DNA of 64,000 nucleotides from Massilia mucilaginosa (GTDB taxonomy: Bacteria > Pseudomonadota > Gammaproteobacteria > Burkholderiales > Burkholderiaceae_D). Of the stretch, positions 1-64,000 are shown piece by piece. The notes beneath the pieces are model-generated. The model was not told the origin of the DNA and did not search any database. It saw only the letters and a list, made by a program, of their open reading frames with translations. The position numbers were made by a program, and so were the translations under genes. Each line of letters begins with the position of its first letter. Within the stretch, counting starts at the first letter, position 1. Location: contig NZ_WHJH01000001.1 in the NCBI RefSeq assembly GCF_011682145.1, positions 248,001 through 312,000 on the forward strand, in the 5' to 3' direction.

Positions 1-101
1 GCTGCCTTGACGATGGCGTCGAGCTGGTCCGGGGCGGCCAGGGCGCTGGCCGCGCTGGCAAGGGTCAATGCGGCGATAACTGCAATGCGTCGAAACAGCA
101 T
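1..101 (-). CDS. Exported protein, N-terminus only (partial)
   Basis: This is the 5' end of a minus-strand gene that leaves the window at base 1. The reading frame from the ATG at 99-101 gives a basic N-terminus (MLFRR), a hydrophobic run and an Ala-rich cleavage region ending near ALAA, which is a typical Sec signal peptide. A GGAG ribosome binding site lies about 8 bases upstream of the ATG. Only about 33 residues are visible, nearly all signal peptide, so no function can be given. Confidence 0.6.
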   Translation of the reverse strand, partial: MLFRRIAVIAALTLASAASALAAPDQLDAIVKA

Positions 102-287
102 GGGAAACTCCGGGATCGGGGATACGGTGATTGAGACTGCCTGCAACGCAGGATGAGTACGCAGAGTACGCCGGCGCCCGCAACGGCGCGGCAATCATGC
201 GACAGGCCGTGCATTTGGCGGGATGGAGCGTCGATACCGGGCTGCGGCAAAGCGGGCCGTGGACCGGTGGCGCTGGCCGCCATCGGT

Positions 288-293
288 TAAACT
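288..293 (+). promoter_or_regulatory. Possible -10 box giving a leaderless catA-like mRNA
   Basis: The hexamer TAAACT ends six bases before the ATG at 300, and no Shine-Dalgarno sequence lies between. That spacing would place the transcription start at or next to the A of the start codon. No convincing -35 element is visible, so this is a weak call. Confidence 0.25.
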
Positions 294-299
294 GCGCGC

Positions 300-953
300 A
301 TGAAAAATTTTGAACTGCGGCGCGACCGCTATGACGCCTTCCGCCAATTCGACAACCCCCTCGTCAATATCAGCCTGACGCTGGAACTGCCCGAGTTCCG
401 GCCGTTCTGCAAGCAGCGCCAGCTTTCGCCATTTCATTTCTTCCTGTATTGCGTGCTGTCGGCGATTGAAACGATCGACAATTTCATGTATCGCATCCAT
501 GAAGATGAAGTGATCAAGATCGACGATTTTATCGGCTCGTTCACCGTGATTAACGGCGATAACAATCTGAACTTCGCACGTTTCGCACGCAGCGCGGACC
601 TGCGCGAATTCACCGCCCGCAGCGTGCGCGCCGCCCAGGAAGCGACAGCGAGCCGCGTCCTGATCAATACCCACGCCGACCTGACGCCGCGCCAGATGAG
701 GGAGAATGTGTTCATCACCTGCATGCCGTGGTTCGACATGCGCGCGATCGAGCACCCAATTTTCCGCCACCGCGACAGCGACATTCCCTCGCTCGCCTGG
801 GGCAGATTCAGCGCGCCGGCGGGGGCGACGATGACGCTGCCGTTTTCAGTGCAGGCGCATCACGGCTTCGTCGACGGCTTCCATGTGCATCTGCTGGCGC
901 AGGCGATCGCGCAGCGGGTGGCCGAGGTCATAGCCGAACACGCACCGGCGTAA
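300..953 (+). CDS. CatA-like O-acetyltransferase (chloramphenicol acetyltransferase family)
   Basis: The 217-residue product has the size and C-terminal signature of type A chloramphenicol acetyltransferases: HHxxxDGxH at residues 187-195, where the second His is the expected catalytic base, preceded by the conserved W-G-R-F and F-S-V-Q strands. Family members transfer acetyl from acetyl-CoA to a hydroxyl of chloramphenicol or another small acceptor and act as cytoplasmic trimers. Chromosomal copies in environmental proteobacteria are often of unknown substrate, so resistance is not implied. The gene stands alone, with an exported protein gene diverging upstream. There is no ribosome binding site before the ATG, and translation may be leaderless. 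Confidence 0.85.
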   Translation: MKNFELRRDRYDAFRQFDNPLVNISLTLELPEFRPFCKQRQLSPFHFFLYCVLSAIETIDNFMYRIHEDEVIKIDDFIGSFTVINGDNNLNFARFARSADLREFTARSVRAAQEATASRVLINTHADLTPRQMRENVFITCMPWFDMRAIEHPIFRHRDSDIPSLAWGRFSAPAGATMTLPFSVQAHHGFVDGFHVHLLAQAIAQRVAEVIAEHAPA

Positions 954-1201
954 CAGGCGGCGGGGTCGTGGCGGCGGCATTCAGACGGCACTCTTTCTGC
1001 TGGCCCGGCGCCGGGCGTTTCCCACGCCATTCCATCCATTCCCGGAAGAAAAAGAAATTCCTGAAATCATAAACGTAAGAAAACGAAACGTCTCTGTTCA
1101 TTCGAATCGGCGGGAATATGATGAGCGCAGATTGCATGACGAACCGGCAAGTCCGGCTGCGATCGCCCCCCACTTAACGGTTCCAACCTGGAGAATGCCT
1201 G

Positions 1202-2677
1202 ATGAAGCGTACACATCGCGTTGTACTACAACTGAGTTGCCTGGCGATGATCGGCCACACCGGCGCGGCCAGCGCCGCCACCATTACCGTCGGTCCCGGC
1301 CAGTCGATCCAGAACGCGGTGAACACGGCGATCGCCGGCGACACCGTGCGCGTGCTGGCCGGTACCTACACGCAAAAAGTGAAGCTGGCCGACAAGAACG
1401 GCAGCGCGGGCAACTTCATCACCGTCAAGGGCGACGCCGGCGCGATCCTCAGCGGAACCGGGCTGGTGCCGAGCGACCGCGAAGGCTTGATCACGATTAC
1501 CAATTCGAACTACGTGCGCGTGGAAGGCTTCGACGTCGCCAACTTCATCACCGGCGGCGCGAGTACGCCGGTCGGCATCCTGGTCGAAGGCAAGGGCTCG
1601 AACATTCAGATCGTCAACAACAAGATTCACAACATCAAGCACACCAGCACCTGCAGGGAGCCGTGCGCGGTCGGCGCGCACGGGCTGGCCGTGTTCGGCA
1701 CGCACGCGAGCGGCATCACCGATCTGCTGGTGCAGGGTAACGAGGTGTACCAGAATGTGCTGCAGGCCAGCGAAGCGCTGGTGATCAACGGCAACGTGGA
1801 CCGTTTCGAAGTGTTGTCGAACAATGTGCACGACAATAACAACATCGGCTTCGACTTCATCGGTTACGAAGGCGAATGCGGCGGCTGCGGCGAAAACGAC
1901 CGGGTCCGCAACGGCATCGTGCGCGGCAACACGGCCAGGAACAATTCGAGCAAGAGCAACCCCTGGTACGCCAAGGTCGGTTCGGCGGGCGGGTTTTATG
2001 TCGATGGCGGCCGGAACATCATTTTCGACCGCAATATTTCGACGGGCAATGATATCGGCTTCGAGTTCGCCAGCGAGCACAAGGGCAAGGCCACCGAAGA
2101 TATCCTGATGATGAATAACGTCGTCTTCAACAACCGCGAAGCGGGCTTGTCGCTGGGCGGTTATTCCACCTCGGCGGGCGCCTCGCGCCGCATTCAGGTG
2201 CACAATAATTCCTTCTACAAGAACCAGGGCTGGGGCACCGAACTGCTGTTCCAGTACAAGGTGACCGACAGCCGCTTCAGCAATAACATCTTCTTCGGCG
2301 AAAACAGCGCGGAAGAAGCGTATGAAATCTCCGGCAGCGGCCACAGCAACAACGTGTGGGGCAAGAATATCTGGTGGGGAACCAGCACGGAAGCTTCATC
2401 GCTGCCCGGCACGAAGGTGATTGCCGATCCGAAGTTCGTGGCGCCGGCGACCGGCAACCTCAGGCTGCAGGCGGCCTCGCCCGCAGTCAATGCCGGCGCC
2501 GTGGCGGCGGCATTGACGAACTGGAGCTCGCCGCTGTGGGCGCGCTACTTTCCGTCCGGCGCGATTGCGGTCAACGGCGTGGCCGATATCAACGGCCAGG
2601 CGCGCAGCGAAGGCGTGATCGATCTGGGCGCGGATGAATTCGGCACTGCCGCGATTCCGGCCGGGGCCCCGCGCTAA
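1202..2677 (+). CDS. Secreted right-handed parallel beta-helix protein
   Basis: The 491-residue product opens with a signal peptide ending near residue 25 (AASA) and then shows repeated short strands rich in N, G and V (for example VRVEGFDV, IQIVNNKI, FEVLSNNVHDNN) at about 20-25 residue spacing. This is the look of pectate-lyase-like parallel beta-helix proteins. The early segment with GDTVRVLAGTY is the common DUF1565-like entry to such folds. It probably acts on or binds a polysaccharide outside the cytoplasm, but no catalytic set can be assigned by eye. Cysteines near residues 150-155 and 225-232 could form disulfides. A GGAGA ribosome binding site precedes the ATG. A perfect hairpin follows the stop. 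Confidence 0.75.
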   Translation: MKRTHRVVLQLSCLAMIGHTGAASAATITVGPGQSIQNAVNTAIAGDTVRVLAGTYTQKVKLADKNGSAGNFITVKGDAGAILSGTGLVPSDREGLITITNSNYVRVEGFDVANFITGGASTPVGILVEGKGSNIQIVNNKIHNIKHTSTCREPCAVGAHGLAVFGTHASGITDLLVQGNEVYQNVLQASEALVINGNVDRFEVLSNNVHDNNNIGFDFIGYEGECGGCGENDRVRNGIVRGNTARNNSSKSNPWYAKVGSAGGFYVDGGRNIIFDRNISTGNDIGFEFASEHKGKATEDILMMNNVVFNNREAGLSLGGYSTSAGASRRIQVHNNSFYKNQGWGTELLFQYKVTDSRFSNNIFFGENSAEEAYEISGSGHSNNVWGKNIWWGTSTEASSLPGTKVIADPKFVAPATGNLRLQAASPAVNAGAVAAALTNWSSPLWARYFPSGAIAVNGVADINGQARSEGVIDLGADEFGTAAIPAGAPR

Positions 2678-2685
2678 ACCGGGCC

Positions 2686-2710
2686 GAGGCCATCGCCTGG
2701 CGATGGCCTC
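2686..2710 (+). terminator. Hairpin after the beta-helix gene
   Basis: A perfect 11-bp inverted repeat (gaggccatcgc / gcgatggcctc) with a 3-base loop begins nine bases after the beta-helix stop codon. It lacks a clear T-run, so it may be a processing or weak termination hairpin. Confidence 0.5.
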
Positions 2711-2724
2711 TCGCCGCTTGCAGC

Positions 2725-2985
2725 CTGGTGTTACCGCGATACCAGTCGGCGCCGACCTTGCGCAAGCCGTCCGTATTCGCCGGTCCGAGTGCGCCGGAAC
2801 CGGATCGGCTCTCGTCGATACGCTGAATGCGGTCGATCCACACCGTGTGATCCTTGTTATCGTTCGCGCTGCGCAGCGGCACCGAGCCGCTATGCCCATC
2901 GATGCTGATCAAGGTTCCCTGTGTGATCGTGTAGTTGGTCTCCGCGTACCTGGCCCTGTCGAGCGTGCGCAGCACTTCCTGACGT
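2725..2985 (-). pseudogene. Coding-like fragment of an unrecognised gene
   Basis: This 350-base gap between two plus-strand genes holds a minus-strand frame with strong GC bias at third positions and protein-like composition (segments such as YAETNYTITQG, DNKDHTVWIDRI, DGLRKVGADWYRG). No ATG and no good ribosome binding site begin the frame; it simply runs upstream into the antisense of the DUF2135 gene, and downstream it runs through the hairpin at 2686-2710 without a natural stop. The simplest reading is the C-terminal remnant of a gene whose 5' part was lost. I do not recognise the family. Confidence 0.35.
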
Positions 2986-3029
2986 TTTGGCGGCGAGCAG
3001 TTACAATCACCCGCACTGTGGAGAACAAT

Positions 3030-3812
3030 ATGAACATTACCTGGTTTTTGCCGGTGCTGGCCCTGGCCGCAGCGCCCGCACTGGCCACCGAGATTGCCTC
3101 GCCGGCCGGCGGATGGAACCGCTCGGGCCTGGTCGACAAGAGCGAGCAAGCCACCGTGGCCTACCCGAATTCGCCGATCGACCGCGGCGCCCAGAGCAAG
3201 CGCGGCATGATCAAGGGACGCATCGCGGCGGCCGGCGGCAAGCGCGCGCCGCACCAGCTGGTGGTCAACGGCAATCCGCTGCGCCTGATGACCGACGAGC
3301 AGGGCCACTACGCGCGCCCCTACCTGTTCGGCGCCGGCTCGAACAGCGTCGAAGTCAAATCGCCGCAGGGCAAGTCGCTGCGGCGCGTGCAGTTCTACGA
3401 AACCAACGCGGGCCGCCCCCTGCCCGGCCTGCGCGTGATCTGCGCCTGGGACGACACCGAAGCCGAGATCGACCTGCACATCGTCACGCCCGACGGCCAG
3501 CATGCGTACTTCGGCCACCCGGTGCTGACCAACGGCGGCGGCCTGGACGTCGACAGCGTGGACGGCCCCGGTCCCGAGATGTACACCATGACCGCGCCGT
3601 TGCGCGGCAACTATCATGTGTACATCAATTACTGGGGCAAGCTGGGCGCGAACGGCTATCACTTCGACGAATCGAAGCGCCAGATGGAAATGATCACCGC
3701 GCGCGTGACCCTGGTGTACAACGAAAACACCCCGCGCGAAAAACGCGAAGAGTTCGTGCTGCCGATGCGCAGTATCGGCGAACTGACGCTGGTCAAATCG
3801 TTCACCTTCTAA
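3030..3812 (+). CDS. Secreted DUF2135 (YfaP-like) protein
   Basis: The 260-residue product has a signal peptide (cleavage near ALAT, residue 20) and a C-terminal half matching the DUF2135 domain: L-R-V-I-C-A-W-D-D-T-E-A-E-I-D-L-H followed by a TPDG turn, a Y-F-G-H loop, and the G-N-Y-H-V-Y-I-N-Y strand. Such domains are beta-sandwich folds of unknown role found in exported proteins and alongside von Willebrand A proteins. The start at 3030 is chosen for the signal peptide and the GGAG just upstream. It is monocistronic in this window. Confidence 0.75.
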   Translation: MNITWFLPVLALAAAPALATEIASPAGGWNRSGLVDKSEQATVAYPNSPIDRGAQSKRGMIKGRIAAAGGKRAPHQLVVNGNPLRLMTDEQGHYARPYLFGAGSNSVEVKSPQGKSLRRVQFYETNAGRPLPGLRVICAWDDTEAEIDLHIVTPDGQHAYFGHPVLTNGGGLDVDSVDGPGPEMYTMTAPLRGNYHVYINYWGKLGANGYHFDESKRQMEMITARVTLVYNENTPREKREEFVLPMRSIGELTLVKSFTF

Positions 3813-3896
3813 AGCCTGAGCTGGCCGGGCCGGGCCAGGCCAGGCCTCGGCGCGCATGACCTATACTCGCTGTTTCTTTACTTAAGCCAATCATTT

Positions 3897-4781
3897 ATGT
3901 GGAAACAGGCGTATCAACGCTGGACGGCTGCGTTCCGCGAAGCGATTGCCTGCCTGGGAATGGCCCTGCGCGATGCGCGCCACGCCGGCCTGTGGTGGCG
4001 CGCGGCGCTGTGGTGCCCGGTGCCGACATTTGCGTGGCTCTGGCTGTTTTACCACTACAACGACCTTGTCCTCAAGCTGGCAGGCCGCGCCAGTCTGTTC
4101 GCGATGTCCGGCGGGCTGAGCCTGATGGACGGCGGGCTTGGCATGGGTGGCGCTGGCGGCCCGCCCGGCAAGGGCTACGCGGATATCGTGGCCGACCTGG
4201 TGCGTCTGCTGGCCGACATCGCGAAGTCGGTCATGGAACTCGGACCGGTCCTGCAGTTGCTCCTTGTCGCACTGGTGCTGGCGGGCTTCTTTTACGTGCT
4301 GCTGTTCGCATTCGCCAACCTGACCACGGTCTGCCTGCCCCTGCGCTGGCTGTTCCTGCGGCGCGCCCAGCGGCTGGCCCACACCCGCTATACCGGCTGG
4401 CAGCCGAGGCCCTTGCCCGCGCTGGCGCGCCGCGGCGCATGGCAATCGGCGCGCACGATGCTCAAGCTCCTGCTGTCCCTGCTCGTTCCCGTGTGGTCGC
4501 TGTACGTGGTGGTGCGCTTTGTGCTCGAATTTAACGTGGGGCTGATGTACTTTCTGGCCGCCGAGGGCGTGCTGGACCAGGAGCAGCGGCGCGCGCTGAT
4601 GCACGCCCAGCGCCCCGCCATCACCATGCTGGGCCTGATCCTGTGCGTGCTGATGCTCATTCCGTTCATCAACCTGCTGATGCCGGCGCTGCTGTGCAGC
4701 AGCGTCTGCCATCTGCAGCGGCGCGGGTGGATCGATCCCACCCGATCGCCGCCGGCGCCAGCGCCAGCGCTTACAGCTTGA
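3897..4781 (+). CDS. Multi-pass membrane protein, EI24/CysZ-like
   Basis: The 294-residue product has at least four hydrophobic segments (about residues 35-55, 118-142, 195-218 and 242-268). The last one ends in [10 protein letters not shown], which resembles the P-hairpin helix seen at the C-terminus of EI24/CysZ family proteins. Family members include the sulfate transporter CysZ and proteins of unknown cargo. No neighbour suggests sulfur metabolism, so only the family is proposed. Its stop overlaps the stop of the convergent DJ-1 gene by 11 bases. A TATACT -10-like box lies about 30 bases upstream of the ATG. Confidence 0.55.
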
Positions 4782-5352
4782 TTTCCGTGCCCAGCAATAC
4801 CAGGAACTGGGCCAGCCACTGCGGATGCGCGGGCCACGCGGGCGCCGTGACGAAATTGCCGTCGGTTACAGCCTGATCGACCTCGATCTGCGCATACTCG
4901 CCGCCGGCCATGCGCACTTCCGGCGAGCAGGCGGGATAGGCCGAAATGCGCTTGCCTCGAATCACGTCGGCGGCGGCCAGCAATTGCGCCCCATGGCACA
5001 CGGCGGCGATCGGCTTGCTGGCCTGCGCGAACTGGCGCACCAGTTCGATCACCCGCTCGTTCAGGCGCAGGTATTCGGGGGCGCGCCCGCCGGCGATCAT
5101 CAGGGCGTCGTAATTGCCCACGTCGGCGTCATCGAAGCTGGCGTTGAGCGCGAACAGATGGCCCGGCTTTTCGGTGTAGGTCTGGTCGCCTTCGAAATCG
5201 TGGATGGCGGTCTTGATCTTGTCGCCGGCCTGCTTGCCGGGACAGACGGCGTGCACCGTGTGCCCCACCATCTGCAGCGCCTGGAACGGCACCATGGTTT
5301 CGTAATCTTCCGCAAAATCGCCCGTCAGAAACAAAATCTTCTTTCCAGCCAT
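4771..5352 (-). CDS. DJ-1/PfpI family protein
   Basis: The 193-residue product is a class I glutamine-amidotransferase-like flavodoxin fold. The nucleophile elbow is A-V-C-H-G-A with Cys119 and His120, and the upstream I-A-G-G-R and D-A-L-M strands fit the PfpI/YhbO branch. Members act as deglycases/glyoxalases, chaperones or proteases, and the branch cannot be decided from sequence alone. The start is set at the ATG preceded by an AGGAGAA ribosome binding site. It converges on the EI24-like gene with an 11-base overlap. Confidence 0.8.
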
Positions 5353-5434
5353 GCTTTTCTCCTTGGTGGGGTGTGAAGTACTACCTTGCTTGCCAGTTGG
5401 ATAATACGCCGGAATCGGCCATCGGCGCTGCGCT

Positions 5435-6709
5435 TCAGGTGCACTGCCACAGGTAGCCGATGGTCCGGCAAGGCTGGCACTGGAAGACATAGCCAATCCC
5501 GCCGCTGCCCCACAACCAGCATTCGTCCTCGTCCGTCGTCGGCAACTCCGAGTCGAGCTGCATGGCAAAATGCATGGTCCGGGCGCACGTGGGGCAATCG
5601 GGATAATCGGGCGACTGGATCCAGACCGGAGCGCCGCCGACCCGGTGCAGGTTTCCGCGCCCCCACTGCTGCCAGGTCCAGCGCGCCGGCGTGGGCACCA
5701 GCCGCACCTCGGTCGGGGCCAGTGCATTGGCGGGGAATTGCGGCGTCACCGCGCCATGGTCGAGCGGGCTCGGCAGGCCGTCGTCGCCGTGGCGGTAGAA
5801 CAGCTTGTCGCGCTCCCAGCCAAGGCACGACAAGCACACTTCCAGCGACAGCGTGGCCGCGCCTGACGCCGTGGCGCCAAACATCGTGCGCTCCGGCAGC
5901 GTTACCAGATGATGCAACTGGCCGGTGCACAGCCCGCAGGCGGCGCTGCCGGCACCGCCGAAGCGATGCAGCGGTCCGTCGCCGGGCAAGGTCCAGCTGG
6001 GGTGCTGCGCGCCCGGTGCGGGATCGGCGCTGCCACCGTACATGTAGTTTTCAGGAAAAATCAGATGTGCGCAGGGCGCGCCATACAGCGGCAGCCCGGG
6101 TCCATCGTGGTCGACCCCGCGCAGGTAGAGATGGAGCGGGTACGGCAGCGCCAACGCGGGATGGGCGACCGCCGCGATCGCCATGGCGCCGGGGCGGCGC
6201 GTTTCGAACAGACACTCGAAGGCCTTGCGGCGCTGTTCCTGGTCGCCCGCTACCAGTTTTTCATTCAGGAACGCGACGTCCTCGTCCTGCGCGGCACGCC
6301 AGGGCCTGTTCTCCGCCGTCCAGCCGCGGTTCGGCGCCAGGCCGAACAGGCGGCCAAGCTGGGTTTGCAGCGCCGGGCCGATCTGCAGGCTGGCCTCCTG
6401 CAATACCTCGTCGCACATCTCGCGCATGGCAGGCGACGGTTGCTGTTCGAGGGCGTCCAGGGCGCGTGCGGCCAGGCGGGCAAAGGCCGCCGCCGGTATC
6501 ACGCACAGCACCTCATCGATGATGTTTCCGGCGGCGCGTGGCAAGCTCAGCAGCGTGTCGTCGGCGAGCGCGTCGAGGTCCCCGGCTGAGGCATCGCGCA
6601 GGAACTTTTGCAACTGCGCTTGGCTGGCATGATAATCACCTACCTTGAATACTGCAATCAGGTCGAGGGCGCGCAAGCGGCTCGCGTCATGGTGCGCATC
6701 GTCGGTCAT
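5435..6709 (-). CDS. Hypothetical protein with four CxxC-type motifs
   Basis: The product is 424 residues from the ATG at 6709, which has a GGAGA ribosome binding site; an upstream in-frame start would add 48 residues of poor composition. The N-terminal half is helical and rich in Ala and Leu. The C-terminal half holds CGLC, CLSC, CPTC and CQPC pairs, so one or two structural zinc sites are likely. I do not recognise the family. It is transcribed away from the M20 peptidase gene, with 167 bases between the two starts. Confidence 0.65.
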
Positions 6710-6876
6710 GTTGGTTCTCCATTGCGATCTGTTTATCAATCCATGCCTGCTGGCGCGATCATACGCGTCAATCAACATGAGGAACGCAAACCCGCGCGGA
6801 CCCGGCGGCGGCAAGCGGCGCAACATGAAGCAAACTGCTACAGTAAAATACAATATTCAGTCAAAGCGAGAATCCC

Positions 6877-8352
6877 ATGACCCATCCAGTGACGTCGCCT
6901 ACCGGCGACAAGCTCTCCCCAAGCGAACTCGCGGCGTACGCCGACCGCGTATGGGATGAAGAAATCGTTCCGGCCCTGGTGAATTACATCGCCGTGCCGG
7001 CCAAAAGTCCCGCTTTCGATGCCAACTGGGAAGCCAACGGCTATCTCGACCGGGTCGTGCGCGATGCCGAGGAGTGGATCAAGAGCAAGAAAATCCCCGG
7101 CCTGAAACTCGAAGTGCTGCGCGCGCCAGGCCGCTCGCCTGTCATTTTCTTCGAAGTCCCCGCCACCAAGGCGGACTCGAACGACACCATCCTGATCTAC
7201 GGCCACCTCGACAAGCAGCCTGAATTCGACGGCTGGCGCGGCGACCTGGGTCCATGGACGCCCAAATACGAAAACGGCAAGCTGTACGGACGCGGCGGGG
7301 CCGACGACGGCTACGCGGTGTATGCCTCGCTGACAGCCGTCATGGCGCTCGACCGCCAGAACATTGCGCGCCCGCGCTGCGTGGGCCTGATCGAAACCTG
7401 CGAAGAAAGCGGCTCCTACGACCTGCCGCCCTACCTCGACATGCTGGGCGAGCGCCTGGGCCAGGTGTCGCTGGTGGTGTGTCTGGATTCGGGCGCGGGC
7501 AACTACGACCAGCTGTGGCTGACCACCTCGCTGCGCGGCATGGTCTCGGGCACGCTCAAGGTCGAAGTGCTGACCGAAGGCATCCACTCGGGCGCCCATT
7601 CCGGCGTGGTGCCGTCGAGTTTCCGCATCCTGCGCCACCTGCTCGACCGACTGGAAGATGCCAAGACCGGGCGCCTGCTGCCGGAAACCTTCCATTGCGA
7701 AATTCCGCACGTGCGCATCGAGGAAGCCAAGGCGACCGCCGCCATCCTGAAAGAAGAAGTTTACAAACGCATGCCGTGGGCCTGCGGCGCCGACGGCGGC
7801 GCGGTGCTGCCGGTGACGACCGACCCGCTCGAAGCGATCCTCAACCGCACCTGGCGCCCGACCCTGTCGGTGGTCGGCGCGGAAGGTTTTCCGCAATTCG
7901 CCAATGCCGGCAACGTGCTGCGGCCCTACTCCGCGTTCAAGCTGTCGCTGCGCCTTCCGCCCCTGCTCGACGGTAACGCGGCCGCGCTGCAACTCAAGAC
8001 CTTGCTCGAAGATAACGCGCCCTACAATGCGCGCGTGACCTTCGTGCCCGATGGCACGCCGGGTTCGTACGGCGCCAGCGGCTGGAACACGCCGGAACTG
8101 AGCCCTTGGCTGTCGAACGCGGTCAACGCCGCCAGCGAAAGCCACTTCGGCACGCCGGTCGGCTATCTGGGTGAAGGCGGCACCATTCCGCTGATGGGTT
8201 TGCTGCAAAAGAGCTTCCCGAAAGCGCAGATGATGGTGTGCGGCGTACTCGGTCCTAAAAGCAATGCGCACGGTCCGAACGAATTCCTGCATGTGCCGTA
8301 CGGTAAGCGCCTGACGGCGGCCGTGGCGCAGGTGATCGCGGCGCACCCGTAA
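6877..8352 (+). CDS. M20 family metallopeptidase / dipeptidase
   Basis: The 491-residue product carries the full M20 metal site: GHLDKQP around residues 109-115 (first metal ligand and Asp), GRGGADDGY around 138-146 (bridging Asp), ETCEESGS around 173-180 (catalytic Glu and ligand), L-D-S-G near 207, and a final His in N-A-H-G-P-N-E near the C-terminus. The GHLDKQP form and the insertion for a lid domain match the CNDP-like dipeptidases rather than ArgE or DapE. It would hydrolyse dipeptides in the cytoplasm using two zinc or manganese ions. It is a single gene with no visible partner. Confidence 0.9.
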   Translation: MTHPVTSPTGDKLSPSELAAYADRVWDEEIVPALVNYIAVPAKSPAFDANWEANGYLDRVVRDAEEWIKSKKIPGLKLEVLRAPGRSPVIFFEVPATKADSNDTILIYGHLDKQPEFDGWRGDLGPWTPKYENGKLYGRGGADDGYAVYASLTAVMALDRQNIARPRCVGLIETCEESGSYDLPPYLDMLGERLGQVSLVVCLDSGAGNYDQLWLTTSLRGMVSGTLKVEVLTEGIHSGAHSGVVPSSFRILRHLLDRLEDAKTGRLLPETFHCEIPHVRIEEAKATAAILKEEVYKRMPWACGADGGAVLPVTTDPLEAILNRTWRPTLSVVGAEGFPQFANAGNVLRPYSAFKLSLRLPPLLDGNAAALQLKTLLEDNAPYNARVTFVPDGTPGSYGASGWNTPELSPWLSNAVNAASESHFGTPVGYLGEGGTIPLMGLLQKSFPKAQMMVCGVLGPKSNAHGPNEFLHVPYGKRLTAAVAQVIAAHP

Positions 8353-8431
8353 GCGCTACGCGACGCGCCAGGCGACGCGCCGGTCCACGGGCCGGCGCGC
8401 CGCCAATCGCGGCGCGATCCCGCATCACCGA

Positions 8432-8452
8432 TCACCTGTCACCTGTCACCTG
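8432..8452. repeat. Three tandem 7-bp repeats
   Basis: TCACCTG is repeated three times head to tail just upstream of the next gene. It is a minor tract without evident function. Confidence 0.6.
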
Positions 8453-8467
8453 TTCCGAAAGCCGTCC

Positions 8468-8989
8468 ATGTATACCTTCATACTCATCGTGGAAGATCGG
8501 GCCAGGCCTGACGATGCCGGGTGCTTTCTGCGCCCCCTCACGCGCCATCCCATCGCGGAGCATGACGGACGTTTTTGTATCGTCGGCGAGCGCGGAGCCG
8601 AAGATGGCTGGATGGCAATCACCCGTCAAGATGCCATTCGCGCCGATTTCGACGATGAGGAACTGCGCGCGATCAGCGATCAACTGGACACCCCCGCTTT
8701 CTACCTGGTAGAGAGCCGCGATCGCAAGACCAATTTCGCGACCGGGTTTATCGAGCATCTTGATGATTCCCTGCCAGCCCTGATCGACAATAATCATTGG
8801 TTTATCGGTGATGTGGCGACGATGAAGGGACTGATCAACGCCGGTGTGGATTGGCGCTACTATTCGCCGCCCGCATCAATGAACGACCCGGATCGAGTAC
8901 CGCAGCAACCCTGCCTGCCCATCGCGATCTGCTTGCATTACGACGAAAGGAACGATCAATGCCGCCCAACGACGACGCACTGCGCATAG
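8468..8989 (+). CDS. Hypothetical protein upstream of the DUF695 gene
   Basis: The 173-residue product has no signal peptide or membrane segment and is acidic through its first 140 residues. The last 30 or so residues overlap the start of the following gene in another frame and look poorly constrained. There is no strong ribosome binding site before the ATG. The family is not recognised. Because it overlaps the DUF695 gene by 31 bases and shares its strand, the two are probably co-transcribed; small acidic proteins in such pairs are often immunity or accessory proteins, but nothing here proves that. Confidence 0.55.
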   Translation: MYTFILIVEDRARPDDAGCFLRPLTRHPIAEHDGRFCIVGERGAEDGWMAITRQDAIRADFDDEELRAISDQLDTPAFYLVESRDRKTNFATGFIEHLDDSLPALIDNNHWFIGDVATMKGLINAGVDWRYYSPPASMNDPDRVPQQPCLPIAICLHYDERNDQCRPTTTHCA

Positions 8990-9417
8990 AAGATTTGAAC
9001 GACCTCGATGACAGCTGGACCATTGCCGAGGGCACCCACGGCGATGGTCCGATGCTGGTAAGGATCAACACCTCGGCCAAGCGCTGGGCCGGGCACCCGG
9101 AACTGGGCATCCGCGTCGGATTCGCGATCCCGCTGAACCATCCGAACCCGGGCGGCTTGCCGGACGCGGAAGAAAACCGGGTCGTGGGCGAGCTCGAAGA
9201 CCGCATCCGCGAGCTGCTCAAGGCCGGCGGGCCGGTGGTGCACGCGCTGGCGATCACCACCGGCACGTTCAAGGAATTCGTGTTCTACCTCAAGAACGGC
9301 GAATGCATCGGGCCGGTTCACGAACAGCTGCGCGCCGAAGTGAGCTCGCACCAGATCCAGTGCATGGCCTATCGCGATCCGGAGTGGGACGTGTACGCGT
9401 CGTTCGCGACCGGGTAG
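8959..9417 (+). CDS. DUF695 domain protein
   Basis: The 152-residue product starts at an ATG with GAAAGGAA upstream. It contains the DUF695 pattern: an N-terminal W-T-I-A-E-G strand, P-M-L-V-R-I-N, a middle G-F-A-I-P-L segment and the helix E-L-E-D-R-I-R-E-L. A C-terminal strand W-D-V-Y-A-S-F closes the fold. The role of DUF695 is unknown; it often sits in small multigene families. It overlaps the preceding unknown gene by 31 bases. Confidence 0.7.
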   Translation: MPPNDDALRIEDLNDLDDSWTIAEGTHGDGPMLVRINTSAKRWAGHPELGIRVGFAIPLNHPNPGGLPDAEENRVVGELEDRIRELLKAGGPVVHALAITTGTFKEFVFYLKNGECIGPVHEQLRAEVSSHQIQCMAYRDPEWDVYASFATG

Positions 9418-9574
9418 GCAGCGTCCTGGCGATAGCAGCCCGCTAACGGCGCGGGTGCTGCTGCTGGCCCGCCAGCGCGGCGCAGCGTCACTCGTAGCGC
9501 GTGCCGGGGCCAGCCAGTTGCAAGGGCGCCGGCCGTCAGCAGGCAAAGCACCATGCCGGGCAGGCACGCAACCC

Positions 9575-10135
9575 TCAATGCATCGGCGCCGCCCCACCCT
9601 CTTTCGGGATGGTGCCGCGCCAGGCGCCGGTTTCGCTGCCGCGCTTCTCCAGCAAGTTCTTGAAGCGCTGCAGGTTGGAGCGCGCCTGCATGCGCACGGC
9701 GCCGGCCATGTCGCCCATCGTTTCCACCGCATCCTGCGGTTCGTAGTTGAGCTCCAGCGTGACTTTGGTGCGCGAATCGGACAGCTCCTCGAAGGTCACC
9801 TTGCCGCCGTTCGGCGTGCCCGAGATGCTGTGCCAGGCGATTTTTTTGTCCGGAATCTGCTCCGTGATGTCGGCATCCCACTCGATGACCTTGCCGAACA
9901 CGTCCGCCTTCCAGTGCAGGCGCTTGTCGTCGAGCTGGCGCACCTCGTGCACACTTTCCATAAACTGCGGAAACTGCTCGAACTGGGTGAACTGGTCGTA
10001 CACCGTGCGCACGGGAAGATCGACCTCGATACTGACACTGGATTGACTGCGCTTGCCGCCCGGCTTTTGCATTTGCTTGGCCAGCAAGGTGCCGCCGACC
10101 GCGACCGCCACCAAGCCGAGAATACGGTTCAACAT
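9575..10135 (-). CDS. SRPBCC / polyketide-cyclase-like membrane-anchored protein
   Basis: The product is 186 residues from an ATG with a near-consensus AAGGAGG ribosome binding site, 24 codons inside the longest frame. Residues 1-20 form a hydrophobic helix (glycine-rich, likely membrane anchor), followed by a START-like SRPBCC domain with V-R-T-V-Y-D-Q-F-T-Q-F-E-Q-F-P-Q-F near 43-59, the classic cyclase/coenzyme Q-binding motif. Such domains bind hydrophobic ligands. The C-terminal helix region (R-M-Q-A-R-S-N-L-Q-R-F) fits the family. No ligand is implied by the neighbours. Confidence 0.8.
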   Translation of the reverse strand: MLNRILGLVAVAVGGTLLAKQMQKPGGKRSQSSVSIEVDLPVRTVYDQFTQFEQFPQFMESVHEVRQLDDKRLHWKADVFGKVIEWDADITEQIPDKKIAWHSISGTPNGGKVTFEELSDSRTKVTLELNYEPQDAVETMGDMAGAVRMQARSNLQRFKNLLEKRGSETGAWRGTIPKEGGAAPMH

Positions 10136-10315
10136 GGTTTCCTCCTTGATTGTCGATTGAGATGAATCGGCGCAACCGGCGCGCCTTGCGCACCCCGGTC
10201 TCGCCATGACCTTTTATGGTAGCCCCGTCCCGCATGGGTATAAATAGGCGGGATGGAAAAACGGCTGTAGGAATGCTCCTTCCATCACTGTTTTATCAAG
10301 CACGGCAGCGCTCGC

Positions 10316-10948
10316 TCAGGCAGGATTGTCGCGGTCGGCGCCGATGCGCAGGCGCGTCTGCGCCAGGTACTCGTACGGCGGAATCTCCAGGTTGCTGGGC
10401 GCGGGGACGTTCTTGAACACGCGTCCCGCCAGATCGAAACGCGAACCGTGGTAGGGGCAGTAAAAACCGCCGTCCCAGTCGCCGCCCAGATCGGCGCTCG
10501 CCACATCGGGGCGGTACACGGGTACGCAGCCGAGATGGGTGCAGATGCCGGTCGCGACCAGGAACGCCGGTCGGATCGAGCGGGTGGCGTTGCGCGCGTA
10601 GGGCGGCTGCTGGTCCTGCCGCGAGCGCGGATCGGCCAGGCGCGCATCGTCCTCGCGCAGCTGGGCGATCATGCGCTCGGTCCGGTGCAGTATCCACACC
10701 GGCCGGCCGCGCCACTCGGTGGTGAGCAGCGCCCCGGGCGCGATGTGGGCGATGTCGACCTCGGCCGGCGCACCGGCGGCCCTGGCCGCCTCGCTCGGCG
10801 CCAGGCTGTGCAGGAATGGAATGGCGGCGGCCGCGAGCACCACGCCACCGCTCGCGCCGGTCGCCCGGAGCAGCCATTTCCGGCGCAGCAGATTGGCCGG
10901 ATCGTGATCGCGCACCGGGGCACCTTTGTTTCTGGTTTGTTCAAGCAC
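10316..10948 (-). CDS. Orphan Rieske iron-sulfur protein (PetA-like)
   Basis: The 210-residue product has both Rieske cluster boxes: CTHLGC at 136-141 and CPYHGS at 164-169, giving two Cys and two His ligands plus the disulfide pair. Residues 22-50 carry a Tat-type RRKWLL motif followed by a hydrophobic anchor, as in ubiquinol-cytochrome c reductase Rieske subunits. No cytochrome b or c1 gene is nearby, so this is a second or solitary copy. It starts with GTG five bases after the yfdX-like stop, and lacks a good ribosome binding site there; an internal GTG at 10915 with AAGG upstream is an alternative. Co-transcription with yfdX is likely. Confidence 0.85.
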   Translation of the reverse strand: MLEQTRNKGAPVRDHDPANLLRRKWLLRATGASGGVVLAAAAIPFLHSLAPSEAARAAGAPAEVDIAHIAPGALLTTEWRGRPVWILHRTERMIAQLREDDARLADPRSRQDQQPPYARNATRSIRPAFLVATGICTHLGCVPVYRPDVASADLGGDWDGGFYCPYHGSRFDLAGRVFKNVPAPSNLEIPPYEYLAQTRLRIGADRDNPA

Positions 10949-10953
10949 GTAGA

Positions 10954-11877
10954 TTACGCAGCAACGTTCAGCCAGGCGCCGAGCTGTTGCCTGATCTTGT
11001 CGAACCAGCCGATGCCCGATTTGCCGCCCGCCGTTTTCTTTTCGAGCTCGTCGAGCTGCTGGTACATCGGCTTGTAATCCTTTTTGTCGCCATAACCAAG
11101 CAGTTCGGCGATCCTCAGCGGATCGCGCGCGGCCGCGATGCTCTGCGCCAGCTTGAGGTTGTCTTCCTTGCTGCGGTTGGCCTTCTCGGACAGCGCCTGG
11201 GCCGCCTTGATCTGCTCTTCCGCGCGCAGCTTGGGCAAGGGCGCGATCTCGGTGGTCACCACCAGCGTACCGAGCATGGTGCGCAGCGCCGTCTTTGCTT
11301 CCTCGGTCTTGCCGGCGTCGATGAGCGGGGTGATCGCCTTGATCGCGTCCAGATAGGTTTCGAGCGGAATATTGAGCGTGCGAAACTCGACTTCGCTCGC
11401 CAGGCTCTGCATCAGCTGGCGCGCCTTTTGCACGTCGCCGTCGCGCAAGCGGTCGCGCACTGCTTTCACGGCGGCCTTGATGGTGTCGTCCCTGGCCAGC
11501 AAGTCGTGCGTGAGCACATCGGTGCGCACCGGCGCGAGCGCCAGCCTGGGACTGCGCGCCAGGATCAGCTCGAGCGTGCCGGTGGCCGATGCCAGCGCCG
11601 AGAGCGCATCGCGGGTGCGCTTGTCGTCGAGCGCCTTGAGCGCCCTTTCGGTTTCGGCGATGGCCGCCTGGGCTTCGGCCATGAGCTCGCGCTGCTTTTG
11701 CCGGGCCGCGTCGGCGGTGCGCTTGTCGACCTGCGGCTGCACCGACTGGCTTGCCGGCGGCTGCGGTTCGGGCCTTTTTGGCGGCGGCGCCTGGTTGGCG
11801 GCATGGATATAGAAAGGAATTAACAGCCCCGCGACCAGCGTTGAAGCGCGCAAGGCAGTACGGTTGTGCGAGTTCAT
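10954..11877 (-). CDS. YfdX family exported protein
   Basis: The 307-residue product starts at an ATG with GGGAGAA upstream and has a signal peptide ending near residue 26. The mature protein is helical, with a coiled-coil-like stretch near residues 60-95 and the YfdX-type core containing A-L-P-x-R-T-D-V-L-like and D-A-I-K-A-I-T-P-L-I-D-A-G-K segments. The role of YfdX is poorly defined; in enterobacteria it is linked to acid and multidrug response. Here it leads into the orphan Rieske gene with a 5-base gap, suggesting a periplasmic redox-linked role, which is inference. Confidence 0.7.
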   Translation of the reverse strand: MNSHNRTALRASTLVAGLLIPFYIHAANQAPPPKRPEPQPPASQSVQPQVDKRTADAARQKQRELMAEAQAAIAETERALKALDDKRTRDALSALASATGTLELILARSPRLALAPVRTDVLTHDLLARDDTIKAAVKAVRDRLRDGDVQKARQLMQSLASEVEFRTLNIPLETYLDAIKAITPLIDAGKTEEAKTALRTMLGTLVVTTEIAPLPKLRAEEQIKAAQALSEKANRSKEDNLKLAQSIAAARDPLRIAELLGYGDKKDYKPMYQQLDELEKKTAGGKSGIGWFDKIRQQLGAWLNVAA

Positions 11878-12046
11878 ACTGTTCTCCCGATACGGCATAG
11901 TGGGCGGACCGGCGCTTGGCCGTCCCTGAATCAGGTTGGACCGCGACGGCGTCGGGCGGTTCCGGTCATGCGCGATGTTTTTTGGCAAACGCGTGTGTAA
12001 AATGGTGCAGGCGTCCGCACGGCAACCCTATCTATCAAGGCAGGCA

Positions 12047-15000
12047 ATGAAGCGTTTCGAGTTTAACGACGGCAGTTCCAGCAAGTTTTGGGAAATCGAA
12101 CAGGATGGCTGCGACGTGCACGTCCGTTACGGCAAAATCGGCACCGCCGGGCAGGCCCAAACGAAGTCCCACGCGGATGCCGCCAAGGCTGGCGCCGCGA
12201 TGGAGAAGCTGGTCCGCGAAAAGACCGGCAAAGGGTACGCCGAGGCCGGTGCGGGAACGCCTGTCGCCTCCGCGCAGATGCCGGTGCCGGTGCCGGTGCC
12301 GGTGCCGGTGCCGGTGCCGGCCAGCATCGCGCCGGGACCGGCCAGCGCGGCGCCCGTGACGGCGAACGGCAGCGCGCCCTGGCTGGCGGCAGGTGCCGTC
12401 GTCGACCTGCCGCCCGAGCTGCTCGGCCCCGCCCTGCCCTCGCGCCGCTTTCCGCCCCCCCGGCCGGTGGACGCCGACGCCAGCTGGCGCACCTTCCTCG
12501 CCATTGCCAACAAGCGCTTCGTGATCGCCCCGGATGCCTCGCATCCGGACGACCGGGAAGCGGCCACCGAAGCGGCCGCGCGCCTGGGCGGCGCCATCGG
12601 CGACGGCTCGTTCGCATCCGATGTGGTCCTGATGGCGCTCGACGCCTATCTGCACCGGCACCAGCAGCGCGACCAGGCGAACGGGCAATTCCTCGATTTC
12701 CTTGTCGCGCGCAAAGGCTTGCCCCATGCCGTGGACGTGTTCCTCCAGGCCGAAGGCAGCAGTTGCGACCATGCGGCCGGATGGGACGCGCCCAAATGGC
12801 CTGTGATGTTCGCGCGCGGCAAAAGCAGGGAATTCGCCACCAGCGAAGAAGTCATCGACAGCGCGCCCGAACTGGCGCTGCGCGCCCATCTTGCCGCCGC
12901 CACGCCGCAGGTCTGGGAGCAGTGCGTCGCCAGCATTCGCGCCGCCCTGCCGCGTATCGCCCCGCATCGCCAGCCCTGGTACGCCATCATGCTGCCGGAC
13001 CTGCCCGACATCGCCAACCACCTGGCGCTCACGCTCGATCATGCGCACGCTCCGGACTCGCTCAACTGGCTGCTGCTGGCGGCCACGTCGCCGGCCGCCA
13101 TCGCCGCGCTGCGCCTCGACAGCGCGCGCCACGGCACGCCGCGGCTGTTCAGGAAACGCGCCATGATCGCCACCCTGGTCCAGGAACGCGGGGCGGACGC
13201 GGTCGCGGCGCTGGAAGCGGGCCTGGAGTACCAGATCGTCGGCGAGGTGCTCACGCATATCGGCACGCCGGCCGCGCTGATCGTGCTGGCGCGCGACGCC
13301 AGGGACGACAAGGCCAGGCTGGCGCGCTTCTTCGGCCTGACGCGGCGCTGGCCGCTGGCCGCCATCGCCGCCCTGTCCGAACTGCTGGCCGCTGAGCGCG
13401 GCGCGGCGGGCACCTTCGGTTTCGCCCTGAACAACCTGGTGCGCGCGCATGCGGCGGCGGTGCCGGCGATCGTTGCCGCCATCGCACCGGAGGGCGCCAG
13501 CCTGCTGGCCGGACTGCACCGGCAGTTGAGCGTGCCGGACGACCTGGCGCAGGCCGCCGACCTGCCGCCGGTGCTGGTCAATCCACCGTGGCTGGCCTCG
13601 GCCAGGCCGGCCCATGCGGTGCTGACGCTCAAACCGCTGGCGCTGCCCGAACGCGAACAATGGGAGCCGGGCAGCCGCGAAGCGTGGCTCGAACTCGACG
13701 ACGACTTCGCCAAACAGCTGGACGCGGCCCGCAGCGACCCGCTGGCGCTGGCGTGGCTGGCGGGGTTTCGCGACAGTCCGCAACGTGAGCAGATTGCCGC
13801 CTTGCTGGGCGGCGCCGATAGCGATCGCCTGATCGCGCTGGCGCGCGAGCACCGCAGCATCCCGACCCGCTACATGCTCGACGGGCGCGGCATCGCCAAC
13901 CTGCCGGCGCCGCTCGGCCTGGCCCTGTGGAACGTGCTCGGGTGCGACGACGTGAGCAATCCGGGCTACGCCGTGGCGCGCTTCGGCCTGGACGCCCTGC
14001 CCTCGGTGGTGACGCTGTGCCGCGCTTCGCCGGACGGCGGCCAGTGGCTGGCACTGCCCTTCGGCGCGGTGGCGCTGGCGCAGCCGATGGCGCGCAGCTT
14101 CGCCACCAAAAAATTCGCGCGCGACGACGCCCGCGCATGGCTGCTGGCGCACCCTGAACACGCCGCCTGCGGCTTGATCTGCGTGGCGGTCGGCAAAACC
14201 TGCCCGGCACGCGCACACGCGATTGTCGCGCTGCGCATGCTCGCGCACGAGGGCCAGCGCGCACTGCTGCTCGATGTCGCCGCGCGCTACCCGCAAGCGG
14301 AAGTGGCGGCGGCACTGGCCGACCTGCTCGACCCGTACCAGCTGTTCCCGGCCAAACAAAGCGCCTTCCCCGGCTTCTGGCAGCCGGGTGGATGGAGCCG
14401 GCCACTGCTGGCGCACAATGGCAAGGCACTGCCCGACAGCGCCATCGAACAACTCGGCTGCATGCTGCGCTTTCCGCTTGATGCCGGGGTGTACGCCGGT
14501 ATCGCCGACGTCAAGCGCGCCTGCACGGCGCAGTCGCTGGCCGACTTCGCGTGGGAGATTTTCCTGGCGTGGGTGGGCGCCGGCGGCCCGTCCAACGAGG
14601 GCTGGGGCATGGGCGCGCTCGGCCTGATCGGCAACGACGACAGTGCGCGCAAGCTCACTCCCTACCTGCGCAGCTGGCCCGGGGAGAGCCTGCACCAGCG
14701 CGCCGTGGCCGGGCTGGATGTGCTGGCCGATATCGGCAGCGACACCGCGCTGATGCTCCTGAACGGCATCGCGCAGAAGGTCAAGTTCAAGGCCTTGCAG
14801 GATCGCGCGCGCGAAAAAATCGCGCAGATCGCCGACGCGCGCGGCCTCGGCGTGGAGGAACTGGAAGACCGCCTCGCGCCCGACCTGGGACTGGACGACG
14901 ACGGCACGCTGCCGCTCGACTTCGGTCCGCGCCAGTTCCGTGTCGGCTTCGACGAGACGCTCAAGCCGTTCGTGCGCGACAGCGCCAAGCTGCGCCTGGC

Positions 15001-15805
15001 GGACCTGCCCAAACCGAACAAGGCCGACGACAAGGAGCTGTCGGCGGCGGCGCTGGAGCGCTTCAAGGCGCTCAAGAAGGATGCGCGCACCATCGCCGCG
15101 CAGCAGGTGCGCCGGCTGGAAGCGGCCATGTGCGCGCAGCGGCGCTGGAGCGCGCAGGTGTTCCGCCAGTGCCTGGCCGGGCATCCGCTGGTGCGCCATC
15201 TGGTGCAGCGGCTGGTGTGGGGCGTGTACGGGGGCGAGGCCAAGCTGCTGGCGTGCTTCCGGGTCGCCGCCGATGGCGGCTGGACCGATGCCGCCGATGC
15301 GCCGTTCGCGCTGCCCGAGGGTGATGATATTCGCATCGGCATTCCGCATGCGCTGGACCTGGCGGCGGCCGATGCGGCGGCCTTCGGCCAGCTGTTCGCC
15401 GATTATGAACTGCTGCAGCCGTTCGCCCAGATCGGGCGCGACGTGTACACGGCCAGCGCGGCCGAACTGGCGGCCGGCAGCTTCGAGCGCTGGGTTGGCG
15501 TGGTGGTGCCGAGCGGGGGCGTTCTCGCGCTGGAGAACCAGGGCTGGCGGCGCGGGCGCGCGTGGGATGGCGGCGCGATCTGGAATGTCAACAAGCCGCT
15601 CGGGGGTGGACGGGCGGCGCAGCTGGATCTGGATCCGGGGCTGATGGCGAACAATCCGGCGGAATTTGCGGAGCAGACGCTTGGCAAGCTGGTTGTGGGG
15701 GCGACCGACCGGCATGGCGAAGTGCCGGTGGCGGCCAGGCTGGACAATTTGGACGCCATCGCCATCAGCGAATGGATACGGGATATGGTAAAGCTGTGCT
15801 CCTGA
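12047..15805 (+). CDS. WGR and DUF4132 domain protein
   Basis: The 1252-residue product starts at the ATG 111 bases inside the longest frame, giving MKRFEF and then a WGR domain over about residues 1-75 (F-W-E-I-x-Q and V-R-Y-G-K-I-G-T-x-G). A linker follows with six Pro-Val repeats around residues 82-93 and further Pro/Ala sequence. The middle 700 residues are Ala/Leu-rich helices like HEAT repeats. The C-terminal part has the DUF4132 (MolR-like) signature, including L-K-K-D-A-R-T-I-A and R-L-V-W-G-V-Y-G near residues 1010-1065. WGR domains bind nucleic acid ends in PARPs; the bacterial fusion has no established function. Coding is complete and GC3-rich. Confidence 0.85.
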   Translation: MKRFEFNDGSSSKFWEIEQDGCDVHVRYGKIGTAGQAQTKSHADAAKAGAAMEKLVREKTGKGYAEAGAGTPVASAQMPVPVPVPVPVPVPASIAPGPASAAPVTANGSAPWLAAGAVVDLPPELLGPALPSRRFPPPRPVDADASWRTFLAIANKRFVIAPDASHPDDREAATEAAARLGGAIGDGSFASDVVLMALDAYLHRHQQRDQANGQFLDFLVARKGLPHAVDVFLQAEGSSCDHAAGWDAPKWPVMFARGKSREFATSEEVIDSAPELALRAHLAAATPQVWEQCVASIRAALPRIAPHRQPWYAIMLPDLPDIANHLALTLDHAHAPDSLNWLLLAATSPAAIAALRLDSARHGTPRLFRKRAMIATLVQERGADAVAALEAGLEYQIVGEVLTHIGTPAALIVLARDARDDKARLARFFGLTRRWPLAAIAALSELLAAERGAAGTFGFALNNLVRAHAAAVPAIVAAIAPEGASLLAGLHRQLSVPDDLAQAADLPPVLVNPPWLASARPAHAVLTLKPLALPEREQWEPGSREAWLELDDDFAKQLDAARSDPLALAWLAGFRDSPQREQIAALLGGADSDRLIALAREHRSIPTRYMLDGRGIANLPAPLGLALWNVLGCDDVSNPGYAVARFGLDALPSVVTLCRASPDGGQWLALPFGAVALAQPMARSFATKKFARDDARAWLLAHPEHAACGLICVAVGKTCPARAHAIVALRMLAHEGQRALLLDVAARYPQAEVAAALADLLDPYQLFPAKQSAFPGFWQPGGWSRPLLAHNGKALPDSAIEQLGCMLRFPLDAGVYAGIADVKRACTAQSLADFAWEIFLAWVGAGGPSNEGWGMGALGLIGNDDSARKLTPYLRSWPGESLHQRAVAGLDVLADIGSDTALMLLNGIAQKVKFKALQDRAREKIAQIADARGLGVEELEDRLAPDLGLDDDGTLPLDFGPRQFRVGFDETLKPFVRDSAKLRLADLPKPNKADDKELSAAALERFKALKKDARTIAAQQVRRLEAAMCAQRRWSAQVFRQCLAGHPLVRHLVQRLVWGVYGGEAKLLACFRVAADGGWTDAADAPFALPEGDDIRIGIPHALDLAAADAAAFGQLFADYELLQPFAQIGRDVYTASAAELAAGSFERWVGVVVPSGGVLALENQGWRRGRAWDGGAIWNVNKPLGGGRAAQLDLDPGLMANNPAEFAEQTLGKLVVGATDRHGEVPVAARLDNLDAIAISEWIRDMVKLCS
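12289..12325 (+). repeat. In-frame CCGGTG hexamer repeat
   Basis: About six tandem copies of the hexamer GTGCCG encode alternating Pro-Val in the linker after the WGR domain. The unit is a multiple of three, so slippage would change linker length without frameshift. Confidence 0.8.
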
Positions 15806-15843
15806 CAGGGTGCGATATCGAGGAGACGGCTTGCTAAGACCAG

Positions 15844-16171
15844 CTACGCTGTACGCACCAACAAGCCATCGGAAATCAGTCTTTGTACGATCTCTGCCTG
15901 GCGTTTATCGCGGCGGCGTTTTACCGCATCGCGCCTCGAAGCATGCTCTGTCTTCACTTGCCAGCTTGCGCGTCGGTGAACGCCTGCCCAACCGGGTCTG
16001 ACGATGATCAGCTTGCGTCTTCACAAGGTATTCGTAGGAACCTTCCATCTTCCGATACATCCCACCCCTGTACTGTTGCGCATGCGCGGCAGCTCGCGCT
16101 GTTTCCTCAAACACGGTGACGGAGTCGATGTACTGCCGCGATGCGTTATCAGAAAGAGGAATGTAGTCCAT
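15844..16171 (-). pseudogene. Remnant of a GSU2403-family nucleotidyltransferase
   Basis: The frame from the ATG at 16169-16171 begins MDYIPLSDNASRQYIDS and continues through R-G-G-M-Y-R-K-M-E-G-S-Y-E-Y-L-V-K-T and L-G-R-R-S-P, which is the conserved N-terminus of GSU2403-type nucleotidyltransferase-fold proteins. The frame then degenerates and stops at about 15905. A second frame picks up coding character in the last 90 bases (R-R-D-A-V-K-R-R-R-D-K-R-Q-A-E-I-V-Q-R-L-I) and ends at the TAG at 15844-15846; this fits the C-terminal end of the same family. The central couple of hundred residues with the catalytic site are missing, so the gene is dead by deletion and frameshift. It lies just beyond the 3' end of a tRNA-Ser gene. 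Confidence 0.65.
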
Positions 16172-16315
16172 ATTGCAGCCTTCACCGTACACATATAAGA
16201 AATGCTTTTTATACGGTGAAAATAAAGCCTGATCAACAAGGACCATGAACGAGCCCCGTTCTCCAGGCCTGGCGCGGCCGCACTAAATGAATGAGCACGT
16301 TTGAACAGCCCAACG

Positions 16316-16338
16316 AAAAAAGCTCCCTCTCGGGAGCT
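16316..16338 (-). terminator. Terminator of the first tRNA-Ser
   Basis: Read on the minus strand, AGCTCCC-gaga-GGGAGCT is followed by a run of five Ts, 13 bases beyond the CCA end of the tRNA. This is a canonical intrinsic terminator. Confidence 0.85.
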
Positions 16339-16350
16339 CTTTTCTTGTTC

Positions 16351-16442
16351 TGGCGGAGATGGTGAGATTCGAACTCACGATACAGGTTACCCCATATGCG
16401 TCCTTAGCAGGGACGTGCCTTCGGCCACTCGGCCACATCTCC
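16351..16442 (-). tRNA. tRNA-Ser (anticodon GCT)
   Basis: The minus strand folds as a class II tRNA of 92 bases with encoded CCA: acceptor GGAGATG/CATCTCC, discriminator G, anticodon stem CGTCC/GGACG with loop CTGCTAA, a long variable arm and the TTCGAATC T-loop. The anticodon is GCT, reading AGC/AGU serine codons. A TATGAT -10 box lies about 40 bases upstream. Confidence 0.97.
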
Positions 16443-16481
16443 ATTCTGGCCTACACAGTATTGCTAAGCCAGAAGACCAAG

Positions 16482-16510
16482 ATCATACCGGATTCTCCGG
16501 GCGCTGAACA
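16482..16510 (-). promoter_or_regulatory. Promoter of the first tRNA-Ser
   Basis: On the minus strand TATGAT (16482-16487) lies within a 23-base block that is repeated exactly upstream of the second tRNA-Ser. A -35 at 17-base spacing reads TGTTCA, a weak match. Confidence 0.5.
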
Positions 16511-16574
16511 GGGCTTGCGAGCACCTCTTCCCAAAAAATTTCGACTTTTCCGCGCCAGAAGGCTGCCACAATGC

Positions 16575-16611
16575 AAAAACCCGCAGCCTGGTGAGAGCGC
16601 TGCGGGTTTTT
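16575..16611. terminator. Bidirectional terminator between the tRNA-Ser genes
   Basis: AAAAACCCGCAGC and GCTGCGGGTTTTT form a 13-bp stem with an 11-base loop. Both arms carry A/T runs, so it can end transcription either way; it lies 28 bases beyond the CCA of the second tRNA-Ser. Confidence 0.9.
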
Positions 16612-16638
16612 GCAGCCCGGAGCGACCCGGGCGAATTC

Positions 16639-16732
16639 TGGCGGAGATGGTGAGATTCGAACTCACGATACAGGTTTAAGCCCATATGCTTCCTTAGCAG
16701 GGAAGTGCCTTCGACCACTCGGCCACATCTCC
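16639..16732 (-). tRNA. tRNA-Ser (anticodon GCT), second copy
   Basis: This is a 94-base class II tRNA with encoded CCA, the same acceptor and T arm as its neighbour, anticodon stem CTTCC/GGAAG and loop CTGCTAA, so again GCT. It differs in the anticodon stem, D-arm and variable arm by several bases, showing that the two copies are old paralogues, not a recent duplication. Confidence 0.97.
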
Positions 16733-16778
16733 AATCTCCAATCTCACCCGGTAGGCTTCACCAGATCAGAAGACCAAG

Positions 16779-16807
16779 ATCATACCGGCTGGAATTTGGT
16801 TTGGCAA
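16779..16807 (-). promoter_or_regulatory. Promoter of the second tRNA-Ser
   Basis: On the minus strand TTGCCA and TATGAT are separated by exactly 17 bases, a good sigma-70 promoter, with the tRNA 5' end about 40 bases downstream. Confidence 0.75.
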
Positions 16808-16833
16808 TGCCACGCCTCGCCTTTTTGGAAATA

Positions 16834-18081
16834 TTATTCTTTTTCCAAATCGAAGGCCTTGTGCAGCGCGCGCACGGCCAGTTCCATGTACTTTTCGTCG
16901 ATCAGTACCGAAATCTTGATCTCCGAGGTCGAGATCATCAGGATGTTGATGCCCTCTTCCGACAAGGTACGGAACATCTGCGAAGCCACGCCCACATGGC
17001 TGCGCATGCCGACACCGACGACCGACACTTTCGACACCTTGGCGTCGCCCGAAATGCTGGCCGCGCCGATGTCGTTCTTGACGCCTTCGAGCACGCCCAT
17101 CGCCTTCGCGTACTCGCCGCGCGTGACCGTGAACGTGAAGTCGGTCTTGCCTTCGACCGACTGGTTCTGGATGATCATGTCGACTTCGATGTTGGCATCG
17201 GCCACCGGTCCCAGGATGTGATACGCCACACCCGGCTTGTCCGGCACGCCCAGGACGGTGATTTTGGCCTCATCGCGGTTGAACGCGATGCCGGAGATGA
17301 CGGCTTGTTCCATATTTGTATCTTCCTCAAAGGAAATCAGGGTGCCCGAGTTGGCTTCTTCTTCGAGCGGCATCAGGGGATCGGTCAGCGACGACAGTAC
17401 GCGGGTTGGCACGCGGTAATTGCCCGCAAATTCGACGGAGCGGCTCTGCAGCACTTTCGAGCCGAGCGAGGCCAGCTCCAGCATTTCTTCAAACGTGATC
17501 GTGTTGAGGCGGCGCGCTTCCGACACCACGCGCGGATCGGTCGTGTACACGCCGTCAACGTCGGTGTAGATCAGGCATTCTTCGGCCTTCATCGCCGCCG
17601 CAATCGCCACGGCCGAGGTATCCGAACCGCCGCGCCCGAGCGTGGCGATGTTGCCGTGCGCGTCCACGCCCTGGAAACCGGTGATGATCACGATCTTGCC
17701 GGCAGCCAGGTCGGCCTTGACCTTGGTGTCGTCGATCGATTCGATGCGCGCCTTGGTAAAGGCCGAGTCGGTCTTGATCGCGACTTGCCAGCCGGCGTAC
17801 GAGACAGCCGGCTTGCCGATCGCCAGCAACGCCATCGCCAGCAAGCCCACGGAAACCTGCTCACCGGTGGCGGCAATCATGTCCAGCTCGCGCGGATCAG
17901 GCTGTTCCATCAGCTGTTTGGCCAGGCCGATCAGGCGATTGGTTTCGCCGGACATCGCCGAAGGCACAACAATGATCTGGTGCCCCGCGTCATGCCACTT
18001 GGCGACGCGTGCCGCGACGTTCTTGATGCGGTCGGTCGAGCCCATCGACGTTCCGCCATATTTGTGGACGATTAAAGCCAT
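16834..18081 (-). CDS. lysC: Aspartate kinase
   Basis: The 415-residue product is a monofunctional aspartokinase. The N-terminal K-Y-G-G-T-S-M-G at 7-14 is the aspartokinase signature, S-A-M-S-G-E-T-N-R-L follows near 40-50, the G-F-Q-G loop near 155 and the G-R-G-G-S-D-T-S substrate loop near 170. Two ACT domains occupy the last 150 residues and bind lysine and threonine for feedback inhibition. It makes aspartyl phosphate, the entry to lysine, threonine, methionine and diaminopimelate. It is the last gene of the cysS-alkA-accA-tilS-lysC run, 133 bases after tilS, and precedes the tRNA-Ser genes. Confidence 0.97.
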   Translation of the reverse strand: MALIVHKYGGTSMGSTDRIKNVAARVAKWHDAGHQIIVVPSAMSGETNRLIGLAKQLMEQPDPRELDMIAATGEQVSVGLLAMALLAIGKPAVSYAGWQVAIKTDSAFTKARIESIDDTKVKADLAAGKIVIITGFQGVDAHGNIATLGRGGSDTSAVAIAAAMKAEECLIYTDVDGVYTTDPRVVSEARRLNTITFEEMLELASLGSKVLQSRSVEFAGNYRVPTRVLSSLTDPLMPLEEEANSGTLISFEEDTNMEQAVISGIAFNRDEAKITVLGVPDKPGVAYHILGPVADANIEVDMIIQNQSVEGKTDFTFTVTRGEYAKAMGVLEGVKNDIGAASISGDAKVSKVSVVGVGMRSHVGVASQMFRTLSEEGINILMISTSEIKISVLIDEKYMELAVRALHKAFDLEKE

Positions 18082-18214
18082 AAGAGTGAAGTTTCCGCTC
18101 GGTTAAATGAAAAAGGAGGGCTTTACTCTACATGCTGCGGTGCAAAAAAACAAGGCAGGCTGTGGACAAATTTATACGTTATTGCTATATCGAAATAACG
18201 TTTTCGCATAGTTA

Positions 18215-19624
18215 TCAGACGATGCGCGCTTCCCATCGCAGGCCGATGAACGGGCCGGAATCGGTTCCGACATGGTGGCAATCCATGCCGATGCCGGCCG
18301 CGAACAGCAAATCCTTGCCGCTGCTGACCACCGGCAGGCGCTCGCGCTCCCATGCCGGCACGTTGCAGGCCTGGTAGTGATACTTGAGCGGGCGCGTGGG
18401 GCGATTGGGCGCAGGTTTCAGGCGCTCGCCGCCCTTGCGGAAGTCGATCTGCAAGGCTTGCGCGCGCAGCCAGGCGGCGTCGAAGCCCTGCTCCGCCTGC
18501 TCGAAATGCAGCACCCCGCCGTAGGCCGGAAACGCGATGCTCGCCTCGCCGCTCCAGGTGAAGCGCTCGCCTTCCTTGACGAAAATCCCTTCGTCGTCGG
18601 GATCGCGCTGGCCGGCCAGGTCGGCCAGCCTGGGGGTGATGTACAACCGGTCGCGGTGGCGCCGGATGTGGCAGTCGGGGTGCGTCACCAGCAGTTGCGC
18701 GTCATGCCGCGCTTCGACCAGCTGGGTCACCATTTCGGTCAGCCAGGCGGTCGAGGGCATGCGCAGCGAGCGCAGGCCGAACCAGTAGCGCAGCATGTTG
18801 TAGGCGCGGTCCAGGCTCATCGCGCGCAGTTTGGCGACGTCGACGCAGTCGTCGACCAGGCAGCCTGCCAGATCCTGCACGGCCAGCTCGGTCAAGAGGC
18901 GCTGGGCCGACTGCGCGTGCGCGGCGCTGCGCGCGAAGCGTTCCTGGTAGCCGGGAAAGGCCGTGGCCAGCGCCGGCATCACCTGGTGGCGCAAGGCGTT
19001 GCGGGCGTAGCGCGGGTGGGTGTTCGATTCGTCTTCGACCCAGGCCACGCCGAACGCGGCCACGTAAGTTTCGAGCTGCTGGCGCGAGACCGCCAGCAAG
19101 GGCCGCGCCATCACCAGGTCCGGGTTACCCAGCAGTTCGGGCGCGGCGTTGGCCGCGTCCATGCCCGACAAGCCGGCCGTGCCGGAGCCGCGCAGCAGTT
19201 GCAGCAGCACGGTTTCGGCCTGGTCGTCGAGGTGGTGGGCGGTCAGCATCAGGCGCACGCCGTGTTCGCGGCACAGCTCGCCCAGGGCCGCGTAGCGCAG
19301 CTTGCGGGCGGCCGCTTCGACGCCGGATTTGGATTTTTGCAGTACCACGCGGCGCGCGGCGAAGCGCACGCCAAGCGCCGCGCAGGCCGCTTCGCAATGC
19401 GCCAGCCAGGCATCGGCGTTGGGGCTGATGCCGTGGTGGACGTGGAAAGCGAACAGGGGAACATCGTTGGCGCACGCGTACTGCGCCGCGAGGTGCAGCA
19501 GGGCCGAGGAATCGAGCCCGCCGCTGTAGGCGATCGCCACGGAGGGGCGCTCGCCTTGTGCACGCAACGCGTCAAGCGCCTGCGCAAACTGCGCTGCAAG
19601 CGCTGCGTTGGTGGTCTGGTTCAC
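18215..19624 (-). CDS. tilS: tRNA(Ile)-lysidine synthase
   Basis: The 469-residue product has the PP-loop SGGLDS at 34-39, the [11 protein letters not shown] motif of the N-type ATP pyrophosphatase, and a C-terminal region with R-K-G-G-E-R-L-K-P. TilS converts C34 of tRNA-Ile(CAU) to lysidine, which lets it read AUA and not AUG; it is essential. The start is the GTG at 19622-19624, which overlaps the accA stop in the sequence GTGA, so translation is coupled to accA. Confidence 0.96.
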
Positions 19625-20598
19625 TCTTCGGCCGGGGTCGTTTCTTTGAATTTGCCGTAGCTCATCAACTTGTTGTGACGCGCTTCGAGCAGGTCCTTGG
19701 TTTTCATGCCCTGGAACTGGCGCAGGGTGTCGGCCAGCGCGCGCTTGAGCATGACGGCCATGTTCTTCGGATCGCGGTGGGCGCCGCCCAGCGGTTCGTT
19801 GATGATCTTGTCGATCAGGCCCATCGCTTTGAGACGGTGCGCGGTCAGGCCCAGGGCATCGGCGGCGTCGGAAGCGCGTTCGGAGGTTTTCCAGAGGATC
19901 GAGGCGCAACCTTCGGGCGAAATCACCGAGTAGGTGGCGTATTGCAGCATCAGCACGGCGTCGCCCACGGCAATCGCCAGCGCGCCGCCGGAGCCGCCTT
20001 CGCCGATGATGGTGGCGATCAGCGGCACCTTCAGTTCGGCCATGACGTACAGGTTGTGGCCGATGGCTTCGGACTGGCCGCGCTCTTCGGCGTCGATGCC
20101 GGGAAACGCACCGGGCGTGTCGACGAAGGTGAAGATCGGCAGGCCGAATTTTTCGGCCAGTTTCATCAGGCGCATGGCCTTGCGGTAGCCTTCGGGTTTC
20201 GGCATGCCGAAGTTGCGCAGGGCGCGTTCTTTGGTGTCGCGCCCCTTCTGGTGGCCGATGACCATGCACGACTGGCCGTTGAAACGGGCCAGGCCGCCAA
20301 CGATCGACAGGTCGTCCGCGTAGGAGCGGTCGCCGTGCAGTTCGTGGAAGTCGGTAAAGATTTCGTTCACGTAGTCCATGGTGTACGGACGTTGTGGATG
20401 GCGCGCAATCTGCGACACCTGCCATGGCGTGAGCTTGGCGTAAATATCTTTGGTCAGTTGCTGGCTCTTCTTGGCCAGGCGGTCGATTTCTTCGGAGATG
20501 TCGACAGCCGAATCGTCCTGGACGAAGCGCAGCTCTTCAATTTTGGAATCGAGCTCTGCAATTGGCTGCTCAAAATTGAGGAAAGTTGTTTTAATCAT
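19621..20598 (-). CDS. accA: Acetyl-CoA carboxylase, carboxyltransferase subunit alpha
   Basis: The 325-residue product has the usual AccA length and motifs: E-L-D-S-K-I-E near the N-terminus, H-P-Q-R-P-Y-T-x-D-Y, H-G-D-R, the G-G-L-A-R-F strand, and the oxyanion-hole glycines in G-E-G-G-S-G-G-A-L. With AccD it moves carboxyl from biotin to acetyl-CoA, the committed step of fatty acid synthesis. A GGAGG ribosome binding site precedes the ATG. It overlaps tilS by 4 bases downstream and lies 57 bases after the alkA-like gene. Confidence 0.97.
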
Positions 20599-20655
20599 TG
20601 TACCTCCGGGTAAATTCTGGCCGCAACATACCCCACCGCACGGCCGCTACAGGCG

Positions 20656-21318
20656 CTATTCTACCGGAACCGGATCGAGGCTACGCCACAAATACCACGT
20701 AGCGACCGTTCTCCACGGTTCCCAATTGGCCGAGACCTCGCGCGCATCGCTACGGGATACAGGTTCGCCGGAAAAGTAGTTCTGGCTGATGCCCTGGATC
20801 AAACCAGGATCGTCCAGCGGCAAGACATTCGGCCGCAGCAGATTAAATATCAGGAACATCTCGGCTGTCCAGCGTCCGATGCCGCGAATCTGCACCAGCT
20901 CGGCGATGACGGCTTCGTCATCCATGTCGGCCCACTGGTTGGCGTGCACGCGCTTGGCCTTGAAATGGTCGGCCAGGTCGAGGATGTATTCGGTCTTGCG
21001 CTTGGACAGGCCGCAGGCCGACAGTTGCTCGGCGCCGGCCTTGATGACCTGGGCCGGCGTGATCCGGGGACACGCCAGCAAGAGCTTGTTCCAGGCGGCG
21101 TCAGCGGCCTTGGTGGTGACCTGCTGGCCCACCACCGAGCGCGCCAGGGTCGTAAACGGGTCGCCGTGGCCGACCAGGTGCAGGTCGCCGAACTGCGGGA
21201 TCAGCTTTTTCATGATGCGGTCGCGCTTCATGAGTTCGATCTTGGCCTGTTCCCAGTACGCGGGCACATCCAGCGGCGGCGGGGTGGTCCCCGCCGTTTC
21301 CTTGGTTGGCGCCATCAT
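20656..21318 (-). CDS. DNA-3-methyladenine glycosylase II (AlkA-like HhH-GPD)
   Basis: The 220-residue product is a helix-hairpin-helix DNA glycosylase. The hairpin is I-R-G-I-G-R-W-T-A near residues 144-152, and the catalytic Asp follows in L-P-L-D-D-P-G. The S-V-V-G-Q-Q-V-T segment near 63-70 is the usual N-terminal HhH-GPD helix. It would excise alkylated purines. The length is that of the compact bacterial AlkA branch lacking the E. coli N-terminal domain. Its ATG-ATG start overlaps the cysS stop (ATGATGA arrangement), so it is coupled to cysS. Confidence 0.88.
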
Positions 21319-22727
21319 GCACGGCGCCAGTTGGTCGTGCCGTCCGGCTTGTCTTCGAGGACGATGCCGGCCGCCAGCAAGCCGGTGCGAATGCTGTCGG
21401 ATTCGGCGAAGTTGCGCGCCTTCTTGGCCTCGGCGCGGCGCGCGATCGCGTCCACGATGGCGGCTTCAATCATGGCACCCTCTTCCACGCCGCCTTGCAG
21501 GAATGCCTGCGGATGGCGTTCGAGCAGGCCCAGCACGGCGGCCAGCGCCTTGAACTGGCGCGCGTGGGCGACCGACTTGCTTTTGTTCAGTTCCGTGACC
21601 AGATCGAACAGCACGGCAATCGCGATCGGCGTGTTGAAGTCGTCGTCCATCGCTTCGCGGAAGCGGATGGCGTGGGCTTCGTTCCAGTCGACCTCGACTG
21701 CTTCAGCACCGAGCTCGACACCGGACAAGGCCGTGTACAGGCGCGTCAGCGCAGCCTTGGCGTCGTCCAGGTTATCGGTGCCGTAGTTGAGCGGACTGCG
21801 GTAGTGGCCGCGCAGGATGAAGAAGCGGATCACCTCGGCATCGTACAGCTTGAGCACGTCGCGGATCGTGAAGAAGTTGTTGAGCGACTTGGACATCTTC
21901 TCGGCGACCTTGGTCGCTTCGTCGACCACGCGCACGAAGCCGTTGTGGACCCAGTAATTGGCCATCGGATGGCCGAACGCGCCTTCGGACTGGGCGATCT
22001 CGTTCTCGTGGTGCGGGAACTGCAGGTCGGCGCCGCCGCCGTGGATGTCGAAATGCCGGCCGAGCGTCGCGCACGACATGGCCGAGCACTCGATATGCCA
22101 GCCCGGACGGCCGCTGCCCCAGGTCGAGTCCCATTTGACTTCGTCCGGCTCGGACTCCTTGGAGGCCTTCCAGAGCACGAAGTCGAGCGGATCGCGCTTG
22201 CCGGTATTGACGTCGACCCGTTCGCCCGCGCGCAGGTCGTCGAGCGACTTGCCGGACAGCTTGCCGTAGCCGGGGAAATTGCGCACCGCAAAATTGACGT
22301 CGCCATCTTCCGACTTGTAGGCCAGGCCCTTCTGTTCCAGCTGGGCGATGATCGACAGCATCTGCGGCACATACTGGGTGGCATGCGGCACCACGTCGGG
22401 CGCCAGGATGCCGAGCGCGGCGGTGTCTTCGTCCATGTACTTTTCGAAGCGCGAGGTCAGCGAGAAAATCGACTCGCCGTTCTCGACGGCGCGCTTGATG
22501 ATCTTGTCTTCGATGTCGGTGATGTTGCGCACGTACGTGACCTGATAGCCCGACACCTTGAGCCAGCGGTAAATGACGTCGAACGCCATCATCATGCGCG
22601 CATGGCCGATATGGCAGTAGTCGTAAATGGTCATCCCGCACACGTACATGCCGGCTTTACCTGGCTCGATGGGGGTGAATACCTGCTTTTCACGCGCAAG
22701 CGTGTTGTAGATCTTTAATTGGCTCAT
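21315..22727 (-). CDS. cysS: Cysteinyl-tRNA synthetase
   Basis: The 470-residue product has the zinc ligand in Y-V-C-G-M-T, the class I H-I-G-H motif at C-H-I-G-H-A, a second Cys in H-I-E-C-S-A-M, the H-E-N-E zinc residues and the K-M-S-K-S loop. The ATG at 22727 aligns with the normal N-terminus (MSQLKIYN). It is the first gene of the minus-strand run. The leader of about 150 bases upstream holds no recognisable T-box or riboswitch. Confidence 0.97.
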
Positions 22728-22884
22728 CAGATTCTTACTCGTTACAGCGCGCGCCGCGCTCGGGCAAAACGACAACCGGGCGCGATCGCCGCGGTGGGCG
22801 CGCGCCGGTCAGGCGTGGTTTGCATCGAGATCGTCGGAGCCCTCTGTCTTGTTCTTCTTTGATAGAATGGGACGTTCTGTACAA

Positions 22885-22893
22885 AGTATAGCA
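22885..22893 (-). promoter_or_regulatory. Extended -10 promoter for cysS
   Basis: On the minus strand TGCTATACT matches the extended -10 consensus (TGn plus TATAAT-like). No good -35 is seen, as expected for this class. It would give a leader of about 150 bases. Confidence 0.45.
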
Positions 22894-23000
22894 TTGTTAA
22901 AATCCCGGCTGGCCGCATATGGATCAGGTTTATTTTTGCGGTAAAGGCTTGACAGCCCCTCCGCCCTATAACAACAAACACTTCACGTCAAGGATTCTAA

Positions 23001-23609
23001 ATGCAAGATTCGTTATTGTTCCGCATGCCCTTTGCTTCCCGCCCTCTGCTGGCACGCTTTCTCGCACTCTTCGCCGGCCTGACCCTCAGCACCGCCGTGC
23101 TCGCGAGCGACACGCCGCAAGTCTCGCTGAAAACGAGCATGGGCGAGATCGTGCTCGAACTCGACCAGGCCAAAGCGCCGAATACGGTCGCCAATTTTCT
23201 GCAGTACGTCAAAAGCGGCCATTACAAGGGCTTGATTTTCCACCGCGTGATTAACGACTTCATGATCCAGGGCGGCGGCATGGATGAAAAAATGCTGCCG
23301 CGCCGCACCAACAAGCCGGTCCAGAACGAAGCCAAGAACGGCTTGCTGAACGTGCCCTACTCAATCGCCATGGCGCGCACGCAGGATCCGAATTCGGCCA
23401 CCTCGCAATTTTTCATCAACGTCGCCGAAAACACCAATCTCGACTATCCGGGCCGCGACGGCTTCGGCTACACCGTATTCGGCAAGGTCATTTCCGGCCA
23501 GGAAGTGGTCGACAAGATCAAGGGCGTCATGGTCGACGACGTGCGCGGCAACCAGAACGTGCCGGTCACGCCGATCGTCATCAAGTCCGCCACCATCGTC
23601 AAGCCCTGA
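23001..23609 (+). CDS. ppiA: Periplasmic peptidyl-prolyl cis-trans isomerase
   Basis: The 202-residue product has a signal peptide (cleavage near VLAS, residue 36) and a complete cyclophilin domain: F-H-R-V-I-N-D-F-M-I-Q-G-G (catalytic Arg), M-A-R-T near 128, S-Q-F-F-I-N-V, and G-Y-T-V-F-G-K. It speeds proline isomerisation during folding of exported proteins. The ATG at 23001 has AAGGA upstream. The cytoplasmic homologue ppiB follows 64 bases later, so the pair arose by duplication and is probably co-expressed. Confidence 0.95.
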   Translation: MQDSLLFRMPFASRPLLARFLALFAGLTLSTAVLASDTPQVSLKTSMGEIVLELDQAKAPNTVANFLQYVKSGHYKGLIFHRVINDFMIQGGGMDEKMLPRRTNKPVQNEAKNGLLNVPYSIAMARTQDPNSATSQFFINVAENTNLDYPGRDGFGYTVFGKVISGQEVVDKIKGVMVDDVRGNQNVPVTPIVIKSATIVKP

Positions 23610-23673
23610 ATTTTCACTGTTGCCGTAAAATAGCGGCGCCGTCAACCAATCACCCAACCAAGAGGAATCACAC

Positions 23674-24150
23674 ATGGCCATTCTCATCACCACCAACATG
23701 GGCAACATCACCGCCGAACTGGACGCCGAAAAAGCGCCTAAAACGGTCGCCAACTTCCTCGACTATGTGGCCAAAGGCCATTACACCAACACCATTTTCC
23801 ACCGCGTCATCGCCGACTTCATGATCCAGGGCGGCGGCATGGAGCCGAACATGCGCCAGAAGCCAGCCGACCAGACCGTCGAAAACGAAGCCAGCAACGG
23901 CCTCAAGAACGATACCTACACCCTGGCGATGGCCCGCACCTCGGCCCCGCATTCGGCCTCGGCCCAGTTCTTCATCAACGTCAAGAACAACAGCTTCCTC
24001 GACTATCCAGGCCAGGACGGCTTCGGCTACGCGGTGTTCGGCAAAGTCACCGAAGGCAAGGAAGTGGTCGACGCGATCCGCAAGGTCAAGACCAAGAGCG
24101 GCGACGTGCCACTCGAGCCAGTGATCATCGAAAAAATCGAAGTTATCTAA
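23674..24150 (+). CDS. ppiB: Cytoplasmic peptidyl-prolyl cis-trans isomerase
   Basis: The 158-residue product is a cyclophilin without a signal peptide. It keeps F-H-R-V-I-A-D-F-M-I-Q-G-G-G, M-A-R-T, A-Q-F-F-I-N and Y-A-V-F-G-K. An AGAGGAA ribosome binding site precedes the ATG, and a TAAAAT -10-like box lies about 40 bases upstream, so it may have its own promoter besides read-through from ppiA. In this family the gene order ppiA-ppiB-lpxH next to cysS is common in Burkholderiales. Confidence 0.96.
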   Translation: MAILITTNMGNITAELDAEKAPKTVANFLDYVAKGHYTNTIFHRVIADFMIQGGGMEPNMRQKPADQTVENEASNGLKNDTYTLAMARTSAPHSASAQFFINVKNNSFLDYPGQDGFGYAVFGKVTEGKEVVDAIRKVKTKSGDVPLEPVIIEKIEVI

Positions 24151-24198
24151 GCAAAGCAAAAGCATGATGCGCGAGCCAACCCCACCGGCAGTGGCCGA

Positions 24199-24960
24199 AT
24201 GACCCTGCCTGCGCGAACGCTCGCGCTGTTTATTTCAGACCTGCATCTGCAGGAAGCGCATGCGCGCACCCTGGACGCCTTCTTCGCTTTCCTGGAAGAA
24301 CGCGCAATGGCGGCGCGCGCGCTGTACATCCTCGGCGACCTGTTCGAATACTGGGCCGGCGACGACGATCTCGACGCGCCCCTGCACCGCCGCATCGCCT
24401 CGGGCATCCGCGCCGTCAGCGATGCCGGCATCCCGGTCTACTGGATCGCCGGCAACCGCGACTTTTTAGTGGGCCAGGCCTTTGCCGACGCCGCCGGCAT
24501 GCAATTGCTGGACGAGCCGCACATTGCCGAGATTGGCGGGCAGAAAATTGTTGTCGTGCATGGCGACGCCCAATGCACCGACGACGTCAAGTACATGGCG
24601 TTTCGCCAGCAGGTGCGCCAACCGGCCTGGCAGGCGCAGTTCCTGGCCATGCCGCTGGCGCAGCGCAAGGCGATCATCGCCAACCTGCGCGAAGGCAGCA
24701 AGGAAGCGCACAGCACCAAGACCATGGAAATCATGGATGTCACGCCGCAAGCGATCGATGAACTGTTCGCCGCCACCGGTACCAGTGTCCTGATCCACGG
24801 CCACACGCACCGCCCGGCCCTGCACGAGCACGGCGGCAAGCGCCGCTACGTGCTGCCCGACTGGGAGCCGGATGCCGAACCGCCGCGCGGCGGCTGGATC
24901 GCCATCGGCGACGGCGGCGCCATCACGCGCCACGACCTGGACGGCAAAGTCATCGGCTAG
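24199..24960 (+). CDS. lpxH: UDP-2,3-diacylglucosamine diphosphatase
   Basis: The 253-residue product has the calcineurin-like phosphoesterase set: S-D-L-H-L at 13-17, G-D-L-F-E-Y-W near 47, G-N-R-D-F near 86, H-G-D near 122 and H-G-H-T-H-R-P near 201. LpxH hydrolyses UDP-2,3-diacylglucosamine to lipid X and UMP in lipid A synthesis at the inner membrane surface. It follows ppiB by 48 bases. It converges on the NHL lipoprotein gene with a 7-base gap. Confidence 0.95.
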   Translation: MTLPARTLALFISDLHLQEAHARTLDAFFAFLEERAMAARALYILGDLFEYWAGDDDLDAPLHRRIASGIRAVSDAGIPVYWIAGNRDFLVGQAFADAAGMQLLDEPHIAEIGGQKIVVVHGDAQCTDDVKYMAFRQQVRQPAWQAQFLAMPLAQRKAIIANLREGSKEAHSTKTMEIMDVTPQAIDELFAATGTSVLIHGHTHRPALHEHGGKRRYVLPDWEPDAEPPRGGWIAIGDGGAITRHDLDGKVIG

Positions 24961-24967
24961 ACCTGCC

Positions 24968-27004
24968 TCAGTCGGCCGGCAGCGGCGTGTGCACCACCGC
25001 GTACGAGGTCACGCCGATCAGCATCCCATTCCCCACCGCGATACCGCCAAGCACCGGCCTGCCCCAGGCCAGCGCCGGGGTCGACACGGTGCCGTCCGGC
25101 GCGACCTTGCGCAGCAAGCCCTGCCCGCTCAGGTACATGTCGCCATTCGGCGCGAACGCCATCTCGGTATTGCCGTGGAAACCCAGCATGGCGTTGCCGG
25201 CCGGACCATCGAGGTCGCCCATCCAGAACGGCGAGCCGGCGAAGCGGGCCAGCTTGCCGGCCTTGCTCAATTTGTAGATGGTCAGGCTGGCCGCGTCGGC
25301 CACGTACAGATTGCCCGGGCGGTCGTAGGCGATGCTCGCCGGCCGCAGGGAACTGTCGTTCAGGCCGTCGCGACCGTAGCCGACATCGGCGATCAGCTCG
25401 GTCACCTTGCCCGATGGCGACACCTGGCGCACCGCGATGGAACCGGCGATGGCCAGGTTCTCTTCGGCATCGACGGCGATATCGAGGACATCGCTGTTTT
25501 GCGGCGTGTACGACTGCACGATCGTGGTCGCGCCGCGCTCGATCCTGACGATCTGGTACGCATCGGCCACATACACGGCGCCGTTCGGGCTGATCGCAAT
25601 GCTGTACGGCTCCCTGAACGTGGCGCCCTTCATGCCGTTGCCGGCAAACAGGCTGACCGTGCCATCGGGGCTGACCATGCGCACCAGGTTGGTCGCGTGG
25701 TCGGCAATGTACAGATTGCCGGCCGCATCGGCCGCCGTACCGTCCGGCCGGTTGAAACGCGCGGCGCCGCCCTTGCCGTCCACGCTGCCGCTGGCCACGG
25801 CCGTCGCGGCCGAGGTGCTCACCACGCCTGCCGGGGTCACGGTGCGGATCGACGGGGCGCCGCTGTCGAGCGCGACGATATTGCCCGATGCCGTCATGAG
25901 CAGCGGGCCGAGGTAGGAGAAACGGGCATCGGCGCCGCTGCCGTCGCGCACCGCGCCGCCGGCGCTGTTGCCGGCCACGGTGGTGACCACGCCGCCAGCG
26001 CTGACTTTGCGCAACAGGTCGACATCGCTGACATAGATGTCGCCGGCCGCATCGGCCACCATGGCACGCGGCGCGACCAGCACGGCCGCCGCGCCGACCC
26101 CGTCGCGCGCCGCTCCGTAATTGCCACCGGCAACAAAGGTGGCGACGCCGCCGGCGATGCGGTAAATCCGGGTGAATTCGGACACATAGATCGTCCCGTC
26201 GCTGGTGACGGCGATCCGGCTCGGGCGCCGCATTTCCCATTGTTCGGCCGGGTTGCGGGTCCAGCTCACGCGGCTGACCACGCCGGCTGGCGTGACGCGG
26301 CGGATGCCGGCGTATTCCAGCACGAGGTAGTCGCCATTGACGTCGAGCGCGATCTCGGCCGGACGGTCGAAAAACGCTTGCGCGCCGCTGCCGTCGCCAC
26401 TGCCAACGCGCCCGGTGCCGGACATGCAGACCGCCTCGACCGTCCCGGCCAGGGTGCTGACCACGCCGGCCGGCGTGATCTTGCGCAGCGTATTGTTGCA
26501 GGTGTCGGTCACGATCAGGTTGCCGGCCTGATCGACGATCAGGCGCGACAGGTGATTGAAATTGAAGCTGGCCGCGCTGCCGATCCCATCCTGGCTGCCG
26601 TAGCGGGCGATGGAACCGGCCAGCACCGACATCGCGCCCGACGGCGTGAGTTTGAAGATGACCTGCTTGGCGCGGTCGAGCACGTAGGTGTTGCCGGCCT
26701 TGTCGATCGCCATGCCGTTGGGTATTTGCAGCACGGTTTCCTTGCCGGCGCGCACGGACTGCATGCAGCTGATGCCGAGCGCGGCCATGTCATCGTCGCC
26801 GGCCGCCACGTAGTCGGTCACGCCCGGGCCGCATTTGGCGGCAACGGGCTTGAGGTCCGGCGTGGCCGCAAGCGGGGTTGCCGGCGCGCCGGACGACGCG
26901 CCCGATCCCCCTCCCCCGCAGGCGCTGAACAGCGCGCAGGCAAGCAGCGCGGCGCCGCGGCGCATCGCCGTGGTCAGGGGGGATGGCAGGTGGTCGTGTC
27001 GCAT
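24968..27004 (-). CDS. NHL-repeat lipoprotein A
   Basis: The 678-residue product has a lipoprotein signal with lipobox L-F-S-A-C at about residues 25-29 followed by Gly/Ser-rich sequence. The rest is a run of NHL-type blades, each with a G-x-A-x-D-x-x-G-N-x-Y-V-x-D pattern and closing R-K-x-x-x-x-G-x-V-T-T-x-A-G, consistent with one or two beta-propellers. NHL propellers bind proteins or glycans; no enzyme motif is seen. It is a paralogue of the gene at 29426-31432, with the same domain plan and a shared promoter element (TGCTGCC, 13 bases, TATATT). Both genes face the same way on either side of a redox operon. Confidence 0.8.
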   Translation of the reverse strand: MRHDHLPSPLTTAMRRGAALLACALFSACGGGGSGASSGAPATPLAATPDLKPVAAKCGPGVTDYVAAGDDDMAALGISCMQSVRAGKETVLQIPNGMAIDKAGNTYVLDRAKQVIFKLTPSGAMSVLAGSIARYGSQDGIGSAASFNFNHLSRLIVDQAGNLIVTDTCNNTLRKITPAGVVSTLAGTVEAVCMSGTGRVGSGDGSGAQAFFDRPAEIALDVNGDYLVLEYAGIRRVTPAGVVSRVSWTRNPAEQWEMRRPSRIAVTSDGTIYVSEFTRIYRIAGGVATFVAGGNYGAARDGVGAAAVLVAPRAMVADAAGDIYVSDVDLLRKVSAGGVVTTVAGNSAGGAVRDGSGADARFSYLGPLLMTASGNIVALDSGAPSIRTVTPAGVVSTSAATAVASGSVDGKGGAARFNRPDGTAADAAGNLYIADHATNLVRMVSPDGTVSLFAGNGMKGATFREPYSIAISPNGAVYVADAYQIVRIERGATTIVQSYTPQNSDVLDIAVDAEENLAIAGSIAVRQVSPSGKVTELIADVGYGRDGLNDSSLRPASIAYDRPGNLYVADAASLTIYKLSKAGKLARFAGSPFWMGDLDGPAGNAMLGFHGNTEMAFAPNGDMYLSGQGLLRKVAPDGTVSTPALAWGRPVLGGIAVGNGMLIGVTSYAVVHTPLPAD

Positions 27005-27035
27005 TGATTCTTTGGTCAGTGGGTCTCGGACAGCG

Positions 27036-27061
27036 AATATACCGACTTTGGACCGGCAGCA
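27036..27061 (-). promoter_or_regulatory. Promoter element shared by the two NHL lipoprotein genes
   Basis: On the minus strand TGCTGCC (27055-27061) is followed after 13 bases by TATATT (27036-27041), 31 bases before the ATG. The same two blocks with the same 13-base gap, plus several conserved bases between them (TC.AAA.TCG), precede the paralogue at 31462-31487. Confidence 0.6.
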
Positions 27062-27071
27062 CTAGGTAAAA

Positions 27072-27086
27072 GAAGAATCATTCTCA
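27072..27086. promoter_or_regulatory. Fur-box-like site
   Basis: On the minus strand TGAGAATGATTCTTC matches the 7-1-7 Fur model TGATAATnATTATCA at 10 of 14 informative positions. It lies between the divergent NHL lipoprotein and marR genes. Confidence 0.35.
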
Positions 27087-27101
27087 TTTCTACTATTTAG
27101 T

Positions 27102-27112
27102 TAGGACTCTTG
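27102..27112. promoter_or_regulatory. MarR operator at its own promoter
   Basis: TAGGACTCTTG within TTAGTTAGGACTCTTGA shares 14 bases (TAGTTAGGACTC-T) with the more perfect palindrome at 27820-27830. It overlaps the -35 of the marR promoter, which suggests autorepression. Confidence 0.55.
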
Positions 27113-27137
27113 ATTTAATTGCCGGGCGTGGTATGAT
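27110..27137 (+). promoter_or_regulatory. marR promoter
   Basis: TTGATT and TATGAT are separated by 16 bases. The -10 ends seven bases before the ATG at 27145, so transcription would begin at or beside that ATG. Confidence 0.5.
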
Positions 27138-27144
27138 GCGTCGC

Positions 27145-27798
27145 ATGGACATCAAACCTGAAACGCCGTGGGACGGCACACCGGATATTTCGGCGCGCAT
27201 CGTGGTTGCGATCAGCCGGGTCTCGAGCGTGCTGCGCGCCGGCATGTGGGAGTTCGCCACGGCGGAAAACCTGAATCCGACCCAGGCCGAGATTTTGCAG
27301 CTGCTGAAAGACCGCAGCACGGGCGTGCGCCTGTCGTGGCTGGCCGCGCAGTTGTCGGTGTCCCCCGCCAGCGCCAGCGATTCGGTGACGGCCCTGGTCG
27401 GCAAGGGATTGGTGCGCAAAGCCCGCGCCGAGGATGACGGCCGCGCCAGCGCGCTGTGGCTGACCGAGCAGGGCAAGGCGATGGTCGAGAAAATGATGTC
27501 GGCCCTCGGTTTTGCCGATCACGCCGCCGCCGCGCTCGATGCCCAGGTCAAGGACCAGTTGCTGGTCGGCCTGTTCAAGCTGATCGCGCAATTGCAGAAA
27601 AGCGAGCGCTTTCCGGCCTTGCGCGCCTGCCTGTCGTGCCGCTACTTCGAGCCGAACGTCAATCCCGGCAGTCCGGCGCCGCATCACTGCGCGCTGGTCA
27701 AGGCGGCCTTGCCGATTTCGTTTCTGCGCATCGATTGCGCCGAGCATCAGCCGACCGATCCGGCGACCGAACGCCGCAACTGGGCCGCGTTCGCCTGA
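27145..27798 (+). CDS. MarR family regulator with a C-terminal cysteine cluster
   Basis: The 217-residue product has a winged helix: the recognition region is L-S-W-L-A-A-Q-L-S-V-S-P-A-S-A-S-D-S-V-T near residues 68-87 and the wing is R-K-A-R-A-E-D-D-G-R-A. It is longer than ordinary MarR proteins by about 60 residues, and that tail holds CLSC (162, 165), Cys182 and Cys198, a possible metal or thiol switch. The start at 27145 is chosen because upstream in-frame ATGs sit in the -10 box. Palindromic sites lie in its own promoter and in that of the AhpD-like gene downstream, so it is the likely repressor of both. Confidence 0.8.
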   Translation: MDIKPETPWDGTPDISARIVVAISRVSSVLRAGMWEFATAENLNPTQAEILQLLKDRSTGVRLSWLAAQLSVSPASASDSVTALVGKGLVRKARAEDDGRASALWLTEQGKAMVEKMMSALGFADHAAAALDAQVKDQLLVGLFKLIAQLQKSERFPALRACLSCRYFEPNVNPGSPAPHHCALVKAALPISFLRIDCAEHQPTDPATERRNWAAFA

Positions 27799-27805
27799 GT
27801 TTTTT

Positions 27806-27834
27806 TTGCACCAAATAGTTAGGACTCCTATTGA
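27806..27834 (+). promoter_or_regulatory. Promoter and operator of the AhpD-like/redoxin operon
   Basis: TTGCAC (27806-27811) and TATTGA (27829-27834) are 17 bases apart. The near-perfect palindrome TAGGA-C-TCCTA (27820-27830) fills the spacer and touches the -10, an ideal position for a repressor. The same core is found at the marR promoter. Confidence 0.65.
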
Positions 27835-27893
27835 AAAGCGTTCAAGGCCGCGCTTTTCATGTTCCCAACCGGCCTGTTTATGAAGGAAACATC

Positions 27894-28436
27894 ATGTCCC
27901 GTCTTGCACTTCTCACCCGCGAGCACGCACCCGCCGCATCGGCCCCCTTGCTCGACCAGGTCCAGGCGGCCTTCGGCGCCACGCCGAACATGTTCCGCGC
28001 CGTCGCCAATTCGCCGGCGGCGCTGGCCAGCATGTGGGCGGCGTTCGGCGCGCTGGGCGGCGGCACGCTCGGCGCCAGGCTCGGCGAACAGGTCGCGGTC
28101 GCCATCGCCGACCTCAACAACTGCGAATACTGCCTGGCCGCGCATACGGCACTCGGGCGCAAGGCCGGCGCCAGCGGCGCGGACAGGCGCGCCGCCCAGG
28201 CCGGCCAGTCGGACGATCCGAAGAGCGCCGCCGCCCTGCGCTTCGCACTGGCCATGGTCGGGCAGCGCGGCCAGGTCGACGCCGCCGAGGTCGATGCTCT
28301 GCGTTTGGCGGGATTTGGCGATGGCGAGATCATGGAAATCATGGCGCACATCGCCCTGAACCTGTTCACCAACTACGTGAATGTGACCTTCGCGGTGCCG
28401 CTCGACTTCCCGCACGTGGCACTGCGCGCCAAATGA
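27894..28436 (+). CDS. AhpD-like alkylhydroperoxidase / carboxymuconolactone decarboxylase family protein
   Basis: The 180-residue product carries the AhpD active-site pattern E-x-C-x-x-C-x-x-x-H in N-C-E-Y-C-L-A-A-H-T near residues 75-84. This Cys pair and His form the proton relay and peroxidatic centre of AhpD-type enzymes. The rest is the all-helical CMD fold, with the late A-L-N-x-F-T-N-Y-V-N-V helix typical of this subgroup. The ATG is preceded by AAGGAAA. The stop overlaps the start of the redoxin gene (ATGA), so the two are translated together, and the promoter carries the MarR operator. Confidence 0.85.
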   Translation: MSRLALLTREHAPAASAPLLDQVQAAFGATPNMFRAVANSPAALASMWAAFGALGGGTLGARLGEQVAVAIADLNNCEYCLAAHTALGRKAGASGADRRAAQAGQSDDPKSAAALRFALAMVGQRGQVDAAEVDALRLAGFGDGEIMEIMAHIALNLFTNYVNVTFAVPLDFPHVALRAK

Positions 28437-28939
28437 CGGGCGCGACCGCACCCGAGTTCCAGGTAACGGCCTGGCTCAACGCATCCGGCCCGGTCAGCCT
28501 TGCCGGTTTGCGCGGCAAGGTCGTGGCGCTGTACGCGTTCCAGATGCTGTGCCCGAGCTGCGTGTCGCACGGCATTCCGCAGGCGAAGCAGATCCAGAAG
28601 ACGTTCGCCCGCAACGAGGTGGAAGTGCTCGGACTGCACACCGTGTTCGAGCACCACGCCGCCATGGGCCGCACGGCGCTGCAAGCGTTCATCCACGAAT
28701 ACCGGATCGATTTCCCGGTCGGGATCGACCAGCCCTCGGAGCGGGGGCCGGTGCCCCTGACGATGGAGCGCTACCAGCTGCGCGGCACGCCGACCTTGCT
28801 GCTGTTCGACCGCCAGGGGGTACTGCGGCATGCGCTGCTCGGCGTCGTGCACGACATGCGGGCCGGCGCGCTGATCGCCCGGCTGGTGGCGGAAACGGGC
28901 GCACCGCCGCACTGCGACGACGGCGCCTGCCGACGTTGA
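28433..28939 (+). CDS. Thioredoxin-like redoxin (TlpA/AhpC-TSA type)
   Basis: The 168-residue product has a thioredoxin fold with active site L-C-P-S-C near residue 39-42, a cis-Pro in G-T-P-T-L-L-L-F near 117-124, and the N-terminal A-P-E-F-Q and L-R-G-K-V-V-A-L-Y strands of the peroxiredoxin/TlpA class. No signal peptide is present, so it is cytoplasmic. A C-terminal pair Cys-Asp-Asp-Gly-Ala-Cys could be a second thiol site. It is the natural electron donor or partner for the AhpD-like protein encoded just upstream with a 4-base overlap. Confidence 0.8.
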   Translation: MTGATAPEFQVTAWLNASGPVSLAGLRGKVVALYAFQMLCPSCVSHGIPQAKQIQKTFARNEVEVLGLHTVFEHHAAMGRTALQAFIHEYRIDFPVGIDQPSERGPVPLTMERYQLRGTPTLLLFDRQGVLRHALLGVVHDMRAGALIARLVAETGAPPHCDDGACRR

Positions 28940-28965
28940 ACAACCATCTTGCATTGGAAAAGAAA

Positions 28966-29361
28966 ATGAAATCTGTCATACCAGCATTTGCCGCCAGCAT
29001 CCTGTGGGCGGCACTCCCGGTTCACGCCCACCAGGGCCACACCGGCGGCATCCACAGCGCGCCGGCGAAGGCCGTCAATGCGCCGTTCGACATCATCCAT
29101 ACCAAGATCGCCAGGGAAGGCAACACGGCGGTGTTCCACATTGCCGTGTCGGGCGAGGCGGGCCGGGCGAGGCCTTCCGCCACCGGCAAACTGGCCGGCA
29201 GCAGCGTGTTTTCGTACGTCTGGCCGACCACGCTCGACCCATCGGCGGTCGGCTTCGACAAGGGCGCCGGCATCCTCGCGTTCGCGGTGACTTCGCATCC
29301 CGACTTCGTGTTCAAGGTGGCCTCGGGCACGCTGAGCCTGCCGGGCAAGGTCGGCAAATAG
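28966..29361 (+). CDS. Small exported protein, possibly truncated
   Basis: The 131-residue product has a signal peptide ending near residue 22 (VHAH) and a His-rich mature start (HQGHTGGIH). The body reads like a beta-sandwich with S-S-V-F-S-Y-V-W-P-T and A-V-T-S-H-P-D-F. Longer proteins with this region that I recall continue with an Asp-rich D-E-N-G-D-G-D segment after HPDF; here the frame turns to an unrelated 17-residue tail. So a deletion of the C-terminal part is suspected, at low certainty. It follows the redoxin by 26 bases and may be the last gene of the operon. Confidence 0.55.
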   Translation: MKSVIPAFAASILWAALPVHAHQGHTGGIHSAPAKAVNAPFDIIHTKIAREGNTAVFHIAVSGEAGRARPSATGKLAGSSVFSYVWPTTLDPSAVGFDKGAGILAFAVTSHPDFVFKVASGTLSLPGKVGK

Positions 29362-29425
29362 GCGCCGCTGGCGGCCCCCGCCCGGCCGGCATGACGCCTC
29401 CGTCACGCCGGCCGGTGCCGTGCCG

Positions 29426-31432
29426 CTACTGGGGCAGCGGGGTCTGGACGGCCGCGTAGCGCGTCATCCCTTTCAACAGACCGTTGCTGAACGTGATGCT
29501 GAGCAGGCTGGGATTGCCCCAGGCAAGTGCCGGTGTTGTTACCGTGCCATCGGGACTAATCTTGCGCAGTTTTCCTTGCCCGGTCATGTACAGATCGCCA
29601 TTCGGCGCAAATGTCATCTGCACCTGGGAATAGAAGCCCAGGCTGGCGCTGCCGCGCGCACCGTCCTGGTCGCCGGCGACACCGCTGGTGCCGGCGAATA
29701 CCGCCACCGGCCCGTCTTTCGCGACCTTGAACACGACATGGCCGTAAAGGTCGGCCAGGTACAGGTTGCCGGCGCGGTCGAAGGCGACGGCGCGCGGGGT
29801 CAGTCCATATCCAGCGCGGTTGGCACTGAGCTCGGGCGAGAGATCGCTCTTATCGATGCGCCGAATTATCTTGCCGGCGGGCGAGAAGATATACGCCGTG
29901 TAGATGCCGGCCACCGCGAGATTGCCATCCAGATCGACAGCCATACCGTAGACCGAGCCAATCTCATTCTTTCCTCCCAGGGGAATCAAGGTAGTCATCA
30001 CACCGTCCTTGATCTTGACGATTCGTTGAACGTCGGACACATACATCACGTCCTTGCCATCGATCGCGACGTTGTCCGGATATCCGAACGCGTCAGCCCG
30101 GAAAGCGCCTGTCAAGGGATCGTTCCTGACGCCGGCCACACCGGCAAACACGGTGGTATCCCCGCCGGGGCTGACGCGCCGGATCACATGGCGCTGACGG
30201 TCGGCCATATACAGATTGCCTTTCGAATCGCTGGCCACGTGGGTCAAGTTACCGAAGCGCGCGCCGTTAGCGGCACCGTCAACCGTACCACTGGTGGACG
30301 GCGTGGCAGTCAAGGTCGTCACGTCGCCGGAGGAGGAAATCCTGCGCAGGCTGCGCGCACCGACATCGAGTCCGATCAGTTGTCCCGCGGGATCGAAGGC
30401 CAGCGCGCCGAGCAACGAGAAACGGGCGCTGTCGGCGCCGCCGTCGCGCGTGCCGCCGATGCCGTCCGCGCCCACCAGGGTCGTAACCATCCCGCCAGCG
30501 CTCATCTTGCGCAAGCGCGAGGCATCGGCGATCAGGACATCGCCGGACTCGGTCACCGCCAGTCCACCGATCTGATTGAAGCCTGCCGCCTCACCCTGCC
30601 CGTCCTCCATCCCATTGACAGGCTGGCCAGCCACGATGCGCAGTATCGCGTTGCTCCCGACACGGTAGACGCGCCCGCTATCGGCGCCATACATGACGCC
30701 GTCCTTGCCGACCGCCAGGCTGGTCGGCCGCGCGCTGACGCCCTCGCTGGACCAGTTGACGGTAGTGACCTTGCCAGCCGGAGTGACCCGCTGAAGCACC
30801 CGCTCGCCGGACAACACCAGGTAGTCGCCATTGGTATCGAGCGCGATCGCGCCTGGACGATGGAAGATGCGGCGCACCGGCTGACGGTCGGGCCGGAGCG
30901 GGTGCTCGCGCAATCCGCACGAATAGCCGGTCTGGCCGGCGACGGTGCTGACCGCGCCTGCCGGCGTGATGCGCCGGATCGTATTGTTGCAGGTGTCGGT
31001 CACCAGCAGATTGCCGGCCGCGTCGATCAGCATGCGCGACTCATGATTGAAGCGAAAACTCGCGCCAGCCCCGACCCCATCCTGGCTCCCGAATACCAGC
31101 TCGGCACCGGCGAGGGTCGAGACCGTGCCATCCGGCGTGATCTTGAGGATCAGTTGGCGTCCTGCGTCGAGGACGAAGGTATTGCCGGCCCGATCGACCG
31201 CCATGCCACCGGGCGTCTGCAACAGCGATGGTGCGCCGGCCAGTACGGTCGGCAACACGTTGACCGGCGGCGTCACCATCGGCGCCTCGGGCGGTGCTGG
31301 CGTCGGCGCAGGGGTGCCGGCGGGACCACCGGAGCCGCCGCCGCATGCGCTCAATGTCGCAGCCAGCAACAGAGCGACGGTGCGCCGCCCGCCCCGCCGT
31401 GGAAAGGATGACTGATGTCGAATTTGCCGCAT
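29426..31432 (-). CDS. NHL-repeat lipoprotein B
   Basis: The 668-residue product begins at the ATG at 31430-31432, matching the start of its paralogue at 27004; the longer frame begins inside the -10 box. A lipobox (L-S-A-C-G-G-G) ends the signal peptide near residue 30, followed by a Pro/Ala/Thr-rich linker. NHL blades then repeat with G-x-A-x-D-x-x-G-N-L-Y-x-A-D. T-D-T-C-N-N-T-I-R-R-I-T-P-A-G is nearly identical to the same position in paralogue A. It is predicted to sit in the outer membrane or periplasm as a beta-propeller scaffold. The pair flank a redox operon, which may be coincidence or a functional cluster. Confidence 0.8.
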   Translation of the reverse strand: MRQIRHQSSFPRRGGRRTVALLLAATLSACGGGSGGPAGTPAPTPAPPEAPMVTPPVNVLPTVLAGAPSLLQTPGGMAVDRAGNTFVLDAGRQLILKITPDGTVSTLAGAELVFGSQDGVGAGASFRFNHESRMLIDAAGNLLVTDTCNNTIRRITPAGAVSTVAGQTGYSCGLREHPLRPDRQPVRRIFHRPGAIALDTNGDYLVLSGERVLQRVTPAGKVTTVNWSSEGVSARPTSLAVGKDGVMYGADSGRVYRVGSNAILRIVAGQPVNGMEDGQGEAAGFNQIGGLAVTESGDVLIADASRLRKMSAGGMVTTLVGADGIGGTRDGGADSARFSLLGALAFDPAGQLIGLDVGARSLRRISSSGDVTTLTATPSTSGTVDGAANGARFGNLTHVASDSKGNLYMADRQRHVIRRVSPGGDTTVFAGVAGVRNDPLTGAFRADAFGYPDNVAIDGKDVMYVSDVQRIVKIKDGVMTTLIPLGGKNEIGSVYGMAVDLDGNLAVAGIYTAYIFSPAGKIIRRIDKSDLSPELSANRAGYGLTPRAVAFDRAGNLYLADLYGHVVFKVAKDGPVAVFAGTSGVAGDQDGARGSASLGFYSQVQMTFAPNGDLYMTGQGKLRKISPDGTVTTPALAWGNPSLLSITFSNGLLKGMTRYAAVQTPLPQ

Positions 31433-31461
31433 TGGATTGTTCTTTTGATTAATGGGCGGCA

Positions 31462-31487
31462 AATATAACGATTTTTGAGAGGCAGCA
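31462..31487 (-). promoter_or_regulatory. Promoter element shared by the NHL lipoprotein genes (copy B)
   Basis: TGCTGCC (31481-31487) and TATATT (31462-31467) on the minus strand are 13 bases apart, the same as at 27036-27061, and 29 bases precede the ATG. Confidence 0.6.
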
Positions 31488-31568
31488 GTGATTGACCCGG
31501 GGAACTATTTTGAATGGCGCGGTCGGGCGTTGTTTTTCTCGCATGCATACGCTGGATATTCGGCTATT

Positions 31569-31586
31569 TAGTGTTATAGTGAACTA
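31569..31586. promoter_or_regulatory. Candidate YtrA-type operator over a -10 box
   Basis: TAGTGTTATAGTGAACTA has TAGT/ACTA ends as an imperfect inverted repeat and contains TATAGT (31575-31580), a probable -10 for the following operon. GntR/YtrA repressors usually bind their own promoters, so this is the most likely operator. Confidence 0.4.
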
Positions 31587-31615
31587 CATCACCACCTCAC
31601 CAACAGGGAGGATTC

Positions 31616-31660
31616 ATGTCTCACCATGCAGCACCACATCAGCGGGAGGCTTGTCCATGA
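31616..31660 (+). CDS. Leader peptide of 14 residues before the GntR gene
   Basis: An ATG with a strong AGGGAGGA ribosome binding site opens a frame for MSHHAAPHQREACP. Its TGA overlaps the ATG of the regulator gene (ATGA), and the regulator's own GGGAGG lies inside the frame. The geometry implies translational coupling. The peptide has three His and one Cys but no obvious attenuator hairpin was found. Confidence 0.45.
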   Translation: MSHHAAPHQREACP

Positions 31661-32022
31661 CTAACGGCTGGAACGACAACACGCCCATCTATCGCCAGCT
31701 CAAGGAAAAGGTCATCGGCATGATGCTCGACGGCGTCCTGAAAGCGGGCGACGCCCTGCCCTCGGTGCGCCAGGTCGCGGCCGAGTACCAGCTCAATCCG
31801 ATTACCGTTTCGCGCGCCTACCAGGAACTGGTGGACGAGGAACTCGTCGAAAAACGAAGGGGAATAGGCATGTATGTAACCGAAGGCGCGAGCGAAAAAC
31901 TGCTCGCCAGCGAACGCGAGCGCTTCATGCGCGAAGAATGGCCGGCCATGCTCGAACGCATCCGCCGGCTCGGCCTGGACCTCGGCCAGTTGCTGCGCCC
32001 GCAAGACGGAGGCCAGTCATGA
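31657..32022 (+). CDS. GntR family regulator, YtrA subfamily
   Basis: The 121-residue product is a short GntR protein: winged helix with P-I-Y-R-Q-L-K-E-K-V near residue 10-19 and L-P-S-V-R-Q-V-A-A-E-Y-Q-L-N-P-I-T-V-S-R-A-Y near 35-56, then a short C-terminal helix pair of about 45 residues. That size is diagnostic of the YtrA subfamily, which represses the ABC transporter operon it heads. Its stop overlaps the ABC ATPase start (ATGA). Confidence 0.9.
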   Translation: MTNGWNDNTPIYRQLKEKVIGMMLDGVLKAGDALPSVRQVAAEYQLNPITVSRAYQELVDEELVEKRRGIGMYVTEGASEKLLASERERFMREEWPAMLERIRRLGLDLGQLLRPQDGGQS

Positions 32023-32876
32023 GCACCGTCCTCAGCGCCCGCAATCTGAGCAAGCGTTACGGCAAGTCGGTGGCGCTCGACAATATCAGCTTCGACATTC
32101 CCGCCGGCCGCATCGTCGGCCTGATCGGCCCCAACGGATCGGGCAAGACCACCACCCTCAAAGCCGTGCTCGGCCTGACCGATGTCGCCGGCGAACTGTC
32201 GGTGCTCGGCTTCGACCCGCGCACGCAGCGCGACGCGCTGATGCAGCAGGTCTGCTTTATCGCCGACGTGGCGATCTTGCCGCGCTGGCTGCGCGTGTCG
32301 GAAGCGATCGATTTCGTCGAAGGCGTGCATCCGCGCTTCAACCGCGCCAAGGCCGAGCGCTACCTGGCCGCGACCAAGCTGACACCGGACATGAAGGTCA
32401 AGACCATGTCCAAGGGCATGATCGTGCAACTGCACCTGGCGCTGGTGATGGCCATCGACGCCAAGCTGCTGGTGCTCGACGAACCGACCCTGGGCCTGGA
32501 CATCCTCTACCGCAAGCAGTTCTATCAGAACCTGCTGGAAGACTATTTTGACGCGGACAAGACCATCATCATCACCACCCACCAGGTCGAGGAAGTCGAA
32601 CACATCCTCACCGACCTGCTGTTCATCCGCGACGGCAGGATCGTGCTGTCGGCGTCGATGGACGAGGTCGGCGAGCGCTTCATCGAAGTGATGGTCGCGC
32701 CCGACAAGCTGGGCGCCGCCAATGCGCTGCAGCCGATCGACCAGCGCAGCGTGTTCGGCAAGTCGGTGATGCTGTTCGACGGCGTGGCCCGTGAGCAACT
32801 GGACGTCCTCGGCGAGACGCGCAACCCCAGCGTCGCCGATTTGTTTGTCGCCACCATGAAAGGAAGCTACGCATGA
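32019..32876 (+). CDS. ABC transporter ATP-binding protein (YtrB-like)
   Basis: The 285-residue product has Walker A G-P-N-G-S-G-K-T-T at 37-45, Walker B L-L-V-L-D-E-P near 150 and the switch His in I-T-T-H-Q-V-E. The signature loop is S-K-G-M instead of LSGGQ, a variant typical of YtrB-type ATPases. It pairs with the permease encoded directly downstream. Substrate unknown; relatives respond to cell-wall antibiotics or acetoin. Confidence 0.92.
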   Translation: MSTVLSARNLSKRYGKSVALDNISFDIPAGRIVGLIGPNGSGKTTTLKAVLGLTDVAGELSVLGFDPRTQRDALMQQVCFIADVAILPRWLRVSEAIDFVEGVHPRFNRAKAERYLAATKLTPDMKVKTMSKGMIVQLHLALVMAIDAKLLVLDEPTLGLDILYRKQFYQNLLEDYFDADKTIIITTHQVEEVEHILTDLLFIRDGRIVLSASMDEVGERFIEVMVAPDKLGAANALQPIDQRSVFGKSVMLFDGVAREQLDVLGETRNPSVADLFVATMKGSYA

Positions 32877-33832
32877 ACACAATGAAATGGTTGCTCAAGC
32901 GCGAGTTCTGGGAGCACAAGGGATCGTTTTTCTGGGCGCCCGTGATTCTCGGCATGGTGATGGTGGCGGTGACCGGCATCACGGTCGTGTACGGCATGAG
33001 TAGCGGCCATAGCGTCTTCAAGCTCAATCTCAACGGAGAAATGCAGAACATGAAGGCCATGTTCGCTGCCATGTCGCCGGAAGACCACCGCCAAACCATG
33101 GGCGTGCTGTCGAACATCTGCCTCGGCGCCGGGCTGCCGCTCATGATGATGCTGGCTGTGACCACGTTTTTCTACTGCCTGGGCGCGCTGCATGACGAAC
33201 GGCGCGACCGCAGCATCCTGTTCTGGAAATCGCTGCCGCTGTCGGACACGCAGACGGTGCTGTCGAAAGTGGCGATGGTGACCGTGGCCGCGCCGCTGAT
33301 TGCGCTCGCCGTCAGCCTGGCCACCTCGCTGGCGCTGATGCTGATCATCGGCACGGTGGCGATGTTTCATGGCTTGAACGTGTTCGGCGGGATCCTCGGC
33401 AACCGCGGGGTTTACATGCTGCCGTTGCAGGTGATCGGCGTACTGCCGGTGTACCTGCTGTGCGCCTTGCCCACCGTCGGCTGGCTGCTGCTGGTGTCCA
33501 GCTGGGCCAGGTCGAAACCCTTCCTGTGGGCGGTCGGGGTGCCGCTAATCGCGCTGATCCTGGTGAAATGGGTCGGCTACCTGCTGGGCATGAGCTCGGC
33601 GGCATCCTGGCTGATGAGCAACGTGGCCGGACGCATGCTGCTGGGACTGGTTCCGGGCAGCTGGCTGTTCGATCACAACCGGGCTGGCGCCGTGCTGCGC
33701 GAGCCGGGCATCGACTTGCTGGCGCAAGCCTGGCCGACCCTGGCCACGCCGGGCGTGTGGATCGGGGCGGCGGCGGGCGTGCTGATGATCTACGGAGCGA
33801 TGCGCCTGCGCCGCTTCAAGGACGAGGGCTGA
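32873..33832 (+). CDS. ABC transporter permease (ABC-2 type)
   Basis: The 319-residue product begins with a cytoplasmic amphipathic helix (W-L-L-K-R-E-F-W-E-H-K) and has about six transmembrane segments at roughly 20-40, 90-115, 140-165, 180-205, 215-235 and 285-305, with a soluble loop near 45-85. This is the ABC-2 export plan. It overlaps the ATPase gene by 4 bases and closes the operon; the next gene is convergent. Confidence 0.88.
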   Translation: MNTMKWLLKREFWEHKGSFFWAPVILGMVMVAVTGITVVYGMSSGHSVFKLNLNGEMQNMKAMFAAMSPEDHRQTMGVLSNICLGAGLPLMMMLAVTTFFYCLGALHDERRDRSILFWKSLPLSDTQTVLSKVAMVTVAAPLIALAVSLATSLALMLIIGTVAMFHGLNVFGGILGNRGVYMLPLQVIGVLPVYLLCALPTVGWLLLVSSWARSKPFLWAVGVPLIALILVKWVGYLLGMSSAASWLMSNVAGRMLLGLVPGSWLFDHNRAGAVLREPGIDLLAQAWPTLATPGVWIGAAAGVLMIYGAMRLRRFKDEG

Positions 33833-33874
33833 TGGCGAGGGCCGGTTGCGCCACTGGCGCAACCGGCTACATGC

Positions 33875-34570
33875 TTACTCGAACTGCGTCTTGAACGCCA
33901 GGAACTGCAGTTTGAGGTCATCGACCTCGGCCCGCAGCGCCGCCACTTCCTGTTCCAGCTGCGCCACCCTGCTGCCCTGGGCCGGCGCGCTCACCACGCC
34001 GAACGACGATTCCTGCTGCGCCAGCGCCGCGTCGCCACCGAGCAGTTGCCCGTAACGCGGTTCCTTGGTCCCCGGCGCCAGCGCCAGGCGCGCCACGATC
34101 GGCGGATACTTGTCGATCAAAAACTGCAGGCAGGCCTCGACATCGGCCACCGACTTGAATTCGTGCAGCCGTCCGCTGCGGGTGCGAATTTCGCCGGCGG
34201 TCTGCAAGCCGCGCAGCATCAGGATCGTCAGCACGGCCAGCTTGTCCTGCTCCAGCGACCATTTGATGCGCATGCGGTGCTCGTACTTGGTCACGCGCGC
34301 GCCGGCCTGGGTGATGCCGTTGACGAACTTGCGCTGCATCAGCCGCTGCAGCACGTCCTGCACCGTTTCGTCGGACAGCTGCATCACCGGGTCGCGGCTC
34401 GAGAGCTGGTTGCAGCCATTGGTGATCGCATTGAGCGACATCGGATAGTTGTCGGGCGTGAGGCCTTCCTTCTCGGCCAGCACCGCCAGCACGCGGATTT
34501 CGAACGGGTCCAGCAAGGCAGCGCCGTCGGCGCCGCCCTTTGCTTCTTGTGTCATACCTTCTAGTGTCAT
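33875..34570 (-). CDS. yceH: YceH family (DUF480/UPF0502) protein
   Basis: The 231-residue product has the tandem winged-helix layout of YceH: R-V-L-A-V-L-A-E-K-E near residue 26-35, P-D-N-Y-P-M-S-L-N-A-I-T-N-G-C-N-Q near 39-55, and K-L-A-V-L-T-I-L-M-L-R-G-x-Q-T-A-G-E-I-R-T-R-S near 110-133. A coiled coil of about 25 residues closes the C-terminus (V-A-Q-L-E-Q-E-V-A-A-L-R). Function is unknown though the fold suggests DNA binding. It follows cysE by 10 bases, on the same strand. Confidence 0.9.
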   Translation of the reverse strand: MTLEGMTQEAKGGADGAALLDPFEIRVLAVLAEKEGLTPDNYPMSLNAITNGCNQLSSRDPVMQLSDETVQDVLQRLMQRKFVNGITQAGARVTKYEHRMRIKWSLEQDKLAVLTILMLRGLQTAGEIRTRSGRLHEFKSVADVEACLQFLIDKYPPIVARLALAPGTKEPRYGQLLGGDAALAQQESSFGVVSAPAQGSRVAQLEQEVAALRAEVDDLKLQFLAFKTQFE

Positions 34571-34580
34571 GCGTGTGTCC

Positions 34581-35321
34581 TTACTCGACCAGTTTATTGA
34601 GCTTTACCGAATCCAATTTATCACACTCGGGCGTGCTCGGGCAGGCGATTCCCGCCGACTTCATCAGCGCCATCAGGCGGTCGAGCTGTTCGTCCTGGCG
34701 CGCCGCGTGATTGATCAGCCCGTGCAAGGCTTTCGACAGCGGATCGTCGCCGTTCGGGGTGACGCCGTAGGCCGAGAACAGATGCGCGCTGGCGCGCGTA
34801 TCGACCTCTTTCTGCACGATGTGGGCCGGATTGCCGACCGCCGTCGCGCCGGCCGGCACCGGCTTGATCACCACCGCGTTCGAGCCGACCTTGGCATACT
34901 CGCCCACGGTGAACGATCCAAGCACCTTGGCGCCGGCACCGATGATGACGCCGCGCTCCAGGGTCGGATGGCGCTTGCTGCCGCTGTTGAGCGAGGTGCC
35001 GCCCAGGGTCACGCCCTGGTAGATGGTGCAGTCGTCGCCGACCACGGCGGTCTCGCCGATGACCACGCCGAAGCCGTGATCGATGAACACGCGCCGCCCG
35101 ATGGTGGCGCCGGGATGGATCTCGATGCCGGTCAGGATGCGCGCCAGGTAGGAAATGAAGCGCCCGATCCATTTCAGGTTGCGGCTCCAGCAAGCCTGCG
35201 CCCAGCGATGCATCATGATGGCCTGAAAGCCAGGATAACAAGTGAACACTTCCCATCCATTACGGGCGGCAGGGTCGCGTTCAATGATGCTCTTGATATC
35301 TTCGCGCAGGTGTAAAAACAT
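34581..35321 (-). CDS. cysE: Serine O-acetyltransferase
   Basis: The 246-residue product has the left-handed beta-helix of hexapeptide transferases with I-H-P-G-A-T-I-G, F-I-D-H-G-F-G-V-V-I-G-E-T, T-L-G-G-T and P-A-G-A-T-A-V-G-N-P-A. The His and Asp of I-D-H-G are catalytic. It acetylates serine with acetyl-CoA, the first step of cysteine synthesis. It lacks part of the long N-terminal helical domain of E. coli CysE, as is normal for the short betaproteobacterial form. yceH follows 10 bases downstream. Confidence 0.95.
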   Translation of the reverse strand: MFLHLREDIKSIIERDPAARNGWEVFTCYPGFQAIMMHRWAQACWSRNLKWIGRFISYLARILTGIEIHPGATIGRRVFIDHGFGVVIGETAVVGDDCTIYQGVTLGGTSLNSGSKRHPTLERGVIIGAGAKVLGSFTVGEYAKVGSNAVVIKPVPAGATAVGNPAHIVQKEVDTRASAHLFSAYGVTPNGDDPLSKALHGLINHAARQDEQLDRLMALMKSAGIACPSTPECDKLDSVKLNKLVE

Positions 35322-35527
35322 AAACAGGGACGTGGGAACAGTTGCGATACAGGCATGGTAGCGTATCCGCCCGCCTCCCGCTTATGTGCGGTCAATTTGC
35401 CCGCCTCGCATAAAGCTGATTGCAGGAAAGCAAATTGTGCAACTATGATTAATTTTCAACATTACCGCCGCCCGGTCAGGCGACGACGCGCTTCCATGCC
35501 AGTCCACCCCTCCCATCAGGAAAACCC

Positions 35528-36082
35528 ATGAAATACGCCGCTCTTGTTCTCTCGCTGCTGTGCGCTCACGCGCTGGCGGCGGCCATACCCGCACCGGTCC
35601 CGGTCGCGCCGCCCCGTACGCCGGGCGATATGGCCTTCCTGCACGTGCCCACGGCGCCGGCCGGCACCACCATCAGCCGCGTGGCGGCCGCCGACGAGAT
35701 GGCGTACTTCCCGCTCACCAAACGGTTTTTCGAGACCTTTGCCACCATGCCGGCGCTGGCCGACGCGTCGGGCGTACCGGGAAAGTGGGCGCCGCACCTC
35801 GATGGCGGCGTGCACAAGGACAATCCGAAACTGCACATGGGATACAACTGGCCGACCAAGCGCCGCCAGAACGAGAGCCACGAGCAGCAGGTCTACGTCG
35901 ATCCGGCATTCAATGCGATCGGGGTCAGCCCGTTTTCCATCAAGGACAGCGTCCTGACGATCTCGGCGCGGCGCACGCCGGACGAGCTGTTCGACAAGGC
36001 CTGGGGCTACCCCTTCATCTCCGGACTGTTGTCGACCCAGGAGGCGCCGCCCGGGAGACGGGCGGCGCAGCAGCTCTTTTAG
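35528..36082 (+). pseudogene. Truncated family 16 glycoside hydrolase
   Basis: The 184-residue product has a signal peptide (cleavage near ALAA) and the N-terminal portion of a GH16 glucanase: Y-V-D-P-A-F near residue 125, G-V-S-P-F-S-I-K-D-S-V-L-T-I-S-A and W-G-Y-P-F-I-S-G-L-L-S-T-Q. In intact enzymes this is followed within about 15 residues by the F-S-Q-T-Y-G-Y-F-E strand and the ExDxxE catalytic motif. Here those are absent: the frame runs through a hairpin and stops, and rlmB begins immediately. The enzyme has no catalytic residues left, so the gene is probably a 3'-deleted remnant. The AGGAAA ribosome binding site is intact. Confidence 0.65.
36044..36068. terminator. Hairpin at the 3' end of the GH16 remnant
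   Basis: GCGCCGCCCG and CGGGCGGCGC form a perfect 10-bp stem with a 5-base loop; TTTT follows on the plus strand nine bases later. It sits between converging genes and could terminate either. Confidence 0.6.
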
Positions 36083-36822
36083 CCTTCGCGCGCGATGCGC
36101 TGGCGGCGTGCTTCGTACAGGCAGACGCCCGACGCCACCGATACGTTCAGGCTCTCGACCGAGCCGAACATGGGAATACCCACCAGCACGTCGCAGGTTT
36201 CGCGGGTGAGGCGGCGCATGCCCTCGCCTTCCGAGCCCATGACGAGCGCGGCCGGACCGGAGAAGTCCGCTTCGTACAAGCCCTTGTCCGCATCGTCGGT
36301 GGTGCCGATCAGCAGGATGTCGCGCTCTTTCAGCTCGCGCATGGTGCGCGCCAGGTTCGTGACCGTGATGTACGGCACGGTTTCTGCGGCACCGCTGGCG
36401 ACCTTGGCCGCCGTGGCGTTCAGGCCAACCGCGCGGTCCTTCGGCACGATGACCGCGTGCGCGCCGACACCGTCGGCCACGCGCAGGCAGGCGCCCAGGT
36501 TGTGCGGATCGGTGATGCCGTCGAGGATCAGCAGCAGCGGCGGACCTTCGATCGCATCGAGCAGTTCATCCAGGTTGCGCGCCAGCGCCAGCTGGCTGGC
36601 GAAGGCAATCACGCCCTGGTGGCGCCGGGTTCCGACGATCTTGTCGAGACGGGCCGAATCGACCGGCATGACGCGCACGCCCAGGGCCTTGGCATTGGCG
36701 ACCAGATCGTGCATGCGGCGATCCTGACGGGTCGCATCGACAAAAATTTCTTCCACCGACGAGGCCTCGTGACGCAGACGCGAGGTCACCGCGTGGAACC
36801 CGAAAATCATTTTATTCTTCAT
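36079..36822 (-). CDS. rlmB: 23S rRNA (guanosine-2'-O-)-methyltransferase RlmB
   Basis: The 247-residue product is a SpoU-type knotted methyltransferase: motif 1 N-L-G-A-C-L-R near residue 107, motif 2 [10 protein letters not shown] near 194, motif 3 [10 protein letters not shown] near 224. The N-terminal G-F-H-A-V domain binds RNA. It methylates G2251 in 23S rRNA. It starts 3 bases after the rnr stop, so the two form one operon, the order usual in this group. Confidence 0.95.
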
Positions 36823-36825
36823 GTG

Positions 36826-39345
36826 TTATCGCTTGCTCTTATTCGTTTTGCTTGTTGATTTACTGCTCGTATTGCTCGTACCAGCTGCTGATTTTGCGGA
36901 ACGGCCGGTCGCCTTGCCGGCGGTCGAACCGGACTTGCTGCGTTTCGGTTTGGCGCCCGAGGCTTCCGCGCCGACGCTCTCGTCGAGTTCATAACGCGAC
37001 GGCGTGTTGGCAGCCCCGCCGCCGGACGAGCGTCCTTGCTTGCCCGACTTGGCCGGCTTGGCGTCGAGCGCCTTGTGCGCCGCGCTTTTCGGCTTGCCCG
37101 CGCCGGTATCGGCCTGCACGCTGCCGCCTGCCAGTACCAGGTCGATCTTGCGCGCTTCCAGATCGACGCGCGACACCTGCACCGTCACGCGGTCGGTCAG
37201 CTGGTAGCGCTTGCCGGTGCGTTCGCCGCGCAGTTCGTGGCGTGCTTCGTCGTACTGGAAGTAATCGGTACCGAGTTCGGTGATGTGGACCAGGCCTTCG
37301 ACGAACAGCGCGTCGAGCTGCACGAAGATGCCGAACGTGGTCACGCCCGAGACCACGCCGGTGAATTCTTCACCCAGCTTGTCCTTGATGAAGTAGCACT
37401 TGAGCCAGGCTTCGACGTCGCGCGAGGCTTCGTCGGCGCGGCGCTCGTTGGCCGAGCAGTGCACGCCCAGGGCGTCCCAGATGGTCAGGTCTTTTTCGTT
37501 CTTTTGCTTGCCGTCGGCCTTGTCCTTCGCCTGCTGCTTGCGCGTGGCGTTCGACACGGTGGTATTCAGACCGGCCAGGTCGATGCCCTTCGGCTCGTAT
37601 TTTTTGCCGAGCAAAATGGCCTTGATGGCGCGGTGCGTCAGCAAGTCGGGATAGCGGCGGATCGGGCTGGTGAAGTGGGCATACGCCTCGTACGCCAGGC
37701 CGAAGTGGCCGATATTGTCCGGGCTGTAGACCGCTTGCTGCATCGAACGCAGCAGCATGGTTTGCAGCAGCGAGGCGTCCGGACGGTCCTTGATCTGCTT
37801 CATCAGCTCAGCGTAATCGTTGGCGGCCGGCTTGTCGCCACCGTTCAGATTGAGGCCAACCTGCTTGAGGAAGGTGCGCACTTGCGTGAGCTTTTCCTTG
37901 GTCGGCGAGGCGTGGATGCGGTACGTGCCCGGATGCTTGTGGCGGATCAGCAGGTCGGCCGCGCAGACGTTGGCCGCCAGCATGCATTCCTCGATGACCT
38001 TGTGCGCATCGTTGCGGGTGCGCGGGATGATCTTTTCGATCTTGCCGAGCGCATTGCAGACGATATAGGTTTCGGTGGTTTCGAAGTCGATCGCGCCGCG
38101 TACCTGGCGCGCCTTGTGCAGCGCGTGGTACACATCGTACAGATTGAGCAGGTGCGGCACGATGGCCGGACGGCGCGCCGCTTCCGGACCGGCGGTGTTG
38201 CCGAGGATATCGGCCACTTCGTTGTAGGTCAGGCGCGCAGCCGAGTGGATCACGGCCGGATAGAACTGGTAAGCCTTGATCTCGCCCTTGTCCGAAATGA
38301 CCGCGTCGCACACCAGGGTCAGGCGGTCGACGGCCGGGTTCAGCGAACACAGGCCGTTCGAGAGCTTCTCGGGCAGCATCGGAATGACGCGGCGCGGGAA
38401 GTACACCGAGGTGCTGCGTTCGATGGCGTCGACGTCGAGCGCATCGTTCGGCTTGACGTAATGCGACACGTCGGCGATCGCCACGATCAGGCGGAAGCAG
38501 TTGGCCTTGCCGACCTTGACCGGCTCGCAGTACACCGCATCGTCGAAGTCGCGCGCGTCTTCGCCGTCGATGGTCACCAGCGGCACGTCGCGCAGGTCGA
38601 CCCGGTCTTGCAGGTCGGCTTCGCGCACTTCGCCGGGCAGCTTGGCGGCCGATTTGAGCGCCGCGGCGGAGAAGATATGCGGCACGCCGAACTTGCGCAC
38701 GGCGATTTCGATTTCCATGCCGGGATCGTCCAGGTCGCCGAGCACTTCGACCACGCGGCCGGCCGGCTGCTTGAAGCGCGACGGCTGCTCGCTCAGCTCG
38801 ACGCTGACGATCTGCCCCGCCTTGGCTTTGCCGGGCGAACCGGCAACCAGGATGTCCTGGCCAATGCGCTTGTCTTCGGGAGCGACGATCCAGACGCCGT
38901 TCTCATGAAGAAGGCGGCCGATCACATGGCTGTTGGCACGCGTGACGACTTCGACGATGGTGCCTTCCTGGCGCCCGCGGCGATCGGTCCCTGTGACTTT
39001 GGCGAGTACACGGTCGCCATGCAGGACTTTCTGCATCTCTTTGTCTGACAGGAACAGGTCTTCGCCCGGTTCGTCGGGGATGACGAAGCCGAAACCGTCG
39101 CGATGCGCGCTGACCTTGCCGGCGATGAAGCCGGAATGGTCGGCCAGGGCGTAGTTGCCATCAGCGTCGGCGTGGATCTGGCCGTCGCGCTGCATGGCAT
39201 TCAAACGCCTGGTTAACACCTCCAGCGCGGCTGGCTTGACCTTGAGCGTGCGGGCGATGCTTTCAAGATCAAGCGTCGTGCCCGCGTTGCGGAAAATGCC
39301 GAGAATGTCCTCGCGGCTGGGAATGGTATGAGTAATTTGGTTCAA
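36826..39345 (-). CDS. rnr: Ribonuclease R
   Basis: The 839-residue product has an N-terminal winged helix (I-P-S-R-E-D-I-L), two cold-shock OB folds, the RNB catalytic domain with D-G-E-D-A-R-D-F-D-D-A near residue 260 and A-R-L-T-Y near 373, an S1 domain near 640-720, and a C-terminal basic tail rich in Lys, Ser and Thr of about 100 residues. It is a processive 3'-5' exoribonuclease of structured RNA. rlmB follows 3 bases later. Confidence 0.96.
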   Translation of the reverse strand: MNQITHTIPSREDILGIFRNAGTTLDLESIARTLKVKPAALEVLTRRLNAMQRDGQIHADADGNYALADHSGFIAGKVSAHRDGFGFVIPDEPGEDLFLSDKEMQKVLHGDRVLAKVTGTDRRGRQEGTIVEVVTRANSHVIGRLLHENGVWIVAPEDKRIGQDILVAGSPGKAKAGQIVSVELSEQPSRFKQPAGRVVEVLGDLDDPGMEIEIAVRKFGVPHIFSAAALKSAAKLPGEVREADLQDRVDLRDVPLVTIDGEDARDFDDAVYCEPVKVGKANCFRLIVAIADVSHYVKPNDALDVDAIERSTSVYFPRRVIPMLPEKLSNGLCSLNPAVDRLTLVCDAVISDKGEIKAYQFYPAVIHSAARLTYNEVADILGNTAGPEAARRPAIVPHLLNLYDVYHALHKARQVRGAIDFETTETYIVCNALGKIEKIIPRTRNDAHKVIEECMLAANVCAADLLIRHKHPGTYRIHASPTKEKLTQVRTFLKQVGLNLNGGDKPAANDYAELMKQIKDRPDASLLQTMLLRSMQQAVYSPDNIGHFGLAYEAYAHFTSPIRRYPDLLTHRAIKAILLGKKYEPKGIDLAGLNTTVSNATRKQQAKDKADGKQKNEKDLTIWDALGVHCSANERRADEASRDVEAWLKCYFIKDKLGEEFTGVVSGVTTFGIFVQLDALFVEGLVHITELGTDYFQYDEARHELRGERTGKRYQLTDRVTVQVSRVDLEARKIDLVLAGGSVQADTGAGKPKSAAHKALDAKPAKSGKQGRSSGGGAANTPSRYELDESVGAEASGAKPKRSKSGSTAGKATGRSAKSAAGTSNTSSKSTSKTNKSKR

Positions 39346-39500
39346 ATGTTTTTCTATATTTGTTTTTGGCAGTTAGCGCGGGAAACGTCTGGCCGCGTGA
39401 CTGACACAGTGATTATTGACACGGTGATAGGCGTAGTGTAACGGAGGTCGGTCCGATTCGCCTAACGAAGCGTGCTTTGAAAGATTCTTCGGCAAGGGCT

Positions 39501-39528
39501 GTGACATTTCCAAATCTTCGGCTATAAT
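39501..39528 (+). promoter_or_regulatory. Distal promoter for tRNA-Leu genes
   Basis: GTGACA (39501-39506) and TATAAT (39523-39528) are 16 bases apart, a close match to sigma-70 consensus. Confidence 0.6.
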
Positions 39529-39642
39529 TTCGGTCTTTCGCGGAAACACAACGTTTAAGCGGAAGAAAAAAGCAGGATATTCGCATGGTGTTGAGCGAAA
39601 AGAGTAACGAAAGTTAGTCTGGCGCAAAACTCCGAAAGCGAG

Positions 39643-39648
39643 TATGAT
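39643..39648 (+). promoter_or_regulatory. Proximal -10 box for tRNA-Leu genes
   Basis: TATGAT lies about 70 bases before the first tRNA-Leu; the -35 region is weak. It uses the same hexamer as both tRNA-Ser promoters in this window. Confidence 0.4.
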
Positions 39649-39717
39649 AGCAGAACTCGGCGGCAACGCCGGCAAGCAGCAAAAGAAGTGCAGTAATAGT
39701 AGCAAAGCAGCATCAAT

Positions 39718-39802
39718 GCCCACGTGGCGGAATTGGTAGACGCGCATGGTTCAGGTCCATGTGCCGCGAGGTGTGGGGGTTCGAGTCCCTCCGTGGGCAC
39801 CA
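39718..39802 (+). tRNA. tRNA-Leu (anticodon CAG)
   Basis: An 85-base class II tRNA with encoded CCA: acceptor GCCCACG/CGTGGGC, discriminator A, anticodon stem CATGG/CCATG with loop TTCAGGT, anticodon CAG for CUG codons, the most used leucine codon in this genome by inspection of neighbouring genes. Confidence 0.98.
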
Positions 39803-39870
39803 CTCCATGGAAGAAGTTTTCCGAGAGTACCAAGTAGTGAAGTAGTAGTTGTTGTAGTAGCTGTATCAGT

Positions 39871-39955
39871 GCCCACGTGGCGGAATTGGTAGACGCGCAT
39901 GGTTCAGGTCCATGTGCCGCGAGGTGTGGGGGTTCGAGTCCCTCCGTGGGCACCA
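39871..39955 (+). tRNA. tRNA-Leu (anticodon CAG), identical second copy
   Basis: All 85 bases match the first copy. The 68-base spacer between them differs from the leader, so the pair is a tandem duplication kept identical by conversion or recency. Confidence 0.98.
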
Positions 39956-39993
39956 CTCTACCGGGTTAGTATATTCCCGCAGAATTCCAGAAG

Positions 39994-40027
39994 CGCCGCA
40001 GTCCTTGCATAAAGGCTGCGGCGTTTT
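39994..40027 (+). terminator. Terminator after the tRNA-Leu pair
   Basis: CGCCGCAG and CTGCGGCG form a stem followed by TTTT, 39 bases beyond the second tRNA-Leu. Confidence 0.8.
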
Positions 40028-40081
40028 GCGTTGCGCGGCCGGTTTTATGCATGCCCCATGTTTCCCATTCAGGAAGTCGCC

Positions 40082-41140
40082 ATGATTGATCGTTTGCTCG
40101 GCCGCATGCTGGCCATTCTCGTTTTCAGCGTCGCCAAAGCCGCCTGCGCCGACCCGGTCGACGATATCGTCAACGCCGAAATGGCGCGCCAGCGCATTCC
40201 CGGCGCCGCCATCGCCATCGTCAAGGATGGAAAAATCATCAAGGAAGCCGGGTACGGCATGGCCAACCTGGAGCATCGGGTCGCCGTCACGCCCGATACC
40301 GTGTTCCAGTCCGGCTCGCTTGGCAAGCAATTTACCGCCGCGCTGGTACTGTTGCTGGCATCCGACGGCAAACTCGGGCTCGACGACCCGATTTCGCGCC
40401 ACCTTCCCGCCACCCCGCCGGCCTGGAAAACGATCACGGTGCGCCATTTGCTCAATCACACGGCGGGTTTGCGCGATCCGGACGAACTCATCAAGCTGAA
40501 CCAGGATTACACCGATGCGCAATTGCAACGCGCAGGCAGCAAGCTGCCGCTGCAGTGGGCGCCGGGGACGAAATGGGCGTACAGCAATTTTGGCTACCAG
40601 CTGCTGGGCATCCTGTGCAGCCGCGTGGGAAGAAAACACTACGGCGAGCAGCTGCGCGAGCGCATCTTTGCCCCTGCGGGCATGCAGGCGCGCATCATCA
40701 GCGAGCGCGACATCGTGCCGCACCGGGCCGCCGGCTATGACCTGGTCGATGGCGCATTCAAGAACCAGGAATGGGTGTCGCCCACGCTCAACACCACCGC
40801 CGACGGCAGCCTGTACCTGACTGTGCGCGACCTGGCCAGGTGGCACATCGCGCTCGATGGCGACAAAGTGCCGGGCGCCGCGATCAAGCAAGCCATGTGG
40901 ACGCCGACCACGCTCAAGGATGGCAGCACCAAAGCCTACGGTTTCGGCTGGGAGACCTCGCCCACGCTCGGGCGGGCCTCGGTCTGGCACGACGGCGCGT
41001 GGCAGGGATTCACCACGCAAGGCACGCGCTTTGTCGACGACAAACTGGCGGTCGTGGTGCTCACCAACCGTTCCGAGACCGACATCGCCCATCTGCTGGA
41101 ACTGGTCGCGGACCACTACCTGCGCGCGCCGCGCTTCTGA
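40082..41140 (+). CDS. Exported serine hydrolase (class C beta-lactamase-like fold)
   Basis: The 352-residue product has a signal peptide ending near residue 23 and the penicillin-recognising fold: S-L-G-K at 79-82 gives the nucleophile and general base (S-x-x-K), Y-S-N near 174 is the second motif and H-D-G near 315 replaces KTG. The third motif HDG instead of KTG is usual for esterases and D-aminopeptidases of this family rather than true beta-lactamases. The ATG has AGGAAG upstream. It is probably periplasmic; substrate unknown. Confidence 0.85.
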   Translation: MIDRLLGRMLAILVFSVAKAACADPVDDIVNAEMARQRIPGAAIAIVKDGKIIKEAGYGMANLEHRVAVTPDTVFQSGSLGKQFTAALVLLLASDGKLGLDDPISRHLPATPPAWKTITVRHLLNHTAGLRDPDELIKLNQDYTDAQLQRAGSKLPLQWAPGTKWAYSNFGYQLLGILCSRVGRKHYGEQLRERIFAPAGMQARIISERDIVPHRAAGYDLVDGAFKNQEWVSPTLNTTADGSLYLTVRDLARWHIALDGDKVPGAAIKQAMWTPTTLKDGSTKAYGFGWETSPTLGRASVWHDGAWQGFTTQGTRFVDDKLAVVVLTNRSETDIAHLLELVADHYLRAPRF

Positions 41141-41161
41141 CGGCGGCGTGGCGCGCACGGT

Positions 41162-41190
41162 TTGCCCACCCGCGGCGCCTGTACTACACT
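41162..41190 (+). promoter_or_regulatory. Promoter of the GAF kinase
   Basis: TTGCCC (41162-41167) and TACACT (41185-41190) are 17 bases apart. The promoter covers the upstream ATG at 41162, so the protein should start at the GTG at 41222. Confidence 0.5.
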
Positions 41191-41221
41191 ATTCTTATCT
41201 TCCGCTCCAATCAGTATCGTT

Positions 41222-42640
41222 GTGAAGCCGCCGTCCGAGACCGAGTGCAGCAGCGCCGCCATCGCGCAGCCCGATGCGCGCGACAGCGCCGCGTTGCGCA
41301 ACGGCCAGAACCGCCTGCTGGAAATGATTGCGCGCGGCGCCGCGCTGCAAGACATCCTCGACGGCCTGATGCACCTCATCGAATTCCAGTCCGACGACCT
41401 ACTGTGCTCGCTCATGCTGCTCGACGAGGACGGCCGCACCATGCACCCGGCATCCGGCCCCAGCCTGCCGCCCGCGTTCCTGGCCGCGATGGACGGCGCG
41501 GCCATCGGCCCCTGCGCGGGCTCGTGCGGCACCGCCATGTACCGTGGCGAAACGGTGATCGTCACCGACGTGATGACCGACCCGCTCTGGGCCGACTACC
41601 GCGCGCTGATCGCGCCGCACGGCTTGCGGGCCTGCTGGTCGACCCCGATCCACGGCGACCGCCAGCAAATCCTCGGCTCGTTCGCCATGTACTACCGCGA
41701 GCCGAAGCCGCCCGGCCAGGCCGACCTGCGCCTGCTCGGCGTGGCCACCCACCTGGCCGCGATCGCCATCGAACGGGCGCGCCGCGAAGCCGAACTGGCC
41801 CAGCACCGCGAGCACTTGCAGGAACTGGTGGTGGCGCGCACGGCGGCCTTGTCGCGCGCGCAGGAAGATCTGGTGCGGCGCGACAAGCTGGCCGCGCTCG
41901 GCGCGCTGGTGGCCGGCGTGGCGCACGAACTCAATACGCCGATCGGCAACAGCCTGATGGCCGCCACCTGCCTGGCCGAGAAAACGCGGGCACTGGCCGC
42001 CAGCGTGGAAGGCGGCCTGCGCCGCTCGCAGCTGGCGCAGTTTCTCACCCAGGCCGAGGAAGCCGGCCAGATCCTGGCGCGCAACCTGCAACGGGCGGCC
42101 CGTATGGTGGCCAGCTTCAAGCGGGTGGCGGTCGACCCCGACAACTCGGAGCGGCGCGCCTTCATGCTGTGCGAACTGGTGGCCGAACTGCTGCCGCCGC
42201 TGCGCATCCTGGCGCGCCAGTGCGCGGTCGACATTCACGCCGACGTCGCCCCGGGCCTGGCGATGGACAGCTATCCGGGCCCGCTGGCCGAAGTGCTGAC
42301 CCACCTGGTCGACAATTGCCTGGTGCATGCCTTTGCCGACACGGCGCACGGGGCCATCGTCATCGGCGCGGTGCCGGGGCCGGATGCGAGCGTGCTCATG
42401 TCGGTCAGCGACAACGGCGCCGGGATCGCCCCACCGCTGGCGCCGCGCGTGTACGACCCGTTCGTCACGACCAGAATGGGCTCGGGCGGATCGGGCCTGG
42501 GACTGCATGTGGTGCACAACATCGTCAACGCTGTGCTGGGCGGAAGCATCGAGCTCGAAAGCGAACTGGGCAAGGGCTCGACCTTCCGCCTGCGCCTGCC
42601 CGCGATCGCACCCGGCATGGCCAGCGAACCGGGCCCCTGA
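41222..42640 (+). CDS. GAF-domain sensor histidine kinase
   Basis: The product is 472 residues from the GTG start. A GAF domain covers about residues 30-190 (with C-G-T-A and P-I-H-G-D-R), a coiled coil 195-235, then a HisKA-like helix with V-A-H-E-L-N-T-P near 240 (phospho-His), and an HATPase domain with V-D-N-C-L near 375, D-N-G-A-G-I near 400 and G-S-G-G-S-G-L-G-L near 430. No membrane segment is present, so it senses in the cytoplasm. No response regulator is adjacent; it is an orphan kinase. Confidence 0.88.
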   Translation: MKPPSETECSSAAIAQPDARDSAALRNGQNRLLEMIARGAALQDILDGLMHLIEFQSDDLLCSLMLLDEDGRTMHPASGPSLPPAFLAAMDGAAIGPCAGSCGTAMYRGETVIVTDVMTDPLWADYRALIAPHGLRACWSTPIHGDRQQILGSFAMYYREPKPPGQADLRLLGVATHLAAIAIERARREAELAQHREHLQELVVARTAALSRAQEDLVRRDKLAALGALVAGVAHELNTPIGNSLMAATCLAEKTRALAASVEGGLRRSQLAQFLTQAEEAGQILARNLQRAARMVASFKRVAVDPDNSERRAFMLCELVAELLPPLRILARQCAVDIHADVAPGLAMDSYPGPLAEVLTHLVDNCLVHAFADTAHGAIVIGAVPGPDASVLMSVSDNGAGIAPPLAPRVYDPFVTTRMGSGGSGLGLHVVHNIVNAVLGGSIELESELGKGSTFRLRLPAIAPGMASEPGP

Positions 42641-42663
42641 AGCGCCGCGCGCACGCTGCACAC

Positions 42664-42691
42664 TTGACTTGCGGCGCGAACAGGCTATGCT
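42664..42691 (+). promoter_or_regulatory. Promoter of the 68-residue exported protein
   Basis: TTGACT and TATGCT are 16 bases apart. The -10 ends 11 bases before the ATG, so the mRNA leader would be about 5 bases and has no ribosome binding site. Confidence 0.5.
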
Positions 42692-42702
42692 CGCTCTGGC
42701 AT

Positions 42703-42909
42703 ATGACAACTTTCCGCAAATCCGCTGTGGCCGTCCTGCTCGCCTGCGCAAGCGCCGCGCTGCTGGCCGCGCCCGCGCCCTGGTTCACATGGCGCAGCAA
42801 GAACGATGGCAAGCAGGTGTGCCACCAGACGCCGCTCGGGCCGGGTTGGGAAAAAGTCAACGGCCCCTATCGAGATAGCCATTGCATGAAGTTGCTTATT
42901 GCTAAATAA
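42703..42909 (+). CDS. Small exported protein with two cysteines
   Basis: The 68-residue product has a signal peptide ending near residue 25 (LLAAPAP), then a mature part of about 43 residues with W-F-T-W-R-S-K, G-P-G-W-E-K-V and Cys40 and Cys61, likely disulfide-bonded. No family is recognised. The near-leaderless promoter supports it as a real gene. Confidence 0.6.
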   Translation: MTTFRKSAVAVLLACASAALLAAPAPWFTWRSKNDGKQVCHQTPLGPGWEKVNGPYRDSHCMKLLIAK

Positions 42910-42983
42910 TAGCTAAAAAACATAGAGGAGAAGCTTGAAGGTTGAGGGTTGCCAGTACATCCATTCACACTGAGGAGAAGTCC

Positions 42984-43529
42984 ATGTTTACGAATCCCGA
43001 ACAATTTGCATCCGCCACCAAGACGCTTTTTGAACTCCAGATGATGACTTTTAACGCCCTCACCAGCAAGGCGGTGCAAGGCGTGGAACAGGTTGTCTCG
43101 CTGAACATGACGACTGCAAAAAATTCGGTGCAAGGATCGATGGCCATGGGCAAAGAAATGAGCCAGGCCAAGGACCCGAAAGCGGCGATGGATGTTGCCG
43201 CCGCCCACGCCAAGCCGATGGCCGGCGCGGTGCAGTATGGCGAGCAGCTCAAGGTGATCATCGACGATATCCACAGCGAATTCACGCAGGCGGCCGACGC
43301 CCATATCGCCGAAGCCAAGAGCACCCTCACGGCGCTGATCTACGACGTGACGCAGAACGTCAAGCCGGGCTCGGAAAACGCCGTCGAAATCATCAAGACC
43401 GCGATCGACAACGCCTTCCAGGGCTACGAACAGGTGACCAAGGCCACGCGCCAGGCCGTGCAAGTGGTGGAAGACCAGATTGCCAAGGCGACCGCGCAGG
43501 TCGCGCCGGCCGAGAAGAACGCCGCTTGA
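42984..43529 (+). CDS. phaP: Phasin family protein
   Basis: The 181-residue product is all helical and low in Cys, Trp and Pro, with the phasin pattern E-L-Q-M-M-T-F-N-A-L-T-S-K-A near residues 17-30 and V-Q-G-V-E-Q-V-V-S-L-N. Phasins coat polyhydroxyalkanoate granules and control their number. The ATG has GAGGAGAAG upstream. A strong terminator follows 31 bases after the stop, so it is transcribed alone. Its presence implies storage of PHA elsewhere in the genome. Confidence 0.9.
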   Translation: MFTNPEQFASATKTLFELQMMTFNALTSKAVQGVEQVVSLNMTTAKNSVQGSMAMGKEMSQAKDPKAAMDVAAAHAKPMAGAVQYGEQLKVIIDDIHSEFTQAADAHIAEAKSTLTALIYDVTQNVKPGSENAVEIIKTAIDNAFQGYEQVTKATRQAVQVVEDQIAKATAQVAPAEKNAA

Positions 43530-43560
43530 TGGAATACTGATAACTTAAGCTCCGTCCATG

Positions 43561-43602
43561 AAAAAACCGCCGTTCCCGGCAATCCGGGACGGCGGTTTTT
43601 TT
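43561..43602 (+). terminator. Strong terminator after phaP
   Basis: AAAAAACCGCCG...CGGCGGTTTTTTT forms a long stem with one bulge and a 4-base loop; A and T runs on both sides make it bidirectional. Confidence 0.92.
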
Positions 43603-43621
43603 ACATTCCGAACGCGCCGCG

Positions 43622-43723
43622 TCAGGTGACAGCCCCGCTGCAAACGATAATGACCAGTACCAGCAAGGTAATGCGCTTGCGCGTGGCGAGGCGGTCGACG
43701 GCCCGGTGTGCAAATTGTCTCAC
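43622..43723 (-). CDS. Single-span membrane peptide of 33 residues
   Basis: A GTG start with GGGAGA seven bases upstream opens a 33-codon frame: a basic N-terminal half (R-Q-F-A-H-R-A-V-D-R-L-A-T-R-K-R) followed by a hydrophobic helix I-T-L-L-V-L-V-I-I-V-C and a stop. It lies between the phaP terminator and the hcp gene. The plan of positive-inside plus one helix fits a small membrane protein. Family unknown. Confidence 0.45.
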   Translation of the reverse strand: MRQFAHRAVDRLATRKRITLLVLVIIVCSGAVT

Positions 43724-43787
43724 TCTGTTCTCCCTGAGGGGCCGCGGCCTGGGCCACGGCGGTTATGCTTGCCGATGGCGATGGGGA

Positions 43788-44279
43788 TCAGACCACCTTG
43801 TTGGTGGCCAGGTCCCATCCGCCCGAGGTATTGCCGCCGGTCCCGCCGCCGACCTTTTGCTGCGTGTACTTCCACTTCACCTTGGAATACTTCAAGCCCA
43901 GGTGCTCGGTCAGGATGTCGCCCTCGGTGACGGACGGGCTGACGGTACTGATCAAGACGTTTTCCAGTTCCATCTCAAAATACTTGACGCGTTCGCCCTG
44001 GCCGTCGGCGCGCATGAATTCCAGCTTGGCTTTCGGCAGCGTCTTGCCGGACGAGCAGTTCTGCAGCAGCAGCGGCGTGGCCAGGTCGGCCAGCTTGACG
44101 ATGAACAGCTCGCTGTGTTCGCAGCGCTCGGCGGTATGCCCGCCGCCGGTCGACGCGGTGGCCGATTTGGGCTGCGACACACCCCACGACACCGACTGGC
44201 ACTCGATCCAGTCCTTGTGCAGGTTGTCGGTCGATTCGCCCTTGATGCCGTCGATTTGCAAGTAAACGTCGATTGCCAT
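43788..44279 (-). CDS. hcp: Hcp family type VI secretion tube protein (orphan)
   Basis: The 163-residue product starts MAIDVYLQIDGIKGES, the typical Hcp N-terminus, and has H-S-E-L-F-I-V-K near 55-62, P-L-L-L-Q-N-C-S-S-G-K and V-K-Y-F-E-M-E-L-E-N-V-L-I-S. Hcp hexamers stack to form the type VI inner tube and carry effectors. No other T6SS gene (vgrG, tss) is in the window, so this is a stray copy; such copies often serve main clusters elsewhere. The last 20 residues are Gly/Thr-rich. Upstream lie two FNR-like direct repeats. Confidence 0.9.
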   Translation of the reverse strand: MAIDVYLQIDGIKGESTDNLHKDWIECQSVSWGVSQPKSATASTGGGHTAERCEHSELFIVKLADLATPLLLQNCSSGKTLPKAKLEFMRADGQGERVKYFEMELENVLISTVSPSVTEGDILTEHLGLKYSKVKWKYTQQKVGGGTGGNTSGGWDLATNKVV

Positions 44280-44358
44280 GGTGTACTCCGTGAGTAAGGA
44301 ATGGGACGCGAGATATTGAACACAAACGCCATTATTGGAGCGCCAAAGCGGGGGGCGA

Positions 44359-44429
44359 TTGCGCCTGATCAAGCTCAGCTCAGTTCGGCTGACCTGTTGC
44401 GAAATGCGGGCACGATTGCGCTGGATCAA
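44359..44429. promoter_or_regulatory. Two 14-bp direct repeats upstream of hcp
   Basis: TTGCGCCTGATCAA (44359-44372) and TTGCGCTGGATCAA (44416-44429) share 12 of 14 bases and both resemble an FNR site with one perfect half (ATCAA). They lie 80-150 bases before the hcp start and 100-170 before the plus-strand gene at 44530. Confidence 0.35.
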
Positions 44430-44529
44430 ACAACGGCGCGCGCTGGCGTGGAAGCACGACAAATATCATGAAGGTGCTGCGTGGAATTGTTTCTAATCGG
44501 AATGTATCCTCACCTTCAGGGAGTCGTCC

Positions 44530-45330
44530 GTGTCCATTTCCGCCCAGAATTCATACTCCAGCATCAAGCCCGACCTGCGCCAGCGCAACCGGCGTTCATC
44601 CGATATCGAACAGCAAGCCTACGCCGCCGTCGGGCGCAGGTTCGCCGCCGGCGGCAGCGGCAGCAGCAGTAGCAGTAGCAGTAGCAGTAGGGTCCGCTAC
44701 GTGCGCGTTGTGCTGGGCGCGGCGGCGTCCATCACGGTGGTCATGCTGGTCACGCTGGTGGCGCTGCTGAGTTACGACAACATCAATTCGCCGCATGCGC
44801 TCAAGGTTGCCGCGCCCGCCAAAGCCGAGCCGCGCGCGGCCGGCCCGGCTTTGGCGGCAAGCGCCAGGCCGGTCGTGATCATCGATGAAAAAGAGGAAGC
44901 CCCGACGCGGCCGGTGGTGGCGGCGGCGCCGGTTCCACCGCTGGTGCTATTGTCGCCGGCGGAGCTGAAGCCATCGGCGCCGCCGGCCCCGGCCAGGCTG
45001 GCGACGGCAATCAAGACGCCGCTCAAGCTGCGCGAGCACGCCAGGCCGGCCGCGGGGGCGGGCAGGCAGACCGCCTTGAAAGCGGGCAAACCGATGCGCG
45101 CGGGCGCACGCAAGGAGGCACGCGGCGAATTACGCAAAGCCGCGCCCTCCCCCGTGAAACGCAAAACGTCGCTGCTCTCCATGGCGGCCCCGGCGCGGCA
45201 GGGGGCCAACGGCGGCGCGCTGGGCACCCTGCTCTCGTACGCCAGCGTGCAGCGGCGCTACCTGGCAGCGCCGCTGCCGATGCTGGCGGCGCGCCACGCG
45301 CCGCGCCGGCGCCACCTCTCCGAGCCCTGA
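44530..45330 (+). CDS. Membrane-anchored protein with Ser tract and Ala/Pro-rich exterior
   Basis: The 266-residue product starts at GTG with AGGGAG upstream. Residues 1-55 are charged and include a 9-Ser run encoded by repeated AGCAGT hexamers; a hydrophobic helix spans about 60-82; the rest is rich in Ala, Pro, Arg and Lys, probably disordered in the periplasm. No family is recognised. It diverges from hcp and shares its intergenic region, but a T6SS role is only a guess. Confidence 0.55.
   Translation: MSISAQNSYSSIKPDLRQRNRRSSDIEQQAYAAVGRRFAAGGSGSSSSSSSSSRVRYVRVVLGAAASITVVMLVTLVALLSYDNINSPHALKVAAPAKAEPRAAGPALAASARPVVIIDEKEEAPTRPVVAAAPVPPLVLLSPAELKPSAPPAPARLATAIKTPLKLREHARPAAGAGRQTALKAGKPMRAGARKEARGELRKAAPSPVKRKTSLLSMAAPARQGANGGALGTLLSYASVQRRYLAAPLPMLAARHAPRRRHLSEP
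44660..44690 (+). repeat. In-frame AGCAGT hexamer repeat
   Basis: About four to five tandem AGCAGT units encode the poly-Ser run; length change would not shift the frame. Confidence 0.7.
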
Positions 45331-45380
45331 AAACCACGCCGAGGCGAATTTGCTGGGGTTTGCCGGCCACTGACGATATA

Positions 45381-45396
45381 CTGTATATAATTACAG
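45381..45396 (+). promoter_or_regulatory. LexA (SOS) box
   Basis: CTGTATATAATTACAG has the exact CTGT-N8-ACAG outer arms and matches the E. coli consensus CTGTATATATATACAG at 14 of 16 bases. It contains a TATAAT -10 hexamer and sits 11 bases before the fan1-like ATG, so LexA bound here would block transcription. Confidence 0.75.
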
Positions 45397-45406
45397 GGTT
45401 CGGTCG

Positions 45407-47074
45407 ATGGTCCGCAGCACGATGCGCAAAGTTCTTGAGAATGAGTTCTATTATCTGGATAATTTCCATCAGGTACTAGAATGGATTGCAGGGCGTTACA
45501 ACGACTTGCTGACCGAAGAGGAGCGGGCGTTCATCGCCACGTTCCCGTCGCTGCCGCAAGCCTCGCGCGCGCTGCTGGTGCGCATGGTCATGCGCAAGGG
45601 CACGGTTTTCCGCGCCAGCAAGCTCAATTACGCCGAAATCGGCTGCGCGGTCGAGGCCGCGCGCCATCTGCTGCCGACCGGCTGGGTCCATGCCGACCCG
45701 GTGCTCTCGCTCGACGAGGTGTTCGACCTGCTGCTCAAGGCCGAGATCGGCGCCATTTTCAGCCTGTCGCTGCACGAAAAGAGCGCGCGCAAGGGCGAGC
45801 AGCTGGCCGCCCTGCGCGAGGCCTTTGGCGACGCGCGCGCGTTTTCGGCCTGGTACCGCGACTCGCCCGACACCGCCTACAGCATCACCATCAAGGACCT
45901 GTGCGACCGCCTGCGCCTGATCTTCTTCGGCAACCTGCGCCAGGACTGGACCGAATTCGTACTGTCCGACCTGGGCTTGTTCCAGTACGAAAAAGTGGAG
46001 TTTTCGGCGTCCTCGCGCGGCTTTCGCACGCGCCGCGATGTCGACGATTACCTGGCCCTGCACCAGTGCAAGGAGCGCTTTCGCGCCGGCGAAGCGGTCG
46101 ACGAGGTGCTGGCCACCCTGCCGCGCGAGCGTTTCGAGAATGAATGGATCGACAGCCGGCGCGAACGGCTGATGTTCCAGATCGCGCAACACGTGGAAAA
46201 GCAGAAGGACTGGGACCAGGCCTTCGCGCTGTACGCCTGCTGCAATGCCCCGGGTGCGCGGGCGCGCGCCATCCGCGTGCTGGAAAAACACGAGCGCCAT
46301 GCCGAGGCGCACGCGCTGCTGGAACGGGCCCAGGCCGCGCCCGAGAGCGACGCCGAGCGCCAGCAACTGCTGCGCATCGCGCCGCGCCTGCGCCGCAAAC
46401 TCGGGCACCAGCCGCTGCCGTCGCGGCGCAATCCGGCGCTGCGCCGGCTCGACCTGATCCTGCCGATGCCGCTTGAAGCGAACTGGTGGGTCGAAGGCAT
46501 CGTGCGCGACCACCTGGCCAGCGCCGACGCGCCCGTGTTCTACGTCGAGAACGCGCTGATCAACTCGCTGTTCGGGCTGCTCTGCTGGCGCCCGGTTTTC
46601 AGCGCCATTCCCGGCGCATTTTTCCACCCCTTCCACCGTGGCCCGGCCGACCTGCACAGCGCCGATTTTTACCGCCGGCGCGAGCGCGAGTTCCGCGCCT
46701 GCCTCGACCAGCTGGACGACGGCAGCTACCAGGACACCATCCGCGCCAACTACGCCGGCAAGCGCGGCGTCCAGTCGCCGTTCGTGGCCTGGGAAGCGCT
46801 GGGCGCCGAGCTGCTGGAGATGGCGCTGGCCTGCATCCCCGCCGAGCACCTGAAAAAATGGTGCGAACGCATCCTGCTCGACATCAAGGCCAACCGCAAC
46901 GGCTTTCCCGATCTGATCCAGTTCTGGCCGGTCGAGCGGCGCTACAACATGATCGAAGTCAAAGGCCCGGGCGACCGCCTGCAGGACAACCAGCTGCGCT
47001 GGATCGAATACTGCGCCGCGCACCAGATGCCGATTTCGGTCTGCTATCTGCAGTGGGCGCAGCCGTGTTCATGA
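45407..47074 (+). CDS. FAN1-like structure-specific nuclease (VRR-NUC)
   Basis: The 555-residue product matches bacterial FAN1: an N-terminal SAP-like DNA-binding region near residues 35-75 (L-V-R-M-V-M-R-K-G-T-V-F-R), a TPR-like helical middle near 260-310, and a C-terminal VRR-NUC domain with G-F-P-D-L (Asp502) and M-I-E-V-K-G-P-G-D (Glu517, Lys519), the P-D-x15-E-x-K metal site. FAN1 enzymes cut near 5' flaps and unhook interstrand crosslinks. A LexA box precedes it and a helicase gene follows in 7 bases, indicating an SOS-regulated crosslink-repair unit. Confidence 0.88.
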   Translation: MVRSTMRKVLENEFYYLDNFHQVLEWIAGRYNDLLTEEERAFIATFPSLPQASRALLVRMVMRKGTVFRASKLNYAEIGCAVEAARHLLPTGWVHADPVLSLDEVFDLLLKAEIGAIFSLSLHEKSARKGEQLAALREAFGDARAFSAWYRDSPDTAYSITIKDLCDRLRLIFFGNLRQDWTEFVLSDLGLFQYEKVEFSASSRGFRTRRDVDDYLALHQCKERFRAGEAVDEVLATLPRERFENEWIDSRRERLMFQIAQHVEKQKDWDQAFALYACCNAPGARARAIRVLEKHERHAEAHALLERAQAAPESDAERQQLLRIAPRLRRKLGHQPLPSRRNPALRRLDLILPMPLEANWWVEGIVRDHLASADAPVFYVENALINSLFGLLCWRPVFSAIPGAFFHPFHRGPADLHSADFYRRREREFRACLDQLDDGSYQDTIRANYAGKRGVQSPFVAWEALGAELLEMALACIPAEHLKKWCERILLDIKANRNGFPDLIQFWPVERRYNMIEVKGPGDRLQDNQLRWIEYCAAHQMPISVCYLQWAQPCS

Positions 47075-47081
47075 GGGGCGC

Positions 47082-49343
47082 GTGAGCTACGTCGTCGCCG
47101 TGCGCGCCCTGTGCGAATTTTGCGCCAAGCAGGGCGACCTCGATCTGCGCTTCACGCCCTCGCCCACCGCGCAGGAAGGCATTGCCGGCCATGCCGTGGT
47201 GGCCGAGCGGCGCGGCCCCGGCTACCAGAAAGAAGTGAGCCTGTCGGGCGAGTACGGACCGCTGCTGGTGCGCGGCCGGGCCGACGGCTACGACCCGGCC
47301 CGGAACCTGATCGAGGAAATCAAGACCTTCCGCGGCGACCTGGAACGCATGCCGGCCAACCACCGCCATCTGCACTGGGCCCAGGTGCGCGTCTACGGGC
47401 ATCTGCTGTGCGCACAGCTCGGGCTAGAGCAGGTATCGCTGGCGCTGGTCTACTTCGACATCGGCAAGCAGACCGAAACGGTGCTGCGCGAGACCCGCAG
47501 CGCGTTTGATTTGCACGCCATGTTCGACGGCCTGTGCGAGCGCTTCGTGGCGTGGGCCGCGCAAGAACTGGCGCACCGCCAGGCGCGCGACGCGGCGCTG
47601 GGCGCGCTGCGTTTTCCGCATCCGGCGTTTCGCCCGGGCCAGCGCGACCTGGCCGAAACCATCTTCCGCGCCAACAGCGGCGCGCGCTGCGTGCTGGCGC
47701 AGGCGCCGACCGGCATCGGCAAGACCGTCGGCACTCTGTTCCCGGTGCTCAAAGCGGCGCCGCTGCACCGGCTGGACAAGGTGTTCTACCTGGCCGCCAA
47801 GACGCCGGGACGCAAGCTGGCGCTCGACGCGGCCGCAGCGATCAAGCGCAGCGCGCCCGGCATGCCGCTGCGCGTGCTGGAACTGGTCGCGCGGGACAAG
47901 GCCTGCGAGCATCCCGACAAGGCCTGCCACGGCGATTCGTGCCCGCTGGCGAAGGGCTTCTACGACCGCCTGCCGGCGGCGCGCAGTGCGGCGCGCGAGG
48001 TGGCGCTGCTCGACCGCGAGGGCTTGCGCGAGGTCGCGCTGGCGCACCAGGTCTGTCCGTACTACCTGGGCAGCGAAATGGCGCGCTGGAGCGACGTGGT
48101 GGTGGGCGATTACAACTACTACTTCGACATGGGCGCAATGCTGTACGGGCTGGCGCTGGCGAACCAGTGGAGGGTCAGCGTGCTGGTGGACGAGGCGCAC
48201 AATATGGTCTCGCGCGCGCGCAAGATGTATTCGGCCGACCTGGAACGCGGCGCGTTGCGGGCGGCGCGCGCGGTGGCCCCGGCGCACCTGAGAAAGGCGC
48301 TCGACAAGGTGGGCCGCAGCTGGCCGTCCAAGGATGGCGCGGCTTACGAAGTACTCGACGCGCCGCCCGAAAAACTGCTCGATGCGCTGCAGGGCGCGTC
48401 CAGCGCGATCACCGACTACCTGGCCGACAATCCGGGGCCGATGGAACCGGACCTGCAGCGCTTTTACTTCAACGCCCTGCACTTCGCGCGCCTGGCCGAG
48501 ACCTTTGCCGAGCATTCGATGGTTGATTGCACGCGCGACGGCGCGCATGCGTCCACGCTGGCGATCCGCAATATCGTGCCGGCGCCGTTCCTCAAGCCGC
48601 GCTTTGCGCTGGCCCATGCGAGCGCGCTGTTTTCGGCCACGCTCAGCCCCTGGAACTACTACAGCGACGCGCTCGGACTGCCGGACGACACGGCGTGGGT
48701 CGACATCGACTCGCCATTTGTCGCGGAGCAGTTAAGCGTGCATGTGGTGCGCGATATCTCGACGCGGTTCACGCACCGGGCCGGATCGGTGGCGCCGATT
48801 GCGGCGCTGATCGCGCGCCAGTATGCGCAGGCGCCGGGTAATTACCTGGCGTTTTTCAGCAGCTTCGATTACCTCGACCAGGTGGCCGAGCGGGTAGAGC
48901 GCGACTATCCCGATATCCCCGTGTTCCGCCAGCCGCGCCGCATGGCGGAGACGGAGCGCGATGCTTTCCTGGGGCGCTTCACGCTCGATAGCCGCGGGGT
49001 CGGGTTTGCGGTGCTGGGCGGCTCGTTCGGCGAAGGGATCGACCTGCCGGGAGCGCGCCTGATCGGGGCCTTCATCGCCACGCTCGGGCTGCCGCAAATG
49101 AACCCGGTCAATGAGCAGATCCGCCAGCGCATGCAGGCCACGTTCGGGGCGGGCTACGACTATACGTATCTGTATCCGGGGATGCAGAAGGTGGTGCAGG
49201 CGGCCGGGCGCGTGATCCGCACCGAGGGCGACCGCGGGGTGGTGTATCTGATCGACGACCGCTTTGCGCAGCCGGAGGTGCGCGAACTGCTGCCGCGCTG
49301 GTGGCATGTGGACCAGACGCGCATCAGCCAATCAGGGCCTTGA
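47082..49343 (+). CDS. XPD/DinG-type Fe-S helicase with N-terminal PD-(D/E)XK domain
   Basis: The 753-residue product begins with a nuclease-like PD-(D/E)XK domain (G-R-A-D68 and E79-I-K81), then a superfamily 2 helicase with Walker A A-P-T-G-I-G-K-T at 208-215, V-D-E-A-H near 366 and motif VI with G-R-x-I-R-T-E near 708. Four cysteines at 275, 282, 287 and 325 are placed as the 4Fe-4S cluster of the XPD/Rad3/DinG family. It starts at GTG with GAGGGG upstream, seven bases after the FAN1-like stop. The two would act together on blocked forks or crosslinks. It overlaps the LytTR gene end by 20 bases. Confidence 0.88.
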   Translation: MSYVVAVRALCEFCAKQGDLDLRFTPSPTAQEGIAGHAVVAERRGPGYQKEVSLSGEYGPLLVRGRADGYDPARNLIEEIKTFRGDLERMPANHRHLHWAQVRVYGHLLCAQLGLEQVSLALVYFDIGKQTETVLRETRSAFDLHAMFDGLCERFVAWAAQELAHRQARDAALGALRFPHPAFRPGQRDLAETIFRANSGARCVLAQAPTGIGKTVGTLFPVLKAAPLHRLDKVFYLAAKTPGRKLALDAAAAIKRSAPGMPLRVLELVARDKACEHPDKACHGDSCPLAKGFYDRLPAARSAAREVALLDREGLREVALAHQVCPYYLGSEMARWSDVVVGDYNYYFDMGAMLYGLALANQWRVSVLVDEAHNMVSRARKMYSADLERGALRAARAVAPAHLRKALDKVGRSWPSKDGAAYEVLDAPPEKLLDALQGASSAITDYLADNPGPMEPDLQRFYFNALHFARLAETFAEHSMVDCTRDGAHASTLAIRNIVPAPFLKPRFALAHASALFSATLSPWNYYSDALGLPDDTAWVDIDSPFVAEQLSVHVVRDISTRFTHRAGSVAPIAALIARQYAQAPGNYLAFFSSFDYLDQVAERVERDYPDIPVFRQPRRMAETERDAFLGRFTLDSRGVGFAVLGGSFGEGIDLPGARLIGAFIATLGLPQMNPVNEQIRQRMQATFGAGYDYTYLYPGMQKVVQAAGRVIRTEGDRGVVYLIDDRFAQPEVRELLPRWWHVDQTRISQSGP

Positions 49344-50046
49344 GCTTCTGGTAGCCGCTGCGGCTGACCGGGATGCGGGTGGCGTCCTTGAGGATCGCGC
49401 TGTGGCTGTCCCTGCCCTGCTCGATGCGGTCGATGGCGCCCAGATTGAGCATCCAGGAGCGGTGAACGCGCACGAACACTGCCGGATCGAGCTGGCTTTC
49501 GAGTTCCGCCAGCCGCTGGTTCTTCAGATAGTGCTTGCCGCCGGCGCTGATGCGCACGTAATCGTCCTGCGCTTCGACATAGTCGATCCGGCCGGCGGCG
49601 ATGATGTGCACGCGCGCGCCGTCGCGAATCAAGACCCGCTCCAGCGGCTTGCCGCGCAGCGCGGACTCGCGCAGCACGGCGTCGACGCCGGTCTGCCCGA
49701 TGCCGGTGCGCGCATGCGCCAGCGCCGCGTCCAGCCGCTGCTGGCTGAATGGCTTGAGCAGGTAATCGACGGCGTGGATGTCGAAGGCCTTGAGCGCATA
49801 CTGGTCGTAAGCGGTCACGAAGATATAGCGCGCCCTGGCGCCGACCAGTTCCACCACGTCGAAGCCATTCAGCTTGGGCATCTGGATGTCGAGGAACACC
49901 AGGTCCGGCGCCAAGTCGGTGATGGCCTTGACGGCGTCGAAGCCGTTGGCGCATTCGGCCACGATCTCGATGTCGGCATGCCGCGCCAAAAATTCGCGCA
50001 CCAGGCCGCGGGCCAGGTCTTCATCGTCGACGATTATGACGCGCAT
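49324..50046 (-). CDS. LytTR response regulator
   Basis: The 240-residue product has a receiver domain with I-V-D-D-E-D near residue 4-9 and L-V-F-L-D-I-Q-M-P (phospho-Asp near 54), then a LytTR DNA-binding domain from about 140 with Y-V-E-A-Q-D-D-Y-V and F-V-R-V-H-R-S-W-M-L-N. Its start overlaps the kinase stop by 13 bases, so it is the cognate regulator. The 3' end overlaps the convergent helicase gene by 20 bases. Confidence 0.93.
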   Translation of the reverse strand: MRVIIVDDEDLARGLVREFLARHADIEIVAECANGFDAVKAITDLAPDLVFLDIQMPKLNGFDVVELVGARARYIFVTAYDQYALKAFDIHAVDYLLKPFSQQRLDAALAHARTGIGQTGVDAVLRESALRGKPLERVLIRDGARVHIIAAGRIDYVEAQDDYVRISAGGKHYLKNQRLAELESQLDPAVFVRVHRSWMLNLGAIDRIEQGRDSHSAILKDATRIPVSRSGYQKLKALIG

Positions 50047-51095
50047 GCTGGACTCTCCGTCGTGTGAAAGGGCAGCGACAGCGCCACCCGGAACTGGTGC
50101 GCTTCGCGCGTCCAGTGGATGCCGGCCTCGTGGCCGTAGGTGGCCGTGAGGCGCTGGCGCACGTTGGCAAGGCCGATGCCATGGCCGCCGACGGCCGGCG
50201 CATCGTCGTCGATGTCGTTTTCGACGACGATCTTCAGGACCGAACCGGCACGCTGCGCCGCGATGCGGATGGTGCCGCCGCCGGTCAGGTGGGCGATGCC
50301 GTGCTTGACGGCGTTTTCGACCAGCGGTTGCAGGATCATCGGCGGCAGCAGGCAGTCGAGCGCGCCGGCGTCGATCGCCTGCTCGATGTTCAGGCGCGCG
50401 CCGAAACGCACTTTTTCGATGGCGATGAAGTGCATCGCCAGCGTCGCTTCCGCTTCCAGGGTGACCTTGCGGCCCGCCGCCAGGCCAAGGCTGTGGCGGA
50501 AAAAATCGGCCAGGCGCAAGGTCATGTCGCGCGCGCGGGCCGGGTCGATGGAAGTGAGCGCGCTGATCGAATTGAGGCTGTTGAACAGAAAATGCGGATC
50601 GATCTGGGTGCGCAGCATGCGCAGTTCGGTGTCCTGCGCCATGAGCGCCGCTTCGAGTTCGCGCCGTTCGGCGGCGCGCGCGCGCTCCAGTTCGAGCGCC
50701 AGGTAATGCGCCACGGCGCACAGCGCGTACAGGATCACGCCCAGGCCGAAGATCGCCGCCTGCAAGGGAGCGGTCATGGCAATGGCGGCGCAGGCGTGGT
50801 TCCAGCCGATGCACAGCGCCGTCCACGCAAGACTGGCGACGACGGCGGCGACCGCGAACACCGCCAGTACCGAGACGGCGCTGCGCTCACCGAGCCGATA
50901 GGCGCGGCACAGGTAATAGCTCGAAAACCCGGCGGCGCAGGCATACAGCAGCGTCACCGGCACGGTAAACAGCAGGCCGTCGGTCCAGGCGGCGCCGCTT
51001 GCGGCCACGATCAGGCCCGCGAACACGATCGCCAGCAGCAGCCACGCGAGCAGGTACAGCCCCGCGCCGCGCCGCGTGGAGAACGGTCCCTGCAT
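50034..51095 (-). CDS. LytS/AlgZ-type sensor histidine kinase
   Basis: The 353-residue product has about four to five transmembrane helices in the first 130 residues, then a His_kinase domain with Q-I-D-P-H-F-L-F-N-S-L-N (phospho-His near 172) and an HATPase domain with Q-P-L-V-E-N-A-V-K-H-G and G-H-G-I-G-L-A-N-V-R-Q-R-L. It starts in a TGATG overlap with the LiaF-like gene and overlaps the LytTR regulator by 13 bases, so all four genes are tightly coupled. Confidence 0.92.
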   Translation of the reverse strand: MQGPFSTRRGAGLYLLAWLLLAIVFAGLIVAASGAAWTDGLLFTVPVTLLYACAAGFSSYYLCRAYRLGERSAVSVLAVFAVAAVVASLAWTALCIGWNHACAAIAMTAPLQAAIFGLGVILYALCAVAHYLALELERARAAERRELEAALMAQDTELRMLRTQIDPHFLFNSLNSISALTSIDPARARDMTLRLADFFRHSLGLAAGRKVTLEAEATLAMHFIAIEKVRFGARLNIEQAIDAGALDCLLPPMILQPLVENAVKHGIAHLTGGGTIRIAAQRAGSVLKIVVENDIDDDAPAVGGHGIGLANVRQRLTATYGHEAGIHWTREAHQFRVALSLPFHTTESPACAS

Positions 51096-51820
51096 CAGTT
51101 GCGCACTTCCACGCCGCCCATGATGGCGTAGCCGCGGATGGTCAGGCGCTTGCCGGCGTCCGGCGCGGGCGCGGTCTTTTCTTCGAAGCCGCCGAGCACC
51201 GGCACGCCCTTGAGGATGATGGTCCAGTCGGGCGGGCACTTGATGGTAATGCCGCCCATGACGGCGAACACATTCAGTTCGGCGTCGCCGGCCATGGACG
51301 ACTCGCGCAAATCGAGCACGCATTCGCCCATGAAGGCACTGATGTCGCCACCACGAAAGTCCGGCGTGCTGATGCGGCGCTGGAAACCCCCGAGGATGGC
51401 CGTGATATCGACCACGCCGTCGCTGGCTGCGGGGCCGGCACCGGCGTCGTCCTTGAGCGGCACGCCGTGCGGCGTATCGCGTTTGCGCAGGGCCTGGTGG
51501 ACCACGCCGATGCCGAGCAGGATCACCAGCACCGGCCACAGGGTGCGGGCGTTGAACAGGTAGCCGTAGCCGAGGCGGTTGAGCGTGAGGACGGCGCCGG
51601 CGGCGGCGATCAGGCCGAACACCAAGCGCTCGTGGCGCGAGCCGGCGTCGGCCACCTTGACCAGGCCGAAAATGACGACCAGCACCGGCCAGTAATGCGT
51701 GACCTGGCGGCGGTCGATGATGTACAAATTATCGAGCAGGTACAGCATGCCGAAGGCGATCACCGCCAGGCCGAGCCAGACCTGGTTGGGCACGCCGGAG
51801 ATGCGGGCTCTATTTTTCAT
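51095..51820 (-). CDS. LiaF-like membrane protein (DUF5668 plus DUF2154)
   Basis: The 241-residue product has four transmembrane helices in the first 110 residues in two hairpins (W-L-G-L-A-V-I-A-F-G-M-L-Y-L-L-D and W-P-V-L-V-I-L-L-G-I-G), a linker, and a C-terminal beta domain with D-I-T-A-I-L-G-G-F-x-R and V-F-A-V-M-G-G-I-T-I-K-C-P, as in LiaF and YvqF proteins that sense cell-wall damage. In Firmicutes LiaF inhibits LiaS, a NarL-type partner; here the neighbour is a LytS-type kinase. Coupling is by 11-base and 1-base overlaps. Confidence 0.85.
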   Translation of the reverse strand: MKNRARISGVPNQVWLGLAVIAFGMLYLLDNLYIIDRRQVTHYWPVLVVIFGLVKVADAGSRHERLVFGLIAAAGAVLTLNRLGYGYLFNARTLWPVLVILLGIGVVHQALRKRDTPHGVPLKDDAGAGPAASDGVVDITAILGGFQRRISTPDFRGGDISAFMGECVLDLRESSMAGDAELNVFAVMGGITIKCPPDWTIILKGVPVLGGFEEKTAPAPDAGKRLTIRGYAIMGGVEVRN

Positions 51821-52184
51821 TGGCAGGCTCCGTGCCGGGCGCGAGGCGGCGTTCGATGAACGGTTCCAGGATCATCGTCACGCCGCAGAAAATCACCGGG
51901 ACCGGCCAGCCGTTGCTGAAAGTCAGGCCGAACAGGTTCTCGAAGACGGCAAACAGCCACAGGCTGACGAACACCATCCACAAGCCCATGGTGAAGTCCT
52001 TGGCGGTCGGGAAACCGATCATTTTGTTCACGCCCATGACGGTCAGCACCAGCGGCGCGTAATGCCATATACCATCGACGTGGTAGATGCCGAGCCGGTC
52101 GAGCAGCACAATGGTGCCGAAGCCGATCAGCAGCAGGCCCCACATCATTTGCTTGCGCCACTCGTAAGAAGATTTATTGGACAC
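51810..52184 (-). CDS. LiaI-like DUF5668 membrane protein
   Basis: The 124-residue product has four hydrophobic segments (about 14-32, 40-58, 66-86 and 92-108) with the DUF5668 feature W-G-L-L-L-I-G-F-G-T-I-V-L-L-D-R-L-G. It heads the four-gene operon and overlaps the LiaF-like gene by 11 bases. It probably works with LiaF in sensing envelope stress. Confidence 0.8.
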   Translation of the reverse strand: MSNKSSYEWRKQMMWGLLLIGFGTIVLLDRLGIYHVDGIWHYAPLVLTVMGVNKMIGFPTAKDFTMGLWMVFVSLWLFAVFENLFGLTFSNGWPVPVIFCGVTMILEPFIERRLAPGTEPANEK

Positions 52185-52292
52185 GTTCGCTCCTGTAGTC
52201 AGTTCAGGCGCAACGATACAACGGCGCGGCGGCGCTGCCCAGCGGATTTCGGCGAACGGCGGCTGGCGCCCGGTGAATGGCGGCGCCAGCGC

Positions 52293-52907
52293 CTACGAGC
52301 CGAACGCCACCGAGGCCGACAGCGCCAGCATCATGGTGCCGGTGATGCCGTCGATCCATTTCCAGGCGGCGGGACGGGCAAACAGGCCGGACAGGCGGGT
52401 GGCGCCGTAACCGAGCGCGCAGAACCACAGGGCCGAGGCGCTCATGGCGCCCAGCGCGAAGGCCGGGCGTTCCGGCGGCGCAAAGTTGCCGCCGATGGCG
52501 CCGAGCAGGACCACGGTATCGAGGTAGACGTGCGGGTTGAGCAGCGACAGCGCGACCACGCTGGCCAGCGCCTGGCGCGCACTGCTGCGCACTGTGGCCG
52601 GCCCGACCGTGAGCGCGGCGTCGGCGAACACGGCGCGCCAGCTGCGCAGGCCGTACCACAGCAGGAAGGCCGCCCCGCCCCAGCGCGCCGCACCCAGCAG
52701 CAGGGGCGACGATTGCACCAGGGTGCCCACCCCTGCCACGCCAAGCCCGATCAACGCGGCGTCGATGAGAATGCAGGCGAGCACCGTCAAGCCCACGTGC
52801 TCGCGCTTGAGGCCCATGCGCAGGACGTGGGCATTTTGCGAGCCGATGGCGACGATCAGCCCGAAACACAGGGCCAGGCCATTGAAAAACGTGGAAAGGT
52901 AGGGCAT
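52293..52907 (-). CDS. argO: Arginine exporter (LysE/ArgO family)
   Basis: The 204-residue product has six hydrophobic segments and the LysE family pattern: G-L-I-V-A-I-G-S-Q-N-A near residue 16-26, A-A-L-I-G-L-G-V-A-G near 50-59, L-L-W-Y-G-L-R-S-W near 82, and L-N-P-H-V-Y-L-D-T near 122. It exports basic amino acids. It is divergent from an ArgP-type LysR gene, the standard regulatory pairing. Confidence 0.9.
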   Translation of the reverse strand: MPYLSTFFNGLALCFGLIVAIGSQNAHVLRMGLKREHVGLTVLACILIDAALIGLGVAGVGTLVQSSPLLLGAARWGGAAFLLWYGLRSWRAVFADAALTVGPATVRSSARQALASVVALSLLNPHVYLDTVVLLGAIGGNFAPPERPAFALGAMSASALWFCALGYGATRLSGLFARPAAWKWIDGITGTMMLALSASVAFGS

Positions 52908-52986
52908 GCAAACTCCGGTCGCTCATTAGAAGATGCAAGTTTGCAATATCGATGATAGCTAGTGAAGAAAAATTAACTTCTTTACG

Positions 52987-52992
52987 TATAAT
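52987..52992 (+). promoter_or_regulatory. Consensus -10 box in the argO/argP intergenic region
   Basis: TATAAT lies in an AT-rich segment with an imperfect inverted repeat (GAAAAATTAA / TTAAATTTTTC) spanning roughly 52966-53003, 18 bases before the argP start. The AT-rich dyad is the likely ArgP site. Confidence 0.45.
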
Positions 52993-53019
52993 TAAATTTT
53001 TCTAATGTGGAGTGCGGAC

Positions 53020-53913
53020 ATGCTCGATACGCGCAAGGGCGAAGCATTGCTGGCCGTGATCGACAGCGGCAGTTTCGAGCAGGCGGCCGCCCTGCTCCAC
53101 CTGACGCCGTCGGCGGTGTCGCAACGGGTCAGCGCGCTCGAAAGCGAGCTGGGCATGCCGCTGCTGGTGCGCGGCAAACCCTGCCGCGCCACGCACGCGG
53201 GCCAGCGCCTGGTGCAATACCTGCGCCGCAGCCGGCTGCTGGAAGCGGAGTTTCTGGCGGAATCGGCTGACAGCGACGCGCATCCTTTAAGCATTGCCCT
53301 GGCCGTCAACAACGATACCCTGGCCACCTGGCTGCTGCCGGGGCTGGCGTCGTTCCTGATCGAGGAACAGATCCTGCTCGACATCGCGCTCGACGACCAG
53401 GACCATACCTACACCTTGCTGTCGCAGGGAGCGGCGCTGGCCGGTGTGTCGAGCGAAGCGCAGCCGATGCGCGGCTGCACGGTGGAGCGGCTGGGCGCGA
53501 TGCGCTACCGCCTGCTCGCCACGCCGGCGTTCGCCGCGCGCTGGTTTCCGGACGGCTTGCAGCGCGGCGCGGCGCAGCGCGCGCCCGTGATGGTGTTCGA
53601 CCGCAAGGATGCCTTGCAGGCGGCGTTTTTGTTGCGCGAGCTGGGGCTGCCGGCGGGCAGTTATCCCTGTCATTACATTCCGTCGAGCGACGCCTTTACC
53701 CATGCGGTGCGGCTGGGGCTGGGTTACGGCATGGTGCCGGAGCAGCAGTTCAGGGACGATATCGCGCAGGGCGCGCTGGTCGACCTGACGCCCGACAGGC
53801 CGACCGATGTGATGCTGTACTGGCATGCATGGCGGGTGCAGTCGCCCAAGCTGGAGCGCCTCAGTGCGCGCCTGATCGAGGTGACGCGGGCGGCCTTGCG
53901 GCAATCGCCGTGA
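53020..53913 (+). CDS. argP: LysR family regulator ArgP (IciA)
   Basis: The 297-residue product has the ArgP-type N-terminal winged helix: G-S-F-E-Q-A-A-A-L-L-H-L-T-P-S-A-V-S-Q-R near residue 19-38. A LysR substrate-binding domain follows, with S-S-E-A-Q-P-M-R-G-C and G-L-G-Y-G-M-V-P near 237. The start at 53020 has GGAG upstream, preferred over the ATG at 53005. It activates argO in response to arginine and lysine. Confidence 0.92.
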   Translation: MLDTRKGEALLAVIDSGSFEQAAALLHLTPSAVSQRVSALESELGMPLLVRGKPCRATHAGQRLVQYLRRSRLLEAEFLAESADSDAHPLSIALAVNNDTLATWLLPGLASFLIEEQILLDIALDDQDHTYTLLSQGAALAGVSSEAQPMRGCTVERLGAMRYRLLATPAFAARWFPDGLQRGAAQRAPVMVFDRKDALQAAFLLRELGLPAGSYPCHYIPSSDAFTHAVRLGLGYGMVPEQQFRDDIAQGALVDLTPDRPTDVMLYWHAWRVQSPKLERLSARLIEVTRAALRQSP

Positions 53914-54021
53914 ATGCGCCGGCCGGTGCGCACAGCGTTGCCGATGCCGGCATGCCGGCGCTCGCATGTGTCAGCGCTGCCTGGCGCACACGATCCCGCT
54001 GCGGTCCTTATGGCGCAATCC

Positions 54022-54068
54022 GCACGACAAAAAACCCGCAGCGTCGCCGCCGCGGGTTTTTTGTCGTG
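54022..54068. terminator. Long bidirectional terminator
   Basis: GCACGACAAAAAACCCGC and GCGGGTTTTTTGTCGTGC form a perfect 18-bp stem, placed between the argP end and the small gene that ends at 54083. Confidence 0.93.
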
Positions 54069-54082
54069 CCTTCAGGCGGGCA

Positions 54083-54259
54083 TCAGGCCGGTGGCAGGAA
54101 TGCCTCTGGCGCAGGCTGATTGCGGACCTGGTTGCGGTATTTGGAAGCGGCAATGGCCTTCTTGATGGCTTCGCGCGCGATGTTGGTGCGTTTGATGTCT
54201 TTTTTCTCGGCTTTGCCACGATGCTGGGCGATGTCTTTGTTACCGATTCGATTTGTCAT
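54083..54259 (-). CDS. Small basic protein of 58 residues
   Basis: An ATG with CAGGAGT upstream opens a 58-codon frame. The product is Lys/Arg-rich with a helical centre (H-R-G-K-A-E-K-K-D-I-K-R, A-R-E-A-I-K-K-A-I-A) and a Pro-rich tail. It ends 15 bases before a strong terminator. It has the look of a nucleic-acid-binding small protein; I do not recognise a family. Confidence 0.65.
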   Translation of the reverse strand: MTNRIGNKDIAQHRGKAEKKDIKRTNIAREAIKKAIAASKYRNQVRNQPAPEAFLPPA

Positions 54260-54354
54260 TTGATACTCCTGTGTTGATGTTTTTAGGATTATGGTAGAAC
54301 GATGCTACAGAAAAAATAGGACAAAGTGCAAGGTTCTTGTAGGACAGGAGGCGG

Positions 54355-54513
54355 TCAGCGGCGGACAGGCGCCAACTTCAAGCCCGGAAGCAGCAAACCC
54401 CATCCGAGTTCGCGCCGGATTTCTTCGGGCGATGGTGGCGGCTTCGGATCACGCGAACGGCGCTGGAGATATTCGCGCACAAGATGCTTGGGTGGCTGGC
54501 TGATGGCAGGCAT
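54355..54513 (-). CDS. Small protein of 52 residues
   Basis: An ATG with a GGAGG ribosome binding site gives MPAISQPPKHLVREY, then R-R-S-R-D-P-K-P-P-P-S-P-E-E-I-R-R-E-L-G-W. The P-P-S-P-E-E-I-R-R-x-L-G-W box looks conserved in small proteins of related bacteria as I recall, but the role is unknown. It lies 95 bases upstream of the 58-residue protein gene on the same strand. Confidence 0.55.
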   Translation of the reverse strand: MPAISQPPKHLVREYLQRRSRDPKPPPSPEEIRRELGWGLLLPGLKLAPVRR

Positions 54514-54975
54514 GACGACCTCCGCTTCCGTTTGTTTGTCAAAGCCAGCGCACGGCATGCGCTGGCGTCAAGAATTGGTGCCGATCCTCGAGGCGACCGG
54601 CTAACCTGCTGAGGAGGTGCTACCGTCGGACTTCGCCGCTGGCCCCCTCACTCACACAGCTTCATCATAAGGGCTGAGCGCTAACCCAACCGTTCGTTGC
54701 CGCACATTTGCGCCAACATCGCACCCGCGATATTCCGGCGCCATCGCAGAGAGCCTGTACCTGCGGGCGCTATGCGACGCGGCGCGTTGCCGCGCAGCGA
54801 CGGCCCGGCGCGGGCGCGCTGCGGCATGAGGGCTCGCGCATGCCATTTCATCTATCACGACAAGCAATGCCGGAACGGCAAACTGCAACTTCCTTGCGCG
54901 CGCGCAACACATTTCCATTGTCAAACGCGATGACAGCGGTTAGCTTGTCGCTTTAGCGTTCAATATTGATTCCCG
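54514..54975. other. Intergenic region without a supportable gene
   Basis: These 462 bases carry only short frames with poor codon bias. No RNA gene, terminator or repeat is evident apart from the promoter region of the next gene. Confidence 0.6.
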
Positions 54976-56064
54976 ATGCGTCTCGCTCCCCTTGTTGTAC
55001 TTAGTGCCATCCTGGCCGGTTGCGCCAGCGCGCCACCGGCGCCGCCTGTCGCGGCAGCGCCTGCCGTCGTGCCGCCATCTGCCGCACCTGAACCGCTTGC
55101 GCCGCCGGCGCCGGCGCCGGTGATCGCCGCGCCAGTGGCTCCCGCCGCACCGCCGTTCGACCTTGCCACCTTGCAGCGCAAGCAAATTTACCAGATGGCG
55201 CCGGCCGAAGTCGGGCGTTACATCGCGTATATGCATACCGCCGAACCGGACCTGCGCAAGCGCATCGCCGCGATCGGCCGCAAGAATATCGGCCAGCCCT
55301 ATGTGCTGAACCTGCTGGGCGAGTATCCCTACGAACTGCACGACAACCTGCCGATGTTCAGCCTGCAGGCAAGCGACTGCGTCGTGTTCGCCGAGCACAC
55401 CTATGCGATGGCACTGAGCCAGTCGTGGGAAGAATTCTTCTGGATGCTGCAGCGCATCCGCTACAAAGATGGCGTGGTCGGCGTGGCAACGCGCAATCAT
55501 TACACCGAGGTGGATTGGAATATCAATAATGCCTGGCTGGTATCGGATGTCAGCGCGCTGCTGGCCGGCGCGGACGCCACGGCGTACGACATGAAGATCG
55601 ACCGCGCGGCGTTCCTGAAGATGCGCCACAACACGGCCAGCAGCATTCCGGTGCAACTGAGCCAGGAAATGTACGTGGCCAAGGACAAGGTTGCCAGCGT
55701 TGTCGGGCAATTGCAGGATGGCGATCTGGTCAACGTGATTTCCACGCGTGGCGGCAAGTTGTGGGCGTCGCACGTCGGCTTGATCGTTGTCGATGCGAAT
55801 GGGCAGCGTAACTTTTTGAATTCGGCCGAGCCGCAGGTGCGCGAGGAAAGCTTCGAGGCGTTTTTTGCACGCACGGCGGCGCGCGAGGAACGCAACGGCA
55901 AGAATGGCATGAAGCTGGCCGGGTTCAAGTTCTTGCGGCTCAATGACAATATCGTGGTGCCGCCGGCCGCGCCGCAGCCGCGTCCGGGACCGCCGGTGGC
56001 GCTTGTGGGGAAGCCGACGGCCACGGCGGCTGTGAAAGGGCCGGCGGGGTCGGTGACCCGTTGA
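54976..56064 (+). CDS. DUF1460 lipoprotein (putative cell-wall amidase)
   Basis: The 362-residue product has a lipoprotein signal with lipobox I-L-A-G-C ending at residue 16, a Pro/Ala linker to about 60, and a DUF1460 domain. Key points are S-D-C-V-V-F-A-E-H near residue 134 (nucleophilic Cys), N-H-Y-T-E-V-D-W near 175 and A-S-H-V-G-L-I near 258 (His), with L-N-S-A-E-P and R-E-E near 277-288. This is an NlpC/P60-like cysteine amidase fold acting on peptidoglycan. A Pro-rich tail follows. Confidence 0.8.
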   Translation: MRLAPLVVLSAILAGCASAPPAPPVAAAPAVVPPSAAPEPLAPPAPAPVIAAPVAPAAPPFDLATLQRKQIYQMAPAEVGRYIAYMHTAEPDLRKRIAAIGRKNIGQPYVLNLLGEYPYELHDNLPMFSLQASDCVVFAEHTYAMALSQSWEEFFWMLQRIRYKDGVVGVATRNHYTEVDWNINNAWLVSDVSALLAGADATAYDMKIDRAAFLKMRHNTASSIPVQLSQEMYVAKDKVASVVGQLQDGDLVNVISTRGGKLWASHVGLIVVDANGQRNFLNSAEPQVREESFEAFFARTAAREERNGKNGMKLAGFKFLRLNDNIVVPPAAPQPRPGPPVALVGKPTATAAVKGPAGSVTR

Positions 56065-56212
56065 TTGTTGCATGGCAGGCGGTCGCCGATGGCGCTGCCC
56101 TGGGTGCCGGCGCCGCGCGCAGCCGGCGCGCAAGCGTCCTTTGTCAGTCACTGGCTGCGCAGCGAACTTGGACCCACGCCTGCGCGGGGGCGACGCGGAT
56201 ACGCTAACGCAA

Positions 56213-56307
56213 GCAAGTCACGCCACACTTTCTCCACGCCACACTTTCTGCACCCACACTATATCCACCCCACGCTGTATCCAAGCCACACTCTACTAAC
56301 GCCACAC
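56213..56307. repeat. Six tandem 16-bp repeats at the end of the GH19 gene
   Basis: On the minus strand five 16-base units and one 15-base unit each begin GTGTGG or GCGTGG (for example GTGTGGCGTGGAGAAA, GTGTGGCTTGGATACA). The first unit forms the last codons and stop of the GH19 gene; the rest follow it. See the findings for details. Confidence 0.8.
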
Positions 56308-56943
56308 TCCCCGCGTGCGTGCCAGCCAGCGGCGGCGCTCGGCCAGGCCGACCGTGCCGCCGTTGATGCGGGTCGTCACCAGCACGACGTTGTCGTCATC
56401 GGCCGCTTCGTTGCAATCCTTCGCAGCCCAGATCGCCGCCGCCGCTCCCAGACACCACCGAGCCGACAGCACCGCCTCCGGATCGGCGACAAAATCCGGC
56501 GCCGACGGATAGGCGCTCTGGCGTGTTGCAGTCGCCTGTGCGTAGCTGTCCTTTCCAGTCAGCTGCAACAATCCGCGGCCACGGTAAAGATAGCCGTCGC
56601 CGGGCCGGTGGTTGCCCAGACGGCCGCCATACACTGCGTTGGCAAGCCTGGCTTCATCGCCGGCGTAGTCGTCGGGATCGAGCGGACCGCGCGGACGAAA
56701 ACGCAGTGGCCACACCTTCGCCAAGCGCTGCGCGCTGTAACGCAAGCTTTCAACGGTGCGCGTCAACGCCGCCGATTCGTGCAGTACCTGCGCCATGAAA
56801 TGGCTCACGCGCAATGCCGACGCGGCGATGCCGAAATGTTCAAGGAAATGCTGTTCTTGGCCAAAGGCCGTGCGGTAGACCGGGAGTGCGCGTGGAGCAA
56901 GCTGGTCGATCTGGCCGAGCGTGATGACGACAGGCCGGGCCAT
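56296..56943 (-). CDS. GH19 lysozyme/chitinase-like enzyme
   Basis: The 215-residue product starts at an ATG with GGAG upstream, 16 codons inside the longest frame. It is a family 19 glycoside hydrolase of the bacterial/phage endolysin branch: the catalytic Glu is in A-Q-V-L-H-E-S (Glu56), followed by S-L-R-Y-S-A, Y-R-G-R-G-L-L-Q-L-T-G near 126 and W-C-L-G near 168. No signal peptide is seen and no holin or phage gene is near, so secretion or phage origin is open. The final residues G-V-W-R are encoded by the first copy of a tandem DNA repeat. Confidence 0.85.
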   Translation of the reverse strand: MARPVVITLGQIDQLAPRALPVYRTAFGQEQHFLEHFGIAASALRVSHFMAQVLHESAALTRTVESLRYSAQRLAKVWPLRFRPRGPLDPDDYAGDEARLANAVYGGRLGNHRPGDGYLYRGRGLLQLTGKDSYAQATATRQSAYPSAPDFVADPEAVLSARWCLGAAAAIWAAKDCNEAADDDNVVLVTTRINGGTVGLAERRRWLARTRGVWR

Positions 56944-57055
56944 GGCGGCTCCTTCGCTGTGCGGTAGCTCCCATCGTATTGACTCTGCCAATAAAGGACA
57001 CCAAGCGCATCAAACGATGCCGCTTTTAGCGGTTCCAGTCCATCCGCATGGAAAT

Positions 57056-58987
57056 TCAGCCGCCGCGCACCTCCCGGAAGTCCGCGTCCACCACATCATC
57101 GTCCTGCCCCGGTCTGGCTTGCCCCGCGCCAGCCTGCGCCGCGCCGCCCTGCTCCGCTGCGCCCGCTTGCTGCTGGTACAGTTTTTCGCCAATCGCCTGT
57201 GCCGCGCCGGACAAGGCCGCGATGCGCGTCTCGATATCTTCCTTGCCGCCGCTGCGCAAGGCATTGTCGAGGCTGTCCATGGCGGCCTGGATGCGCTCGC
57301 GCACGCCGGCGTCCAGGCCGGCGCCATGTTCGTCCAGCTGTTTGCGTGTGGCATGCAGCAGCGCATCGCCCCGGTTGCGCGCGTCCGCCAGTTCGCGCGC
57401 GCGCCGGTCTTCGTCGGCATGGGCCAGCGCGTCCTGCACCATTTTCTGGATCTCCGTTTCGCTCAGGCCGGAATTGGCCTTGATCGTCACCTGGTTGGCC
57501 TTGCCGGTGGCCTTGTCGAGCGCGCTGACATGCAGGATGCCGTTGGCGTCGATATCGAAACTGACCTCGATCTGCGGCATGCCGCGCGGCGCCGGCGCAA
57601 TCCCGACCAGGTTGAATTCGCCCAGCAACTTGTTGCCGGCCACGACCTCGCGCTCGCCCTGGTAGACCTTGACGGTGACGGCCGGCTGGTTATCCTCGGC
57701 GGTCGAAAACACCTGGCTGAATTTGGTCGGAATGGTGGTGTTGCGCGGGATCATTTTGGTCATCACCCCGCCCAGGGTTTCGATGCCGAGCGACAGCGGG
57801 GTGACATCCATCAGCAGTACATCGGAGCGCTCGCCGGACAGCACCGCCCCCTGGATGGCCGCCCCGACCGCCACCGCTTCATCGGGATTGACATCCTTGC
57901 GCGCATCGCGCCCGAAGAATTCGCGCACCTTTTCCTGCACCTTGGGCATGCGCGTCATGCCGCCGACCAGGATCACGTCGCCGATCTGCTCCTTGGCAAG
58001 ACCGGCATCCTTGAGCGCCAGCTGGCATGGCGCGATGGTGCGGTCGATCAACTCGTCGACCAGCGCTTCCAGGGTGGCGCGCGACAGGCGCAGGTTGAGG
58101 TGGGCCGGCGCGCCGTTGGCCATGGCAATGTAGGGCTCGTTGATGTCGGTCTGCTGGGTCGTGGACAACTCGATCTTGGCGCGTTCGGCCGAGCTCTTGA
58201 TGCGCTGCAAGGCGATCGGGTCGCGCCCCAGGTCGATCCCGCTCTGCTTCTTGAATTCGGCGATGATGTGGTCGATCACGCGCTGGTCGAAATCTTCGCC
58301 GCCGAGAAAGGTGTCGCCATTGGTGGAGAGCACCTCGAACTGCTTGTCGCCTTCGAGCTCGGCGATCTCGATGATGGAAATATCGAAGGTGCCGCCGCCC
58401 AGGTCGTACACGGCCACCTTGCGCTCGCCGCGCGCGGCTTTGTCGAGCCCGAACGCCAGCGCGGCGGCGGTCGGCTCGTTGATGATGCGGCGCACTTCCA
58501 GTCCGGCGATGCGGCCGGCGTCTTTGGTGGCCTGGCGCTGGGCGTCGTTAAAATAGGCGGGCACCGTGATGACGGCGTCGCTGACCGGCCCGCCCAGGTA
58601 ATCCTCGGCCGTCTTTTTCATCTTGCGCAGCACTTCGGCCGACACTTGCTGGGGCGCCAGGCGCTTGCCGCGCACTTCCACCCAGGCATCGCCATTGTCG
58701 GCGCGCACGATCTTGAAAGGCATCAGGTGGATGTCTTTCTGCACTTCGGCTTCGTCGAACTTGCGCCCGATCAGGCGCTTGACGGCGAACAGCGTGTTTT
58801 GCGGGTTGGTCACCGCCTGGCGCTTGGCCGGCGCGCCGACCAGGATGTCGCCATTGTCCTGGTAGGCCACCACCGAGGGCGTGGTGCGTGCGCCCTCCGC
58901 ATTCTCGATCACCCGGGCCTGGCCGCCTTCCATCACGGCGACGCAGGAATTGGTGGTACCGAGATCGATACCGATGATCTTGCTCAT
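57056..58987 (-). CDS. dnaK: Solitary DnaK (Hsp70) chaperone
   Basis: The 643-residue product has [10 protein letters not shown] near residue 5-14, D-L-G-G-G-T-F-D near 194, V-G-G-M-T-R-M-P near 338 and a substrate-binding domain, ending D-V-V-D-A-D-F like the canonical DnaK. The start has AAGGAGGAGG upstream. No grpE or dnaJ gene is in the window, so it is a stand-alone copy, probably additional to a grpE-dnaK-dnaJ operon elsewhere. A sigma-32-like and FNR-like sequence lies about 100 bases upstream. Confidence 0.93.
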
Positions 58988-59480
58988 ATCCTCCTCCTTG
59001 AAATAGTTTGCCAGCCGGCACACCCTAAGTGCGCGGCGCGGTCATGCCTGGATAGACCGCGCGCGCGCCAAAACGCTCCCGCAAAGATGGGCAGAGTCGA
59101 TCTATATCAAACTTAGCGGTTTTCACGATGCGGACATCGGCCGAGTCCGATGGCATTACGCCGCCGTTTGCTGCGCATTTTCCCACCGCCGTTCGGATAA
59201 TCCGCCAATTCCCCCTCTGCGCCAGCGCACATAATATTTCCATTTGCAATTCATTCTAAATTTCAATCAAAACCAACGGGCAATTTTTACGCTAAGTCAG
59301 CCGTTGATGATGATCAAATCGATACGATCAGGCCGGCAGGATAATAAACTTACACGTGGATAAGTGCTGCAAGCCGCCGCATGACAGTCAATATAGAAAC
59401 CTAAATACATGGATGCCGCAAAGCGGCATGCATTCATATTCACCTCATCAACCCGAGTTAATCCATTTTCGCTGGCCGCC
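58988..59480. other. Intergenic region between dnaK and wbpM-like genes
   Basis: No supportable gene in about 490 bases. The left part holds the dnaK promoter candidates; the right part is AT-richer with the leader of the polysaccharide locus. Confidence 0.6.
59085..59110 (-). promoter_or_regulatory. Sigma-32-like / FNR-like promoter site for dnaK
   Basis: On the minus strand TTTGAT, 14 bases, CCCATCT resembles the heat-shock consensus (CTTGAA, 13-15 bases, CCCCATnT). The same bases hold TTGAT-ATAG-ATCGA (59097-59110), 9 of 10 matches to the FNR/ANR site TTGAT-N4-ATCAA. Both are hypotheses. Confidence 0.35.
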
Positions 59481-61463
59481 ATGCACACGCTTATTCGCAA
59501 ACCGCTCAGCCAATTCTGTACCGAATTGGTCACCATGCACCGCACCGCCAAAATCGCGCTGATGGTCGTGGTCGATCTGCTGGCGCTGCCGCTGTGTTTT
59601 CTGGCGGCGATGCTGCTGCGCGTGGGCGACGCCGCGTCGGCCATGCAATACCCGCTCGCTGCGTATGTCCTGGTGCCGCTGCTGACGGTGGGCGCGTTTT
59701 CGCTGTCGGACCTGTACCGCGCGGTGATCCGTTTCATCGACCAGCGCATGCTGGCGGTGACCGGCTGCACCCTGGCATTGGCGACCCTGTCGCTGTATCT
59801 GATCATGATCGGTATTAACGACGACAAATTCCCGCGCAGCGCGCTGATCATTTACTGGTTTATCGCGTTTTCGTACGTGGTCACGTCGCGCATGACGGTG
59901 CGCAACCTCTTGCGCAGGCAGATGAACGACGCGCCCCGGCCGGACCATGCGGTGGCCATCTACGGCGCCGGCGAGCCCGGCGCGCAACTGGCGCTGACCA
60001 TGCGCACCAGCAATGAGTACCGTCCCGTTTGCTTTTTCGACGACAAGCGCGCCCTGCACCAGCGCACCATCGCCGGCTTGCGCGTGTTTCACACCGAGCA
60101 TCTGGCCGAGACGGTGCGCAGCCTGGGGGTGCGCTCGGTGATCATTGCGCTGCCGTCGGTGTCGCCGCAGCGCTTGCGCGACATCATGGAACGCTTGTCG
60201 ATGGTGGGCGTCAACACCCGCATCCTGTGCCGCCTGCTCGACCTGGCCGATGGCGCGACGCCGGTGCACGCGGTACGCGACCTCAAGTTCGAAGACTTGC
60301 TGGGGCGCCAGCCGGTGCCGCCGCGCACCGAGCTGTTCGACCGCTGCGTGCGCGGCAAGCGGGTGCTGGTCACCGGCGCCGGCGGCTCCATCGGAAGCGA
60401 GCTGTGCCGCCAGATCGCCACCCTGGCGCCGGCCGAACTGCACCTGGTCGACCATTCCGAGTTCGCGCTGTACACGATCCGCCAGGAATTGCTCGGCCGC
60501 TACCCGGAGATGCGCATCTGCGCGCATCTGGGCTCGGTATGCAGCGCGCGCCTGGTCGATCGCCTCTTCCAGGAAAACCCGATCGACACGATTTACCACG
60601 CGGCCGCCTACAAACACGTGCCGCTGGTCGAGAGCAATATCGTCGCGGGGCTGCGCAACAACGTGCTCGGTTCGCAAGTGATCGCGGCCGCCGCCGGCAA
60701 GTTCAAGGTGCCCACCTGCGTGCTCATTTCGAGCGACAAGGCGGTACGCCCGACCAATATGATGGGTGCGAGCAAGCGCATCGCCGAGCTGATCTTCCAG
60801 GCGGCGGCCGCCGTGCACGGGCCGGACACGACCTTTTGCATGGTGCGCTTCGGTAATGTGCTGGGCTCGTCCGGCTCGGTGATTCCCCTGTTCCAGCGCC
60901 AGCTGGCCGATGGCGGACCGCTGACCATCACCCATCCGGACGTGTCGCGCTATTTCATGCTGATCGCCGAGGCGGCGCAGCTGGTGATCCAGGCCGGCGC
61001 CATGGCCAAGGGCGGCGATGTGTTCGTGCTCGACATGGGCGAGCCGGTCCGCATCGTCGACCTGGCGCGCACCATGATCATGATGTCGGGCCTGACCGAA
61101 AAGACGGCGCAGAATCCGGCCGGCGATATCGGCCTCAAGTTTGTCGGATTGTTTCCTGGTGAAAAGCTGTACGAGGAATTGCTGACCGACGGCACAGTTT
61201 TTCCGAGCGACCATCCGCGCATCATGCGCATGAAAGAACACGCGCTCGATCCCGGCGTGCTCGACACCTATATCACTTGCCTGATGCTCGCATGCAATAC
61301 CCACGACCGCGGCATGATCGAATCGATGGTCAAGGCCATCGTCTCCGACTATACCCCGCAGGCGAATGGCAGCGGGCCGCTTGATCCGCCGCCGATGGTG
61401 GCGCCGCCCGATAAAAACCGGCCCGCCTTATTGCGCAATTTCTCGCCGCACCGCATTCAATAA
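59481..61463 (+). CDS. UDP-sugar 4,6-dehydratase, membrane-bound (WbpM/PglF/CapD-like)
   Basis: The product is 660 residues from the ATG at 59481; the ATG at 59535 is an equally possible start. Four hydrophobic helices lie in the first 150 residues, a CoA-binding-like domain with Y-G-A-G-E-P-G follows, and the C-terminal half is an extended SDR with T-G-A-G-G-S-I-G-S-E, S-S-D-K-A-V-R-P-T-N-M-M-G-A-S-K and E-K-L-Y-E-E-L. This is the long inverting or retaining 4,6-dehydratase of O-antigen and capsule pathways; the SDK-M-K active site fits WbpM/PglF. It opens the surface sugar locus. Confidence 0.9.
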   Translation: MHTLIRKPLSQFCTELVTMHRTAKIALMVVVDLLALPLCFLAAMLLRVGDAASAMQYPLAAYVLVPLLTVGAFSLSDLYRAVIRFIDQRMLAVTGCTLALATLSLYLIMIGINDDKFPRSALIIYWFIAFSYVVTSRMTVRNLLRRQMNDAPRPDHAVAIYGAGEPGAQLALTMRTSNEYRPVCFFDDKRALHQRTIAGLRVFHTEHLAETVRSLGVRSVIIALPSVSPQRLRDIMERLSMVGVNTRILCRLLDLADGATPVHAVRDLKFEDLLGRQPVPPRTELFDRCVRGKRVLVTGAGGSIGSELCRQIATLAPAELHLVDHSEFALYTIRQELLGRYPEMRICAHLGSVCSARLVDRLFQENPIDTIYHAAAYKHVPLVESNIVAGLRNNVLGSQVIAAAAGKFKVPTCVLISSDKAVRPTNMMGASKRIAELIFQAAAAVHGPDTTFCMVRFGNVLGSSGSVIPLFQRQLADGGPLTITHPDVSRYFMLIAEAAQLVIQAGAMAKGGDVFVLDMGEPVRIVDLARTMIMMSGLTEKTAQNPAGDIGLKFVGLFPGEKLYEELLTDGTVFPSDHPRIMRMKEHALDPGVLDTYITCLMLACNTHDRGMIESMVKAIVSDYTPQANGSGPLDPPPMVAPPDKNRPALLRNFSPHRIQ

Positions 61464-61538
61464 ATACCGGCCATTCTAAAAAGCACGGCCGCGCCTTTAT
61501 CCATGCCCAATTCACTATTCTGTACGGAGATATTATCC

Positions 61539-62867
61539 ATGCGCGACCAACATTCAAGCAGCCATTTGGCGCAGCTGATCGCCAGACTCGATCAGCGAAC
61601 AGCGGTGATCGGCATTATCGGACTCGGTTATGTGGGTTTGCCGCTCAGCCTGCGTTATGCGGAAGCCGGTTTCCGCGTGCTCGGCATCGATATCGATCCG
61701 TCCAAGGTCACGCGCCTGAATGCCGGCGCCAGCTATATCGAACATATTTCCAGCAGCGCCATCGGGGCCGCGCTGGCGGCCGGTTTCGAAGCGACCAGCG
61801 ATTTTGCCCGCGCCGCCGAGGCCGACGCCCTGATCATCTGCGTGCCGACCCCGCTCAATGCCTACCGCGAGCCGGACCTGTCGTTCGTGCTGGCCACCGC
61901 CGACGCCCTGCTGCCGTATGTGCGCGCCGGCCAGGTGGTCTCGCTCGAAAGCACCACCTACCCCGGCACCACGGACGAGGAACTGCGCCCGCGCCTGGCA
62001 TCGCGCGGCTTGAGCGTCGGCGAAGACATCTTTTTGGTGTTTTCGCCCGAGCGCGAAGACCCCGGCAACCCCGACTTTGAGACACGCACCATTCCCAAGG
62101 TGTGCGGCGGCGACACGCCGGCCTGCCTGCGCGCCGGCATCGCCCTGTACAGCCCGGCCATCGACCAGGTGGTGCCGGTCAGCTCCACCCGCGCCGCCGA
62201 GCTGACCAAGCTGCTCGAAAACATCCACCGCGCCGTGAATATCGGCCTGGTCAATGAAATGAAAATCATCGCCGACAAGATGGATATCGATATCCACGAG
62301 GTGATCCGCGCCGCCGCCACCAAGCCGTTCGGCTTCACGCCCTACTATCCGGGGCCGGGCCTGGGCGGGCACTGCATTCCGATCGACCCGTTCTACCTGA
62401 CCTGGAAGGCGCGCCAGTACGGCCTGCACACGCGCTTCATCGAGCTGGCCGGCGAGATCAACAGCGACATGCCGCACTGGGTCATCGGCAAGCTGGCGGA
62501 CGCCCTCAACGAACGTTCGCGCGCGATCCGGGGCAGCCGCGTGCTGGTGCTCGGCATCGCCTACAAGAAAAATGTCGAGGACATGCGCGAGTCGCCCTCG
62601 GTCGAGCTGATGGAAATCCTGCGCGCCAAGGGCGCCCTGGTCGACTATTCCGACCCGCACGTGCCGGTCTTTCCGAAGATGCGGGAACACCGTTTCGACC
62701 TGGCCAGCGTGCCGCTGACGGCGGCGTCCATCGCGTCCTACGACGTGCTGCTGCTCGCCACCAGCCACAGCGCCTTCGACTACGCGCTGATCGCCCAGCA
62801 CGCCGCCCTGATCGTCGATACCCGGGGCGTCTACCTGGACCGGCTGCCGAACGTGGTCAAGGCCTGA
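61539..62867 (+). CDS. wbpA: UDP-N-acetylglucosamine 6-dehydrogenase (WbpA-like)
   Basis: The product is 442 residues from the ATG with ACGGAG upstream. The NAD site is G-L-G-Y-V-G-L-P at 28-35, C-V-P-T-P-L near 101, the T-K-L-L-E-N strand near 223, and the catalytic Cys279 in G-G-H-C-I-P-I-D-P. It oxidises C6 of UDP-GlcNAc twice to the uronic acid. It belongs to the WbpA branch by its [14 protein letters not shown] loop. wbpB follows after a short GC-repeat. Confidence 0.88.
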
Positions 62868-62905
62868 CCCGGCCGGGCCTGACCCGGCCGGGCCTGGCCG
62901 GGCCG
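62864..62905. repeat. Short GC-rich tandem repeat between wbpA and wbpB
   Basis: CCTGACCCGGCCGGG is repeated twice, plus a partial third copy (CCTGGCCGGG). It spans the wbpA stop and could form hairpins; a related CCGGGCC motif occurs at 3822-3845. Confidence 0.6.
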
Positions 62906-62929
62906 CAAAAACAGCGAATGGAGAACCTC

Positions 62930-63991
62930 ATGCGTACCTACCCACCACCCGTCACCGACCGGCGCATCCGCTTCGCGCTGGTCGGCTGCGGCCGCATTGC
63001 CAACAACCATTTCAACGCCATCGCCCAGCACGAAGACCGCTGCGAACTGGCCGGCGTGTGCGATATCGACCCGGTGGCGCTGGCCGCCGCCGCCGCCCGC
63101 ACCGGCGCCCGCCCCTACCGTACCCTGGCCGAGATGCTGGCCAAGTGCAACGCCGACGCCTTCATCATCTGCACGCCGTCCGGGCTGCATCCGGAACAGG
63201 CGGTCCAGATCGCCGGAAGCGGGCGCCATGTGATCACCGAAAAACCCATGGCCACGCGCTGGGAAGACGGCAAGCGCATGGTGGCGGCGTGCGATACGGC
63301 CGGGGTGCGCATGTTCGTGGTCAAGCAGAACCGGCGCAATGCCACCTTGCAGCTGCTCAAAAGCGCGGTCGATAAGAAGCGCTTCGGGCGCATTTACATG
63401 GTCAACCTGAACGTGTTCTGGACCCGCCCGGACGACTATTACAACAGCGCCAAGTGGCGCGGCACCTGGGAATACGACGGCGGCGCCTTCATGAACCAGG
63501 CCAGCCACTATGTCGACCTGATCGACTGGATCATCGGCCCGGTCGAGAGCCTGCAAGCGTACACGGCCACCCTGGCGCGCGATATCGAGGTGGAAGATAC
63601 CGGCGTGATCAGCCTGCGCTGGCGCAACGGCGCCCTGGGGTCGATGAACGTGACCATGCTGACCTATCCGTGCAACCTGGAAGGCTCGATCACCATCCTG
63701 GGCGAACGCGGCACGGTGCGCATCGGCGGCGTGGCCGTCAATGAAGTGCAGCGCTGGGAGTTTGCCGAGCCGGACGAGGACGATGCGCGGGTGGTCGACG
63801 CCAGCTACCAGACCACCTCGGTCTACGGTTTCGGCCATCCGCTGTATTACGACAACGTGATCAAGGTGCTGCGCGGCGAGGCCGAGCCCGAAACCGATGG
63901 CCGCGAGGGACTCAAGTCGCTCGAAGTGCTGATTGCCGCCTATAAATCGGCTCGCGACGGCAAGCGCGTGGCCTTGCCTCTGGAGTATTGA
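62930..63991 (+). CDS. wbpB: UDP-N-acetylglucosaminuronate 3-dehydrogenase (WbpB-like, Gfo/Idh/MocA)
   Basis: The 353-residue product starts at an ATG with GGAGAA upstream. It has the Rossmann G-C-G-R-I-A-N-N-H at about 20-28 and E-K-P-M-A-T near 104, and the Gfo/Idh/MocA domain with G-G-A-F-M-N-Q-A-S-H-Y-V-D (catalytic His near 193). WbpB oxidises the 3'-hydroxyl of UDP-GlcNAcA, a step in UDP-2,3-diacetamido-uronic acid synthesis; WbpE and WbpD should follow outside this window. Confidence 0.88.
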   Translation: MRTYPPPVTDRRIRFALVGCGRIANNHFNAIAQHEDRCELAGVCDIDPVALAAAAARTGARPYRTLAEMLAKCNADAFIICTPSGLHPEQAVQIAGSGRHVITEKPMATRWEDGKRMVAACDTAGVRMFVVKQNRRNATLQLLKSAVDKKRFGRIYMVNLNVFWTRPDDYYNSAKWRGTWEYDGGAFMNQASHYVDLIDWIIGPVESLQAYTATLARDIEVEDTGVISLRWRNGALGSMNVTMLTYPCNLEGSITILGERGTVRIGGVAVNEVQRWEFAEPDEDDARVVDASYQTTSVYGFGHPLYYDNVIKVLRGEAEPETDGREGLKSLEVLIAAYKSARDGKRVALPLEY

Positions 63992-63993
63992 CC

Positions 63994-64000
63994 ATGGATC
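63994..64000 (+). CDS. Start of the next gene (partial)
   Basis: An ATG two bases after the wbpB stop begins a frame that leaves the window after two codons. By pathway it could be a wbpD or wbpE homologue, but nothing can be read from it. Confidence 0.3.

Follow-up and report, generated by a model that had tools for sequence, protein, structure and literature searches.

Structural work has used bacterial FAN1 as a stand-in for the human enzyme, whereas its physiological setting has, to our knowledge, received little attention. PaFAN1 of Pseudomonas aeruginosa (PA1865; PDB 4r89, 5y7g) has the same domain order and catalytic triad as the FAN1 homologue described here. In one 2026 study (PMC12796719), PA1865 is reported to be induced by UV-C and ciprofloxacin and repressed by hydrogen peroxide, PA1866 is reported as differentially expressed after UV-C, and both genes are placed outside three known damage regulons. 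The LexA-controlled DinG in that text is another helicase, PA1045 (with PA1044), and neither PA1865 nor PA1866 is assigned to LexA there. On the helicase side, a 2025 review (Cheng 2025, PMC11981726) names an EndoDinG subgroup (Bdellovibrio DinG) and gives the endonuclease activity of the Bdellovibrio protein as unpublished data; its EndoDinG section mentions neither FAN1 nor LexA. In 2012, LexA sites were predicted 5' of 'Helicase c2' genes in beta-Proteobacteria, with Burkholderiaceae and Comamonadaceae studied (PMC3323433). This 'Helicase c2' is probably the same helicase as EndoDinG; FAN1 and a nuclease domain are absent from the section on it, and the terms VRR, nuclease and DinG were not found in the paper. 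Among the open-licence papers listed, we found no link between FAN1 and LexA, and the term helicase was not found in a paper on the C. difficile LexA regulon.

In the window (the whole 64 kb stretch of Massilia mucilaginosa DNA analysed here), a FAN1 gene and an EndoDinG gene stand in tandem behind a predicted LexA box:

45379..45398, + strand: predicted LexA (SOS) box, core CTGTATATAATTACAG at 45381-45396 (pattern match, own-genome matrix, similar position in relatives)
45407..47074, + strand: FAN1 homologue, 555 aa, with HTH 14-94, SAP 99-149 and VRR_NUC 438-548 (Pfam and PaFAN1 alignment)
46910..46963, + strand: predicted FAN1 active-site codons Asp502, Glu517, Lys519 (PaFAN1 alignment; residue names from PMC9635880)
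47082..49343, + strand: EndoDinG, 753 aa, GTG start; PD-(D/E)XK nuclease at the N-terminus, followed by an Fe-S helicase of XPD/DinG type
47082..47606, + strand: N-terminal nuclease domain of EndoDinG, residues 1-175 (invariant residues, AlphaFold2, Foldseek)
47709..48200, + strand: Walker A (TGIGKT 210-215) to DEAH box (370-373) (Pfam, alignment)
47904..48056, + strand: predicted Fe-S cluster cysteines 275, 282, 287 and 325 (invariant in 11 sequences)

The initial annotation, made from the sequence alone, had read the first gene as a bacterial FAN1 homologue with the site Asp502/Glu517/Lys519, and comparison bears this out. The protein aligns with PaFAN1 (4r89) at 670 bits over residues 10-550 (541 residues), and its triad falls on PaFAN1 D507, E522 and K524 (offset 5), the residues named in PMC9635880. 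Pfam finds FAN1_HTH, FANC_SAP and VRR_NUC in one chain, each above its curated cut-off, and no ubiquitin-binding domain in this protein; the C-terminal part matches human FAN1 at 1e-22. Judged by domain order and PD-(D/E)XK residues, the gene appears to encode a member of the FAN1 family.

The second gene begins, as had been noted, seven bases past the FAN1 stop, at GTG 47082. Its reading as an XPD/DinG-type helicase with four cluster cysteines also held: Pfam reports DEAD_2 and Helicase_C_2, the Finegoldia magna DinG structure 9kqh matches residues 5-741 at 382 bits, and Lys214 (Walker A), the DEAH box and all four cysteines are invariant in 11 aligned sequences. By analogy with the family, we infer that the protein carries an Fe-S cluster. 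The match to FANCJ is weak (4e-8). The N-terminal site proposed at Asp68, Glu79 and Lys81 shows no variation in 32 aligned N-termini, and His37, Glu51, Gln101 and Tyr105 are likewise invariant in the EndoDinG alignments. An AlphaFold2 model of this domain (mean pLDDT 89.4) gave Foldseek matches to 9kqh, SSO0001, RecE, EXO5 and lambda exonuclease, so that the fold, as modelled, is Cas4/RecE/EXO5/lambda-exonuclease-like. The N-terminal H, E, D, E, K set and the four-cysteine Fe-S domain are those given for EndoDinG in PMC11981726 and, together with the motor, they mark the protein as a putative member of that subgroup.

The pattern CTGT-N8-ACAG has a single exact match in the window, CTGTATATAATTACAG, which agrees with the consensus CTGTATATATATACAG at 14 of 16 positions, as the initial annotation had stated, and its final base is separated from the FAN1 ATG (45407) by 10 bases. 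Because 0.59 matches are expected by chance in 64 kb, the bare pattern is weak evidence on its own. With a scoring matrix derived solely from other SOS sites of the host genome, the box scored 23.7 bits and ranked first in the window, the runner-up reaching 8.1 bits; best scores in 20 mononucleotide-shuffled windows averaged 10.9 bits, with a maximum of 18.0. When the recA and dinB sites were left out in turn, the values were 24.1 and 23.4 bits, against 23.7 for the FAN1 box. The host encodes LexA and RecA, and exact sites of the same form lie 5' of recA, lexA (two), uvrD, two radical-SAM genes, a polymerase of the pol III alpha type, taken to be dnaE2, and one of the Y family, taken to be dinB, the first gene beside each site having been chosen by hand from ORF lists. 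A search of the window with a consensus 20-mer at up to three mismatches returned no match, since the box differs from that 20-mer at four positions. Its score, which lies in the range of known-type sites, and its conservation point to a LexA regulon site of the host. A TATAAT hexamer, read from the sequence, sits inside the box at 45386-45391; the promoter scan listed none at this position. The AGGG at the 3' edge of the box (45395-45398) may be the FAN1 ribosome site.

The box recurs in relatives. Within 120 bp 5' of FAN1, 66 of 131 paired loci carry an exact box, and the number rises to 103 if a single mismatch is allowed; exact examples include the loci of Janthinobacterium lividum (L152), Herbaspirillum huttiense (L154) and Stutzerimonas stutzeri (L195). 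At the same 131 loci the reversed pattern gave 1 and 6, shuffled sequence (single-base composition preserved only) 0.32 and 6.26, and the interior of the FAN1 gene 0 and 6. The named loci were the best 80 of 583 confirmed; because the named and unnamed sets may share species, we also grouped loci by upstream similarity, and the box was present in 53 (exact) and 73 (at most one mismatch) of 99 groups. Positions for which the 65 distinct exact boxes had not been selected also conform to the LexA palindrome, with A just 5' in 82% and T just 3' in 85%, in flanks of 41% AT. No box was found within 120 bp at 28 of the 131 loci even at one mismatch, and some of these have a box farther upstream; at four loci where the box lies far from FAN1 (L098, L100, L101, L113), a search for extra operon genes in between gave no convincing shared ORF. 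In genus g80, taken as Pseudomonas, every one of 25 species has a box when one mismatch is tolerated, and EndoDinG adjoins FAN1 in all 25. FAN1 fused to a DnaQ-type exonuclease, a form tallied by hand from tables in 34 genomes, also has LexA-type boxes. The alpha-proteobacterial LexA motif GTTC-N7-GTTC was not found at up to one mismatch before the FAN1-exonuclease genes of L230-L233, L091 and L290.

A survey of adjacency across genomes had been proposed as a check, and the pair proved to be conserved. FAN1 is patchy in the window's family (49 of 116 genomes), and all 49 FAN1 genomes have EndoDinG, adjacent in 48. Across the phylum (398 genomes), EndoDinG was present in all 36 genomes whose FAN1 reached 42% identity or more, adjacent in 35; this survey scored 2-3 candidates per genome, so a distant EndoDinG could escape it. 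Fisher tests on these hand-tallied counts, uncorrected for kinship, gave p = 2.6e-16 for the family and 1.6e-44 for the phylum. The FAN1-EndoDinG gap has a median of -4 bases and lies between -40 and +30 in 118 of 133 pairs, the EndoDinG start mostly overlapping or abutting the FAN1 stop. The pair is not an accident of this strain. Viral contigs gave four matches, three of them strong and beginning at the contig edge.

Given these observations, we consider it probable that the two genes form an SOS operon in which EndoDinG opens or trims DNA and FAN1 then cuts the flap and can unhook a cross-link. The response of PA1865 to UV-C and ciprofloxacin agrees with this reading. Against it weigh the paired loci that have no box within 120 bp, the placing of PA1865 and PA1866 outside three damage regulons together with the repression of PA1865 by hydrogen peroxide, and the many EndoDinG genes that occur without FAN1, few of them behind a box. 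By analogy with known LexA systems, LexA at 45381-45396 would block the promoter until RecA-driven LexA cleavage relieved the block, and both genes would then be expressed from one message. EndoDinG would load where a stalled fork or a lesion presents single-stranded DNA, travel 5' to 3' as XPD/DinG helicases do, and open or trim a strand, which would leave a 5' flap or fork branch accessible. FAN1, if it behaves like PaFAN1, would cut the flap near the junction and could unhook an interstrand cross-link. As far as sequence goes, comparison establishes the gene identities, intact catalytic residues, adjacency, co-occurrence and LexA-type box, as well as boxes at both genes in most genomes that carry them apart; that the two proteins share a substrate and act jointly on cross-links is what we infer. 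The initial annotation had called the pair little studied as one repair machine. What comparison shows for the pair is conserved co-occurrence and a shared LexA-type box, and a physical or catalytic partnership would go beyond that; novelty does not extend to the parts, since the fused-nuclease helicase fits the EndoDinG subgroup described in 2025 and LexA sites at 'Helicase c2' were predicted in 2012. Such a unit would add to UvrABC and recombination a further way of repairing cross-links that can be put to the test, and it offers EndoDinG a likely pathway.

The two proteins might instead share a switch and do separate jobs, with the genes together only for co-expression: FAN1 would process flaps or cross-links, and EndoDinG would serve in end resection, at R-loops or in replication-transcription conflicts. 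EndoDinG does appear to have work of its own, because it is found without FAN1 in many genomes: in 21 of the 70 family genomes carrying it, and in 22 of 27 genomes with a non-adjacent EndoDinG in the named set (best 80 of 583 confirmed loci). An Enterococcus record fits the same picture, the annotated neighbours of its EndoDinG including no FAN1; a Bacillus-type box was not found before this helicase. Of 48 loci with EndoDinG alone, only 8 have an exact box, and 14 have one if a single mismatch is allowed. Where the genes are separated, most genomes have boxes at both, which also favours separate jobs, since this requires co-expression and not contact. With one mismatch allowed, the five genomes with the genes apart have a box at FAN1 in 5/5 and at EndoDinG in 4/5. 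Four of the five are related Pseudomonas genomes, which as close relatives on the tree are not four independent events, with 4/4 and 3/4; the fifth, G363, carries exact boxes before both genes. Two of the Pseudomonas genomes, G748 and G750, keep the genes on a single contig at distances of about 190 and 255 kb, respectively. The tree had suggested FAN1 loss at four lone-EndoDinG loci in Pseudomonas (L179, L180, L184, L191), a reading we dropped because a whole-genome check found FAN1 elsewhere in each genome; at L150, locus and FAN1 each lie at a contig end, probably a broken pair. Against separate jobs, neither survey turned up a FAN1 of 42% identity or more in a genome lacking EndoDinG (49/49; 36/36), a one-way dependence, and the usual overlap or abutment of the genes also speaks for a closer tie. 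We regard separate jobs as rather unlikely.

A damage-induced nuclease and DinG-type helicase could also degrade incoming DNA as an anti-phage system, a candidate raised by the match of EndoDinG to the PADLOC model typeIV_DinG (CAS-IV-A associated; 386 bits). PADLOC gives no match for FAN1, however, and the four flanking ORFs scanned (phasin, Hcp, a family-less ORF and a LytTR regulator) include no cas genes and none of the csf/cas neighbours that mark a Type IV-A CRISPR CasDinG. Moreover, pair and box in 25 of 25 g80 species are unlike patchy defence genes, and by the matrix the box resembles host repair-gene sites. We judge a defence role very unlikely. That the palindrome arose by chance, as the expected number per window would allow, or serves another regulator is scarcely credible, because it scores 15 bits above the next site and its recurrence far exceeds the controls.

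The LexA-type switch shared by the pair is found again in many related bacteria, so that FAN1 in bacteria seems to belong to the SOS response. It is tempting to go further, although here we are less than evenly persuaded: across beta- and gammaproteobacteria FAN1 may widely be under SOS control, partnered by EndoDinG or by fusion to a DnaQ-type exonuclease, and the EndoDinG pair may be an SOS-induced, Fanconi-like cross-link and fork unit without ubiquitin, like animal FAN1 with FANCJ-type helicases, whose genes keep their LexA boxes when separated since they are needed together. Eukaryotic FAN1 with FANCJ/XPD-family helicases is a parallel to the window pair only.

In the nearest g80 species, FAN1 shares 93% identity with PaFAN1 across 202 residues and the box is exact. 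By analogy with this genus, PA1866 would be EndoDinG and PA1865 would bear the box, which would make LexA a candidate regulator of the way PA1865-PA1866 respond to UV in P. aeruginosa.

The window comes from a draft genome of 7.7 Mb. The pair has the following window coordinates.

45381-45396: LexA-type box, CTGT-N8-ACAG
45407-47074, plus strand: FAN1, 555 aa; Pfam FAN1_HTH, FANC_SAP and VRR_NUC, each above cut-off
47082 (GTG start, 7 bases past the FAN1 stop) to 49343, plus strand: EndoDinG, 753 aa; Pfam DEAD_2 and Helicase_C_2

Residues 10-550 of the window FAN1 match Pseudomonas aeruginosa FAN1 (PaFAN1, PDB 4r89) with 670 bits, and Asp502/Glu517/Lys519 align with PaFAN1 Asp507/Glu522/Lys524, residues named in excerpts of PMC9635880. 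Domains and alignment agree with the initial annotation, which had proposed a FAN1 homologue with this site. Upstream of the pair lie a T6SS Hcp-family gene (43788-44462, minus strand) and a 266-aa ORF (44530-45330), which contains a run of serines, matches no Pfam family and ends 50 bases 5' of the LexA box.

The helicase had been proposed to carry its own N-terminal PD-(D/E)XK site, and this holds: Asp68/Glu79/Lys81 are unchanged across 32 EndoDinG N-termini, and the predicted fold is nuclease-like. The same three residues, with His37, Glu51, Gln101 and Tyr105, are unchanged in 11 of 11 diverse full-length relatives, as are Cys275, 282, 287 and 325, Lys214 and the DEAH box. AlphaFold2 modelled residues 1-192 with a mean pLDDT of 89.4, and Foldseek with the predicted N-terminus returned PDB 9kqh at the top, then SSO0001 (a Cas4), RecE, EXO5 and lambda exonuclease. 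The fold search labels 9kqh as DinG of Finegoldia magna, with ssDNA and ADPNP; this protein matches EndoDinG residues 5-741 with 382 bits. The residue set given for the EndoDinG subgroup in excerpts of a 2025 review (PMC11981726) is the set found in the window helicase. Given the invariant residues, the predicted fold and this residue set, the nuclease-helicase fusion is genuine and already named. Its closest named relatives on a tree, among the best 80 of 583 loci, are Massilia. The EndoDinG tail overlaps that of an opposite-strand LytTR response regulator by 20 bases (49324-49343).

By chance, 0.59 bare CTGT-N8-ACAG sites are expected within the window, and the bare pattern by itself is too common to be telling. 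Across the whole host genome there are 40 exact sites (80 strand hits). We inspected 20 stretches around such sites, selected mostly for AT-rich cores, and Pfam-scanned ten first genes hand-picked from ORF lists. These gave RecA, LexA (two sites), UvrD, two radical-SAM proteins, an integrase, an NAD kinase, one protein without a family, a pol III alpha-type polymerase (taken to be DnaE2) and a Y-family polymerase (taken to be DinB). Scored with a matrix of eight host sites, the FAN1 site excluded, the LexA site claimed before FAN1 stands out at 23.7 bits versus 8.1 for the runner-up position in the window, and the best scores of 20 shuffled windows averaged 10.9 and peaked at 18.0. Leave-one-out scores were 24.1 for recA and 23.4 for dinB (range over left-out sites 15.2-31.9). 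Strong SOS-like host sites also lie at G000:C310:49016-49049 (L131), where the site is doubled, and at G000:C393:6248 (L134), where the scanned ORF alongside has no Pfam family.

The gene pair is no accident of this strain. FAN1 is present in 49 of 116 genomes of the host family, and a hand count of two tables places a strong EndoDinG in all 49, adjacent in 48; in the sole non-adjacent case (G060) FAN1 sits at a contig end. EndoDinG without FAN1 occurs in 21 more family genomes. Across 398 phylum genomes, 55 carry FAN1 (36 at ≥42% identity, 19 at ≤36%) and 43 carry EndoDinG (E 1e-30 or better). EndoDinG is found in all 36 genomes with FAN1 at ≥42% identity, adjacent in 35; in the exception, G363, the two genes lie on separate contigs, neither close to a contig end. 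It was found in none of the 19 divergent-FAN1 genomes, with only two candidates per genome scored. The 80 named loci (the best 80 of 583) include 53 adjacent pairs and 27 non-adjacent loci, with FAN1 elsewhere in the genome in 5 and not found in the genome in 22. From these three surveys, FAN1 of this kind (≥42% identity) accompanies EndoDinG, and EndoDinG often occurs without FAN1. Adjacency switches at least 6 times on the EndoDinG tree (81 rows, quick method). The gap between the genes has a median of -4 bases, with 118 of 133 pairs within -40 to +30.

At some loci where no FAN1 adjoins EndoDinG (in Acidovorax, Roseateles and Rhizobacter records and two further genomes), an ORF of ~270-320 aa ends at or overlaps the EndoDinG start (L189:3114-4001, L217:3177-3992, L168:3126-3995; also L076 and L080). 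Their N-termini look alike by eye, and the three scanned had no Pfam or NCBIfam match.

Paired loci with 120 bp or more of upstream sequence number 131. Within 120 bp, FAN1 is preceded by an exact box at 66 of them and by a box with no more than one mismatch at 103; the corresponding controls were 1 and 6 (reversed pattern), 0.32 and 6.26 (shuffles) and 0 and 6 (equal intragenic stretch). Grouping by upstream similarity left 99 groups, 53 with an exact box and 73 with at most one mismatch (controls ≤1 and ≤6). Positions outside the search pattern also fit the LexA palindrome across 65 distinct exact boxes. No box within 120 bp, even at one mismatch, was found at 28 of the 131 loci, including Alcanivorax (L194), Chitiniphilus (L203) and two Noviherbaspirillum (L156, L167); some others of the 28 have one farther upstream. 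Four loci of genus g14 (L098, L100, L101, L113) have an exact LexA-type box 404-485 bases 5' of FAN1, with no clear common gene in between.

Four related Pseudomonas (P. tremae, P. cichorii, P. viridiflava and one further species) have the genes separated. All four carry a FAN1 box at ~-45 with no more than one mismatch (exact in one genome). Three carry such a box before EndoDinG, at -104 to -134, and in the fourth the EndoDinG box has two mismatches. In G363, of the host's own order, exact boxes precede both genes, at -27 and -33. Neighbourhood cannot explain boxes at both separated genes; a shared need for LexA control can, these genomes representing at most a few independent events. Of all 48 lone EndoDinG loci, counting the five separated ones, 8 show an exact box within 160 bp and 14 show one when a single mismatch is allowed (reversed pattern 0 and 1, intragenic 0 and 3).

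We take genus g80 to be Pseudomonas, since the FAN1 of one member shares 93% identity with PaFAN1 (over 202 residues); that locus has an exact box. All 25 g80 species have EndoDinG adjoining FAN1 and a box with at most one mismatch, exact in 8 of the 26 loci examined (genome G740 gave two pieces). According to PMC12796719 (2026), UV-C and ciprofloxacin induce PA1865, the PaFAN1 gene, whereas hydrogen peroxide represses it; expression of its neighbour PA1866 changes after UV-C, and neither gene belongs to three known damage regulons. Judging from the g80 relatives, LexA may be their regulator, although LexA does not account for the repression by hydrogen peroxide.

XPD/DinG helicases move 5' to 3', as the PDB molecule name also indicates. 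For PaFAN1, 5' flap cutting and cross-link unhooking are cited in excerpts of PMC12796719 and PMC9635880. In the simplest model the two proteins would act jointly at a blocked fork: EndoDinG would open or trim a strand, and FAN1 would then cut the flap or unhook the lesion. The leading alternative is that the two genes are expressed together but share no substrate. FAN1 and EndoDinG are each already published, as is a prediction that LexA controls a beta-proteobacterial 'Helicase c2' gene (excerpts of PMC3323433). Among the open-licence papers listed by the literature searches, none was seen to place FAN1 in a LexA regulon or to describe the FAN1-EndoDinG pair.

LexA-type boxes are found at two FAN1 architectures, because FAN1-RNase_T loci of family f13, in the host's class, also have them. 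Five divergent FAN1s scanned (L090, L092, L093, L094, L229) have a C-terminal RNase_T (DnaQ-type) exonuclease domain, and L260-L289 are further loci of this fusion. By hand count, ~34 of 118 f13 genomes encode such a protein. Of 30 f13 loci, 29 included the N-terminus; among these 29 the box is exact at 13 and within one mismatch at 23 (reversed pattern 0 and 5). Divergent FAN1s of f21 and others (L081-L089) have no close exact box and no adjoining EndoDinG, and the alpha-type LexA motif was not found at six loci of f48, f51 and Bradyrhizobium.

Three IMG/VR contigs (L222, L223, L224) have EndoDinG matches beginning at the contig edge, and their viral origin is doubtful. A 2.8 Mb Cupriavidus campinensis replicon (L228) carries EndoDinG with an exact box upstream and no FAN1 match, and a 3.2 Mb Burkholderia stagnalis replicon (L227) carries the pair, again with an exact box upstream.
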